Source: Paratinospora sagittata (lineage: Eukaryota > Streptophyta > Magnoliopsida > Ranunculales > Menispermaceae). From it: a stretch of DNA of 64,000 bases. The stretch lies in contig CM069613.1 in assembly GCA_035771175.1 (NCBI GenBank), positions 7,989,501 through 8,053,500 of the forward strand. Reading direction: 5' to 3'. The notes under the pieces are model-generated. The model was not told where the DNA came from, ran no database searches, and saw only the letters and a list, made by a program, of their open reading frames with translations. The position numbers and the translations under genes were made by a program. Numbering within the stretch: position 1 is the stretch's first letter; each line of letters starts with the position of its first letter. This document shows, in pieces, positions 1-64,000 of this stretch.

Positions 1-578
1 ATCCACAATTCTCACTGTTACAGCTGTCCCAGTCCTAGTATTTGTCACCTGCAATATCAATATACATACAACTTCAATTAATCTGAACTTAGTTAAGCTA
101 ATTAATTGTCTCATTTAAATCTAATATAGATATGTTCATCATATAAAATATATAAATTGGGAATTTTCTTTCATTAAGATTAAGGCCTTATAGAGTAAAA
201 CCCGTACTAGCTTTTGGTATATATCAAGAACACATGTAATTCAGGTGGCTAATTAATTAAATCATCAAGAACAAGTAATTAAGTTATTCATCAGAATTGA
301 AATGGTATATTTCTTACCCTCAAGCACCTGCCACAGGAAGCTTGGCCGCGAGGACCAACGGGGCCGCAGAAGGCGGTCCATCCGTATCGTCTTCGCCATT
401 CAAGAGGCTTGTTAGCATCCCATGTAGCACAGTAAACGCTTGCTCTCAGATAGTCCCAATTAATCGCTGCAGGATTGTAAACATGGTATGTTGCACGCAC
501 ATTATTAGCACTCTGAGCAGTAGCACTACCAACTATAACACACACTACTAATAGCATATAAAGCTCTGTTTTCCCCAT
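1..578 (-). CDS. PR4: PR-4 / barwin-domain secreted defence protein, partial (exon 1 and start of exon 2)
   Basis: Pathogenesis-related protein 4 (barwin family): a secreted chitin/carbohydrate-binding, RNase-like defence protein. The ATG is at 578-576. Exon 1 (578-318) encodes 87 residues: a hydrophobic signal peptide of about 21 residues ending in ATA before QSANN, then the barwin motifs [26 protein letters not shown] and ASCGRCLR with three expected cysteines and one more in CLR. A GTAAGA donor follows a complete codon (phase 0), the intron is about 269 bp, and the acceptor at 50-49 opens exon 2 (48-1) with [16 protein letters not shown], which then runs out of the window. Splice phases and motifs agree with the family, no lesion is visible, and there is no hevein (chitin-binding) domain ahead of barwin. 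The last third, with the remaining cysteines, lies outside, so intactness is unproven. Confidence 0.92.
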
Positions 579-614
579 TTTTAATTTGCTTGTGGATCAA
601 TATGGGGCTTCATC

Positions 615-623
615 AATTTATAG
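615..623 (-). promoter_or_regulatory. TATA box of the PR-4 gene
   Basis: On the minus strand CTATAAATT lies about 40 bp upstream of the PR-4 ATG. The PR-4 pseudogene has a similar GTATAAATT about 60 bp upstream of its own ATG (around 27114-27124), so the element is conserved between the paralogues. Confidence 0.6.
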
Positions 624-889
624 AACTCGATTTGGTTGTTTTATTACTAAAATAACCCTTGCCTTCATTGAATTGATGACCATGTGACTTGTTCAGATAA
701 GGTTCTGACTTCTGTTTTTGATGTTGAAAACTTGGACTAGTTCTCCTTTTTGAATTTGGAATTTCAGGCAAGATGGTGAAATGAGTCTCATTAAGATTAT
801 CCTAGATGCTCTTTTATTCAATTAAAAGAAAAAAAAAAAGTTACCACTGAATTTAATTGGTGATTCAAAAATCAAAATACAACAAAATA

Positions 890-1515
890 TTGCTCTTCAG
901 GTAAAAACTTAAAAAATAATATTTTTTTTATTTTTAAAAATAGTATATATTTTTTTATAAATTTTAAAAAATTATTTTTGGGTTGTTTTTCATATTTTTA
1001 AAATTTTAGATATAAAAAATTATATTCGAATTATAAATCAAATGCAACCTAAAAGATTATTGATTTAGTCGGTGATTAAAAAACAAAAATTTAATTTGAA
1101 AATAAAAAACTTAAAAAATAATATTTTATTATTTTCTTGAAACAATCCTTTTTTTCTTATAAAAAATTAAAAACTATTTTTAAATTTAATTAAATCAAAC
1201 ATATTTTTTGTGTTTTTAAATCTTCAAATATAAAAATTGTATCCAGATCATAAATTACCAAAGTCTTCCATTCAAGGTGCTGCCTTTATTGAATTGAGCA
1301 GCGTTAAAACTGAAATTTTGAACTTAATATACATTTCTTAGGTTACGTTTACTTTATAATTACATTTTTTTATATCTAAAATTTTAAAAATATAAAAAAA
1401 TGCGTTTGCTTGGTTAAAATTTAAAATATTTTTTTAAAATTTATAAAAAAATAACTTATTTCTAAAAGATAATAAAATATTATTTTTAAAATTTTTACTT
1501 TACGTTTCGGATTAC
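890..1515. repeat. AT-rich block of two direct and one inverted related modules (MITE-like)
   Basis: The segment AACTTAAAAAATAATATTTT occurs at about 907 and 1107 in direct orientation, each followed by similar TTTTTAAATTTT stretches. An inverted version, AAAATATTATTTTTAAAATTT, occurs near 1470-1495. ATTTTTAAAATTTTAGATATAAAAAA near 993 is mirrored by TTTTTTATATCTAAAATTTTAA near 1368. This fits a decayed foldback or MITE-like element, but no TSD or terminal repeat could be fixed. Confidence 0.4.
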
Positions 1516-2393
1516 TCAACATATGCATCCTCCTGCCTTCAATTTTAAGTAGAGAAAATTTGTTTATTTTGGTAATTTTAGTATGAGGCTAAGATTTGCG
1601 TGTGAATTGGGTTGGTTGAAGTTGAAAGAAAGCTCAGGAAGCAGCAGCCACCTATACGTGTGGCTGCTAGAAATTCTAGATGATGTTGGCCATCATGCAT
1701 GGTCTTAGTCAAATTAGGCGACTCATCAAAATCGTACATTTGGTTCAGTAGTGGAGTAGACCAATTACCTCTATATTTCTAAGAAATATTTAATTAGATA
1801 AAAAGAAGGCAATTAAACATTTTTTCAAGAGTACATGAAAAATATTTCATTTGTGTAAGAGTAACGAATGGATGGACGAGACAGATTTTTATATGTTGAT
1901 TTGTGCATATTTCATATAGTGCTTGGTAAATCTTGTAATTGTTGGTGTAAGGATCAATGGGTTTGGACAGAGGCTGATATACCCCACAGGAGGCCTAGGA
2001 CACAATATTTTTTCTTAAAAAAAATCATTAAAATATGAGTGTCCTAGATCTATGGGTTTACGTTAGATAGTGCCCAAATAGAAGAGAGTTGAGGCAAATA
2101 TTTTTTTTTTCTATTATTTTCAACATGTCTATTATTTTACAGCCTACGTTTCAGTTACATTTTAGCCCAAATTTGGTATTCATTTATTTATTTATTTATT
2201 GTGTATTTAGTTTTCAATTCAGTTTAAGATTGTTATTTAATATAAATAAGGTTGCTATTCATGATCAATATAGGAAAGAGGGTTCCTTGATGTAAAAATT
2301 CTTTCTTGATGTATTTTAATTTTTCACTTTTTTTAATTGTTTTCATTTTTTTTTTTGCTTAAAACAAATTTACCTGAAATAGTGAGTATGAAA

Positions 2394-2600
2394 TGTTACA
2401 ATATAGATATTTACTGATGTAACTAACTAACTTCCAACTATTTTAACTGTCAGGTTGTTAGAGCATTAGCTTAATTAACTTCTTTTGGAAGCCTCTTCTA
2501 ACTTGTATAAATACTATTGTATCTGTCTTTTCTGATAATGAATGTATAATTCTCATTTTCATTTTTTTGCTATGTTCTTGATCTTTTGTTAGTTCTTTCA
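2394..2600 (+). repeat. 5' LTR of Copia element 2394-8494
   Basis: Starts TGTTACAATATAG and ends GTTCTTTCA directly before the primer-binding site. It contains TATAAATACT, the likely retroelement TATA box, near 2506. It aligns along its full length with 8288-8494. Confidence 0.85.
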
Positions 2601-2620
2601 TGGTATCAAAGACTAATGGT

Positions 2621-3540
2621 TGATTCACATTCATCATCGTATTTGGATGGATCATCTTTATTAGCAAGATCCAGTCCTATAATGTTTAATCGCTCTTTCT
2701 TGTTAAACTTGATGAAGGCATTTTTTTGATCTGGAGGCAACAAGTTATGGGAACAATAAGGGGACATAAGCTTCAAAGATTCATTGAATCAGACGGAAGG
2801 CCTCCTCCTAAATTTCTGTCTACAAGTGATGTTGATCATGGCGTCATTAATCCTAATTTCTTGAATTGGGATCAACAAGATCAACTCTTGTTTTCTTGGT
2901 TTTTGTCTTCGATGTCACAATCCATTCTCACTAGATTAGTTGGAAGTGAGACTTCGTCATAGATCTGGCGAACACTTGAGGTATACTTCACCACTCAAAC
3001 TCAAGCCAAGATCTCTCTGATTTGCACTAAGTTGCAGCACACCAAAAAGGCAGATTTGTCTATCAATGATTACTTGCTCAAGATTAAGTCTCTTGTGGAT
3101 CAACTTGTCTCAGTTGGCTATGTCTTATCTACAAAAGATCACATTGAAGCAATCTTTGATGGCTTACCAGCTACATACGATTCTTTCATCATTTTTGTGA
3201 GTTATAGATCAGATGCTTATGTTGTATTTGAGATCGAATCTCTCCTTGCTCAAGAGCATCGAATTGAGCGTCATCTTGAAGAATTGGACTAGGCGACTTG
3301 ACTTCTTGTTAATCTAACTTAGGCACAAAGATTTGGTTTCGTCAATACCACATCTGGCAATGGTATGCAAAGAAATCAACAGTATAATTCGAACTCAAGC
3401 ACTGGTGGTCATATTGATGGCAATGGCAAGAATGCCAATGGTGGAAGAGGAAATCGATCTTAGTGGTCTAATAACAGGCCATAGTGCCAGATATGTGGCA
3501 AGCTTGGTCATGTTGCTATTAAGTGTTACCATCGGTTGAA
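2621..3540 (+). pseudogene. Copia gag remnant with CCHC zinc knuckle
   Basis: Nucleocapsid/capsid precursor of the 2394-8494 Copia element. A start-like ATG at 2621 opens a short frame that shifts near 2715. The Copia gag region then reads with the motif LIWRQQVMGTIRGHKLQRFI and, further on, the NDYLLKIKSLVDQL region. A stop interrupts at about 2959, and another follows the ERHLEELD segment near 3290. At 3486-3530 a complete CCHC knuckle (CQICGKLGHVAIKC) is still readable. At least two stops and one frameshift make it non-functional. Confidence 0.8.
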
Positions 3541-3599
3541 TGCTGACATAACAGGACCTCAAGATATCTCAACTATTTCTCAAAATAAACAAGCTCATA

Positions 3600-5120
3600 T
3601 TGCAGCATTGTGTGCTTCCCTTGCCACAGTCTCTGGTTCGAGCTGGTATTCTGATTCCATAATAACTAATCACTGCACACCTCATTTGGAAAATCTAATC
3701 AACAAGAATTTTATCCTGGTGATGATCAACTACATATAGGTGATGGTTCTGGTATCCCCATTCATCACATCGGTAAGTCCTCTTTTACCTCATCCACCAA
3801 TTTTAAAATTTTTTCTCTAAATAATCTACTACATGTTCCATCTCTTTCCAAGAATTTGCTTAGTGTGTCTTGTTTTGTCAAAGATAACAATGCCTACTTT
3901 GAATTCTATCCTAATCATTGCTTGGTGAAATATGAGGTAACAAAGAGGGTGTTGCTTCAAGGGAAGCTTAGCCACGATCTTTATGTTTTCGATGCTTCGA
4001 GCATGAGGTTTCAGTCACCTGTTTCTAATAACAATCCAGATCATCTACAAGTTTGTAACACAGTTGATCTTAGTCGTGATTCTACTTGTAATACTTGTCT
4101 TGTTTCTTCTTCTCCTAGCCCTTCCAATTCTCTTGTTGCTTTGTGGCATAATAGGCTAGGGCACCCTGGTGCTAAAGTTCTTCAAACCATTTTGTCTCTT
4201 TGTAATGTTTTCACAATGAATAAAAATGTTCTTGATGTGTGTCATGCCTGTTGTCTTGGCAAATCCCATAAGCTGCCATTTTTTTTATTTCAAATGCAAT
4301 CTATTCTAGTCCTATTGAACTCATATACTCTGATGTTTGGGGTCCCTCACCTGTACCATCACACAATGGATATCACTATTATGTGCACTTTATTGATGCT
4401 TATTCTCGATATACTTGGACACTTGTTGATCCTCATGATTTTGCTATAGTTGTGTGTAAGTGGATCTTTTGTGTCAAAGAAAATGCTGATGGCACCCTTT
4501 CCAAATACAAAGCGCTATTGGTTGCAAAAGGATTTAGTTAGATTCAGGGTCGTGACTTTACACATGACCTTCAACCTACTTGTAAATCAAACAACTGTGC
4601 ACATTATTCTGTGCATAGCCTTGTCGAAAGGCTGGCCAATTAGACAATTGGATGTCAACAACACATTCTTGAATGGTGAGTTGAATGAAGAAGGGTATCT
4701 TGCTCAACCCCCTGGTTTTGAAGTTCCTCAATTTCTTCATAAGGTGTATCGTTTGAACAAAACATTGTATGGTTTGCGGTAGGTCCCCCGAGCATGGTTT
4801 GACAAACTATGAACTACTTTATAGCAGTTTGGTTTTAGTTTTGCTAAAACGAATCATTCACTGTTTATTCTCCATCTAGATGGTTATTCAATGTTTGTTC
4901 TAGTATATGTCGATGACATATTAATTACTGGTGAAAGCTCGACTGCCATCTCTATGCTAGTGTCTCAACTTCATGCTAAATTTGCTCTCTAAGACTGGGG
5001 TGACATTAGTTATTTCCTTGGGATTCAAGTTGAATGTTTAGCTAATGGTATAATACTATCTCAAAAGAAGTACATAACTGATTTATTGGCTCGCACCCAG
5101 ATGCAATTTGCTAATTCCTT
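3600..5120 (+). pseudogene. Copia pol remnant: protease, GAG-pre-integrase, RT (integrase core deleted)
   Basis: Protease remnant at about 3636-3700 reads WYSDSIITNHCTP; the catalytic DSG has become DSI. The GAG-pre-integrase region (about 3856-4280) shows LWHNRLGHPGAKVLQ and an HACCLGKSHKLPF zinc-type motif. The first integrase motif begins near 4320, but the frame passes directly into the start of reverse transcriptase (KWIFCVKENADGTLSKYKA, about 4460), so most of the integrase catalytic core is missing. RT retains LDVNNTFLNGEL, LYGLR and the catalytic YVDD box (LVYVDDILITG, about 4902-4934) between several stops. The segment ends at a rearranged junction with a Gypsy LTR fragment. Confidence 0.8.
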
Positions 5121-7763
5121 GGATTTAGTGGAGCTCGTTCCATGGAGGAAGAATTTTTTGTCACCGATTACATCAATGGATTGATCTCCTAGATCCGTGG
5201 TCAGATTGAGCTGAAAATTTTTAAGCTCATTCTTTTATGATAGATCTTCATTATGAACGGTGAAGTTCTTGATTGGAGTTGTCTACTATAAGTTATAAGA
5301 CCCCAAATACTGTTTCACGGATTTGCTGATTTTATTGCACAGTTTTGATCAAATCGTTTGATGAAGCAATCACACCGTTGGATTGAGCTGAAAGTTTACC
5401 ATAATGTTGGTAACTGACCCATAAAACGTTTGAAGGGTTAAGATGTTAATATGATGAGTATTGTGCAAGAAATTCATTATCTAAGTGTAAGTATTGCAAC
5501 AGGAAAACTAATTTTTGACAGTTTTTGACAACTTTTAGTTGTGGGCCCAAGCTTGTCTATTTAAGCTATTAACATGGTTCTTTCAACTCATTTGCACATT
5601 TTGCACTTGAGAAAGAGGAGAGAAGTGCTGGAGGACAGAAAAGAGAGGAAAAATTAGGGTTTGGTGGTTTCTTGCTCAAGAACACCTAAGATTTGCATTT
5701 TTCCTCCATTTCTTCCTTGAATCTCTCTATTAGTTACAAGATAGCTTCATTTTGTGAGGGTTTCATTTTGATGCATGCATTGTGATGAACCTCAGATGGG
5801 TGGTGTTCCAACCCTAGGTTCTAGTTGCATGTACCCCTTTTAGCTTGTTTATACCATTAATGGCCTTCCTCGACCTCAACCAACATCTAGTAAGTGTTTT
5901 CCAACCATTGAATCCCAGATTTGTGAGTGGTGGAAAACCAAAGTTGGAGTTGAGTCTTGCATGCCACATACGTGTGATTAAAGAGTGTTTAAGAGTACAC
6001 TAATGGTGAAACCCCCAATTTTTAGCAAGAAATTAGAGGGGTTTAGTTCAAATAACCTATACTTAGTTCACGACCTTAGACTTTTCCAAAATCTTTGCAT
6101 GTCAACTATATTGATCTAGTGGCCGTTGTGGATGATTCCATGTTGCAAGATCAGTAAAATTCATGGCTGATCATGGTGGCCTAGTGTAAATTGGCAATAT
6201 GGCCTAAGTACAGAAATTTCCAGATTTTGGGGTTTTTGATACTCTTGATATAAAATCTAGAAATTTATGCAATGTAAATCTACTAAAGCATGATTAGGGT
6301 TGATTGAAGGTGAAATTCAATGGTTTCACTTGTTGGAAACCCTAAGTGTTGTATAAAATCGGCCCAGGGCTTGATTTTGAAAATTTTTGCCCAAATTGGG
6401 GCTTTTAACCTAAACCAAGTCAATTGATTAAATTGACTTGAGAATTGACTAATTGGACGCAAATAGAATGAAATTAAGGGTTTAGAATGGTTGAACTTGG
6501 GTTAGAATTGATTGACCTAGTTCAATTTTACCCTATGCCTATTGTATAGATTTTTTCCAAATTGGGGCATAGGCTAAGCATTGGCCTGACTTGGGTTTAA
6601 ACATGGTGGATTAGCATGAACTGATTTTTAGTTATGTGAACCATGTATAATGCATGATTTTGATTGACCTGATTAGGCCTATTGATAGTCGTGGTGCATA
6701 GGAGTGCTTTGGGAGCATCCTAGTGCTTGTTTGGTTGGAAATTATATTGGCTAAGTCTAGCCAATCAAATAGTGAGTGTTTCTTTTACTTGTGATTTCTA
6801 CATGTGGCATTGTAGTATAAAATGTTTTAAATGCTTATCTAATGTAGTATGCATGATTTATTGAATTCATGAACTGTATTTGAGCATAGTCAGTTGGGAA
6901 AACAGGTGAGTTATGTGCATTCCCTAAGCTTGAAATTTCTTATGGAATCCCATTAGGCTGACCGAGAATCCTCAATTGTGGACCTTGCATAGGTTTTCTA
7001 TGGGTTGTGTATGTTAGGATTCGCTTATGCATGGTGCTTGCCCTGGTGGGCGAATCCTATGGTTCATGCAACCCTAGGAATCCTAATAGATACGGGTAAG
7101 AAATCGGTCGGGCATGGGTTTCGCGCACACATGACTCTTGTACTGATTCTTACTCAGGAGGTGTTTAGGTTGCATATGCATGTTTATAAATGGTATGCAT
7201 TGTCTTGTTTATGATATGATACATTAAATTGACATGTATGTAATCTTGCTTACTCTCATGATTATTTAAATGGTTTTAATGATCTTTCAATATTTTAATT
7301 AAATGCATATATATGTTGCCACTTGTATAGAATATTTATTGAGCTTGTTGTAGCTCACCCTCACTCTTATCCTTTCAGGTTCAGATAGGAAAGGGAAGGA
7401 AAAAGCTTAGCTGCAGAGCGTTTCCCTGTACACTTTTTGATGTAGGTGTTTAGTACTTTTGTATTTTGTTAAATATGTACTAAATAACACCTATAGTATG
7501 TATTTGATACTTAGATGGGTTTGTAATTCATGGTTAAGTATTATTTTGTACTTTTGATCATTATGGACTGAAAAAAATAAAATAAAATTTATGGCTACAT
7601 TTTGAGAATGTAATATTATTTGATTATGTCCATATGTGTTATTGTTGTGTATTTAGGGATTATAGTGTGTATTAGAAGGTTTATCGAGATGTCGTGTATG
7701 TCGTGGGAAGATATATACGGGGTTCCGTGCCGATCATATCGCCACGTATCGTGGGCCGTGACA
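5121..7763 (+). mobile_element. Truncated Gypsy LTR fragment inside the Copia element
   Basis: About 2.6 kb without coding capacity. It is recognisable as the 3' three quarters of a long Gypsy LTR, distantly related to the LTRs at 48421-61525. Shared signposts in the same order are GGTCAGATTGAGCT (near 5200), TTGCATGTCAACTATATTGA (near 6097), GGCCTAGTGTAAATTGG, AATATGGCCTAAGTA and AAGCATGATTAGGGTTGATT (near 6284). It ends GGCCGTGACA. The first roughly 700 bp of the LTR are missing, and no TSD is present. A deletion probably removed the LTR start together with adjacent Copia sequence. Confidence 0.7.
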
Positions 7764-8230
7764 TACAATCTCATTGGAAAACTGTTAAGAGGATACTGCA
7801 GTATCTTCAAGGGATGACGGATTATGGTCTTCATCTTCGTTGCTCTCCTAATCTTGATGTTACAGGCTACTGCGACGTTGACTAGGCGTTTGATCTAGGT
7901 GACTACAGATCCAGTACTGGTTTTGCTATTTACTTTTGTCCCAACTTGGTTTTGTGGTCTTCTAAGAAACAGTCGACTGTGCCTCGCAACTCCTCTGAAG
8001 TTGAATATTGAAGCATGGCTTCCCTCACAACTGAAATTTTTTGGGTGTGATAATCTTAGTACTATTCGAATGGTTGCGAACCCTATTTTTCATGCTAGGA
8101 CCAAACATATATAGATTGATTTGCATTTCGTCAAATAGAAAATTCTTGCTAAGCAGATTGTGGTTAATTATCACATCTCATCTCGTGTCCAATTGCAGAC
8201 ATATTTACTTCGGCTTTATTTGTTCTACAA
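7764..8230 (+). pseudogene. Copia RNase H remnant
   Basis: Resumes with SHWKTVKRILQYLQGMTDYG and continues through the RNase H signatures [21 protein letters not shown] and NLSTIRMVANPIFHARTKHI, with interrupting stops at about 7883, 8008 and 8113. Some 70 residues expected between the last RT motif before 5120 and this point are absent, so the junction at 5121-7763 involved a deletion and not simple insertion. Confidence 0.8.
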
Positions 8231-8287
8231 TTTCTTCCTTTGCGTTGTAAACTTAGAGTAAAATCTTTAGCTAAGTTTAAGGGGGAA

Positions 8288-8494
8288 CGTTAGGATATAG
8301 ATATTTACTGATGTAACTAACTAATTAACTTCCAACTGTTGTAACTGTGAGGTTGTTAGAGCATTAGCTTAATTTCTTCCAGAAGCCTGTTTAAACTTGT
8401 ATAAATACTATTGTACCAGTCTTTTCTGATAATGAATGTATAATTTTTCTTTTTGTTTTTCTGCTATGTTCTTGATCTTTTGTTAGTTCTTTCA
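8288..8494 (+). repeat. 3' LTR of Copia element 2394-8494
   Basis: Same 207-bp sequence as 2394-2600 with scattered substitutions and small indels. The first base is C instead of T (CGTTAGG). A purine-rich tract AAGGGGGAA sits immediately before it. Confidence 0.85.
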
Positions 8495-10593
8495 TAGAAG
8501 ACACAAAGACATAATAATTAAGCTGACCATCTGTGATTTTTATAACAAGACCCAGTTTATTGTTTAATTATAAATACCATCCACACACAATAAAGATACG
8601 AAGTTTTTTGGTTAGGAGAATTAGCTTATCTAATTTATATTAATGAATTGTCAAAGTAACTAAAAGCTTAATTAAAGTAAAAATGTTTATCATGTCTGCA
8701 TGCATCAACTTGGGTTAATAATTACAAATTATCAATCCTCATTAACAATTTAGTGAAAATGAATCAAAATGACCAGATTAATTAAGATTTGATGATGTTT
8801 CGAAAAGTCTTTGCTTTCTATTTTGTTTTTATCTTCTTAAGACGTGACATTGTCCCTTATCCTCGCTCGCAGTATTGTCGTATTAGATATATGCATGCAT
8901 GGAGTACTACGAAGATATTTGCGTGTGTCAAGGGTCAACACATTATATTGACCGTTTTCTCCTTCTAGCTTTATTGAAAATAATTACAGATTTAAAAATT
9001 AAATTTATTGAAGATAATTACTGATTTAAAAATTAAATTTTTGTAAACTATTTCTTTTTTATTACTTTCCCATTATTTTTATTATTTGAATAATTAGCAC
9101 TTTAATTTTTAAGTTTGTATAGTTTCTAATTTGGTTGTAATTTTTCTTTTTTAGGACCAACAGAAATTGTATTTAAGAATGGAAATCTTTCTTTAGTAAT
9201 TAATACGAGAGAATTTCAATTATTTCTCTACATTCTAAATTTTTTCAAGCTTAATCCAACATTTAGCTACATATTTTGACAAAGTGAGGAATAAATAGCT
9301 TGGCGTGGTTGCTTGTTGCAATTGTATTTTTTTGTATTTAGATTAAAATTTTTTAAAATACAAGATATACAATTTTTTCTTTTTCAGATAGTAGCTTAAT
9401 CAAAGCATCGATTTTCATTATGTCTACACCAATATGGGTTTAGATTACAAGTTATTCCGCAACAATTTTTAGGGATAATATTAATAATGTATGTTTCTAA
9501 AGCATTTTCCTTGTGATCCAATATCGTCATATAACAATATTAGAGCATCATTTTCCTCAATCAATATTTTGACTGGTGACATATAAATCAAATTTTGATT
9601 AATAGAACATAATTTTCCTCGGTCAATATATTGATTGGTGATATATAAGTCAAATTTTGATTAATGGAATGGATATTTGTTGATAGTTTTCATTGTCCAT
9701 TTTTTATTTTTATTGTATAAACATAGTATATATCTTGCTCTTTGATGGAAGGCATTTGGTGAGGGGCCTTTCATTTAATGGGTCCTAGCTACTAGAATAT
9801 ATTTAAGTCTTGGTCACCGTTATTTACTTCCATCTTAGTCTAACATAGCTGCATATTTTGACAAAGTGAGTAATAAATAGCCTGAATAAACATAAAATAG
9901 AATAAAAAGCCAGACGCAGCTGCTCGTTTACAATTAGCAGTGTTTCACGAGTTGGATAATTACAATCACATGTTATTTGATGTTAAAATTGAGAAAAATA
10001 TTAATTTAACTATAAAATAATACAACTACATAGCATTATTTTAATTTGGTTAATTATTCTAATTGATTTGGTGGTTTAAAAAGAAGAGGTTTAGTTTCAA
10101 ATTGGATATATTAACAAATTGATTAGTCTGATTTGCACTTTTTGAAAACCTGTTATTTATTTTAATTAGTCGAGGCCCATTCTTAGTGAATATCTTTGTT
10201 TTTCATTTTTATATAGTGTAGTGCTTCATAAAATCTCTATGTTTTTTGTCAAGTTGTATTGTCTTTGTATGAAGGTTTTTACCATTCTGAAACAAAATCT
10301 TTTGATATCTCACGAAGTTTTTGAAATTGATTCTTACTGTTTAACCTTGTCAAAGATATTAATTTTTGTGTCTAATAATTGTTGGTTTAGGGTTTAACTT
10401 GAATTACATTCAGCTCAATTAAATTATATTATTTCAAAATTCAGATTGATCAAGGAAGGTTATTTATTTATTTTTATGTGTAAGATTTTATTTAGCAAAT
10501 ATGGGAAAGAATACAATGAAGTTTGAGGAGAGTTACAGGACTCCAAAATGAGAAGATCAAGCACATTTTTGAGCAAGTCCTGCCTTGTGGGAA
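8495..10593. other. AT-rich intergenic region with small duplications, no gene seen
   Basis: No open frame resembles a protein. Local duplications: ATAATTAC(A/T)GATTTAAAAATTAAATT at about 8979 and 9013; a roughly 62-bp unit (TTTTCCTC..TCAATAT..TTGA.TGGTGA.ATATAA.TCAAATTTTGATTAAT) at 9549-9607 and 9612-9669; and ATTTTGACAAAGTGAG.AATAAATAGC at 9273 and 9856. Confidence 0.6.
9546..9670. repeat. Two-copy tandem repeat of about 62 bp
   Basis: Two adjacent copies share CAAATTTTGATTAAT, GGTGA.ATATAA and TTTTCCTC with scattered substitutions. Confidence 0.6.
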
Positions 10594-10680
10594 TTTTTTT
10601 TTTTTGGTCAAAAGGAGATATTATTAATCCAAAAGAGAAAGGAACTCTTCCAAAGGAACACCACCACCCACAAGATATAT

Positions 10681-11277
10681 CTAAAAGACAGACCAAACTA
10701 AGGTTTTTCTAGCTAACTTATGGGCAATACAGTTATTTTCCCTATGTATATGGTGAAATGAGATATTCCCTATATATACGGGCCGCACATGAGCTAATGT
10801 TCCCTCCTTCGAAATCAATAATGAGTATGTGAAAACATGCAAAATGTTCCAACCACAATTTGTCGTTGCCTTGAGCCCTTTCAGAATAGCTCTAGCTTCA
10901 GCATCCTCCATTGATAGAGCCTTTCCAGCGGTGGAGCACTCAACCATAGAAACATGATAATATTCATCTAGAATTACCCAACCTAAGCCCATATTCTGAG
11001 AATGGAGACTCCACGCTGCATCTGAGAAAAGTTTCCACCCATTGCCAACACTAGTGATGACATGGTTCTCACGAGATGTTCTCCAATTAGGACTCCTTTG
11101 CCTGTTATTTGAAAGGCATTCCAAGACAAGTTTGGTAGCATTTTCTATTGCCTTCAAAGGAGATGGCTCTATGCATTGGAAAATCTTCCATATCTCTCTC
11201 CTTCCATATTTGCCACTGTCCAAAAACTAACCGGAATTGTGTGTCCAGACTATCATCTCTACCCACTATTGTCTTCT
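10681..11277 (-). pseudogene. LINE-encoded RNase H domain (RVT_3 type), inactive
   Basis: The RNase H-like domain found at the C-terminus of some plant LINE ORF2 proteins. Recognisable motifs: WKLFSDAAW (first catalytic Asp present), GLGWVILDE, the SMEDAEARAILKGLK helix with the catalytic Glu, VFTYS where the family has a catalytic Asp in DS (here Tyr), and the C-terminal FHHIHRENNCIAHKLAR. The Asp-to-Tyr change alone should abolish catalysis. The open stretch of about 180 residues is therefore a survivor of decay rather than a functional gene. It continues upstream into 15613 across the Gypsy insertion and ends 75 bp before the poly(A) run. Confidence 0.8.
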
Positions 11278-11543
11278 TGATGGCGCAGTGCCGAGAGAGA
11301 CGAAAGAGAAATCAAGACAGAATCAATAATTAATAATGGTCTTTTCTAATTACATCCTAATATATTTATAAACTAATATGGCTCCTAAATTGACACTAAT
11401 TAGGACTCCTAAACAAACTTGAACTCTATTCAAAACCCTAATCAAAATATAATTCTAAAATTAAATAACAATCCAAATAGAAATAAAATAAAATAATAAA
11501 ATTCTAATTAGGCTTTGACACTACTCATGTATATCCTACTTCA
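11278..11543 (-). repeat. 3' LTR of Gypsy element 11278-15612
   Basis: 266 bp, aligned over its length with 15332-15612. It is shorter because it has fewer copies of the CAATAAT microrepeat near 11325. Confidence 0.8.
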
Positions 11544-12406
11544 ACTCTCCCCAGCTTGAAGAACTCAGCTCCGACAAGATAGATTCACGGTATAACTCAA
11601 ATAAGTCAGGGTCTAGGCGACGAAACTCATTTCCAGTAATCCATGTAGCATTAGACGTAGGATGACCTCTCCAAGAAACCAAATAACGTTGAAAACCTTC
11701 ATCAATAGTAGAAACGATATCATCATCGAGCACTGTGTCAATCTGATCAGGAACAGAAGGCTGCAAAAGTGGGAGTCTCGGAACTAGAATAACAAGAGCA
11801 GCAGAACTACCTGTAGGCATACTAACTGGCACAGGAAGCTCAAAAGTACCTCGATAAGGGTATAAATTCTACACATTGGAAAGTGGACTAATATTCATAT
11901 TAGTAAGTAAATCAAGAAAGTATGCATTAAGTCCAATTTTCTTAACAATACGGTATGGGCTAGAAGAATGGGCATGTAACTTCTTGAAGGAATTTATGGG
12001 AAAATGCTCAGGACGGATGTGAACTATCACATAGTCATTTTCACAAAATTCCACACTCTTACGGTGAACATCAACATTCAATTTATAACTATCATTAAAA
12101 AGTGCAATCTTATGCTTTATATCAGCATGTAACTCATGAATGTGCTGGGTAAAAGACTTTGCAGATTTAGAGGGACGAGAATCTAGGGGTAATGAGATCA
12201 AGTCAATAAACAGGCTGACGAGGACTATATCCAAGAACAATTTCAAAAGGAGACATACTTATAAAATGAGTAATTGAACTATTATAGACAAACTCACCAT
12301 GTGTCAAAATATGAAGCAGTTTAGTATTAGGTGCTTTAGAAGAAGACTTAGAAGACTGAGGTGTATCAGACATAGATATTGGCCTAGGTTTGGGTTTACT
12401 ATCCAA
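11536..12406 (-). pseudogene. Gypsy integrase C-terminus plus chromodomain-like tail
   Basis: From a deletion joint near 12300 the minus strand reads GEFVYNSSITHFISMSPFEI, the typical integrase segment after the catalytic Glu, then the GPY/F-like region (IRPEHFPINSFKKLHAHSSS, PYRIVKKIGLNAYFLDLL). A frame change near 12200 and a stop near 11869 interrupt it. At about 11540-11760 a chromodomain-like segment (FQRYLVSWRGHPTSNATW) completes the protein just before the purine tract. Without the DDE core it cannot catalyse integration. Confidence 0.75.
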
Positions 12407-12439
12407 AGGTCTAGTAGGTAGTAACTTAATAGTCTTACC

Positions 12440-12760
12440 CTTACACAGGTATTTTCCCTACCATGATGGGTAACATCAATATCATATAACCAAGGATGTC
12501 CTAATAATAAATGTGCTACATCCATCGGTAAAACGTCACACCAAACACTATCTCTATTGTCACTCAGAGTAATTGGCACTAAACACCGTTCAAACATTGG
12601 TAATGAAGTCTTATCAACCCAGATAAATCTATATGGTTGAGTTTAGGGCTCAAGATTTCAGATTCATGCTGATGACACCAGAAGCAGACACACATTCATA
12701 GAACTACCCCCATCAATATCAACTTTGCAAGCCTTATCCCCACACTTGATGTTAGTGTAA
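12440..12760 (-). pseudogene. Gypsy aspartic protease remnant
   Basis: The minus strand reads CKVDIDGGSSMNV (the retroviral-type protease catalytic D-G motif, here IDGGS) near 12690-12730, then LPMDVAHLLLGHPWLYDIDV near 12480-12540, the usual C-terminal protease signature (LLGRPWLYD family). Frame changes occur between the two motifs. The sequence then runs into a proline/serine-rich tail and the deletion joint to the integrase C-terminus. Confidence 0.7.
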
Positions 12761-12777
12761 AAGATACTAATACGCTT

Positions 12778-13700
12778 TCACTCATCTGTGGGGGTGGGAG
12801 TCAACAAAATGCAACGCATGAAATGAAGAGAACCCTGAATGTTACCCAAATCTTCACAAGCTTCCTCTCCTGAGTTTGATAGATTATCCAAGGAGGCAAT
12901 GATCTGCTCATCATCCCCCTCAAAATGTGGTTTTTCAAATTCTTGTTCAATGGTAAGGGTGCGGTGAGGACAATGAGATGCAATATGACCCTTGCCATGA
13001 TAGTGATGACACACAATATTAGAACCACTAGATCAAGCAATAGAGTTCACAGAGTCACCGATTTTAGTGACACACGATCACGCATTTGGGTTACCACTGG
13101 CATTAGACTGGATTAAACCAGGTGGAACACTACTACTGGGACGAGTACTAATGGTAGATCTAGTCTGCTGGGATTTCTCGACTTGAGAAGTTACGCGCCT
13201 TTGAAAAGACAGCCTTGTGGAAAGCCTCTTCCAAAGTGTAGGGGTTATGAAGATTAACCTTCTGTTTGATCTCAGGTTTGAGGCCATTAATAAATTTTGT
13301 AACAATCACCCACGACGTCTCTAATCTGACAACATACCATGAGATCCTCAAAACGAGCAAGGTACTCGGTAACACTAGATGACATGTGGCGGAGGTTAAG
13401 CCATTGTTCCATTAGTTGCTTCCTATGATAGACAGGATAATACTTTCCTTCAGTTTTTGTTTCATCTCAACCCAAAGTATAATAGGTTCCTCACCCATAC
13501 GCTCTAGGTTGTCTTGGACACTTTACCAATATGTCATGGCTAATCCTTGAAGTTTCATTTTGGCAAAGTGAACTCGTTGGTCCTCCGTCATGCCATACCA
13601 CTCAAATTAGTCCTCAAGAGCAATTAGCCAGTCTAAGAAAAAATTAGGGTCGAGCTTGCCATCAAAGGAAGGAACATCAACCATAACTCTCTTAGTAATA
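12778..13700 (-). pseudogene. Gypsy gag remnant
   Basis: Capsid/nucleocapsid part of the 11278-15612 element. On the minus strand, from upstream to downstream: VDVPSFDGKLDPNFFLDWL (13570-13680), a retrotransposon-gag region with FINGLKPEIKQKVNLHNPYT (13160-13330), and a single zinc-knuckle remnant CHHYHGKGHIASHC near 12970-13012, in which the second Cys of the CCHC pattern is Tyr. Several frame changes and stops (e.g. about 13607) separate the pieces. Confidence 0.75.
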
Positions 13701-15317
13701 TCATATGGTTATCATGATGAGGCCTATACAAAGGGTTATTATAATTATGGGTTGCGGCCTATCATGACGTTTGATCACGAGCCTAGCATAGCGAGGGTTA
13801 CCCTCAAAAAGTGGTTGGACGACATCATGAAACTCAAAATCCCTCCTAAATGAGACTTAAGAGGGACCTGAGCTAGGGGCTATCTTCCTGCCAGTAGGTC
13901 AGGTTTCCCTAGCAAAAGTATACCTAAACGAGGCATGAGACTCTAAAGGAAGAGGTAATAGACCAATGGTAGGATATGATGATCCTAATGGGGCATGCTA
14001 ACAAGGACGTGCAATTGACTAGCGGCAGGACACTAACTAACCCTAGAAGGTGGGGTTGGGTTGGCACTAAATTCATCTATTGGTTGTTTTCCCAACATGG
14101 TTGCCAACTGGGATACTGTCGTTTTTAGTCAAGCAAGTTCTACATATAAGGCCTCGTTAGATTATTTTTGTGCTAGAACTTTGTTTTTGAGGTCATTAAG
14201 CTCAGCTTGAAAGGAGTTTTGGGCTTCGTAACAGGTCATTGTCATGGTATAGGAAAAAAATATAAGAGAAAAAATGTAAGTATTCACAAGTGTAATGCTG
14301 ACGTGACCACAAGAAAGCAATTATTAATGTAATTTAAATTTATGCTAATATGCATGTGAGAGCTAGAAATATGCAAGGTCCTAATTTTTTTTTTTAGAAT
14401 GCAAGTTAAAGGGCAAATAAAATTGGGTAAGGAAATAATTAAGAAAATAATGCAAATTGGTATGAATTAATGAATGTCATGGATGGGTCAAAAGATGTCA
14501 ATTATGGTTGGATAATATATGGGTGGGTAAGAAATAAGCTAAGTTGATCAAGAATATTAATGGACCTTATGCAAACTACCCAACTACCATAGTACCACTA
14601 ATAAAAATACTAAACAAATTTCAATGCAAATAAATATACCTCAAAAAGCTAAAGTAACTAAGTAAGCACAATTGGGTGGGGGTAACGGGCAGCAAGTTGC
14701 AGGCGTTTGCTTTTGAAGACACGATCCATTGGATCAAGACCAAAGTAACGGCGAAACCGTAAGGAACATTTTTTTTTAGTGCTGACATAAGGTTAGAAAA
14801 TGTTGGCATTAGGGCCAGAAAAAATTGAGACCCCTCACTAGGGTCAAGAAGGTGAACACAACGACGAAGGAATATAAGGGGCCCAGATGAGGACCGTACG
14901 AACCAACTACCACGGTCCCACTCCCACTTTTATAAGAGAGGGAAAACTCTCACTTATTTGCAAAGGGAGAGAATCGAATTTCCGACTTCATGTAAAAGAT
15001 AGAGTTCGGATGCACACCGTTAAAATTAGCCAACGTTTGCGTGAAGAGCACTTGTTGTTGGCTAACAAATAAAGCTTACAAACCACCAATTTTTCTTCAC
15101 ATTACCAATAGATCAACACAAAAAGAGAAAATGTTGGGACTGAGTTTGGAGCAATGACAATAAACATAAGCAATGAGACTAATTGAGGGATTGTTTGTTT
15201 GTGGTTTGCAAGACACCGTATCACAAAAAGAAAAAGAGAAGAAAGGGAGAAAGAGTAAGGTAGAGAATAAGAGAAAAAGATAAAGGAAGAAAGAGAAAAG
15301 AGGGCAGTAGAAGAAAG
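13701..15317 (-). other. 5' leader of the Gypsy element, no coding sequence seen
   Basis: About 1.6 kb lies between the primer-binding site (15318-15330) and gag. A purine-rich block at 15200-15310 (GAAAAAGAGAAG-like) adjoins the primer site. Plus-strand open frames here are antisense chance frames. Confidence 0.5.
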
Positions 15318-15331
15318 ACTCTGATACCAAT

Positions 15332-15612
15332 TGATGGCACAGTGCCTTGGGACGAGAGAGAAATCAAGAGGGAATCAATACTCAATAATCAATAATCAAT
15401 AATCAATAATGGTCTTTTCCAATTACATCTTAGTATATTTATAGACTAATATACCTCATAAACTGACACCAATTAAGACTCCTAAATAAACTTGAACACT
15501 ATCCAAAATTCTAATCAAAATATAATTTTAAAATTAAATAATAATTTAAATAAAAATAAAATAAAATAATAAAATCCTAATTAGACATATTCCTCATGTA
15601 TATCCTGCATCA
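15332..15612 (-). repeat. 5' LTR of Gypsy element 11278-15612
   Basis: 281 bp. It contains about four CAATAAT microrepeat units at 15376-15406. The adjacent 15318-15330 is the reverse complement of a TGGTATCAGAGTC primer-binding site. Confidence 0.8.
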
Positions 15613-16380
15613 CTTCCATAACATTTGCCACATATCCATGAATGATCTTGCAGTAATATGGCTGATATCCAACGTAAGAGGCGATCCAAACCAATAAGCA
15701 CAATAGAAATTACATCTAAAGAACAAATTTAAACAATCTTCTCGATCCTCCCCACATAGAGAACACACCAAATCCACCTTCATTCCTCTATTTCGACAGA
15801 GAAGCTTTGAGGGGCAAGAAACTGTTTCAACATTTCCATAAAAATAATTTAAGCTTACCTAGGACCTTAAGATGCCATATGTTTTTCCAGATTTTCCCAT
15901 ACTACATCTGTGCACTAGATGATCCCATTATTTTGTCTCCAAAAAAGCTACTTTGGGGTAATTGTCAGGCTAGGATATATTCGGATTTAACAGTATACAC
16001 ACTAGATTTGATGTGTTGCCAAACCAATTTATCCTCAAGCGGAAGCATAAATAAAGGGATGGCTGAAATGATATCTACCTCTTCTTGAGAGAATAGTGAT
16101 CTAAGCATATTCTACCCTGTCATAACTAATGAGTTCAAATACTTTTCTTGCTGGGCCTAATTCTGGAGAAAACGACTTGACAGTAATTGACCGAAGCAAC
16201 CAAGGACCTTCCCAAATATCAATGGTCTGCCCATTTACAACTCTCCACCTAATGTCGTATTAGTTTAATTTTCTCCCTTCGATCAAACTCCTCCAACCCC
16301 AAGAAGCGAAGCACTAACGTTAACAAAGAGCATCATGGATCGGGAAGCAGGTCGCGCAATGAAACAAGAGCTACACATCT
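15613..16380 (-). pseudogene. LINE ORF2 zf-RVT region remnant
   Basis: The minus strand reads VDLVCSLCGEDREDCLNLFF, a zf-RVT zinc-binding motif (CxxC, then a C-terminal Cys in FRC), followed by YWFGSPLTL and FMDMWQMLWK. Upstream (about 16130-16365) the linker motifs ASWGWRSLIEGRKLN, WRVVNGQTIDIWEGPWLL are seen with stops between them. It is the same LINE as 10594-11277, displaced by the Gypsy insertion. RT motifs (YADD box) are not present upstream of 16380. Confidence 0.75.
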
Positions 16381-17007
16381 AAACAAAAGCTTCTAAAACT
16401 AGCTTTTGAAAAGTCAATACATGTTAGATTAATAGATCAGTATCACTTTAACCTTTTCAAGCTGGAAGATTTAAGACTTCTTCTACACTAAAAAACAAAC
16501 TGAATAGCTTTCTAATGATGAAAATAAATGAACATTTTACTCTTTTTTTTTTTTTTTCCTGAGGGAGAACATTTTACTTTTATTCACCTCTACCATTGGT
16601 CTCTCTTGCTCTCACACGCACATATATATCAACTTAACTATACTAGTTAAATGTCTTTAAAAAGTTTATCTTAAGTTTTCATTAAAAAATTACTTTAATT
16701 ATCAGTACAGTATATAATAATTTGATATTTAACTAATTTTTACTTTCCACACTTCCTAAATTTAGATTTTAATTTTTTTTTTATAATTTTGATTATTCCA
16801 CCCTTCTAACTTTTTAAAGTACATTTTACTCTCAATAACTTTTTAAATTTATCTTTATTTCTATACAACTTTACCAATTTTAATCCTATCAAAAGACAAA
16901 ATTATTTATTTTTTTCATAAATATTTTATTTATTTATATTTATAATAAAAGTCACCCATGAATAATTACATATATTTCCACTACTTTACACAAACACACA
17001 CATGCAC
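16381..17007. other. AT-rich spacer between LINE remnant and Copia element
   Basis: T-rich, with a T14 run near 16546 and CACACA/CACATG repeats near 16990-17007. No gene or element is recognised. Its end supplies the TGCAC target duplication of the Copia element. Confidence 0.6.
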
Positions 17008-17314
17008 TGAAGAAAAGGATACAGAGAGGAACCAATGAATATTGGAGAAAGATTGTTCTGTATATTGAGAATTGTTTGATTACATGTCTAACATATATAT
17101 GTTATTCTAGTTACAAATATCTCATAATTATAGAAAGAATGCTAATATCTCTCTGTTACAGCCCCTAGAATAATGCTAAGCCATATATACAAATCTCCTA
17201 ATTATAGAAAGAATGTCATATATACATGATGTATAAGTATGTAAACATATCATATCAGCATATCAGTGCCTTTGGTATTATAGAAAGAATGCCATATATA
17301 CAAATCCGGCAATA
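17008..17314 (-). repeat. 3' LTR of Copia element 17008-25077
   Basis: Plus-strand borders TGAAGAAAAGG and CCGGCAATA. Preceded by target copy TGCAC. The adjacent 17315-17330 is the purine tract read on the minus strand. Confidence 0.9.
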
Positions 17315-17329
17315 CTCCCCCTCAAGCTG

Positions 17330-19361
17330 GATCAAGGGGATTAATTGAGCCAAGCTTGGAAAGAATACGATGAAAATGATCCGACGACAAGGCCTTTGTG
17401 AAGATATCTGCAAGCTAGTCATGGTTGCGAGTGTAATGAGTAACAATGGCCCGAGTCTGAACATGTTGCCGAATGTAATGACAATCAACCTCAATGTGTT
17501 TAGTCCGTTCATGAAAAACGGGATTAGAGGCAATGTGCATAGCTGCTTGATTGTCACAACAAAGCGTTATAGACTGAGAATGAGAGATACCCAAATCGGC
17601 AAGGAGAGCCTTTAGCCACATGAGTTCAGAAGCTGTGGAAGCCATGGCCCGATACTCTGCTTCGACACTTGACCATGCTACCACTGTTTGTTTTTTACTT
17701 TTCCAAGAAATCAGATTCCCACCGATAAAGATACAATAACCCGTAGTGGACTTTCGATCAAGTTGATTTCCAGCCCAATCTGCATCCGTATAGCCAAGAG
17801 TTTGAGAATGCCCGTTAGCTTTCATGAGGATGCCACAACCAATTGTTTTCTTTAGATATCGAAGAATTCTCTGAACAATATGCATATGAACCATGGTGGG
17901 AGAATGCATAAATTGACTAATAATGCTCACTGCATAACTGATATCAGGCCGTGTGACTGTTAAATAGATAAGTTTGCCAACCAATCTTTGATAATCTTGA
18001 ACAGAACCTAGAAGTGCACCAGATCTATCAAGCTGCAGTTTGCTATCCAATGGTGTGCGTGCAGGTTTGCAATCCAACAAATCAACATCTCGCAATAAAT
18101 CTGTCACATACTTGCGTTGATTCAAGAACAAGCCTTTGGAGGAAGTAGCCATTTCGATGTCCAGGAAGTATTTTAGCACACCGAGATCTTTAATGGAAAA
18201 CTTTTGTTGGAGAACACTCTTAAGCTTACGTATAGCATCATCATCATCACCGGTAACAATTAAGTCATCAACATAAATCAAAATAATCAGTCGCTTACCC
18301 GAGTGCATGTGAACAAATAAAGAGTGATCTGCATCACTTCTCTTAAACCCAAGTTCTTCAAGAACCATACTTAATTTGGCATGCCATGCGCGTGGAGATT
18401 GCTTCAAGCCGTAAATAGATTTGTGCAATCGACACACTAACCTTGGATCAGTACCTTGCGGATGCCCCAGCGGAAGCTTCATATAGACTTCTTCTTCAAG
18501 CTCGCCATGCAAAAACACATTTTTAACATCCATTTGTGAAAGAGACCAGCCTTGATTTATAGAGACAGAAATCAAGGTACGGACAATTGTCATTTTTGCG
18601 ACGGGCGCAAACGTCTCTTTGTAATCAACACCATATGTTTGAGTGAACCCTTGAGCAACAAGTCGGGCCTTATGCCGTTCAATTGAACCATCGGCTTTGA
18701 ACTTAGTCTTGTACACCCACCTACTGCCAACTGCCTTTTTATCCCGTGGGAGGGAAACCACACTCCAAGTATTGTTATCAGCTAGTGCTTGGAGTTTGTC
18801 ATTCATAGCATCCTTCCAGACTGCCTGTTGAACCGCCTCTTGATAATTTCTTGGTTCGGTGACACGAGAAATTTGACTGAGATAAGCAGTATAGGTAGGT
18901 GATAATTTTTGATAACTCAGAACATGATGCATGGGATGACATACCGAGTAAGCCACGTAATTGTGAAGCCTTGAAGATGGATACCGTTCACGAGGTTGAT
19001 TACGGCGAGGAATAGGCGCAAGAGTTGGTGACTCATCACCCATGATCACTGCTGGCACTGGGACAGGACCCACAGGTATGGTGGTAGTGGGTGCATGAGC
19101 TGTGCAAGGCACATTATTACCATTAGCAGTATCTGCTGAAGAATGCTCGGTAGAGACAGCTTGGGGCACAACTGGTGGTACATCAGCTGGAATGGGGAGT
19201 GGAAACAGGTCATGCTCCCCCTGACTAAGAATATCATTTGAGTTGCTGAAATATGACACTGCTTCATTGAACCGAACATCTCGACTAACCATGAGCTTCT
19301 TTGTAACAGGATTATAACATTTATAACCTTTCTGTGTAGGGAATAACCCAAAAATACACAT
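17330..19361 (-). pseudogene. Copia reverse transcriptase and RNase H
   Basis: A 648-residue open frame (19361-17418) carries the RT start (VGSRWVYKTKFKADGSIERH), LSQMDVKNVFLHGEL, SIYGLKQSPRAW, the catalytic box LIILIYVDDLIVTGDD, and the RNase H signatures RKSTTGYCIFIGGNLISWKS, SSVEAEYRAMA and CCDNQAAMHIASNPVFHERT. All key catalytic residues are visible. A TAG at 17415-17417 stands where LADIFTKAL is normally preceded by Gln, and the tail LADIFTKAL follows it. It is the best-preserved pol in the window, which suggests a moderately recent insertion. Confidence 0.88.
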
Positions 19362-19399
19362 TGGACAGCCCTTGGTTCCAGTTTATCGTGCTGATGAGA

Positions 19400-20029
19400 C
19401 TAAATGTGAACAAAGCAGGTGCACCCGAAGACTCTGAGATGAGAAAAGCTTAGAGTTTTTCCTGTCAACAACTCAATAGGAGAATTAAACTGCAAAATTC
19501 GACTAGGCAAGCGATTAAGTAGATAAGTTGCCGTAAACACTCCTTGTGACCAAAAAATCTTGGGAACATTCATGCCCAACATCAGTGTTCTAGTTTTGTC
19601 AAGTAGATCACGATTTTTCCTCTCCGCTATACCATTTTGTTGTGGAGTCCCAACACAACTAGTATGGTGAATAATGCCATGCATGCTCAAGTATTGTGTC
19701 ATGATATGTGTCATAAATTCAGTACTATTATCTGATCGTAGAACATTAATCTTAGAGGAAAATTGAGTGATGACTAAGTTTTGAAAGTCTTGGAATACAT
19801 GAGCAACTTCACTTTTGGATTTTAAGAGATATAGCCATGTAAAACGAGAGTAATCGTTAACAAATGTTACAAAATATTTGTATCCATCAAATGATTCAAG
19901 CACTGGACCCCAAACATCCGAATGTACCAAATCAAAAATTTTATTTGAACGTGAATCTGAAGAAGAAAAAGGTAATCGAGTAGATTTTGATAAAGGACAT
20001 ACATCACAATTTAATGGATGTTTATTCAA
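19400..20029 (-). pseudogene. Copia integrase
   Basis: rve-type integrase core of the 17008-25077 element. The first catalytic Asp is in LVHSDVWGP, the second in NVLRSDNSTEF, and the Glu in QQNGIAERKNR, so the DDE triad is present. It ends at a premature TAG near 19406 after RVFGCTCFVHI. A further small indel near 19338 shifts the frame before the reverse transcriptase. The domain reads cleanly over about 209 residues but cannot be made as part of a full polyprotein. Confidence 0.85.
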
Positions 20030-20670
20030 AGCGGGAAAAAAGTTTGGATAAAATGGGCACCGAAAGATGAGCTAAGCGTTGATGCCACAACTCTTGAAAA
20101 GAAGACAAGCAAGCATATGCGTGGGGTTCTTTGGACAAATAAGCATTCTTGGAAAGATAATAGAGTCCTTGATAGAAGAATCCTTCACCAAGCGTCCTCT
20201 GGGTTATTAGATCCTGAAATACAACTTTGTTAGGAAAAAAGATGACACGACAATTTAGACTGGCTATTAATCGGCCAACTAAAAGTAGTTGAAATGGAAA
20301 TGAAGGCACATAAAGAATGGATGATGAAATGGAGTTTGAAAGTAACTTAGTCTTGCCGTGGCCAACAACACTCACACTCTTACCATTGGCTATGGTTATG
20401 GTAGATGAAGGATAGAAAAACTCAAAATCAGTCAAATTTCTAGAGATATTAGTTACATGATCAGTGGCACCCGAATCTATAACCCAATAATCATGCACAT
20501 TACTAATATTAAGAGCGAGACAAACGACATTTAATATACCTGACACATCTTCAGAAGACAAGTTCTTATTTTCAGCAAGAAATCCCGCAAATTGACCAAG
20601 CAAGGCCGAAGAATTACCAATCTCATTCTTGTCAACAGCATCGTGTTTGGCCTGAATGTAAGTAGCAAAC
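20022..20670 (-). pseudogene. Copia protease and GAG-pre-integrase region
   Basis: Continuation of the gag-pol frame downstream of the solo LTR. The protease active site DYWVIDSGATDHVTN is intact (near 20460-20500). The GAG-pre-integrase motif LWHQRLAHLSVPILSKLF follows at the end. A one-base length change in an A6 run at 20036-20041 (T run on the coding strand) shifts the frame just before the zinc-type motif CDVCPLSKSTRLPF, so protease and integrase are no longer in one frame. Confidence 0.85.
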
Positions 20671-23414
20671 TGTGGCGACCCCGCGCCCCGGACCACCAAC
20701 CCCGCAGGGAATGGCCTGCGGAATGCCGGGGTGGGACGCCCGGCGTAGGCATCTCCGACCACTCCTCAACTCCCGTGAGGTGGTTGAGACCCTACGAGCC
20801 TTATCTCAAACAACGACATAATATCAAAAGGTACTAAACAAAACTACCCACCGTATTAATCATCAAAGACAAGAGATAATCCATAAAAATGAACCATAAA
20901 TAAAATCATAATCCCTACAGTCCATTAAAATTGACATACACATAAAGTCCAAAATTGTGGGTACAAATAAAAACCGTCATATGCCCACATGGTCTATCTA
21001 ACAAGTCCCAACTCACCCATACTACAATGTGGTAAATGTTATAATTACATAATCCAAAATATAATACTTCATAATTTAAAACACAATTCAATCAAAATGC
21101 CTCTCAACTCACATAGAGGCCTTGGATTCTCTCGCAGGCAAGGCCGTTAAGATATAACTACTCATTTGCCCTTATTCGGGACAGAAGGACCTGAAAGAGG
21201 AAAATGAGGGTGAGCCAACGGTGCCCAGTGAATAGAATTCAAATATGCTATCAATACTCATCAATAAATATCATGTATGCATGTCAATGTGTAGCATGAT
21301 TAAAAGCTCATAACATATAGATATCAAGCATTTATAATAAGTTCGATGCAAGTAAAAGCTTATCAATTTGGATCCACATTCCACATGCATTGGGTTACTA
21401 GTGCACGTCTATTTCACCGTACCGTTGACCCCAATCATTTCCTTTCATAAAACCCTCCTATGACAATGTTAAGTCCCCCTATTAGCCAGATAGATGGGCC
21501 CAACCAAAGTCATAAGGTTTTCTCAAATCAATGCATCATTCAAAACATTAGAACACATTCATGCTTTCAACATACAATATATATAAGTGATATGATGACA
21601 TAAAAGATATAATCATAAATGAAGTCTACTCACAACCAAGCCTCGCGAGAGTATTTCATCACACACGACCACCAAACCGAATCAAGATCCTGAAAAATAC
21701 ATCAATATTCTACCATACATCAATTTCTATGCTCAATCACATAGACATTACACATCAACCCTAAATCAACCCACGTATAAACAATAGGCCTAAATCCCAT
21801 CTAATCCCATCATTCAACTCAAATCACATGACTTAGGCCTCTAATGCATAGTTCTCATACATAAACCATTCTATTAATCAAAAATACTGATTTTCAATTC
21901 CTTAGGCATAAACATGCCCAAATTGGGTCACTTGATCACAAGTAGGCCTAACCCATGATATGGTCACAACCACCAAATCAGTAGCATAATCAAGCCTAAT
22001 CATGCTTAATTTAACATAAGTTACATCAATTCAATGATTCTAGGCCAAAAGCATCAAAAACCCTAAAATAAGAAATTTTTCATACTTAGGTCATATTGCC
22101 GATTTACACTAGGTCACCATGTTCAGCCATGTATATCACTAATTTTGCATCATGGGTTCATCAACAATGGCAACTAGGTCAACATAGTTGACATGCAAAC
22201 TATTTGGAAAGGTCTAAGTTCATATTCTAAATTTAGGTCTAATACAAGCAACCCTACCAATTCTTCATTTAATATTCTATTCAGATGTATCAATCTACCA
22301 ACAGAAATATGTAATCACAAAATCAACCGTACAGATTGAAGTATGTGAAGAAAGAAATATTCTGTCCAAATATCAGCCCAATCCAACGGTGGACCGAAAA
22401 TATAAGTATCTTTCATGAACAAGTCTCTAATCAGACAATTTCTCCTTTCCTGCTACAAATACTCAAACTCAGAGGACTATATCACACAAAAGACTAAACA
22501 CATAAACATCTCCACCGTTCATAATACAGAAATATCAGTTGTAAACTACATACCCAACTTTGATATCCATCCAACGGTATATTGAGGAGATCTATAAGTT
22601 TGAGTGAAACAGCGTGAGAAATCCAAACTTTCTGACCAGCTTTGTTTGAGAGGTTAGATATCTCAGAAGAAACCTCTGATCAAGATCTCCACCGGCTAGA
22701 ATGAATAACCATAAGCTATGAACTTGCTGACAAATTTTGAGCTCAATCTGACCATATATCCCAAAGATTCAGTACTTTGATGAAAATGTCGCAGAGATCT
22801 TCCTCCTGCAACTCCCTCCTTCTTTCTCTTCTTCTTTCCTTTCTCTTCTGTTCTTTCTCTTCTTTTTTTCCTTTCTCTCCACTCACCTCTTTCTAGCACT
22901 TCCTTGATTCCCTCCTTTATTCTCTCCTTGATTCTCTCTTTGATTCCCTCCTTGATTCTCTCCTTGATTCCCTACACTCATTCTAGCACTTCCTTGAGGG
23001 CATGGGACACTTGTCCACTTTCATGCACCAACCTTCACATGTGTTGGTCTCATACTACCCATACCAACCACATGTACTTTAACCAATTTCATGCTTCCAT
23101 GTATTTTAAATGTCCAATCCATTTAATACACCAAACTTTCATTCTCATTTATCCTTTTATTCAATCAATCCTAACTCATATCAATTCATAGTTTAATGGG
23201 CCCATGCATAAATAATAACATATGCATTATAATTTAATTTAACATGACCCATATACAATTTATGATACACATATTTATATACATTATCAAGCATCAACTA
23301 TACAAACATTAAACAACCATCAAACAAACATCAAACATATCAAGGCAACGCATAGAGTTTGGGCAAAGTGCAATTGGGTTATGGGCTAGATGAAATAATT
23401 TTTGGGGCGTCACA
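20671..23414 (-). mobile_element. Gypsy solo LTR (2,744 bp), TSD CAAAC
   Basis: On the plus strand it begins TGTGGCGACCCCGCGCC and ends GGGGCGTCACA, flanked by CAAAC at 20666-20670 and 23415-23419. It contains no internal retroelement region. It is the reverse orientation of the LTR family at 48421-61525 (same terminal sequence GACGCCCC..AAATTATTTCATCTAGCCC). Inserted in Copia gag-pol, whose reading frame resumes across it. A GATTCCCTCCTT-type minirepeat (about 22905-22975) and one copy of the 55-bp LTR repeat (about 21391-21438) lie inside. Confidence 0.92.
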
Positions 23415-24381
23415 CAAACTCATTGATAAGATTTATAGGACTAGAAGTAAACCTAAATAACCCATCAGATGGTGGTGCAGATACAAGGTTGGCTTGATAT
23501 CCAGATAATGGACCACGTTTCGGGCCTCCTTTGTTTGCAAACTTGGATTTGAGGTCTGGGTGAAGAATCCAGCATCTATCCACAGCATGGCCAATGTTGC
23601 TACAATGGCTACACTTCAATTCATTCCTTCTAGCCTTGTTCCCTCTGTCATCTGGACGTCGTTGAGTGGAAATATAGGCTCGTGTGTTAGATATATCTGA
23701 TTTAATTTTTACGGACATAACCTTTTTTCGGGTTTCTTCACGTTGGATAGTAGCACAAACACTTGCAAACGTCGGCAACTCAGAATTCATGAGAATGCGG
23801 CTACAAAGATCTTCATAATCTGGGGTTAGATTTGCCAACAACTGGAAAATATTGTCTTCCTCAGCCCTTTTCAACAAGATTGCCGAGTCAGTGGTATGTG
23901 GTCGATAGACCGCTAACTCATTCCACATGGTCTTCATGCGACCAAGAAACTGAACAAAAGGTTTACCTTCTTGTTGGAAAGAGACAATATCCTTCTTGAG
24001 TTGGAACACCCGTGCAGAATTATTATGATTTCCATAAAACTCTTTTACGGCACTCCATAAATCCGCAGTCGAGTCGGAATAATTGAAAATCTTAGCAATA
24101 TGTGGCTCCATCGTAAAAAGCAACCACGATTGGACCATCTGATCATTAGCAAACCAAACCTTGTATTGAGCAGACTTGACATCCGGAGCGGCATTGCTCT
24201 CATCGATAAAATCAATCCGTGATCTCCCACCAAGAGCTATTGTCACTGCCCTCGACCAAGGAAGATAATTAAAATCATTCAATTGAACCGAGCATAATCG
24301 CTGATTCGAATTGACATCAGAAGAAGAAGAAGATAACGGAACAGTAGAACTTTCCGTGTTGAATGGAACTATTTCTGCCAT
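23415..24381 (-). pseudogene. Copia gag, cut by solo LTR insertion
   Basis: Gag polyprotein of the 17008-25077 element. The ATG at 24381 opens 322 intact residues. A Copia N-terminal motif LNDFNYLPWSRAVTIAL comes first (about residues 36-52), then a gag/UBN2-type region with FQLKKDIVSFQQEGKPFVQF, and a zinc knuckle CSHCSNIGHAVDRC (C-X2-C-X4-H-X4-C, near 23570-23610). After NLINEF the frame hits the solo LTR; beyond it, at 20670, the gag-pol frame resumes with ATYIQAKHDAVDKNEI. Apart from the insertion this stretch is undamaged. Confidence 0.88.
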
Positions 24382-24768
24382 TTTTGACAGAATAGAAACA
24401 AGAACAATCGAATTTTTTTTTTTTTTTTCAGAAAGAGAAGGAAAGTTTCATTAAGATAAACCACCAATATTACTCATCGTCATATCAAGATCCACCATGT
24501 GATTGAATGGATAAAAAAAAAATCCAAAAAAAAAAGGAACTTTGAGCATCACTTTCTCAATAATATTTAATAACACGGGATTGAGTGGAAAACGGATAAA
24601 GGAGGAATTAACTCTCACCACATTTCAACGCCAGCATCAACAGAGTCAATAGCTTTCATTAATTCCGGCAACAACACACTCACGACACTGGCAACAACAC
24701 GCACATAATGCTGTAATCTTCACCGCCCCACAACACTTAAACAAACACAATTTTTTGCTCTGATACCA

Positions 24769-25077
24769 TGAAGAAAAGGATACAGAGAGGAACCAATGAA
24801 TATTGGAGAAAGATTTTTCTGTATATTGAGAATTGTTTGATTACATGTCTAACATATATATGTTATTCTAGTTACAAACGTATCTCCTAATTATAGAAAG
24901 AATGCTAATATCTCTCTGTTACAGTCCCTAGAATAATGCTAAGCCATATATACAAATCTCCTAATTATAGAAGGAATGTCATATATACATGATGTATAAG
25001 TATGAAAACATATCATATCAGCATATTAGTGCCTTTGGTATTATAGAAAGAATGTCATATATACAAATCCGGCAATA
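24769..25077 (-). repeat. 5' LTR of Copia element 17008-25077
   Basis: Same borders as 17008-17314. The primer-binding site TGGTATCAGAGC (minus strand) lies at 24757-24768, immediately inside. Confidence 0.9.
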
Positions 25078-25138
25078 TGCACACATATGTTAACGAGTGA
25101 TGATGTAAATACTAGGTAGTCGATGATGACAGTATGAT

Positions 25139-27055
25139 TCAGTCACCACAATTGACAAATTCGTAGTTAACTGAAAGAGCGCCAATTGTATTGTCAGTTC
25201 CGTTAGTGTCTAGATGTCTGAAAACTCCCACATCCAAATCCAGGCCTCCATTGCTACAACGATCCATAGTCCTCTCTATTGTCTGCGCCCCAGTCCTAGT
25301 GGTTCTCACCTGCATGATATATGCACCCAATTTTCTTAATTTAATTAATTAATTCATCAACTCTTTATGCATTAACAAAATTAAATTGATTCCCAATAGC
25401 ACTCTTTCTTTCTTTTTTTGTTTTTGTTTTTTTTTTTTTTTGTTTGAAAGTTGATATCATGAGTAAGTATTTTTCTCAAAATATATATATATATGGCAAA
25501 GATCGATGTCTTTTTAATTTTAAAATGAAAATGAAAATAAAGAAAGACATAAACTATATAGAAGTAAAAAAAAAAAATCCTAAATTAAAAGCAGACAACC
25601 GTGAAAATTAAATAATAGCTTTTAAATTTTATATTATTAAAAATAAACTCTTTGAATAAAAGATAATTAAGTAAACAGTTAAAGCAAAATAATAATAATA
25701 ATAATAAATACCAAGATTATCCTGTAGATATAGATTATTAGATTCCCTTTGTTTCTTCTTTATTCGGAAACTGGAATAAGATTTAAAAGAGAAATATAGA
25801 AAATATTTTTTTATCATATTTCCTACATAAAATCAGAAAAAAAATATTTTTTAATTCAAGAGGCTTTTTCCCATTCTTTTTTTTTTTTGGTTTTTATTAT
25901 TCAGAAACTGGAATAAGATTTAATAGAGAAACATAGAAAATATGTCTTTATCTATTAATTTTTTTAAAAAAAACATCCTACATAAAATCTGAAAAAATAT
26001 ATTTTTTAATTCAAGAGGTTTTTTCATTTTTTTTTTGGTTTTTACTATTCAGAAACTGGAATAAGATTTAAAAGAGAAATATAGAAATTACTTTTTTTAT
26101 CATATTTAATTTGTTAAAAAATATTTTACTAGTTTCCTACATAAAATCTGAAAAATATATTTTTAATTCAAGAGGCTTTTTCCTATTTTTTGTGGTTTTT
26201 ATTAATCCAAATCACAAACCACGAAAAAGGCCATGTGACAATACGTACCTAGGGTAACAATTTGTGTTGCAATATCATAATCGGTCGTGCCATATTCGTG
26301 CATAATAAAATATATTGTAAACTCAAACACGACACGTTTAAATAACGTGTCATTATATGTAAACTCAAACCCAACACGTTTAATAAACGAGTTAAACATA
26401 TTAACTTGTTTATAACCCTTAAAGCTTAAACAAGTTTATTCTAACCTATTTATCATATATAAATTATAAATTAACATATATATCAAAAAATTAAAATCAT
26501 AATTATACAACCATATAGTAAAGACAAAATAAAATATTATAAAGTTAGAGTCTTCACACATTATATAAGTCTCAACACAAAATATAATCGTGTTAAACGG
26601 GTCAATTTCGAGTTTAGCAAGTCGACCTGCTTTTAACTTAAAATTTAATTGTATCTAATCGGGTTTAATCTATTTTGACCTACAACTGTTTATGCAAAAC
26701 TCAAACCCGTTTATTTAGTGTTGGCTTTGAGTTGTGTTATCGTGTCGTGATCTATTGCCACCCCTATACATACCCTTAAGTATCTGCCACAGGAAGCTTG
26801 GTCGCGAGGACCGACAGGGCCACAGAAGGCTGTCCATCCATATTTTCTTCGCCATTCAAGTGGCTTATTGGCGTCCCATGTAGCACAGTAAACGCTTGCT
26901 CTCAGATAGTCCCAACCAATCGATGCAGGATTGTATGGACAGTTCATGGCACGCAAGTTGGCACTCTAAGCAATACCACCGCCAACCAACACTCCAAATA
27001 CTACTATTGCTATCACTCGTAGTGATAGCACATTAGAATCTGCTCTTCTTCCCAT
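25139..27055 (-). pseudogene. PR4: PR-4 / barwin pseudogene (nonsense codon, lost cysteine, expanded intron)
   Basis: Paralogue of the gene at 1-578. Exon 1 is 27055-26774 and exon 2 is 25309-25139 (56 codons plus TGA), with the same phase-0 intron position, GTATGT donor and AG acceptor. The signal peptide is still hydrophobic (VIAIVVFGVLVGGGIA) but is followed at once by TAG, where the intact gene has the Gln codon of AQSAN. The conserved CGRCLR is CGRYLR, so one disulphide cysteine is gone, and the RIVDQC motif is ERTMDRC. The C-terminus ([26 protein letters not shown]) remains recognisable. The intron is about 1.46 kb against 0.27 kb in the paralogue, because of internal repeats. A Copia element sits just downstream. 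Confidence 0.88.
25765..26205 (-). repeat. Three-copy tandem repeat in the PR-4 pseudogene intron
   Basis: Units start at 25765, 25902 and 26050 with GGAAACTGGAATAAGATTTA (first) or CAGAAACTGGAATAAGATTT. Each continues through CCTACATAAAATC.GAAAAA and TTTTTAATTCAAGAGG to a T-rich end with TGGTTTTTA. Units are about 137, 148 and 156 bp and differ by indels in T/A runs. Confidence 0.75.
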
Positions 27056-29299
27056 TCTTTTATGCTTTTGCTTATATAATTGCAGTGGAGAAGATGATGG
27101 AGGAGAGGCTTCAATTTATACAACTGGATTTGGTGTGTCTCCATCACTAAAATACTATTTTAGTCATTTATTTGTATTATTATGGTAAGAAAATTAGAAA
27201 ACTGAGTAACTGCATTGACATTTACTACTAACATAAATTGATAGATGTTCAAATTAGGGTTGTTAAATGGTATTGGCACCTAAGTCGTATATAAAATATA
27301 TTAAAATTTTCAACTGTGATATATTGAAAGACATTTTTAGGATGCCTTGCAAAAGAAGAAGAGGAGAAATTGTTGGAACTTTTGAGAAGAGTGGAATTTA
27401 GTAAGGATTAGCGTGTGGAAATGGGTTAATAGTAAGCTAACAAGAAGATAAGGGCTAGAAAGAAAGTCCCAGAATTAGACACGTGCTAGGATGGACAAAT
27501 GACAAAATTCCAGATCAAGGTCAAAAAGGTCATTTTGAAAGAGTGGTGGTGGTGGTGTTTTTTTTATTTATTCGTCTTCGTTTGTCGAAGGTTGAGGACG
27601 GACGCTTATCTCTAAGATCTTTGGGCCTCCTACTTAAAAATCAAAGGTTCCGCCAAAAGACATTTCTTTGGGAGCTTATATTTTAATGCATCAGCCAAAC
27701 TCACTCTACCAACCTTTTTAACTGCTAGTAAAATGACAGTGTTTTCATAAAATCACATTTAAATCCAAGCTTACATCCTTTATAAAATCCATCTCCGGTG
27801 AATCTCATTATGGTTAGAACTTAACCTAACAAGTATTAAAGGACCATAATGACATTTATTGTTGATGTTAATCAACAAAAGACTACATCCAATTGTCAAT
27901 CAAGAATACAACCACGTCTAAACAAATAGCTACAACCGATTGTCCTCAAAAGGCGACAACCAATTATTAAAGTTATGGAAGGTCACATAGGTTACATACC
28001 CCAAAATAACAAAAAGTTACAACTCAAAAGGCGTCACCCGCAGGGAACACTAGAAGTTCAGAGTTCGTAACTAGTGATTTGTCCAAAATGAATCAATGCG
28101 ACATAATGCCAGGTAAGAGAACACCTTATGGAGAATATACACCTCCACATAGTAAGTGGGACAACCAAGCAACAAGTCTTTAAACAAGCTACATAACGCA
28201 TTTTGTTCTTATATTCGTGATGACTCCCCTCTCGTATGAGTCATTACAACACACCAAAAGGGTTAGGAGAAACAATTAATGATTACCCCAGACAATCTGA
28301 AAAGTAAAAACGTCATACAATGACAAGATTGAGGCTTACAAAATGAGTCCATGTGTTTGGAATGCAAGTATGTCATATATATTGCCGAAGCCTGTAAAAA
28401 GTAAGCTCGAGGACTATTCCTCTCATTTATAACTTTAAAATGAAAATAGGATTTTCATAGCTTAAAGAAACGTAAAAATTACACAACTTTAGAACTTAAC
28501 TCTTTTTCACATTTCCCATTCTATCCATTAAGGGGTTACAAAAATGTCATGTCTTATTCTATGAGATAACGCAACAAGAATACATTAGCATTGGCCACCT
28601 ATTTTTGCATATCGTCTGTTGATATACGAGATCACACTTCTACTTAAACTCACATGAGGGTGTCAGAAACCAACAAACCAAACAATTTCAATAGCAAAAC
28701 AAAAACTGTCTTGATCATCACAAAGGTAGAGACCGCAAGTACCAAGCAACGTTTATGAGAAAAAAAGAAGATAGTTGCAAATAGTCACGAGCTTAACACT
28801 ACGCAAGCATAAGACAAACATCGATAATTTAGTTTAGGAAGTTAAAGCAGTAACATCTAAGATAAAAGGGGTTAAGTGTTCTAGACAACTAGCACAACCA
28901 AAAGTTTACAAAACATGCTAGGCCAACATGAAACATAGTTGCAAAACAATAAAGTCATAAAAAACAAGGACCCCCCAAGCTTCATTGTAGGCTCATCCTT
29001 ACTTTACATATGCGTGTTTGAAAGTAATTAACAATATACTTGTTTCTCTTTCGCATGGTGATAAGTCCATAAAAATGCGTATTTTTACTCCTAAAAATAA
29101 TATTTTAGGTTAGAAAATTTAGGAAAGGGTTTTGAATAGTTAAAAAAAAAGAAATAGGAGAAAATAGAGTTTTGTAATGTTTAGACTATTTTAGGAATTT
29201 TTAGTTAAGTCCTTAGTGGATTAGGGTTAAAACTTACAGGAAAATTATATTAATAAAATAAAGTGTCCAAACTTATTTAGTTCTACACTCCTTGCACCT
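27056..29299. other. Upstream region of PR-4 pseudogene and unclassified intergenic DNA
   Basis: The TATA-like element of the pseudogene is at about 27114-27124 (minus). From 27350 to 29299 I recognise no gene or element. A GTGGTGGTGGTG run lies near 27544, and the open frame near 27483-27686 is short and anonymous. Confidence 0.5.
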
Positions 29300-29441
29300 A
29301 ATGGAGTTAGCTACCATAGAACCCAACAGTTACCCCTACTTGTTCGACACTATACTTCGATTTCGCCCTTCTAAAAGGAACATCGACTTTCACAATTCCA
29401 TCTCTATTTACCAAAACTACTAGAAATGTTTCAAAAAAAGT
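29300..29441 (-). pseudogene. psbB: Plastid psbB (CP47) fragment in the nucleus
   Basis: The minus strand reads [20 protein letters not shown] followed by [18 protein letters not shown]. This matches the lumenal-loop part of the photosystem II CP47 protein ([29 protein letters not shown]), with several substitutions and a stop soon after. Sequence further towards 29300 still resembles the next psbB codons at the DNA level. It is a short decayed nuclear copy of plastid DNA. Confidence 0.8.
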
Positions 29442-29726
29442 ATAGGCATACGACTCACAAGAAACTTCCTTGTATCCCCATGAATCCGATAATACTATGC
29501 TCTTGTCGTACAACAACACAACTCCTTTGTGGGCTTCATAACAGGAAATGATAATTTTGTTATTAGTGATATTTTCGAATATAGAATTTTCAGAATATAT
29601 ATATTAGAATATCTAATATAGAATATTCTAATACTAATATGAATGTGGAAAATATACTGGATTAGTCAATTCAAATTGGAATTTTGAATTGATCCATAAT
29701 CGTTTAGGGGAAATAATGAATGAAAA
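29442..29726. other. Spacer between psbB and trnR plastid fragments
   Basis: AT-rich, with an ATATTCTAATAT-type palindromic stretch at about 29590-29640. It may be plastid intergenic DNA, but I cannot confirm this. Confidence 0.3.
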
Positions 29727-29798
29727 GCGTCCATTGTCTAATGGATAGGACAAAGGTCTTCTAAACCTTTAGTATAGATTCAAATCCTATTGGATGCA
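29727..29798 (+). pseudogene. trnR-UCU: Plastid-derived trnR-UCU copy
   Basis: A 72-base cloverleaf: acceptor GCGTCCA pairs with TGGATGC (one G-U), the anticodon stem AAGGT/ACCTT encloses CTTCTAA with anticodon TCT, and the T-loop is TTCAAAT. The genomic sequence ends with an encoded A. It matches plastid tRNA-Arg(UCU). One T-stem pair is broken (ATAGA against CCTAT). Given the neighbouring psbB and psaB fragments I read it as a nuclear plastid insert, not an active gene. Confidence 0.8.
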
Positions 29799-30117
29799 CT
29801 TTTTTCCATCTATTTTTTAGATATCTATGTCAAGACAGATAGTTTGTTTGATCAATAATGGAATAATTTCTTCATATTCATAGGGATAGGTTATGTTATG
29901 AGATAATTCATAGACCATACAAATTGGAATCGTATATCATTGAGATTTTCGTTCTTTCTTTTTCTCACCGTTTTATTTATCCACTTGAAGTACGATGCCA
30001 GTATTCACAATCTTCACTTCTCTATTGTATTGCTCAATACGTTTATGGATAATATTAATAATTTTGTTAGCTTGAAGGGTTACCATGAATCTTTCTTTAT
30101 TTTTTTTTTCAGCAAAA

Positions 30118-30264
30118 AAGGTTCAAAAATGCCGAATCTCGCCTCAATCATCATTTGTTAGGACTCTTTGGAGTAAGTTCCTTGGCTTGGACAAGGCATT
30201 TAGTTCATGTCGCTATTCCCGCATTCAGGGGGAGTATGTTCCATGAAATAATTTCTTAGATGTA
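30118..30264 (+). pseudogene. psaB: Plastid psaB fragment, left part (interrupted by solo LTR)
   Basis: Reads [12 protein letters not shown], then [20 protein letters not shown], a C-terminal segment of photosystem I subunit B (PsaA/PsaB family). A small change follows in the Arg-Gly region, and DNA corresponding to the next codons continues to AATTTCTTAGATGTA, where the solo LTR begins. The reading resumes at 32656. Confidence 0.88.
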
Positions 30265-32650
30265 TGTCACACCCCGATTTTTAAAACTTAAATTTATAGT
30301 AAAAATAATAAATATTTTGATTTTATCAAGAAAGATCACTGAGAATTGAGGCGTAAGTTGTATCCATCTATTTTAACCTCAAAATCTTTACACAAATAGA
30401 AAATTTTAATAATACTATTTATATTCAAAATAAAGTCATAAGTTAAGATAGATGAATACTCTTTAAATTTCCATGCCAAGGACCATATGCTTTTACTATA
30501 CAAATTTTCATATTGAACGATGAGAGTCTTTACCTCTGTCCATCATTTGTGGACCTAACATTTGAAGATATTCACTAATTTAAAGCAACAAATTCAAGTC
30601 CAAGGCATTCACCCATGAAATAAATCACAAGGTTTTTACTAACTGTAATAATGTTCACTAAAATTTTGATTGTCAATACAACCCATTTAAATAATAAAAT
30701 TTAAAAATCAAATAAAAATATTCAGCCCCGCCACCACAATACTAATCAAATAATTAACCCACCCCTACTACTATGAACTACGCCACAAACTCGCGATTTT
30801 ATTCTCTTATGTACCTGCATGTGGAAAAATAAGAGTGAGCTTGAAAGCCCAGTGGGTCATCTAAAACCATTCACAATAGTTTATTAAGATATATACACAA
30901 AAACATTACAAACAAGTTTCACACATTAATCGTTGCAGCATTTGATTGTTTGAGTCGAGAATTCCATCATGTTCCAAATCACGTACCTTTAGGGAATCAA
31001 ACCTCAGGTGGCACTACCCAAAATTAAAAACTCGTTGGCAATATTCATTATGAATAATTTTCCTATAATAATCATTGACGATATTCATTAGAATAACTAC
31101 TCCAAAATAATAATTTGCTATATTCTTAAGAATAACTGCCCTATAATAATCATTGGCGATATTCCTCAGATTAACCGCCTCATATGTGTTATTCTTATCT
31201 TAATTGTATTTTTTAATGATGTCATAGTATCATACATACCACGTAAATATGATATATTACTTGTATTCACATGATATGCTCAAACTCCATAACACATGGT
31301 ATCATATCACAATGCCAAATATAATAGCATTCATGCATGAATTTTATTATAACAATTATGTTAATACTCTCATGCCATATATCTCGTCATCAAGCTTCAT
31401 AAAGTACACATGAAGTTCACGCATCCAACATCAACTCGAGACATCAAATCATACACATACACTATTATCATGGCCAACAATCACAATATGTACAATCATG
31501 TAAGATAAGCATCCATGAACAATCTAATGATACTATAAATCTAATTAATTTAATGTTCCTATCTACATATCGAAATAAAATATTGTAAAGGCATATAATC
31601 TTTCGCACCTAAATCGTTAGATTCTAAATCACTTAAATTCTTTATTACACATAGTACTCAACTTGTACACGTATATTACGTTTATGTTAATATAAATACT
31701 CATAAGAACAATTATGAGTGTAGAGATATATAAATATATAATGGTGGTACTTATAACCTATAATATATATATTATATTAATATTTAATGGTGGTGGTGGC
31801 TATATTATATATATATACCCATGTGAATATGCGGTAAGGTATAACCCCACATAATAAGTGATATGATATTTAATCTATGGTGTGGTTGTTTAAAGGATTA
31901 AAGTATGAATGACTGATATCTAGAATATTAAAGTAATATTTAAATGAGTTCGTGTTTTAAAATGTATGATGTCCGTTATATGAGTGAGATGAGATTTCGG
32001 TGGTGTGTGTGGGGTCATTTTAAAAACATATATGTGATATATGATATACATTATAATGTGTTGAATGGCAGCACGTGAAAGGTTTGGTGAAATGAGTGCT
32101 TAAAGAATGGTATACGTGGGTTACTGGTATTGATAAAATAGGAGAATGAGATGGCGGTATGCAGGGGAGTGGTGGTGCACGGTGGCAACAACATCGCCAT
32201 TGGTGCTGCTTCTGCTGTTGCGTTGACGCAAAACAGAGCATAGAAGAATAACAAAAGAAAGAAAAGAAAGAAGAAAGTAGAAGAGAAGATGCTCACCACT
32301 CCCTGGTTTGCTTTTGTTGGTTCTCTAGCCCCACTTCCACGTTTCTTGGTTACTGATTCGAGAGAAGTGGAGATTGAATAAGATGGAAGAGATGGTGCTG
32401 GGTGTGACGACTGGGCAAGGTCTTCTTATTTATGTAATAGGGTTAGGGTTTTGCAATGGTGATTTGGTTTCTAATATTTCGTCTTGCATAAAGTAGATTT
32501 GGAGTGGATTAAGGAGTGATTTTGGTTACTTCTAATAATATTGTTGGAAAGGAAAGCAAAAAAAATTGTAAAATTTCAAGCATGTGCCAATTTATTGACC
32601 AATTTTTCTCACTTTCTTATATTGACATCCAAAATTTTCAGGGTATTACA
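30265..32650 (-). mobile_element. Gypsy-type solo LTR (2,386 bp) in psaB-derived DNA, TSD ATGTA/ATGCA
   Basis: Begins TGTCACACCCCGATTTTT and ends CAGGGTATTACA on the plus strand, flanked by ATGTA (30260-30264) and ATGCA (32651-32655). It carries the AAGAGTGAGCTTGAAAGCCCAGTGGG landmark (near 30829) seen in minus orientation in related Gypsy LTRs, so the element probably lay on the minus strand. There is no internal retroelement domain; short open frames inside are anonymous. Confidence 0.85.
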
Positions 32651-32655
32651 ATGCA

Positions 32656-32728
32656 TTACCACATCCCTAAGGGTTAGGCCCAATTTTTATAGGTTAGTGG
32701 AATCTTTATCTTCAAAACAAATTCCCCC
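32656..32728 (+). pseudogene. psaB: Plastid psaB fragment, right part
   Basis: TTACCACATCCCTAAGGGTT and the following GGAATCTTTATCTTCAAAAC continue the psaB sequence interrupted at 30264 (plastid order: [20 protein letters not shown]). An in-frame TAA replaces a Gln codon. Homology fades after about 32728. Confidence 0.85.
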
Positions 32729-32845
32729 CTTTTTTTGAGGATTTTGTTATGATATTTTTTACTTTAGAACATATATTAACTCACATTTCTTTTTCGATCA
32801 TTTCAATTGTAATTATAATTTAAGAGATGGAATTCTAACCTTGTG

Positions 32846-32970
32846 TCAAGACCTACGGGCCAAGGGACAATCTCAGGTAGATAGTTTCTATGGGGCGTAA
32901 GCTTCCCAAAAGGTAACAGAGGTGTGCAAAGGTTTCCTCGGGCCAGACGAAGATTGGCCCTTGAGTTCAA
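32846..32970 (+). pseudogene. rrn23: Organellar (probably plastid) 23S rRNA fragment
   Basis: ACGGGCCAAGGGACAATCTC, then AGTTTCTATGGGGCGTAAG, CCCAAAAGGTAACAGAGGTG, TGCAAAGGTTTCCTCGGGCC and AGATTGGCCCTTGAGTTCAAA follow large-subunit rRNA domain V of bacterial/organellar type. G-to-A and C-to-T style differences mark it as a decayed nuclear copy. Plastid origin is favoured by the neighbouring psaB and trnR pieces; mitochondrial origin cannot be excluded by eye. Confidence 0.78.
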
Positions 32971-34243
32971 AAGATGAAAGTCTAACACAGTTTTGAATGA
33001 GAGAAAGAAGTGGGGAATTCTCTTTTCGACTCTGACGCAGCTTCAACCACTTGAATTTTCGATATTCTTTTTTATTCCTCGTCAAACGAATGACATCTTC
33101 TTCATAAAATTGTGAAACTTGATTACAAAAAAAAGTCTCAAACTTGTTTTGATGATTCTAATAGTTGTTTTTTAGTGTTTTGACTTTTATTTTCAGGTTT
33201 CCATAGGTTGGAGATGTCCAAGTTCCTTGATTTAATTGAGGTTGCACAAATTTCCTTTGACCAAGATACACTGGATCGTAGTTGCTGGAAAAGGATTCTT
33301 CCCAAAGTTTTCATTAGTTATGTCATATACCAATAGAAAGATCTTGAAGAAACCTTTCCAAAAAGCACAAGATCACTTCATTTCAAGTTTGTTTGGCCCA
33401 GTTCCGGATTGTCTAGTATTCGCCCAGTAATCAAAGGAGTGATAAAACTTTGACTCAAAATTATTTGGAGGACTTTTCAGCATGTTTGAAGCCCATAGAT
33501 AAGGACACATGTCAAATGATTAAAGAAGTCTAAAAGAGTTGAAGAATGGATACACATGAAGAGTTAAAAGATTGAATCAAACTCATAAAAATCAAATCTC
33601 GTCTTTCAGTGTTATCCCTACTAGAAGTTGGCTTAAACTTGTTTTCTTTGGCTTGAAAAGCCTATAGATAGACCCCTAGGCATCTAACTTTGATATCCCT
33701 CTTCTTTTTCCTTTTCTTTGGTGTTTAGGTTAGTTTATATTTGTGTTTTATTGCTTTAAAGATCAAGGAGGGGAGATAGTGACAATTTCCAATCTTTGGT
33801 GCTTTTAGGTTATAAATTTTATTATTTCTTAGTAAAGTTTTGTCTTATTTTTTAGTTTTTTTTGTCTTTCAATTCTTGTTCTCCATTTTATTTATTTGTT
33901 TTGCATTTATTCTCTTTATTTACATACCTTGTCCTGAATTCCATTGTTTAATATTATTATTAATTTTATTTTTAAAGTTTGAGGTTTTTAAAATAGTTTT
34001 TTAATATTTAGGGGTATCTTTATATAAATATTTTGCATGGTCCTTAGTTATTTTTTGTTATTATTGCATTATTTAATTTTATGTTAAAAAATAGGTCACT
34101 TTTAATTTTCTTTTGACTTGGATTAATCTATTTTAAGTTAATTTGATTTTAAGATTTGTGCTTCAAAAGTGATACCAATCCTCGAGGGTTCGACCTTGGA
34201 AGTGTTACAATTACCTTGTACGTTTGCAAGTATTTTTCTCAAC
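32971..34243 (+). other. Probable 5' LTR/leader region of a degenerate Gypsy element
   Basis: No protein is recognisable. Thymidine-rich sequence with CAAGGAGGGGAGATAGTGAC (33764-33783) precedes a primer-site-like motif at 34249, which is the layout of Athila/Tat-type LTR ends. Borders are not resolvable. Confidence 0.4.
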
Positions 34244-34246
34244 AAG

Positions 34247-37200
34247 TTTTTTGGCACCGTTGCAGGGGATTGGTGCTAAAAATCACTTTTTACTAGTCTC
34301 GAGTTTAATTTACTTAAGTTAGGGTTTTTCATGATTAAAACATCTAGTTATAAATCTTTATTGTTGTTCATGTAGAAACATCCTTTAGGGTTACAAGTCG
34401 CATTAATTAGGGTTTTGTATTGCATGCTTGTTTGATAAGATTTTGTTTGCGATCAATTTTTTCATAAATTACTAGTAAAAGGGCACGTCCCCAATTAAGA
34501 TCAGGGGTGGATTTCATCACGACTCCTGACCTTAAATTAGGTTAACCACCATCTATGCGTGTACCTAAGCTAGTAGATTAGGCTAATTAAAATCAAATAT
34601 AAACCGACCTTAGGTTTTGTACCGAGCTCATTAGAAAAAAATTGGGCATAAATTGCACCAATTTCGCTGGATTGGGCTAGTTTGTCTACAAAAGCCTTGT
34701 CCTCGGTAACATTGAATTGTGAAAAATGAAGTAGCTTTGCTACTCTAGGAGTCAGGAACTTAAGCGGGACCTTTGTGACCCCACCCTACTGTTCGCCCAG
34801 TTAGATGTCCAAGAGGTGGGGGGGGGGGGGCGAATTGAAAAAATTGCAGGTTATACCTTTTAATAATAAACACAGAAAAAGTAATAGAAAATAACAATGA
34901 TGAACAAAAGAACACAAATGATTTATAGCGGTTGGACTCTTGCTTACCTCCACTTCGATTAGGATTTTCTCAAACTTCACTAACCAATCCTCTTAACGGG
35001 TGAGGATTAAACCGTTACAGATTTCTCAACTTCCGGGTGTGAGAACAACTGTTACACAGTGAGCTAAACCAAGCTCAAGTGACTCCCCATCACTTCACAA
35101 TAAACAATACATATATGAAATGTCAATTCCCTTACACAATCAAAGTAAATGACTTACAGAGCAAATTAACCTCAAATGAATTTGTTCAACAAATGGATAA
35201 AGTTTAAGCTCGACTGACAATGAGGTTACCTTTTTTGCCTTCGTTGGACTTTCAAAGATTTTGAAATCACAAGCGATAAATCCAAAAAGCTTTTGAATCG
35301 AAATATGTAACAATACTTTTGTTCTCTTTTCAAAGATAAAAATCGACTAAATTTCAAAGAGTTTTGAGCGCAAATTTCAAGTATTTTATGTATGTATGAG
35401 CAACGACTTAAGTTGCATATATATAAAATGTGTTAGGGTTTCAATCTCCCTGAAACCCTAGAACTTTAATTTCAATTTCAAATGCAACGGATAAGTTTAT
35501 TCACCGAAATAGAGTTAACAAAGATGTTGAAAATTTCTGTCAAAATTGTGTTTACACGAAAATAACAAAATCTCAGAAAGTTGATAGTTCACATAGATGA
35601 AACAATTGTTTTTCTAACACGTGATTATGAGCGTCCTATAGCTCTTACAACGTCCTGCAAAGTTAAAGTCCAAAAGACACAACTTGCTTTTGAGCGTTCT
35701 GAAGTAACAGTAGCATCTTGAAAGAATGTCAACTCGAGAGTGAGTTGAACTCAGTCAGTTCAAGGAGGGCTTTACTTTACTTGAGTGTCCTATAAGAACT
35801 TGCTCCCAGATTTTCCAGAAATCTTGAGCGTCCTGTAACGATAGGAGCATTTTGCAGTGTAGGCTTGAATTTTAAGTGAATTGGCCACTGCTTGAGCGTT
35901 GTGAGTGTCCTACTTGACACTCATAAAAATTTAATTATTTTTCCATTTTGAAATCCGATGAAATAAATCAATCTTTATACACTTCATATTAAATCAAATG
36001 AACAAAGATCATTTAGAGAGTTTGAAATTCATTTGAAACCATTCGAATCAATCAATCAAACTCATTTTCATCGAGAATCGAAATCATGAAACTTTATGAA
36101 AAATTCATTTTGAAAACTTTGATAAAACGATGAATTTGCTGAATGCGAATCAACTGAAGCTTTACAAACCTAAGATAGTCTAAACAAACTAAGAAGTAAT
36201 TACAGTAGCCTCTAATGCTTGAGCTTTGTCCAACGCGATCTTCATTTGACTTGATAACTCTTTAGCAAGCTTTTGCATTAAGCTACATATATCATCATCA
36301 TATAGAATATGACTTGAGATGTGGTTTGTAATCATCAAAATATCTCTCATGGGTCATGAGGGTTAATGTAGTACCACCTACCACCTAGAGGCTCACCTAG
36401 TCAATTGGTTTGAAACACCGGGTTGGAGGCTTATGGCATTTTTCATAGGAGCTGTCTAGTTATTTTTAGGTGTGAGTCATACCCATTGATTTCATTGATT
36501 TGTGGAGTTGTGTGCTAGTATCACTAGGTTTTTTTTGTTGATTTCCTTAAGTCTAGGTCCATATTAGGTTCAGTCATTGTTTAATATGGGTCTTAGTTGT
36601 CCAAATTTAGGGTCATTTCTCATTTGTCAAGTGTAGGTCTAGCTTAGTTTAGGTAGATGCCCTATTAAGGGCTTGGGATCCATCATATAACCCTTATAAT
36701 GAGGTTTGTTTAATATGTTCAGGCCCAACCCATCATAGTGGTCTTTGCCCACATAGTTCATCTTATCATGCGTATCATTGGGATCAAGCATATTGGGGCC
36801 AAATTAATGTATGTGATGCACATGGGAACCCTACCAATAACTTCTACTCAGAGTCCTATCATCAAAGTTATGGTAGCTACCCAGACTCTTATTGGCCTGA
36901 ATGTTCCCATTTAGGAGGCTTATACAATGATCTCATAACACAACCCTCTCCTTGTTATTATACCCCACTTGAGTCATTGCCCCAACAACACATAGGGTCA
37001 CCTTTGGAAGATACCATGTATTTACTTATGGAGAGTACCCTTCAGTTTCAAATTCAAACTAAACAATTTCAAACTGAAACTACAAAATCTTTAGAAAAGT
37101 TGACAATAAAATTGGGTCAAATAATTGAAAACTTTGAATAAGAGAAAGGTCCATACTTTAGTCAGCCCAAACCTAGTTTAAAAGATAAATATGAACCTAT

Positions 37201-37690
37201 CTTGAGTCTGAATATTGAACTAACATGCGAAGAGGTTCTCCATAATTAGGTATACTTGACTGCAGAGTCTCATAATCTTGAGAATAAGCAAAGCATTTTG
37301 ATAGGTACCATAGGTAGGGAACTCCTTGTGGTTAATACCCTCGAGCCAGTATGTGAAAACCCTTATGTATCTATACCCTTAGCTTCTTAGGTTAAAGGGT
37401 TCTTCGATAAGGTTGACGAGTCCTCTGATCATATTGGTCTCATTATTATTGACTTTCAACCTATTCCAAAAACTACTAAGCAAATTGCTATCATTTTGGG
37501 TTTATTTCAATATTCTAAGCCCAAAAAGTTTTACCCCAAATGTGATAGTTATATTCGACACTTTATTAATAGTTCTTGTGAGTTGTATACTCTGTAGAGG
37601 TGGATTAAAAGACTATGAATTGTCTGGATGGCCAGGGCAGCCACCTGATTGATCTTGCCCATAGGTTACTTTGCCCTCCCAATCAGGTGG
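34247..37690 (+). mobile_element. Degenerate Gypsy (Athila/Tat-like) internal region, interrupted by a Copia solo LTR
   Basis: It starts with TTTTGGCACCGTTGCAGGGGA (34247-34267), close to the TTGGCGCCGTTGCCGGGGA primer-site motif typical of Athila/Tat elements. From about 37020 to 37600 a gag-like stretch with stops reads STLQFQIQTKQFQ, KSLEKLTIKLGQIIENFE and KPKKFYPKCDSYIRHFI. A purine tract CAGGTGGGGAGGGTG lies at 37680-37695. No polymerase is left. The solo LTR at 34790-36376 interrupts the leader. Confidence 0.5.
34790..36376 (-). mobile_element. SIRE-like Copia solo LTR (1,587 bp), TSD CCTAC
   Basis: Plus-strand borders are TGTTCGCCCAGTTAGATGTCC and GGTTAATGTAGTACCA, with CCTAC at 34785-34789 and 36377-36381. 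It is the reverse complement of the LTRs at 40990-42516 and 62364-63979 and ends exactly where those do. A run of 13 G is present at 34818-34830. No internal region remains. Confidence 0.9.
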
Positions 37691-37887
37691 GGAGGGTGTA
37701 GTTTAGGAATTTAGAAAAAAAAAGTAATTTTTAGGTTAGGAACTAGGATTTTTCTTTTCCAGATAAAATAAAATTTAGGAATTTTTCTTAGTTGCTTATA
37801 AAAAAAATAGAAATAAAAAATGTCAAAAATTGTAAAAAAAAAAAATAAGAGTTTGTGTTTCAGAAAGTGTTCACAATTACAAGCTTG

Positions 37888-38096
37888 TTTTTTTTTTTTT
37901 TTGTCCTAATTCCTCTAGTGTCCTCAGCTAACCCCTTTGCGAGAGGAAGACTAATCTGGAACTCGATGCCCCGATAGGGTGGATAGCTAGCACCTCCCCA
38001 TCAGTGCATGTCGTAATGGGGCTTGAACCCGTGACCAGATCCCTCAACCCACTAAGACGCAACTGCCCTCACCAACTGCGCTGCAACTCTATGGGT
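37888..38096 (-). mobile_element. tRNA-derived SINE with 9-bp TSD
   Basis: Minus-strand element of about 209 bp beginning ACCCATAGAGTTGCAGCGCA. A pol III box A-like GCGCAGTTGGTGAGGGCAG and a box B GGTTCAAGCCCC are about 50 bp apart. It ends in an A15 tail (T run 37888-37902 on the plus strand). Target copies ACAAGCTTG (37879-37887) and ACAAACTTG (38097-38105) flank it. This is the standard plan of a plant SINE; the tRNA ancestor is not identified. Confidence 0.85.
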
Positions 38097-38105
38097 ACAA
38101 ACTTG

Positions 38106-38581
38106 TTCACTTAAGTGTAAAGCTTTTTAATTCAAGGCACAATGGTGAAAATTATTAATTGGCCTATGAAGGGGATGTTTGAAAGTATGAGTCTGAATCA
38201 TACAACTTTTATAATGAAAAGATAATTATGAACTCCTTAAATTACACTCACATCTGACTAAGTCTAAAATTATGTTTTATTATTAATAAGTGGTTTTTCG
38301 CAAGCCTATAGAGTAGAAAGTTGAGCAATGTTTCAAGAACCGATTTATTAGCTTCATGAAGTAGACTAAATATATATATACCTATTTTAATATTTATACA
38401 TGAAATAGGAAGAAAAATAAAGGAAAGAAAAAGTTATATCTATTAAGTTTTAAAGCATCTTGAGTTGGTGTGCAAGATGAATATGGCACATACATGTGTG
38501 TGTACACACTTAAATAGCTTATGAAGTTTTAAGGCATTTTGAGTTGGTGTGCAAGATGAATGTAGCAGATAATGCGTTCAT
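38106..38581. other. Unclassified spacer with a two-copy repeat
   Basis: TTGAGTTGGTGTGCAAGATG occurs at about 38461 and 38539 within a 76-78-bp duplicated unit (38450-38577). Nothing else is recognised. Confidence 0.5.
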
Positions 38582-39378
38582 TGTAATACCCTAGGTTTGC
38601 ACAAAAAAAAACCAAAAAAAACTTCGAGCAAGGTGCCCGAACCTTCGGGCACCTTTTTTTCCTATTTAAGAACCCCCTCCTAATTTCTCATACTAAAATC
38701 ACTTCTCCTTGTGATTTTTCTTCTCTCTCTCTCACTCATCATGAGTTTTTGTCTTCTCTTTTCGAGACTCTCTTCGCGGTGCAACGCTGTTCTGCTCAGG
38801 GGAAGGCGCCAGTTCGAGAGAAGAGTTTTTATCTGAAAGTAGGGAACGAAATATAGGTTTGCGTGTCTTATAACTTTTATTAAAGTTTACATTCATTTAT
38901 CATTATATTTACTATTTATTTACACTGTATTATTGCGTATAATGTTTATACATATCATACTTATGCTTGTATATTTGTAATTCATGTATTACATTGTTGC
39001 TATGCCGGATTAGTGGTCAATCTGACTCAACCAAACTCAGTCTTGTCCTCAGTAACTTTAAATAGTGAACGAGAGGCAACGTGCTGCTCTAAACGATTGG
39101 TATTTAAGTAGACCTCGTGTCTCACCTCTCAAACTGGAGACTGATCTGGTTGGACGGGGTGCAAGTTTTTGGGCCTACATTTTATATCCTTTGTATTATT
39201 CATTGGAGATTTTGGGAGGATGTTTCCTTAACTATTTTATGTACAAATATATTCTGAAATTAATGAAGTCAGACTTGTACTTAATCGTATTTTCGCACAC
39301 TCGGTTATTGTTATAATGCATTCACGCCCCGTCCGTGAGTGTCCCGTCGGTTTAGGCGTGTCCGGGCGGGGTGTGACA
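38582..39378. mobile_element. LTR-like sequence (about 797 bp), no TSD
   Basis: Starts TGTAATACCCTAGG and ends GGCGGGGTGTGACA, matching the TG..CA borders and CCC/GGGTG-rich ends of Gypsy LTRs. It includes a perfect 12-bp hairpin at 38630-38655 and CT-rich leader-like sequence. The 5-bp flanks do not match, so it may be truncated or old. No coding region. Confidence 0.5.
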
Positions 39379-40006
39379 TGCCACCTTTGAAGGTAGTCAC
39401 TATAAGAGTTTGGAGCCAATTCTCCTATTTCTTGTAGGGAGTGATCAAGACTTTGTCATCCTTGTATAAATTTGGTTTGGATTGAAATCATATGTTTAAC
39501 TAAATACGAGGGTATAAGGTGAACAACTAAATTTTTAACTAAATACTCAAGGGTATAAGTCAAACAACACATTACACAAAGGATTTAGAATTTTTACTTG
39601 AATTATGAGAGTTTTATGCCTTAAGACTAAGAAATTTTTAAGAACTAGATGGTCAATGAACACTTATAACCTATGCCTTGATTGATTAAGAATAATGCTT
39701 GTAAATTAGATTGTGAAAATGAACTAGTATGTAGGAGTCGTTGTAGTATTCTTTGGATTTTAGAGTCGCAGTTTTTGCTAGGGACTGACAGAATGCTAGT
39801 GAGGGTGCAATATCACAAAAATCCACAACCTTAGAATCCTATAAAGAAATAACTAATTAGAAAATATCATAAAATTTTGAGGGCAAAATAGTAGATACAC
39901 CTAATTGGTAATAATCATTAAAGTCCAAGGGTAAAATGGTAAATTTTCCTAACAACGACATTATGGGGTTTGACAATAAAATGGCTCTAACAACCATATA
40001 TGTGTT
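39379..40006. other. Unclassified AT-rich spacer
   Basis: No gene or repeat recognised. The truncated Copia copy starts abruptly near 40007. Confidence 0.5.
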
Positions 40007-40989
40007 GTGTATAAATCCATCGATCCCAAATTATATAGAAACATGATTGGAAGTTTACTTTATCTAACAGCTAGTAGACCAGACATTATGTTCGGTGTAT
40101 GTCTTTGCGATAGATTTCAATCGAATCCCAAAGAATCTCATCTTAAGTGTCTTAAAAAAATCTTTCAATATATCAGTGGAACAAGTGATCTAGGCATTTG
40201 GTATCCCAAAGGTACATCCTTTGATCTCAAAAGCTCTATAAACTCCGACTATGCTGGCAGTTTAATCGATAAGAAAAATACCTATGAATTTTGTCACTTT
40301 TTGGGAAATTCTTTAATTTCTTGGTTTAGTAAAAAGCAACATTTAGTCGCATTATCCACAGCTAAAGTAGAATATGTAGCTGTTGGTAGCTGTTGTTCTC
40401 AAGTTTTATACATGAAACAACAAATTCAAGACTACCAAATTCAAATTGATTGTGCTAAAATATTTTGTGACAATAGCAGTGCCATAAACATTTCCAAACG
40501 TTCTGTTTTTCACTCAAGAACCAAGCATATTCAAATAAGACATCACTTCTTGAGATATCATGTGCAAAAAGTAGATGTGAAATTAACTCATATCAGAACT
40601 AAAGATCAGTTTGCTGATATCTTTAATAAAGCCTTACCCAAAGACCAATTTGTTTCCATAAGGAGGGAATTAGGAATGTTTTCAGAATCAAATTTGTGAA
40701 TGATTGAGTAATATTTTGATGCTTAATTACCATATATTATCACATATATTATCAAATACTCTCTATCCCATAAGGACGTTGTCCCTCACTTTTTGATGTT
40801 TTCAAAAGGGGGAGAAGAGAAGGAGAAGAGAAGAGGTTAGAAGCAAGATTGCAAGATTGCAAGATTGCAATTTTCAAAAGAGAATTATATTGTTTTACCA
40901 TTCATAATCTGCATTTGCATGCATTCATACATCTTAGCTTGCTTCAAGGCCTAAAGTAATACGTTTGAAATCATCAAAAATGGGAAGAT
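40007..40989 (+). mobile_element. 5'-truncated SIRE-like Copia copy: end of RT, RNase H and 3' purine tract
   Basis: An open frame of 230 codons (40007-40699) starts within the end of RT (IDPKLYRNMIGSLLYLTASR) and runs through RNase H: WFSKKQHLVALSTAKVEYVA, IFCDNSSAINISKRSVFHSR and the C-terminal LGMFSESNL. It is nearly identical to 48285-48420 plus 61531-62081. The first part of the element has been lost. A purine-rich region (AGAGAAGGAGAAGAGAAGAGG, three GCAAGATT repeats) and GGGAAGAT lead directly into the LTR at 40990. The frame lacks everything needed for activity. Confidence 0.85.
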
Positions 40990-42516
40990 TGTTACTATAT
41001 TAACCCTCTTGACCCATGAACGATCTTTTGATGATTACAAACCACATCACAAACGATATTTCATAGTTACATTATGATGAAGAAACATCAATCTCTTATG
41101 TCAAGAATGGAAGATCAAGCTATGGACAATGATCAAGCATCTAAGGATATTGCAACTACTTTCAATTTGCTTAGATTGTGTTTAGGATTGTAGAATCTTA
41201 GTTTGCCTTGTTCAACAAATTCATTTCATCTCTTGAATCTTCGAAAATTAATTTTTCATAAAGTTCAAGCTTTTGATTCTTGAGTTTGATTGTTCCAAAC
41301 ATTTTTCAAATACATTTCGAACTCTATGAATGGTTTCAAAATAATTGATTTGATCCGTAATGTGCAAAATCATTTTGATTTGATCGAATTTCAAATTAAA
41401 AAATCAGTTGAATTTCTGTTAAGCGTCGAGCAGGACGCTCATGGCGTTCAAGACGCTCAAACAGTGGCCAGTTCACTTAAAATCAGGCTTACACTGTAGG
41501 ACGCTCAAGATTTCTGAAAAAATCTTGGAGCATAGTCCAGCAGGACGGTCAAGATTTTAGGGAAATCTTGAAGCACAGTCCAGTAGGACGCTCAAGCTCA
41601 GTAGCACTCTCTTGAAATTCCCTGAGCACAATTCAACTAATTGGTTGACCATCTTTCAAGACGTTATTGTTGCAATAGAACGCTCATGCGTAAGTATCAG
41701 AAAAGGTTGTCTCGTTTGTGCGAACTATCAACTTTCTGAGACTTTGCTGTTTTCGTGTAAACACTATTTTGACAGAATTTCTCAACATTTTTGTTAACTC
41801 TATGAAAGAACTTATCTGCTGCATTTGAATTTCAAACGATGCATTTAGGGTTTTTGGGAGATTGAAACCCTAACACTTTTCAATATATTTGAAACTTAGA
41901 GTCATTGCTCAACACACATATCTTGAGAAATATTTTGTGCCAAAACTCTTTGAAGCTTAATCGTCTTTCTCTATTGAAAAGATCAAAATCATTGTTACAT
42001 ACTCTGATCTGAAAAAGCTTTATGGATTTACTTTTCGAGATTTCAAATTCTTTGAAAAATCCAACGAATGCTAGAGGAGGATCCTCATTGTCAATCGAGC
42101 TAAGATTCTTATCATTTTTTGAACATTGGTAACTGATGTTCATCTGATTTGTAAGTTGTTTATTTATTTTGATTTTGTGTAAAGGAATCATTATTTAAGA
42201 TTTGTATTGTGACGGGGAGTCACTTGAGCTAGTGTTGCTCATTTTGTAACGATACTTCTCACACCCGTGAAGTTGAGAAAATTGTAACGGTTTAATCCTC
42301 ACCCAGTCAAGAGGATTGATTAGTGGAGTTTGAGAAAATCCTAATGAGGGAGATTAGGTAGTGGAGATAGGCAGAAGTCGAACCACTATAAATCAGTTGT
42401 GTCCCTTTGATTATTTACTTCTATTTTAGTGGTCATTTAACTATTTTTTAAAGAAAGGTAAAACTTGCAATTTTTCCAATTCATCCCCCCCTCTTGGACA
42501 TCTAACTGGGCCAACA
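40990..42516 (+). repeat. SIRE-like Copia LTR A (shared by two tandem copies)
   Basis: 1,527 bp, starting TGTTACTATATTAACCC and ending ACTGGGCCAACA. It serves as 3' LTR of the truncated copy at 40007-40989 and as 5' LTR of the copy at 42517-62363. A degenerate primer site GTGGTAACAAAG follows at once. It contains several GGACGCTCAAG-type motifs (about 41420-41600). Confidence 0.88.
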
Positions 42517-42569
42517 AGTGGTAACAAAGTAGGTTACCTATCAAAATGTCTAACAATCTTTGATTATCC

Positions 42570-43547
42570 ATGGCAGGACAAAGTTCAAAGGACACTATCT
42601 TAGGTGAAGGTCACTTTACAAACAGACCACCATTTTTTATGGGAGAAAATTATCTCCATTGGAAAACTAGGATTATATTTTATCTTATAGCCCAAGACCT
42701 AAAATCGTGGGACGTTGTGACAAAAGGTTGTCCAAAACCTACCAAAATTGTAGACGGTATAGTAGTTCCCAAAGAGTTTGATGAGTAGAATGCCAAAGAG
42801 ACAAAAAAAGAGTTGTTATATTGCCAAGCCGTGAATATTCTGTTTTGTAGCTTGTCTAGAGATGAATTTAATTGGATTAGTGCTTGTGAAACAACTAAAG
42901 AAATTTGGGAAAAGCTTGAAGTAACCCATGAAGGAACATTGCAAGTCAAAAAGGCTACGTTGCAAATGCTATTAGAAACCTATGGGACCTATAGGATGGA
43001 GGAACTTGAGTCAATCGCTGAGGCAATTGCATGATTTACAAAAAATGTTAATGAGATGAAAACCTTAGGCAAAGTGTCTGATCAAGAAGAGATAGTTAGG
43101 AAATTTCTAAGAAGTTTGCCCAAAATATGGGAACCTAAAGCTATCGCCATTGAGGAAGCTAAAAACCTAGCCGAGTATACCTTTGATGAACTATGTGGTT
43201 CATTAATGGTACATGAACATAAACTGAAAAGTTTTCAAGTCCAGTCCAAAGTAGAATATAAAGGAAAGAAAACCATAACCTTAAATGTCAATACCAAATC
43301 AGAAAGCTCTTCGGAAGAAGAAAATACTGATGAGGGCATAACAATGTTGTCTAGAAAGTTCAATAAGATCATTAGAAGAAAAGGAAAAGTAAGCTCAAAC
43401 CAAAAATTCCACGAAGGAAAGAAGTTTGGAGTAAAACGTATTGAATTAATATGCTTTGGTTGCAACAAACTAGGTCAAGTTAAAAATGAATGTCCCAACA
43501 AATACAAGAAAATTCCAACTCAAGAAGGAAGAACAAGAAGGTGCTAA
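42570..43547 (+). pseudogene. SIRE-like Copia gag with degenerate zinc knuckle
   Basis: From the ATG at 42570 the gag reads NRPPFFMGENYLHWKTRII, then the DUF4219/UBN2-type region with WISACETTKEIWEKLEVTHE and EIVRKFLRSLPKIWEPKAIA. In-frame stops lie at about 42786 (TAG) and 43033 (TGA). The first zinc knuckle is CFGCNKLGQVKNEC (about 43450-43490); the His of the CCHC pattern is Gln. It is a defunct nucleocapsid precursor. Its C-terminal tail continues with stops to about 43980. Confidence 0.82.
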
Positions 43548-44174
43548 AAGCCACATGGGACGATACAAGTAAAAATGAAAGTGAATTAGACTAAGACCAC
43601 AACAAAACTGTTATTTGTCTTATGGAAAATACCAAGGTAAAACCTGAACCATTTGATGATTGTGATGATCTATTTAATTCTCTTGACTATGACATTATTA
43701 AGACCAATCTAGATACAGAAGTTAAGAAAAATGCCAAGCTCAAAAGTAGCTTAAAGGAAGCTCTTGAACAGGTTGAATCTTAACAAGAGAACCTTAATGA
43801 ACTGTCCCTAGATAATGAACAACTTACAAAGTTGGTTGATTGGTTGAAGAGTGAAAATGAAACACTCAAAAAGAATGTTGAAGACTTGACCAATGTAGTA
43901 CACAAATTTACCCAGGGTCAAAAAATGTGCATTTGACAAAGCTAGAATAAGACACACCCAAGGGTCAAAACAAAATGATTATAATACCTTGCTGACCAAA
44001 AGACCTACATGCCATAAATGCAATAGAAAAGGTCACACTATGTTGAGGTGTACATTTGAAAAAGTGAAAAAGAGGAAGTTAACATGGGTAGAAAAGAATG
44101 TTCTTATTGATGCTAACATGCATGAACCCAAAGAAACATGGGTACCAAAATCTAGAGTATTTTACGTCTTGTAG
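43548..44174 (+). pseudogene. Gag C-terminal coiled region and second zinc knuckle
   Basis: A lysine/glutamate/leucine-rich stretch (LKEALEQVES, LVDWLKSENETLKKNVEDL) looks like a coiled coil and contains stops. At 44012-44065 a second, intact CCHC motif CHKCNRKGHTMLRC appears. Long gag tails of this kind occur in SIRE/Maximus-type Copia elements. Confidence 0.7.
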
Positions 44175-45875
44175 ATGGATAAAATTGAAGATACATGGTA
44201 TCTTAATAGTGGGTGTTCAAGACACGTGACTGAAGACAAGTCAAAATTCTTGTGCATGAAAAGAAAGAAAGGAGGGAACGTGACGTTCAGAGACAACAAT
44301 AAAGGTGAAATTGCTGGTATTGGTATGATTGGTAACGATTCTCTTTCTATATCTGATGTTTTTTATGTTAAGGGCTTAAAATATAATCTTTTGAGCATAA
44401 GTCAATTATGTGACAAGGGTTATGGAATATTCTTTGAAGCAAATAGGTGCATTATTAAGCATTCTAATGATTTAATTGCATTCATAACATCTAGACATAA
44501 GAATGTGTATTGCACAAACCTTGATGATATGAGAAAACAAAATGTTTCATGTTTGAGTGTTATAACTTGTGATGATGCCTAACTTTGGCATAGAAGACTA
44601 GCACATGCTAGTATGGATAACATATCTAGACAAGTTAAGAACGATCGTGCCAAAGGTATTCCTAAGGAAGTATACTTGAAAGACAAGGTTTGTGAACCAT
44701 ATCAATTAGGCAAGCATACCAAATCATTATTTAAGAGCAAGAAATACTTATCTACTACTAAAGCTCTAGAATTGATTCACATGGATCTTTTCGAACCAAC
44801 ATGAACCCAAAGTTTAGGAGGTAAACCATATGCATTTGTTATCGTTGACGATTTTACACGATTTACATGGGTATTGTTTCTAGCCCATAAGCATGAAGTG
44901 TGTGATTTGTTTATTAAATTTTGTCGAACAGTAGAAAATGAAAAGGGATACAAAATTACTATCATTAGGAAGGATAGAGGTGGAGAATTTGTAAACAAAA
45001 GTCTTGAAGGCTTCTGTACTATACAAGGTTACACCCGTCATCTTTCAACCCCTAGAACACCACAATAAAATGGTGTAGTAGAAAGAAAAAATAGAACACT
45101 TCAGGAAATATGTAGAACCATGCTTAGTAAATACAATGTAGCTACTTATTTTTGGGCAAAAGCAATTAATACGGCTTGTCATGTTATAAACAGAACAATG
45201 ATTAGGAGAAAAATGAAAAAGACTCCATATGAATTAAGAAAGGGTAGAATACCCAACATTAGTTACTTTAGAGTATTTGGATGTAAATGTTTCATATTGA
45301 ATGACAAAGACAATTTGGACAAGTTTGAAGCAAAATCTGATATAGGAATTTTCTTAGGATATTCTTCTCACAGTAGAGCATATAAAGTATTCAACAAAAC
45401 AACTAAGGTCGTTGAAGAATCTATTCATGTAAACTTCAATAAAGAAGACTCTAGAAAGGGTGTTGAAAGTGAAATCAATGGAATTCATATTGATGATGAT
45501 GATGATCCTAGAGTTTTACAAAATCCTGAAATCAATGATGAAACCCCATTAAAAGCTTCAAAGAACTCTAGATTACTTCTAAGGCACCTCAAAAATCAAA
45601 TCTTAGGTGATCCAACTAAAAGTGTATCAACAAGATCTTCAATTCATAAAGATCTTGTATCTCAAATTGAACCTACCAAGGTAGAGGATGCACTGAAGGA
45701 TGAGAACTGGACTCTTACTATGCAAGAAGAGCTAGGACATTTTATCCGAAACAAAGTTTGGGAATTAGTTTCTAGACCATCTCACCAAACTGTTATTGGT
45801 ACAAAATGGGTATTTAGAAACAAGAAGGATGAACAAGGTGTGGTTATCCGAAACAAAATTAGATTGGTTGCCTAA
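44175..45875 (+). pseudogene. SIRE-like Copia protease, GAG-pre-integrase and integrase
   Basis: Protease region: WYLNSGCSRHVTEDKS, where the catalytic Asp of the DSG motif is Asn. GAG-pre-integrase: LWHRRLAHASMDNISR, preceded by a TAA at 44580-44582. Integrase: first Asp in LIHMDLFEP, second in IIRKDRGGEFV, Glu in NGVVERKNR. A TGA interrupts after LFEPT near 44803, and a TAA stands directly before NGVVERKNR near 45066. From 45120 to 45875 a long open stretch covers the integrase tail (YFRVFGCKCFILNDKDNLDK) and the RT start (VIGTKWVFRNKKDEQG), ending in a TAA after RLVA. Confidence 0.83.
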
Positions 45876-46332
45876 GGGTATAACCAAGAAGACGACATTG
45901 ACTATGAAAAAGCCTTTGCCCCAGTAGCAAGAATAAAATCAATTAGAATGCTACTTGCTTATGCTTGCTATAAAACTTTCTCTTATATCAAATGGACGTG
46001 AAAAATGCCTTTCTAAATGACCATATCAATGAAGAGGTATATATGGAACAACCTCCAAGTTTTGAGGACTCTCAAAACTCAGAACATTTATTCACACTCC
46101 ACAAAACATTGTATGGATTGAGACAAGTGCCTAGAGCCTGGTATGATAGGCTTAGTTCATTTCTTTTAGAGCATAACTTTTATATAGGAAAGTATATAAA
46201 AGTTAGATCCCACCTTATTCATCAAACACCAAAAGTCTAATATGCTACTCATTCAGATATATTTGGATGATATCATTTTTGGTGCCTCAAACAAAAATTT
46301 GTGTGATGAGTTTTCTAAACTCATGCAAGATG
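45876..46332 (+). pseudogene. SIRE-like Copia reverse transcriptase, first part
   Basis: Continues with YEKAFAPVARIKSIRMLLAY, QMDVKNAFLNDHINEEVYME and LHKTLYGLRQVPRAWYDRL, with frame changes near 45985 and 46190. The catalytic box region reads IYLDDIIFGASNKN, so YxDD is present as YLDD. It stops at EFSKLMQ, where the solo LTR with TSD AGATG is inserted; RT resumes at 48089. Confidence 0.83.
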
Positions 46333-48088
46333 TGTCACGACGCCCCTGACGTAGGCTGACGTCATGACTGGCACAGTGTACTATAAACTGTACATACCCA
46401 TATATAGTATATACTACACTGTCAGCCTTCGCGTAATCTCACAATCAATCCCAAAATTTACAGTACTTTTTTTTTCCTAATATACCACAAATCACATCCA
46501 ATATAGATCTCTATAATCATTCCCTTCCTTCACACATTACATTTTCATTTCATCATCTAATATATTAAGCTATTTTGCGAGTCCTCATTGTCATTTCGTT
46601 AGGCATTAGACCCGGATGAGGTTTTGCGAGTCCTCATTGTCAGTAGGTCTGTCCTAACAAGGGTTGGATCCTTGAAATGACTGTGAATTGGGTAATAAGA
46701 GGTTGTGGCTACCTTGTAACGGCCATACAAGGGTTAGACCCGCTCTCTTGCCTTGCGGAGGAGGGAGATTGTGCATTGTGTTATTGAAAATCATGCAATT
46801 TATGTTGTTGACATGTACAATATATTCGTTGAATGATGCATGTGTTGAATAAGTGTTTGAACTGATTTTAAATGTCATATTTCTCTAAATGTATATAATT
46901 GCCATCTCAAGAACTATATTCACTGAGTTATTGTTTGCTCACCCCATTTCCTCCAATATTTCAGGTATTGAGTCGAAAGGAAAAGGAAAATCCGTGAGTG
47001 ATAATCACGTGAGCTTTCGTCTGGTATGTGTATGTAGGCTTGGAGGAAATAGATTATATTTTTGTTATTTTGATATGTATACTTATCTCACACATTACTA
47101 TCTAAGCTAGATGTAAACTTTCTAGCGGAGTAATTTTTACTGTGGGAGCCGTTTTACGGCTTTTTGACAAATTGGGGGTTTTGACCCAATGTGAATGAAA
47201 ATCCGATAGAAAGGTAGAAAAACACTCCTTAGACGGTCGGGACCCCGAATATGTGGTTAGATTTCATTTTAGGAGTTTTGGAGACCGTTTGACAATTTTA
47301 AAACAATTTACATGTTTCGAATGAATAGTGATGAATAGTACTATGAACAGTTCATTAGATGCACTTCACTGTTTACATCATTGTTCACTGTTCACTGTTT
47401 GCGTCACTGTTTATAGTACTATTCATCACTATTCATTCGAAACATGTAAATTGTTTTAAAATTGTCAAACAGTCTCCAAAACTCCTAAAATGGAATCTAA
47501 CCACATATTCGGGGTCCCGACCGTCTAAGGAGTGTTTTTCTACCTTTTTAGCAGATTCTCATTCACATTGGGTCAAAACCTCCAATTTGTCAAAACGCCC
47601 TAAGACGGCTCCCACAGTAAAAATTACTCCGCTAGAAAGTTTACATCTAGCTTAGATAGTAATTTCACGAAGAAAGGGAGTGAAAATCACTTACCGCGAG
47701 GCCCGATTGGACGCGAATCCCGCGTTCTTTCTTTTTTCTTCTTCTCCTCTTCTCGGTTCTTCCTTTCTGCAACTTTCGTTCGTTTTATTTTTTTTATTTT
47801 TTTTTATTTAATACATACGAGTACTACTGTTCATGATACTGTTCCGTGAACAGTACCATCAAATGAACAGTAATTAGTTTTTATTTTTTTTCTTCCTTTA
47901 TTCCTTTTTTTCTTCTTCTATATACTCAATCTACATGTTTCATTAACCAACCCCATAAATTAATCATCTTCTTTCTTTCCTATTATCCACACGTATATTT
48001 GGCTCTTACGTATAAAATACGTGTCTTATATATCTCGATATACGTGTACGTTAACGTATGTATTTAATTAAATTTACGGGGTGTTACA
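46333..48088 (+). mobile_element. Gypsy-type solo LTR (1,756 bp) containing a long palindrome, TSD AGATG
   Basis: Begins TGTCACGACGCCCCTGACG and ends TTTACGGGGTGTTACA, flanked by AGATG (46328-46332 and 48089-48093). Copia RT reads continuously across it (KLMQ then DEFEMN). No internal retroelement domain. A 570-bp inverted repeat lies inside. GAACAGT/ACTGTTC motifs recur at 47340-47400 and 47825-47875. Confidence 0.88.
47094..47663. repeat. Long inverted repeat: 257-bp arms, 56-bp spacer
   Basis: The left arm starts ATTACTATCTAAGCTAGATG, and the right arm (47407-47663) ends CATCTAGCTTAGATAGTAAT. Inner arm ends are ATAGTACTATGAACAG and CTGTTTATAGTACTAT. Arms appear equal in length with only scattered mismatches. 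The spacer (47351-47406) is rich in CACTGTT. The whole would fold into one hairpin on either strand. Confidence 0.9.
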
Positions 48089-48420
48089 AGATGAGTTTGA
48101 AATGAATATGATGGGAGAACGTACATACTTTCTTGGTTTACAAATTAAGCAATTACCTTATGGTACATTTTTAAGTCAATCAAAGTATGCTAAGGAAATT
48201 ATTAAGAAGTTCAAGATGGACAACTTGAAAAACATTGATACCCTTATGCAATTTAGCAATAAAATTGGATAAGGATGAAAAAGATAAACCCATCGATCCC
48301 AAAATATATAGAAACATGATTGGAAGTTTACTTTATCTGACAACTAGTAGACCAGACATTATGTTCGGTGTATGTCTTTGCGATAGATTTCAATCGAATC
48401 CCAAAGAATCTCATCTTAAG
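48089..48420 (+). pseudogene. SIRE-like Copia reverse transcriptase, second part
   Basis: Resumes with DEFEMNMMGERTYFLGLQIK, then FLSQSKYAKEIIKKFKMDN. A one-base shift follows near 48255, then IDPKIYRNMIGSLLYLTTSR and PDIMFGVCLCDRFQSNPKES. Cut at TTAAG by the next solo LTR; the frame continues at 61531. Confidence 0.83.
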
Positions 48421-50678
48421 TGTGACGCCCCGAAAATTATTTCATCTAGCCCATAACCCAATTGCATTTTGCCCAAACTCTCTGTGTTGCCTTGATATGT
48501 TTGGTGTTTGTTTGATGGTTGTTTAATGTTTGTATAGTTGATGCTTGATAATGTATATAAATATGTGCATTATAAATTGTGTATGGGTCATGTTAAATTA
48601 AAGTATAATGCATATGTTATTATTTATGCATAGGCCCATTAAACCATGAATTGATATGTGTTAGAATTGATTGAATAAAATGATAAATGAGAATGAAAAT
48701 TTGGTGTATTAAATGGATTGGACATTTAAAATACATGGAAGCATGAGATTGGTTAAAGTACATGTGGTTGGTATGGGTAGTATGAGACCAACACATGTCA
48801 AGGGTGGTGCATGAAAGTGGACAAGTGTCCCATGCCCACTTCTCTTCTCCAAGGAAGTGCTAGAAAGTGAGGTGAGTGGAGGGAAAGGAAAAAAATAAAA
48901 AATAAAAAAAAGAGAGAGGAAAGAAGAAGAGAAAGAAAGAGGGAGTTGCTTGAGGAAAATCTCTGCAACATTTTCATCAAAGAGCTGGATCTTCGTGATA
49001 TATGGTCAGATTGAGCTCAAACTTTGTCAGCAAGTTCGTAGCTTATGGTTATTCATTCTGGTGGTGGAGATCTTGATTAGAGGTTTCGTTTGAGAGATCT
49101 AACCTCTCAAACAAAGCTGGGCGGAAAGTCTGGATTTCTCGCACCGTTTCGCTCAAACTTATAGATCTCCTAAATCTACCGTTGGATGGATATTAGATTT
49201 CGGTATGTAGTTTACAACTGATATTTCCGCATTCTGAGCGGTGGAGATGTTTATGGGTTAAGTATGTTGTGTGATATAGTCATCTGAGTTCGAGTATTTG
49301 CAGCAGGAAAGGAGAAATTGTCTAATTAGAGACTTATTCATCAAAGATACTATCTTTTCAGTCCACCGTTGGATTGGGCTGATATTTGGACAGAAGGTTT
49401 GTTTCTTCAAATACTTCAATCTCTATGGTTGATTTTGTGATTACATATTTTTGTTGGTAGATTGATACATCTGAACAGAATATTAAATGAAGAATTGGTA
49501 GGGTTGCTTGTATTAGACCTAAATTTTGAATATGAACTTAGACCTTTCCAAATAGCTTGCATGTCAACTATGTTGACCTAGTTGCCATTGTTGATGAACC
49601 CATGATGCAAAATCAGTGATATACATGGCTGAACATGGTGACCTAGTGTAAATCGGTAATATGGCCTAAGTATGGAAAATTTCATATTTTAGGGCTTTTG
49701 ATGCTTTTGGCCTAGAATCATTGAATTGATGCAACTTATGTTTAATTAAGCATGATTAGGGTTGATTATGCTACTGATTTGGTAGTTGTGACTATATCAT
49801 GGGTTAGGCCTACTTGTGATCAAGTGACCCAATTTGGGCATGTTTATGCCTAAGGAATTGAAAATCAGTATTTTTGATTAATAGAATGGTTTATGAATGA
49901 GAACTATGCATTAGAGGCCTAAGTCATATGATTTGAGTTGAATGATGGGATTAGATGGGATTTAGGCCTATTGTCTATATGTGGGCTGATTTAGGATTGA
50001 TGTGTAATGTCTATGTGATTGAGCATAGAAACTGATGTATGGTAGGATATTGATGAATGTTTCAGGATCTTGATTGGGTTGATTCGGTTTGGTGGTCGTG
50101 TGTGGTTAAATACTCTAGCGAGGCTTGGTTGTGAGTAGACTTCATTTATGATTATATCTTTTATGTCATCATATCACTTATATATATTGTATGTTGAAAG
50201 CATGAATGTGTTCTAATGTTTTTAATGATGCATTGATTTGAGAAAACCTTATGTGAGACGCCCCGAAAATTATTTCATCTAGCCCATAACCTAATTGCAT
50301 TTTTGCCCAAACTCTATGTGTTGTCTTGATATGTTTGGTGTTTGTTTGATGATTGTTTAATGTTTGTATAGTTGATGCTTGATAATGTATATAAATATAT
50401 GTATCATAAATTGTATATGAGTCATGTTAAATTAAAGTATAATGCATATGTTATGATTTATGCATGGGCTCATTAAACCATGAATTGATATGGGTTAGGA
50501 TTGATCGAATAAAAGGATAAATGAGAATGAAAATTTGGTGTATTAAATGGATTGAACATTTAAAATACATGGAAGCATGAGATTGGTTAAAATACATGTG
50601 GTTGGTATGGGTAGTATGAGACCAACACATGTGAAGGTTGGTGCATGAAAATGGACAAGTGTCTCATGCTCACTTCTA

Positions 50679-50875
50679 GAATCCAAGAATGTGCTAGCAA
50701 ATGAGGTGAGTGGAGGAGAGAATCCAAGAATGTGCTAGCAAATGAGGTGAGTGGATGAGAGAATCCAAGAATGTGCTAGAAAATGAGGTGAGTGGAGGAG
50801 AGAATCCAAGAATTTTCTAGAAAATGAGGTGAGTGGAGGAGGGAATCAAGGAAGTGCTAGAAAGAGGTGAGTGGA
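50679..50875 (+). repeat. 41-bp tandem repeat in Gypsy LTR, about 5 units
   Basis: Units start GAATCCAAGAATGTGCTAG at 50679, 50720, 50761, 50802 and (GAATCAAGGAAGTGC variant) 50843. The same array is at 57921-58117 in the other LTR. The older solo LTR has a single unit near 48850. Confidence 0.88.
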
Positions 50876-52153
50876 GAGAAAGGAAAGAAGAAGAGAAAGA
50901 AAAGAAGAGAAAGGAAAGAAGAAGAGAAGGAAGGAGAGAGTTGCAGGAGGAAGATCCCTGCGACGTTTCCATCAAAGAGGTGGATCTTTGGAATATACGT
51001 TTCCATCAAAGAGATGGATATAAACTTTTGGTATTTAGTGTATAACAGAAATTTCTGTATTCTGAACGGTGGAGATGTTCATAAAATTAGTAGTTTGTGT
51101 GATATAGCCATTTGATTTCGGGTATTTGCAGCAGGAAAGGAGAAACTGTCTGATTAGACACTTGTTCATCAAAGATCCATATCGTTTCGGTCCACCGTTG
51201 GATTGGGCTGATATTTGGACAGAAGGTTTGTTTCTTCACATACTTCAATATGTACGGTTGATTTTGTGATTACAAATTTCTATTGGTAGATTAATACATC
51301 TGAACAGAATATTAAATGAAGAATTGGTAAGGTGCTTGTATTGGACCTAAATTTAGAATATGATCTTAGACATTTCCAAATAGCTTGCATGTCAACTATG
51401 TTGACCTAGTTGCCATTGTTGATGAAACCATGATGCAAAATCAGTAATATACATGGCTGAACATGGTGACCTAGTGTAAATCGACAATATGGCCTAAGTA
51501 TGGAAAATTTCATATTTTAGGGCTTTTGATGCTTTTGGCCTAGAATCATTGAATTGATGCAACTTATGTTTAATTAAGCATGATTAGGGTTGATTATGCT
51601 ACTGATTTGGTGGTTGTGACCATATCATGGGTTAGGCCTATTTGTGATTAAGTGACCCAATTTGGGCATGTTTATGCCTAAGGAATTGAAAATCAGTATC
51701 TTTTGATTAATAGAATGGTTTATGAATGAGAACTATGCATTAGAGGCCTAAGTCATGTGATTTGAGTTGAATGATGGGATTAGATGAGATTTAGGCCTAT
51801 TGTCTATATGTGAGATGATTTAGGGTTGATGTGTAATGTCTATGTGATTGAGCATAGAAATTGACGTATGGTAGGACATTGATGAATGTTTCAGGATCTT
51901 GATTGGGTTGATTCGGTTTGGAGGTCGTGTGTGGTTAAATACTCTCGCGAGGCTTGGTTGTGAGTAGACTTCATTTATGATTATATCTTTTATGTCATCA
52001 TATCACTTATATATATTGTATCTTGAAAGCATGAATGTGTTCTAATGTTTTGAATGATGCATTGATTTGAGAAAACCTTATGACTTTGGTTGGACCCATC
52101 TATCTGGCTAATAGGGGGACTTAACCTTGTCATAAGAGGGTTTTAGGAAAGGA

Positions 52154-52313
52154 AATGATTGGGATCAACGGCACGGTGAAATAGACGTGTACTAGTAACC
52201 CAAATAAAAATGATTGGGATCAACGGCACGGTGAAATAGACGTGTACTAGTAACCCAAATAAACATGATTGGGATCAACGGCACGGTGAAATAGACGTGT
52301 ACTAGTAACCCAA
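52154..52313 (+). repeat. 55-bp LTR tandem repeat, 3 copies
   Basis: ATGATTGGGATCAACGGCAC units start at about 52155, 52210 and 52265. Confidence 0.9.
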
Positions 52314-53035
52314 GGCATGTGGAATGTGGATCCAAATTGATAAACTTTTACTTGCATCGAACCTATTATAAATGCTTGATATCTATATGTTATGAGCTTT
52401 TAATCATGCTACACATTGACATGCATACATGGTTTTTATTGATGAGTATTGATAGCATATTTGAATTCTATTCACTGGGCATCGTTGGCTCACCCTCATT
52501 TTCCTCTTTCAGGTCCTTCTGTCCCGAATAAGGGCAAAGGAGTAGTCATATCTTGAGGGCCTTGCCTGCGAGAGAATCCAAGGCCTCGATGTGAGTTGAG
52601 AGGCATTTTGATTGAATTGTGTTTAAATTATGAAGTACTATATTTTGGATTATGTAATTATAACACTTACCACATTGTAGTATGGGTGAGTTGGGACTTG
52701 TTAGATAGACTATGTGGGCATATGACGGTTTTATTTGTACCCACAATTTTGGACTTTATGAGTATGTCAATTTTAATGGACTGTAGGGATTATGATTATT
52801 ATTTATGGTTCATTTTTTTATGGATTATCTCTTGTCTTGGATGATTAATACGGTGGGTAGTTTTGTTTAATACCTTTTGATATCATATTGTTGTTTGGGA
52901 TAAGGCTTGTAGGGTCTCAATCACCTCACGGGAGTTGAGGAGTGGTCGGAGATGCCTACGCCGGGCGTCCTGCTCCGGCATTCCGCATGCCATTCCCTGC
53001 GGGGTTGGTGGTCGGGGGCGCGGGGTCGCCACAGT

Positions 53036-53048
53036 TGGTATCAGAGCC
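53036..53048 (+). promoter_or_regulatory. Primer-binding site of the Gypsy element (tRNA-iMet type)
   Basis: TGGTATCAGAGCC, complementary to the 3' end of initiator tRNA-Met, lies two bases inside the 5' LTR. Confidence 0.85.
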
Positions 53049-53188
53049 TGATTTTACTAGGTTTGGTCTATGTATTGGACTTAGATGACTTTAACCTAGG
53101 AATTGGGTGAGAGATTTAGGTGATTAAAAAGCTTAAAGGAACTAATTTAAAAGCCTTACTATCATATTTTCTGTGTGTATTATATGAT

Positions 53189-53929
53189 ATGGGTAGTTAT
53201 GAGGCGGGCACTAGTGGGGCCGAGGCTAGTGGAGCTGCAGGGGCAGCAGGACCTCAAATGGCTGTACCTCAGCCTATGCCTACACCTGCTCCTATTGATG
53301 TGGAGAACCCCACTGATCAACGGATCAGATTGCTAGAGAAGTTCATGAAGTTAAAGCCTAAGGAATTCACTGGTGGGGTTGACTTGAAGAAGGCCGAAGA
53401 TTGGCTGAAGAATGTCGAGAAAATCAGTCGCTTCTTGGAGCTTGATGAGGAGTCTCTGGTTCTATGTGCTGCTCACACACTGGAGAGTGATACAGAGGAC
53501 TGGTGGCTTTCAGTGTTGGATACACAGGGGACAGTGAAGAGTTGGGACACCTTCAGACGATTGTTCTTACAGGCTTACGTTCCAGAGATTGAGAGACAGG
53601 CTAAGCAACTCGAGTTTTTGAATCTCGCATAAGGCACCATGTTAGTCAGGGAGTACGAGCTCAGATTTAGGCAGCTCGCAGTTTATGCCCCTGGGTTAGT
53701 TCAGACGCCGAGTGACAAGATTATGAGGTTTTCTTTAAACCTAAGGCCCGCGATCCGACAGGCCTTGTCTGTGACGAAGATGACTGATTTTACGACAGTG
53801 GTCCAGAGGGCCAAACAATACAAGTTGGCTGAGCGGGTTGATGGTATGTCTACACGGGCAGCTCCAGCACGCCTGTCACACCTGCAGCCAGCACTTGTTG
53901 ACTTTGGAGTCGGAGTTACTATTGGTTAG
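53189..53929 (+). pseudogene. Gypsy gag with one nonsense codon
   Basis: The ATG at 53189 begins MGSYEAGTSGAEASGAAGAA, an Ala/Gly/Pro-rich lead. The retrotransposon gag domain follows (RIRLLEKFMKLKPKEFTGG, AEDWLKNVEKISRFLELDEE, DTEDWWLSVLDTQGTVKSWD, TFRRLFLQAYVPEIERQAKQ). A TAA at 53630-53632 sits where Gypsy gags have Gln before GTM; after it the same frame goes on (VREYELRFRQLAVYAPGL, FSLNLRPAIRQALSV) to a TAG ending at 53929. The zinc knuckle is missing because the region beyond is replaced by the tandem array. Only one in-frame disablement within about 245 codons fits a young insertion. Confidence 0.85.
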
Positions 53930-53976
53930 CAAGCCTGTCGAAGTTCCTATGCATCTGCACTCCTGCAGTCAGCCGG

Positions 53977-54270
53977 TTCATCGCACGCCATTCTTGAGCC
54001 GCACGCTCTCCTGTTCAGCCGCATGCTTGTCGGTTTCATCGCACGCCATTCTTGAGCCGCACGCTCTCCTGTTCAGCCGCATGCTTGTCGGTTTCATCGC
54101 ACGCCATTCTTGAGCCGCATGCTCTCCTGTTCAGCCGCATGCTTGTCGGTTTCATCGCACGCCATTCTTGAGCCGCACGCTCTCCTGTTCAGCCGCATGC
54201 TTGTCGGTTTCGTCGCACGCCATTCTTGAGCCGCACGCTCTCCTGTTCAGCCGCATGCTTGTCGGTTCTT
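53977..54270 (+). repeat. 58-bp GC-rich tandem array, 5 copies, between gag and captured host DNA
   Basis: TCGCACGCCATTCTTGAGCC recurs at 53981, 54039, 54097, 54155 and 54213 (exact 58-bp period). Each unit also contains CTCTCCTGTTCAGCCGCATG. Copies are nearly identical (ATGCTC for ACGCTC at 54119, GTCGC for ATCGC at 54211). It is far more GC-rich than the surroundings and ends in the variant GGTTCTTCAACACGCTTGTC. Confidence 0.92.
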
Positions 54271-54427
54271 CAACACGCTTGTCAGTTCGTTTGTGTGAGT
54301 TATACTACTGCTAGTCTGGTTTTCTAGGGGTGGTGGAGTTGGTGATTGAGTTTGTTGGAGGCTGAGATTTTCTGGGCATTAAAAGGAGAAGATAGTAAAG
54401 GAAGAGAGAAAGAAGAGAAGAAATATT

Positions 54428-54545
54428 ATGGCAGGAGGAGAAGGAGGAGCAGCTCCGGCGCCGAAACAGGATGAGTTGCAGCCACATCCGACGAAGGAGC
54501 AGCTGCCCGACATTTCTTACTGCATTACCAGCCCTCCACCATGGC
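54428..54545 (+). other. Nucleobase-ascorbate transporter (NAT) first exon fragment
   Basis: The 39 residues with QPHPTKEQLPDISYCITSPPPW match the conserved N-terminus of plant NAT6/7-type nucleobase-ascorbate transporters. In those proteins the first transmembrane region follows directly; here a GTCAGT donor-like site is followed by intron-like T-rich sequence. A purine-rich 5' leader (54384-54420) precedes the ATG. None of the transporter core is present, so no transport function is possible. Confidence 0.78.
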
Positions 54546-55985
54546 GTCAGTTCCTCACCTCTTTCTTTTTTATTTTGTTTTTTTGTAATTTCTTTTTAAC
54601 GTTCTGGTTTGGCTTTTAAGAGAAATCTCCCAATTATGCTGTTTTTTTTTTTTTTTATTGTGATTTTGTGGTCACTGATGACGATGATGAACTTCACAGC
54701 TAACAGAGACATGGTGGATATTGGAGAAGACCCATTTCTCTTCTCAAACCAATTCCACCCACTTGATTTCAGCTGTTCAAGTTTTGGTAGCAGCCCGTAT
54801 ACGTGGGAGCCTCTTCTAGAATATGGCTTACGCGAGGCAGTGGTACCACCCTTCATGAATTCTTCAATGGATGAAGATGACTTTCCAAGCCAACTTAATG
54901 AACTTGAAGGTGAGTATCAATGCTCAATCCACTTTAGATTGTACTTTATTATTAACAGATTGGCAATTTCATCCTCGTTGTGTTGATTAATTTGCTATTG
55001 GAATTAGAAGCGGAGAAACAACAGATTGTGATGCATGAAAATGGAGAGGGGATGAGTAGTACTGGTACTAATCATGTGGACTTTGGAGGTTTGAATCAAA
55101 TGAGAATTGGATTAGAAGGGGAGAAACAACAAATTGGGATGAATGAAAAGGGAGAGGGGATGATTAGCTGCTGCAGTAGGAGTATTAGTGGTACTGGTAG
55201 TGATCATGAGGAATCGATGACGAAACTGAAGAGGGTGAAGACTCTATCACGCACGAACCTCTCACGCTACTTCTACATGAGCATATCAGAAGCTGCAAAA
55301 GAACTTAAGGTGGGCTTAACGCAGCTGAAGAAGAGGTGCAGGGAATTGGGCATCCCTAGATGGCCTTACAGAAAGTTGATGAGCTTGCAGGTCGTTATAA
55401 AAAATGTTCAGGAATTGGTGGAAGGAGAAGGTGTTTGTGGAGATATGAAGATAAGAGAAGCGTTGAGGTTATTGGAGGAACAAAGGAAATGGCGTCACAG
55501 AAATGCACTGCAGGAAATGGGGGAAGGAGAAGGGGTTAGTAGAGATATGAAGATAAGAGACAGGTTGAGTTTATTGAAGGAACAAAGGAAATGGACTCAG
55601 AGAAAGGTGATGACCTTGCAGACCGTTATGGAAAATGTTGAGGTATTTATCACCATTATATATTGATCTGTATGAGTATTTTGATATCTCAACTTGGGGA
55701 TGTTCTGAGTAAGATAATTACTTGTTAATTAATTATGTACTGCAGGAAATGGGGGAAGGAGAAAGGCTTGGTGGAGATATGAAGATAAAAGATGCTTTGA
55801 GTTTATTGGAAGAAGAAAGGAAGTTGATGGAAGAGATGCCAGAGGTGCATCTTCAGGAGAAAACAAAGAAACTAAGGCAGGCTTGGTTCAAGGCCAACTG
55901 CATGAAAAGAAAGGAAACCAACGGCAAGAAAAGAAAAGACATGACGCTAGAGTGGCACCCAGTTGCTATTTCTCGTTTAAATTAA
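54428..55985 (+). CDS. RKD: Captured chimeric gene: NAT exon 1 joined to an RKD (RWP-RK) transcription factor
   Basis: Predicted exons 54428-54545, 54700-54909, 55008-55642 and 55746-55985 (GT-AG introns of 154, 98 and 103 bp; phases 1, 1, 0) give 1,203 nt, 400 residues, with no stop. Exon 1 encodes MAGGEGGAAPAPK..ISYCITSPPPW, the N-terminus of a plant nucleobase-ascorbate transporter, without membrane segments. Exons 2-4 are an RKD factor: acidic N-terminus, RWP-RK DNA-binding domain at about residues 188-236 (SRYFYMSISEAAKELKVGL, LKKRCRELGIPRWPYRKLMS), leucine-rich repeats (GDMKIREALRLLEEQRKW twice more in variant form), and the family C-terminus EKTKKLRQAWFKAN. RKDs are nuclear factors for egg-cell and embryo identity. 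The domain is intact. The exon 1-2 splice (GGC|GTCAGT donor) is inference; without it the RKD could start at ATG 54711. AATAAA at 56033 may end the transcript. Confidence 0.8.
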
Positions 55986-56353
55986 CAGTTTATCATGTAT
56001 GAAGTAAGTAGTGATTTTCACAAACTTGGCTGAATAAAGTGTCAACTTAAGTAGATCTTGTGATCATTGGTCTTAAGAGATACTGATTAAGCTGTTTTAT
56101 GAGTAGATGCTAGAGTAACTAAATTTATCAAGTCCCCTAAACCCTAAAATGATGGCCAATCATGAAGGTTGCATATCATGTCAGATGATCAATGTGTTAC
56201 TACACTTCTATACCTAAATTAAAAGTAGGGGACTTAAGTTTATGATGTGGAGCAACTGATAACAGTTTGTCTTAAATTAACAATAGACCGAATATCAGAT
56301 GTCTTCATATTGAAATTCTCCATTTTCCTTTAGTAAAAGGGCCTATTCCTATT
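55986..56353 (+). other. 3' flank of captured RKD gene
   Basis: Non-coding, AT-rich. A polyadenylation-type AATAAA lies at 56033-56038, 48 bases past the stop. AACAGTTTATCA right after the stop (55985-55996) recurs in the 21-bp repeats at the far junction. Confidence 0.6.
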
Positions 56354-56416
56354 AGTATGTTTGAACAGTTTATCAGTATGTTTGAACAGTTTATCAGGAC
56401 TTTTGAACAGTTTATC
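56354..56416 (+). repeat. 21-bp tandem repeat, 3 copies, at the host/integrase junction
   Basis: AGTATGTTTGAACAGTTTATC at 56354 and 56375, with variant AGGACTTTTGAACAGTTTATC at 56396, lie immediately before integrase homology begins (about 56425). Confidence 0.9.
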
Positions 56417-56424
56417 AGTACATT

Positions 56425-57452
56425 CCTTCCCGAGGAGACATAATGCTGTTTGGGTTATTATTGATCGCTTGACCAAGTCCGCTCACTTTCTACCGGTGAA
56501 CACTAGGGATTCTATGGGCAAGCTGAGCAGACTCTATATGCGGGAGATAGTCAGATTACATGGAGTGCCAGTTTTGATTGTGTCAGATAGGGATCTGAGG
56601 TTTACATCGGTATTCTGGCAGGGGTTGCAGAGGCAGCTCGACACTAGACTAGATCTCAGTACCGCTTTTCACCTGCAGACGGATGGCCAGTCTGAGAGGT
56701 TGATATCGATTTTAGAGGATATGCTTCGAGCTTGTGTCCTTGAGTCCAGTGGTAACTGGGAGGAGTACATACATCTGTGTGAGTTCGCGTACAACAACAG
56801 CTATCAGTCCAGTATTGGCATGGCTCCTTTTGAGGCATTGTATGGTCGACCCTGTAGATCTCCGATCTGTTGGACGGAGGTAGGGGATGTTACGGTGATG
56901 GGACCAGAGTTTGTACAAGAACACATAGAGAAGATTAAGAGGATCAAGCATAATCTGAAGGTAACCCAAGACAGGCAGAAGAGTTACACTGATGCCAAGC
57001 GGAAAACCGTAGAGTTCGAGGTGGGTGACCAAGTTTTATTGAAGGTCTCACCTCAGAAGGGCCAAACTAGATTTGGGATAAAAGGCAAGCTCGCTCCTAG
57101 ATTTATTGGGCCGTTCGAGGTTTTAGAACGAATTGGCCCCGCCGCTTACCGATTAGCCTTGCCACCTCAGTTAGCAGCAGTCCACAATGTCTTTCACGTG
57201 TCAATGTTGAGAGTGTACAAGAGTGATTTTGATCACGTTTTGGACTGGAGGAACATTGAACTGAGGCAGGATGGGACTTATGATGAGGAACCTATTCAGA
57301 TACTTGATCGGAAGGTCCAGAGGTTACGTAACCGTGAAATTCCGATGGTTAAGGTGAGATGGCAGTTCCATGGCGAGGAACAGGTTACTTGGGAGCGTGA
57401 GGACTACATGATGGAGCACTTTGCCGAGTTCATGGGCTTAGGAAATTCTTAA
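56425..57452 (+). pseudogene. Gypsy integrase core and C-terminal domain (truncated at N-terminus)
   Basis: Open through 57452. The DDE triad is present: first Asp in WVIIDRLTKSAHFLPV, second in VLIVSDRDLRFTSVFW, Glu in QTDGQSERL. The C-terminal part has FEVGDQVLLKVSP, GKLAPRFIGPFEVLERIGPA and a chromodomain-like tail (IPMVKVRWQFHGEEQVTWER). The N-terminal HHCC zinc domain and all upstream pol are missing. The open frame reaches back to 56361 through the 21-bp repeats, so the apparent N-terminus (NSLSVCLNSLSG) is repeat-derived. The frame is undamaged although it cannot be expressed as a normal polyprotein. Confidence 0.85.
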
Positions 57453-57920
57453 CCTTAAAACTTCGAGGACGAAGTTCATTCTAAGGTGGGTGTGATGTGA
57501 CGCCCCGAAAATTATTTCATCTAGCCCATAACCTAATTGCATTTTTGCCCAAACTCTATGTGTTGTCTTGATATGTTTGGTGTTTGTTTGATGATTGTTT
57601 AATGTTTGTATAGTTGATGCTTGATAATGTATATAAATATATGTATCATAAATTGTATATGAGTCATGTTAAATTAAAGTATAATGCATATGTTATGATT
57701 TATGCATGGGCTCATTAAACCATGAATTGATATGGGTTAGGATTGATCGAATAAAAGGATAAATGAGAATGAAAATTTGGTGTATTAAATGGATTGAACA
57801 TTTAAAATACATGGAAGCATGAGATTGGTTAAAATACATGTGGTTGGTATGGGTAGTATGAGACCAACACATGTGAAGGTTGGTGCATGAAAATGGACAA
57901 GTGTCCCATGCTCACTTCTA

Positions 57921-58117
57921 GAATCCAAGAATGTGCTAGCAAATGAGGTGAGTGGAGGAGAGAATCCAAGAATGTGCTAGCAAATGAGGTGAGTGGATGA
58001 GAGAATCCAAGAATGTGCTAGAAAATGAGGTGAGTGGAGGAGAGAATCCAAGAATTTTCTAGAAAATGAGGTGAGTGGAGGAGGGAATCAAGGAAGTGCT
58101 AGAAAGAGGTGAGTGGA
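57921..58117 (+). repeat. 41-bp tandem repeat in Gypsy 3' LTR, about 5 units
   Basis: Counterpart of the array at 50679-50875, with the same unit order. Confidence 0.88.
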
Positions 58118-59740
58118 GAGAAAGGAAAGAAGAAGAGAAAGAAAAGAAGAGAAAGGAAAGAAGAAGAGAAGGAAGGAGAGAGTTGCAGGAGGAAGATCCC
58201 TGCGACGTTTCCATCAAAGAGGTGGATCTTTGGAATATACGGTCAGATTGAGCTCAAATATTTTCAGCACGTTCGTAGCTTATGGTTCTTCATTCTGGTC
58301 GGTGGAGATCTTGATCAGAGGTTTCGTATAAGAGATCTAACCTCTCAAACAAAGCTGGTCGGAAAGTCTAGATTTCTCGCACCGTTTCGGTCAAACTTAT
58401 AGATCTACTAAATCTACCGTTAGATGGCTACCAAATTTGGGTATGTCGTTTAAAACTGATATTTCTACAATCGGAACGGTGGAGATCGTAATTAAAGGCT
58501 TTTGCTAAGAGATATAATCTCTCAAACGAAGCTGGTCGGAATTTCTGGGTTTCTCATGCCGTTTCGGTCAAACTTGTATAGCTCCTCAATCTACCGTTGG
58601 ATGGATATAAACTTTTGGTATTTAGTGTATAACAGAAATTTCTGTATTCTGAACGGTGAAGATGTTCATACAATTAGTAGTTTGTGTGATATAGCCATTT
58701 GATTTCGGGTATTTGCAGCAGAAAAGGAGAAACTGTCTGATTAGACACTTGTTCATCAAAGATCCATATCTTTTCGGTCCACCGTTGGATTGGGCTGATA
58801 TTTGGACAGAAGGTTTGTTTCTTCACATACTTCAATATGTACGGTTGATTTTGTGATTACATATTTTTATTGGTAGATTAATACATCTGAACAGAATATT
58901 AAATGAAGAATTGGTAAGGTGCTTGTATTGGACCTAAATTTAGAATATGATCTTAGACATTTCCAAATAGCTTGCATGTCAACTATGTTGACCTAGTTGC
59001 CATTGTTGATGAAACCATGATGCAAAATCAGTAATATACATGGCTGAACATGGTGACCTAGTGTAAATCGACAATATGGCCTAAGTATGGAAAATTTCAT
59101 ATTTTAGGGCTTTTGATGCTTTTGGCCTAGAATCATTGAATTGATGCAACTTATGTTTAATTAAGCATGATTAGGGTTGATTATGCTACTGATTTGGTGG
59201 TTGTGACCATATCATGGGTTAGGCCTATTTGTGATTAAGTGACCCAATTTGGGCATGTTTATGCCTAAGGAATTGAAAATCAGTATCTTTTGATTAATAG
59301 AATGGTTTATGAATGAGAACTATGCATTAGAGGCCTAAGTCATGTGATTTGAGTTGAATGATGGGATTAGATGAGATTTAGGCCTATTGTCTATATGTGA
59401 GATGATTTAGGGTTGATGTGTAATGTCTATGTGATTGAGCATAGAAATTGACGTATGGTAGGACATTGATGAATGTTTCAGGATCTTGATTGGGTTGATT
59501 CGGTTTGGAGGTCGTGTGTGGTTAAATACTCTCGCGAGGCTTGGTTGTGAGTAGACTTCATTTATGATTATATCTTTTATGTCATCATATCACTTATATA
59601 TATTGTATCTTGAAAGCATGAATGTGTTCTAATGTTTTGAATGATGCATTGATTTGAGAAAACCTTATGACTTTGGTTGGACCCATCTATCTGGCTAATA
59701 GGGGGACTTAACCTTGTCATAAGAGGGTTTTAGGAAAGGA

Positions 59741-59845
59741 AATGATTGGGATCAACGGCACGGTGAAATAGACGTGTACTAGTAACCCAAATAAACATGA
59801 TTGGGATCAACGGCACGGTGAAATAGACGTGTACTAGTAACCCAA
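59741..59845 (+). repeat. 55-bp LTR tandem repeat, 2 copies
   Basis: Same unit as 52154-52313, with one copy fewer in the 3' LTR of the same element. Confidence 0.9.
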
Positions 59846-60640
59846 GGCATGTGGAATGTGGATCCAAATTGATAAACTTTTACTTGCATCGAACCTATTA
59901 TAAATGCTTGATATCTATATGTTATGAGCTTTTAATCATGCTACACATTGACATGCATACATGGTTTTTATTGATGAGTATTGATAGCATATTTGAATTC
60001 TATTCACTGGGCATCGTTGGCTCACCCTCATTTTCCTCTTTCAGGTCCTTCTGTCCCGAATAAGGGCAAAGGAGTAGTCATATCTTGAGGGCCTTGCCTG
60101 CGAGAGAATCCAAGGCCTCGATGTGAGTTGAGAGGCATTTTGATTGAATTGTGTTTAAATTATGAAGTACTATATTTTGGATTATGTAATTATAACACTT
60201 ACCACATTGTAGTATGGGTGAGTTGGGACTTGTTAGATAGACTATGTGGGCATATGACGGTTTTATTTGTACCCACAATTTTGGACTTTATGAGTATGTC
60301 AATTTTAATGGACTGTAGGGATTATGATTATTATTTATGGTTCATTTTTTTATGGATTATCTCTTGTCTTGGATGATTAATACGGTGGGTAGTTTTGTTT
60401 AATACCTTTTGATATCATATTGTTGTTTGGGATAAGGCTTGTAGGGTCTCAATCACCTCACGGGAGTTGAGGAGTGGTCGGAGATGCCTACGCCGGGCGT
60501 CCCGCTCCGGCATTCCGCATGCCATTCCCTGCGGGGTTGGTGGTCCGGGGCGCGGGGTCGCCACATTATGACTTTGGTTGGGCCCATCTATCTGGCTAAT
60601 AGGGGGACTTAACCTTGTCATAGGAGGGTTTTAAAAAGGA

Positions 60641-60806
60641 AATATTTGGGGATGAGAATGGTACGGTGAAATAGACGTGCACTAGTAACCCCAAATAAAC
60701 ATGATTGGGGTCAACGGCACGGTGAAATAGACGTGCACTAGTAACCCCAAATAAACATGATTGGGGTCAACGGCACGGTGAAATAGACGTGCACTAGTAA
60801 CCCCAA
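60641..60806 (+). repeat. 55-bp LTR tandem repeat, 3 copies (outer solo LTR)
   Basis: Variant unit ATGATTGGGGTCAACGGCAC with GTGCACTAGTAACCCC; the first copy is diverged (GGGGATGAGAATGGTACGG). Confidence 0.88.
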
Positions 60807-61530
60807 TGCATGTGGAATGTGGATCCAAATTGATAAGCTTTTACTTGCATCAAGCTTATTATAAATGCTTGATATCTATATGTTATGAGCTTTTAATCAT
60901 GCTACACATTGACATGCATACATGATGTTTATTGATGAGTGTTGATAGCATATTTGAATTCTATTCACTGGGCACCGTTGGCTCACCCTCATTTTCGTCT
61001 TTCAGGTCCTTCTGTCCCGAGTAAGGGCAAAGGAGTAGTCATATCTTGAGGGCCTTGCCTGCGAGAGAATTCAAGGCCTCGATGTGAGTTGAGAGGCATT
61101 TTGATTGAACTGTGTTTTAAATTATGAAGTATTATATTTTGGATTATGTAATTATAACACTTACCACATTGTAGCATGGGTGAGTTGGGACTTGTTAGAT
61201 AGACCATGTGGGCATATGACGGTTTTTATTTGTACCCACAATTTTGGACTTTATGTGTATGTCAATTTTGATGGACTGTAGGGATTATGATTTTATTTAT
61301 GGTTCATTTTTATGGATTATCTCTTGTCTTGGATGATTAATACGGTTGGTAGTTTTGTTTAGTACCTTTTGATATTATGTCGTTGTTTGAGATAAGGCTC
61401 GTAGGGTCTCAACCACCTCACGGGAGTTGAGGAGTGGTCGGAGATGCCTACGCCGGGTGTCCCGCCCCGGCATTCCGCACGTCATTCCCTGCGGGGTTGG
61501 TGGTCCGGGGTGCGGGGTCGCCACATTAAG

Positions 61531-62081
61531 TGTCTTAAAAAATCTTTCAATATATCAGTGGAACAAGTGATCTAGGCATTTGGTATCCCAAAGGTACATC
61601 CTTTGATCTCAAAAGCTCTATAGACTCCGACTATGCTGGCAGTTTAATCGATAGGAAAAATACCTATGAATTTTGTCACTTTTTGGGAAATTCTTTAATT
61701 TCTTGGTTTAGTAAAAAGCAACATTTAGTCGCATTATCCACAGCTAAAGTAGATTATGTAGCTGTTGGTAGTTGTTGTTCTCAAGTTTTATACATGAAGC
61801 AACAAATTCAAGACTACCAAATTCAAATTGATTGTGCTAAAATATTTTGTGACAATAGTAGTGCCATAAACATTTCCAAACGTTCTGTTTTTCACTCAAG
61901 AACCAAGCATATTCAAATAAGACATCACTTCTTGAGATATCATGTGCAAAAAGTAGATGTGAAATTAACTCACATCGGAACTAAAGATCAGCTTGCTGAT
62001 ATCTTTACTAAAGCCTTACCCAAAGACCAATTTGTTTACATAAGGAGGGAATTAGGAATGCTTTCAGAATCAAATTTGTGA
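61531..62081 (+). pseudogene. SIRE-like Copia RNase H
   Basis: Continues the frame broken at 48420 with QYISGTSDLGIWYPKGTSFD, YAGSLIDRKNTYEFCHFLGN, WFSKKQHLVALSTAKVDYVA, IFCDNSSAINISKRSVFHSR and the tail TKDQLADIFTKALPKDQF. Very similar to 40140-40699 and better preserved in places (LADIFTKAL against FADIFNKAL). The catalytic Asp, Glu and Asp positions are partly altered (SALSTAKVDY in place of a Glu-containing motif). Confidence 0.83.
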
Positions 62082-62363
62082 ATGATTGAGTAATATTTTG
62101 ATGCTTAATTATCATATATTATCACGTATATTATCAAATACTCTCTATCCCATAAGGACGTTGTCCCTCACTTTTTGATGTTTTCAAAAGGGGGAGAAGA
62201 GAAGGAGAAGAGAAGAGGTTAGAAGCAAGATTGCAAGATTGCAAATTTCAAAAGAGAATTATATTGTTTTACCATTCATAATCTGCATTTGCATGCATTC
62301 ATACATCTTAGCTTGCTTCAAGGCCTAAAGTAATGTGTTTGAAATCATCAAAAAGGGGGAGAT

Positions 62364-63979
62364 TGTTACTATATTAACCCTCTTGACCCATGAACGATAT
62401 TTTGATGATTACAAGCCACATCACAAACCATATTCCATAGTTACATTGTGATGAAGAAACATCAATCTCTTATGTCAAGAATGGAAGATCAAGCTATGGA
62501 CAACGATCAAGCATCTAAGGATATTGCAACTACTTTCAATTTGCTTAGATTGTGTTTAGGATTGTAGAATCTTAGTTTGCCTTGTTCAACAAATTCATTT
62601 CATCTCTTCAATATTTCAAAATTAATTTTTCATAAAGTTCAAGCTTTTGATTCTTGAGTTTGATCGACCCAAACTTTTTTCAAATACACTTCAAACTTTA
62701 TGAATGGTTTCAAAACAATTGATTTGATCCGTAATGTGCAAAATCATTTTGATTTTATTGGATTTCAACTTGAAAAATCAGTTGAATTTCTATCAAGTAC
62801 CGAACAGAACGCTCATGGCATTCAGAACACTCAAGTAGTGGCCAATTCACTTAAAATTAGGCCTACACTGTAGGACGCTCATATCGCTACAGGATGCTCA
62901 GGATTTATAGAAAAAGCTTGGAACACAGTACAATAGGATGTTCATCTCACTATTAGATGCTCAAGATTTCTGGAAAATCTTGTAGCACAGTCCAGTAGGA
63001 TGGTTAAGCTCAGTAGGGCCCTCCTGAAATTCCCTGAGCACAACTCAACTCTCAGGTTGACCATCTTTCAGGATGCTATTTTTGCAATAAGACGCTCATA
63101 TCGACTTGAACCTTTTGGGTTTCAACATTTCAGGACGTTCCTAGAGCTATAGGACGCTCATGCTTATGTGTCAGAAAATGTTGTCTCATCTGTGTGAACT
63201 GTCAACTTTCTGAGACTTTGCTATTTTTGTGTAAACACTGTTTTGACATAATTTCTCAACTTCTTTGTTAACTCCATTTCTGTGAAAGAACTTACATGTT
63301 GCATTTGAATTTCAAGTGATGCATTTAGGGTGTTTGGGAGATTGAAACCCTAACACCTTCCTATATATTTGAAACTTCTCGTTGCTCAACACACATATCT
63401 TGAGAATTTTTTTGCGCCAAAACTCTTTGAAACTTAGCGTTTTTCTCTATTGGAAATATCAAAATCATTGTTACATACTCTGATTTGAAAAAGCTTTCTG
63501 GATTTATTGGTCGAGATTTCAAATTCTTTGAAAAATCCAACGAAGGCTAGAGGAGGAACCCCATTGTCAGTCGAGCTAATATTCTTATCATTTGCAGAAC
63601 ATTGGTAACTGAGGTTCATTTGATTTGTAAGTTGTTTATTTACTTTGATTCTGTGTAAGGGAATCATTATTTAAGATTTGTATTGTAACGGGGAGTCACT
63701 TGAGCTAGTGTTGCTCATTTTGTAACGGTACTTCTCACACCCGTGAAGTTGAGAAAATTGTAATGGTTTAATCCTCACCTGTTAAAAGGATTGATTAGTG
63801 GAGTTTGAGAAAATCCTTAATCGGGGAGATTAGGTAGTGGAGGTAGGCAGGAGCCAATCCACTATAAATAAGTTGAGTCACTTTGATTATTTACAGCTCA
63901 TTTAACTATTTTTTAAAGAAAGGTAAAACTTGTAATTTGCCCAATTCACCCCCGTCTTGGACATCTAACTGGACAAAAA
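62364..63979 (+). repeat. SIRE-like Copia LTR B (3' LTR)
   Basis: About 1.6 kb starting TGTTACTATATTAACCC directly after the AAAAAGGGGGAGAT tract and ending near CTAACTGGACAAAA; the last bases are degraded compared with LTR A. More GGACGCTCA-type motifs are present than in LTR A (about 62800-63170). Confidence 0.85.
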
Positions 63980-64000
63980 AAAACTTATAGGAAAATTATA

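Follow-up and report, generated by a model that had tools for sequence, protein, structure and literature searches.

How does a gene for a reproductive regulator come to lie inside a retrotransposon, and has it been copied together with the element? RKD genes have been linked to egg-cell identity and, in Citrus, to clonal seed formation, as set out in the sections of the accounts drawn on here (PMC6090715; PMC9671666). The locus considered here lies in a window of 64,000 nucleotides (the whole stretch of DNA analysed) from Paratinospora sagittata, in which a sequence-only reading had proposed a Gypsy element that had captured such a gene.

The window element is young and lacks the centre of pol

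The predicted TTATG-flanked Gypsy element was confirmed by its LTRs, target site duplications (TSDs), a PBS-like site and Pfam matches to gag and integrase (Table 1). The features expected of a Ty3/Gypsy element (two LTRs, a 5-bp TSD, a PBS, gag and a chromovirus-type integrase) are thus all present, with a Retrotrans_gag match at E 9.6e-7 and an SH3_Tf2-1 match of the integrase at E 3e-26; the chromodomain match of the integrase falls under its Pfam cut-off. Pfam matches in the element run in the order gag, RKD, integrase, all on the + strand, in agreement with the sense RKD gene that had been placed between gag and integrase. Protease, reverse transcriptase and RNase H gave no Pfam match in the six internal frames between the LTRs, and the element must therefore move in trans. 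The two LTRs differ by 15 substitutions over 2725 aligned sites (with the 5' LTR taken one base too long), and their divergence K of 0.0055, like that of 0.0037 in a sister element described below, marks young pairs. The window element, recent and non-autonomous, is a Gypsy element with a host-derived cassette in place of the centre of pol.

Table 1. Features of the window element and of the cassette that it carries
Feature	Position	Strand	Remarks
Outer solo LTR, own family	48421..61525 (halves 48421-50253 and 60566-61525)	+	Own TSD TTAAG; Gypsy element nested inside
Whole Gypsy element	50254-60565 (50249..60570 with TSDs)	+	TSD TTATG at 50249-50253 and 60566-60570
5' LTR	50254..53033	+	
PBS-like TGGTATCAGAGCC	53036..53048	+	Two bases past 5' LTR
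gag part	53120..53864	+	In-frame stop at 53630; 3' edge from comparison with sister element
Captured cassette	about 53865..56425, edges +/- few bases	+	Collinear with carrier X copies; identical bounds in sister element
58-bp tandem repeats, upstream part of cassette	53919..54325	+	
Captured first exon	54428..54545	+	
Intron, exon 1 to RKD, 154 bp, GT..AG	54546..54699	+	Exactly this absent from sister L007
RKD exon	54700..54909	+	In an RKD-only reading, start ATG at 54678
RKD exon with RWP-RK domain	55008..55642	+	104-bp intron of carrier X after AATGTTCAG exactly absent
Last RKD exon, stop included	55746..55985	+	
Integrase C-terminal part	56426..57452	+	SH3 domain, weak chromodomain match
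3' LTR	57496..60565	+	Compared with 5' LTR, one insertion and one 55-bp repeat fewer

The cassette encodes a chimeric RKD-type gene

A capture of the segment 54300-56350 had been proposed; the capture stands, its extent does not, as the cassette runs from about 53865 to 56425 and joins two gene parts. It comprises an exon-1::RKD fusion together with the upstream repeats and 3' flank of RKD, and in the window the foreign exon 1 splices in frame to RKD, leaving 400 codons open. The profile search that was to decide on homology to RKD proteins was positive, with an RWP-RK domain at E 3.4e-22 (78.5 bits against a Pfam cut-off of 29.3), and at E 1.4e-21 in the fused protein. PB1, a feature of NLP proteins, was not among the Pfam matches of the fused protein up to E 1; an RWP-RK domain without PB1 is as expected of an RKD-type product. 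The domain in the window carries changes at positions otherwise constant among the fetched copies. Captured exon 1 is a candidate N-terminus of a nucleobase-ascorbate transporter; its 39 codons had no Pfam match, and no related structure was found for its product among solved structures.

Genome-wide, 655 RWP-RK candidates were found, and all 150 that were scored lay above the cut-off. One of three recurrent dispersed frames was present in 62 of these 150 copies, while 68 were held in tandem arrays. RWP-RK is massively amplified in this genome, with more than 100 copies of the regulator.

Exact intron loss points to passage through spliced RNA

A sister copy with the same gag/RKD and RKD/integrase junctions, which had been suggested as a check, exists on C11 (loci L031, L007 and L032): the gag-RKD-integrase order and both junctions are as in the window, and the internal parts are 95-99% identical, the sister having an LTR pair of its own. 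The sense family, as recovered by one genome search, thus comprises at least two copies, the window element and its sister.

The sister lacks exactly the GT..AG intron at 54546-54699. This intron is retained in 10 of 10 exon-1-bearing carrier copies of a first set, and both splice motifs were found in 17 of 20 further carrier copies, the other three lacking one motif. In the window element, in turn, precisely the 104-bp GT..AG intron present in L009 is missing, with a gap-free join (score 235 spliced versus 177.5 unspliced); the donor of this intron is present in 10/10 and 20/20 carrier copies of the two sets. That two GT..AG introns have been lost at their exact boundaries indicates that sense RNA underwent splicing before it was reverse-transcribed and returned to the genome. 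Two other introns are still present in both sense copies, which means that the RNA had been spliced incompletely when it was copied. A native intron after GATTTCAG is likewise missing in copies with exon 1, yet its acceptor can be placed at more than one position within a few bases, and we therefore did not count it as proof of splicing. A host gene in an LTR element, in sense orientation and copied through RNA, is a capture of the kind known from maize Bs1. The earlier proposal that the element spreads the gene under LTR control is borne out for the making of sense RNA, its splicing and its re-insertion, and no further; either the LTR or the upstream repeats of the cassette may drive it.

The cassette is found on other repeats

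The simple capture of a donor gene, as originally read, did not hold up, as the exon-1::RKD chimera is also dispersed on other repeats. A second Gypsy family, carrier X, bears the cassette between its 5' LTR and pol, antisense to pol in 10 of 10 loci of that arrangement, with introns kept. The two orientations thus provide a built-in control: introns are lost in sense copies and kept in antisense copies. No clean TSD was found in the single carrier X copy checked. In L022 and L025, pol-like matches occur in different arrangements. The cassette is also carried by a third repeat, about 12 kb long; a search for its ends and type found neither, and as a guess it might be a Helitron or a Pack-type element.

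The window cassette is collinear with carrier X including the flanks, and copies of class X167 share with the window exon 1 and the intron after it, as well as the upstream repeats and the 3' flank. However, the window has the gene-like motif GIPRWP, which is lost from classes X167 and X130 (GIRRWP in X167), and the sampled X167 copies are therefore not its direct source. Conversely, carrier X retains introns absent from the window family, so the sampled window family is not the source of X. In a tree of the copies, which left out L005 and L025, the deep fork was weakly supported. The cassette was probably already mobile on other repeats before it entered the window family.

Based on these results, we consider it very probable that the Gypsy element in the window is recent and non-autonomous and carries a chimeric RKD cassette, derived from an already mobile cassette and spread via spliced RNA. 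Recombination, e.g. template switching with RNA of the mobile cassette, would have placed the cassette in the window family; the element would then have been transcribed in sense, and its RNA, in part spliced, would have been reverse-transcribed by an enzyme provided in trans and integrated anew. The cassette would most likely be a passenger gene, multiplying copies of an RKD-like frame. Counted against this explanation are the small number of sense copies (at least two), the two persisting introns, the exclusion of the sampled X167 copies as direct source and the weak deep fork. A direct origin from a chromosomal RKD gene, acquired by the window family through read-through transduction either without any link to the other mobile copies or before giving rise to them, is improbable. 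In its favour, transduced genes typically lie in sense and have lost introns, as far as the source describes them (PMC7264820), and the window keeps GIPRWP. Yet the window and X167 copies match across the whole cassette, in exon 1 and the intron behind it as well as in the upstream repeats and 3' flank, and the introns retained in X argue that the sampled window family did not yield X. Many near-identical copies in one genome are a setting in which assemblies err, but it is extremely improbable that the gag-RKD-integrase order is an assembly chimera or a repeat collapse, given that order and junctions recur on another chromosome in an element with its own LTR pair and 95-99% internal identity.

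Open frames of the chimera mostly reflect youth

Of 30 carrier copies with exon 1, 19 have a fused frame that is open throughout (5/10 and 14/20, L050 and L051 counted); in two (L011 and L013) the modelled frame meets a stop, and for the remaining nine the motif search gave no frame model. L005 and L008 were left out of the frame models, and the acceptor of L006 was assumed. Taken with the 400 open codons in the window, these frames could suggest that selection maintains the mobile chimeric protein as a new gene serving the element or the host. In a neutral simulation, 1.15% of frames stayed stop-free at 0.088 changes per site, the branch length to the window family, and dN/dS between carrier X and the gene-like L006 was 0.28-0.29 in a set without L024 and L027. 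We nevertheless regard selection as unlikely. Variation within the classes is near neutral (0.92 in 11 X167 and 0.62 in 6 X130 copies, sets chosen for intact frames), the window differs from its sister by four nonsynonymous changes and one synonymous change, the sister frame has a stop after the RWP-RK domain, and the window domain is altered at positions that do not vary in the other copies fetched. In addition, the long branch may partly lie in a functional gene, and the carrier copies were taken from the best-scoring rows of the genome search. With near-neutral variation within classes and copies so drawn, selection for a mobile protein is not claimed; the near-neutral variation rather suggests that the intact frames mostly reflect youth.

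Possible consequences and relation to known captures

Mobile copies of a reproductive regulator make a changed dose or silencing of RKD a testable question. Carrier X holds the gene antisense to pol, which would make damping of RKD RNA likelier than extra activity; as speculation, and only tentatively, the likeliest effect on the host would be damping via duplex RNA and siRNA. We think it quite unlikely that RKD has joined a mobile gene pool in which the cassette, through upstream repeats of its own, lets its carriers be expressed in reproductive cells, coupling retroelement activity to egg-cell or embryo fate; if true, the genome would in return be filled with sense and antisense RKD RNA and chimeric RKD proteins.

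Gene capture by LTR elements is already known; with an RKD gene it takes a new form here. As described in the parts of the sources cited here, maize Bs1 is an LTR element with transduced parts of host genes (PMC13317346; PMC7264820), and, as in Bs1, parts of more than one host gene are joined in the window into a chimeric frame inside an LTR element. Unlike Bs1 as described there, the window element carries a transcription factor gene with a complete DNA-binding domain and residual introns, splicing is visible as a difference between two copies, and the cassette is also found on other carriers. In rice and sorghum, 672 and 1343 genes, respectively, are given as captured by LTR elements (PMC3726574); amplification by LTR elements is common to both cases, but those are catalogues across many genes, whereas here one regulator is found on several carriers in both orientations. 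With RKD on many retroelement copies, in sense and in antisense and also as a chimera that has been spliced, it becomes testable how LTR elements acquire and process host genes. Pearl millet likewise has RWP-RK genes expanded in number and overlapping intact LTR elements (PMC10011142), although section 8 of that account mentions neither capture junctions nor a chimera, an orientation or spliced copies. For CitRKD1/CitRWP, a MITE in the promoter is described, and antisense expression removed nucellar embryos in one transgenic line (PMC6090715; PMC9671666); an RKD-type gene is tied to a transposon there too, but the Citrus case, as presented, has a small transposon beside one gene, while here the gene lies inside elements. 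In plant LTR elements such as Grande and Retand, antisense additional ORFs are described mostly between pol and the 3' LTR, with no traced host gene (PMC7264820). Carrier X resembles them in that many copies of the family bear a gene in antisense to gag-pol, and differs from that description in that its gene is placed between pol and the 5' LTR and clearly derives from RKD.

The captured gene and its element

A profile search bore out the sequence-only reading of an RKD gene with an intact RWP-RK domain: the domain matched at E 3.4e-22 (Pfam), no PB1 domain was found in the captured protein by Pfam, and this combination points to RKD rather than NLP proteins. The proposed multi-exon model was incomplete, an upstream exon having been missed. 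The peptide of this exon, putatively the N-terminus of a nucleobase-ascorbate transporter, found no confirming match in Pfam or among solved structures. Splicing from the donor GTCAGT to the acceptor TTCACAG joins the exon in frame to RKD, giving a fused frame of four exons and 400 open codons in the window; an alternative, RKD-only frame from the ATG at 54678 is likewise open.

In the genome (1.29 Gb, 4049 contigs), the window spans C25:7989501-8053500. That a TTATG-flanked element there holds gag, the captured gene and integrase was confirmed by the target-site duplication (TSD), LTRs of 2.8 and 3.1 kb, a primer binding site (PBS) and Pfam matches to gag, with a single in-frame stop at 53630, and to the integrase SH3 domain; the integrase chromodomain fell under the cut-off. 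The element showed no protease, RT or RNase H and so would need proteins from elsewhere. A solo LTR of the same family, with its own TSD TTAAG, encloses the element in a nested insertion. An insertion of about 350 bp sets the 3' LTR (57496-60565) apart from the 5' LTR, which lacks it; the 3' LTR was thus altered either as the element inserted or later.

Of 2725 aligned sites, 15 distinguish the two LTRs (K = 0.0055). Between rates of 7e-9 and 1.3e-8 changes/site/year, the element would be about 0.2-0.4 Myr old. The faster rate appears in PMC10011142.

Coordinates of the element, related copies and RWP-RK arrays (L, stretches fetched from the same genome; C, its chromosomes or contigs)
Feature	Location	Strand	Remarks
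LTR element	50254-60565	+	TSD TTATG
Captured first exon	54428-54545	+	encodes MAGGEGGAAPAPKQ...SPPPW
Solo LTR, same family	20671-23415	-	TSD GTTTG
Remnant of carrier-X-like LTR	38831-39378	-	80-87% identity
Sister LTRs	about L031:2060-5060 and L032:684-3684		
Complete carrier-X copy	L029:4349 to L009:8723		about 10.4 kb; inside 1148-bp satellite
Tandem array	C1 at 3.34-3.45 Mb (3344296-3445143)		26 scored matches
Two tandem arrays	C14:9294721-9337638 and 11780125-11840160		15 + 12 scored matches
Tandem array	C2386:2772-43667		15 scored matches

Exact intron loss in the window family

A sister element of the kind that the earlier suggestion named, sharing the gag/RKD and RKD/integrase junctions, lies at the RWP-RK match C11:30847432; its order is gag, exon 1, RKD, integrase, and both capture junctions are identical to those in the window. 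The sister lacks exactly window positions 54546-54699, from GT donor through AG acceptor. A 104-bp GT..AG intron that follows AATGTTCAG in L009 is exactly absent from the window (spliced L009 aligns gap-free across the join, score 235; unspliced, 177.5), and the sister is without it as well. Exact loss of two GT..AG introns shows that window-family RNA was spliced in the sense direction and copied back at least twice. Two further introns are retained in both elements, and in the sister a stop lies directly 3' of the RWP-RK domain.

Other carriers of the cassette

The cassette (exon 1 and RKD with upstream repeats and 3' flank) also occurs in a second Gypsy family, carrier X. Its LTRs measure about 1.43 kb, its PBS is TGGTATCAGAGC, and it encodes domains of RT, RNase H and integrase. 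Ten fetched loci (L009, L010, L012, L013, L016-L021) share one arrangement, RKD being antisense to X pol in 10/10, with the 5' LTR on one side and, on the other, a gag-like remnant that matched nothing in Pfam. Carrier X and the window family lack different parts of gag-pol. Near its 5' LTR, X keeps an N-terminal frame resembling gag and another that is unassigned (L020:2848-3366 (-), L009:6209-6469 (-)); the two L020 frames scanned gave no Pfam match. The 1148-bp satellite borders two X copies (L029, L030, L009:8717-10000, L010:1-1326).

Carriers retain the intron that has gone from the window family: its donor is present in 10/10 and, in a second set, 20/20 exon-1-bearing copies. Exon 1 is absent from all three fetched 140-class copies (classes are named by RKD frame length in aa), and two of them, L018 and L019, retain the native intron after GATTTCAG. 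A third setting (L011, L014, L015; also L055, L056) lacks X features: here a dispersed unit of ~12 kb carries the captured exon 1 twice, before RKD and before a LOG-like fragment, which matched PDB 2a33 best (At2g37210, E 1.5e-7).

Origin and selection

In a tree of 23 copies, window and sister are joined with support 100/100 (branch 0.088), and X167 copies lie closest to them by path; the deeper fork is weakly supported (68/99). Window and X167 are collinear across exon 1, upstream repeats and 3' flank. The sampled window family is ruled out as the source of X, because X retains introns lost there. The sampled X167 copies are likewise ruled out as the direct source: they read GIRRWP, and the window reads GIPRWP, as do gene-like copies and arrays. 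L006 (C12) looks like a chromosomal RKD gene, with 284 open codons (acceptor assumed) and 8.9 kb of flank free of LTRs of X or the window family. It is bordered by a 350-bp direct repeat (74-423 and 2056-2400, 94.6% identical).

Among 30 exon-1-bearing carrier copies, the fused frame is open to the common C-terminus in 19, interrupted in two and outside the model in nine. Since variation within classes is close to neutral (dN/dS 0.92 for 11 X167 and 0.62 for six X130 copies), most of this intactness reflects youth. Over 120 codons, X compared with L006 gave a dN/dS of 0.28-0.29, while the window gave 0.33-0.60 when compared with other classes and 1.0 with the sister; we make no claim that the mobile protein is under selection.

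Proposed mechanism and precedents

Structure, copies, splicing and orientation are demonstrated. The cassette probably entered the window family by recombination or template switching, and the element probably moves by RT supplied in trans. X transcripts would carry RKD antisense, and those of window-type elements and the gene sense; speculatively, the two could pair as duplex and damp RKD. Antisense action on an RKD gene has a precedent in one transgenic sweet orange line (PMC6090715).

Gene capture by LTR elements is established, as in Bs1 (PMC13317346, PMC7264820), and PMC3726574 counts 672 LTR-captured genes in rice and 1343 in sorghum. For pearl millet, a link between RWP-RK expansion and LTR elements has been described (PMC10011142). 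Among the open-licence papers listed in full-text searches, no title or displayed abstract reports an RKD gene that sits in an LTR element and has a chimeric exon.

RWP-RK amplification in the genome

A PF02042 search of the plant's own genome gave 655 first-look candidates, of which 150 were scored, the window copy itself not among them; all 150 passed the cut-off, and 20 stretches were fetched. The scored rows comprise dispersed frames of 130 aa (27), 167 aa (17) and 140 aa (18), 68 matches in four tandem arrays, and 20 single genes and variants. The arrays (parts in L026-L028) have native-type introns, and L028 contains extra copies of an upstream-plus-first-exon piece at a spacing of about 845 bp.
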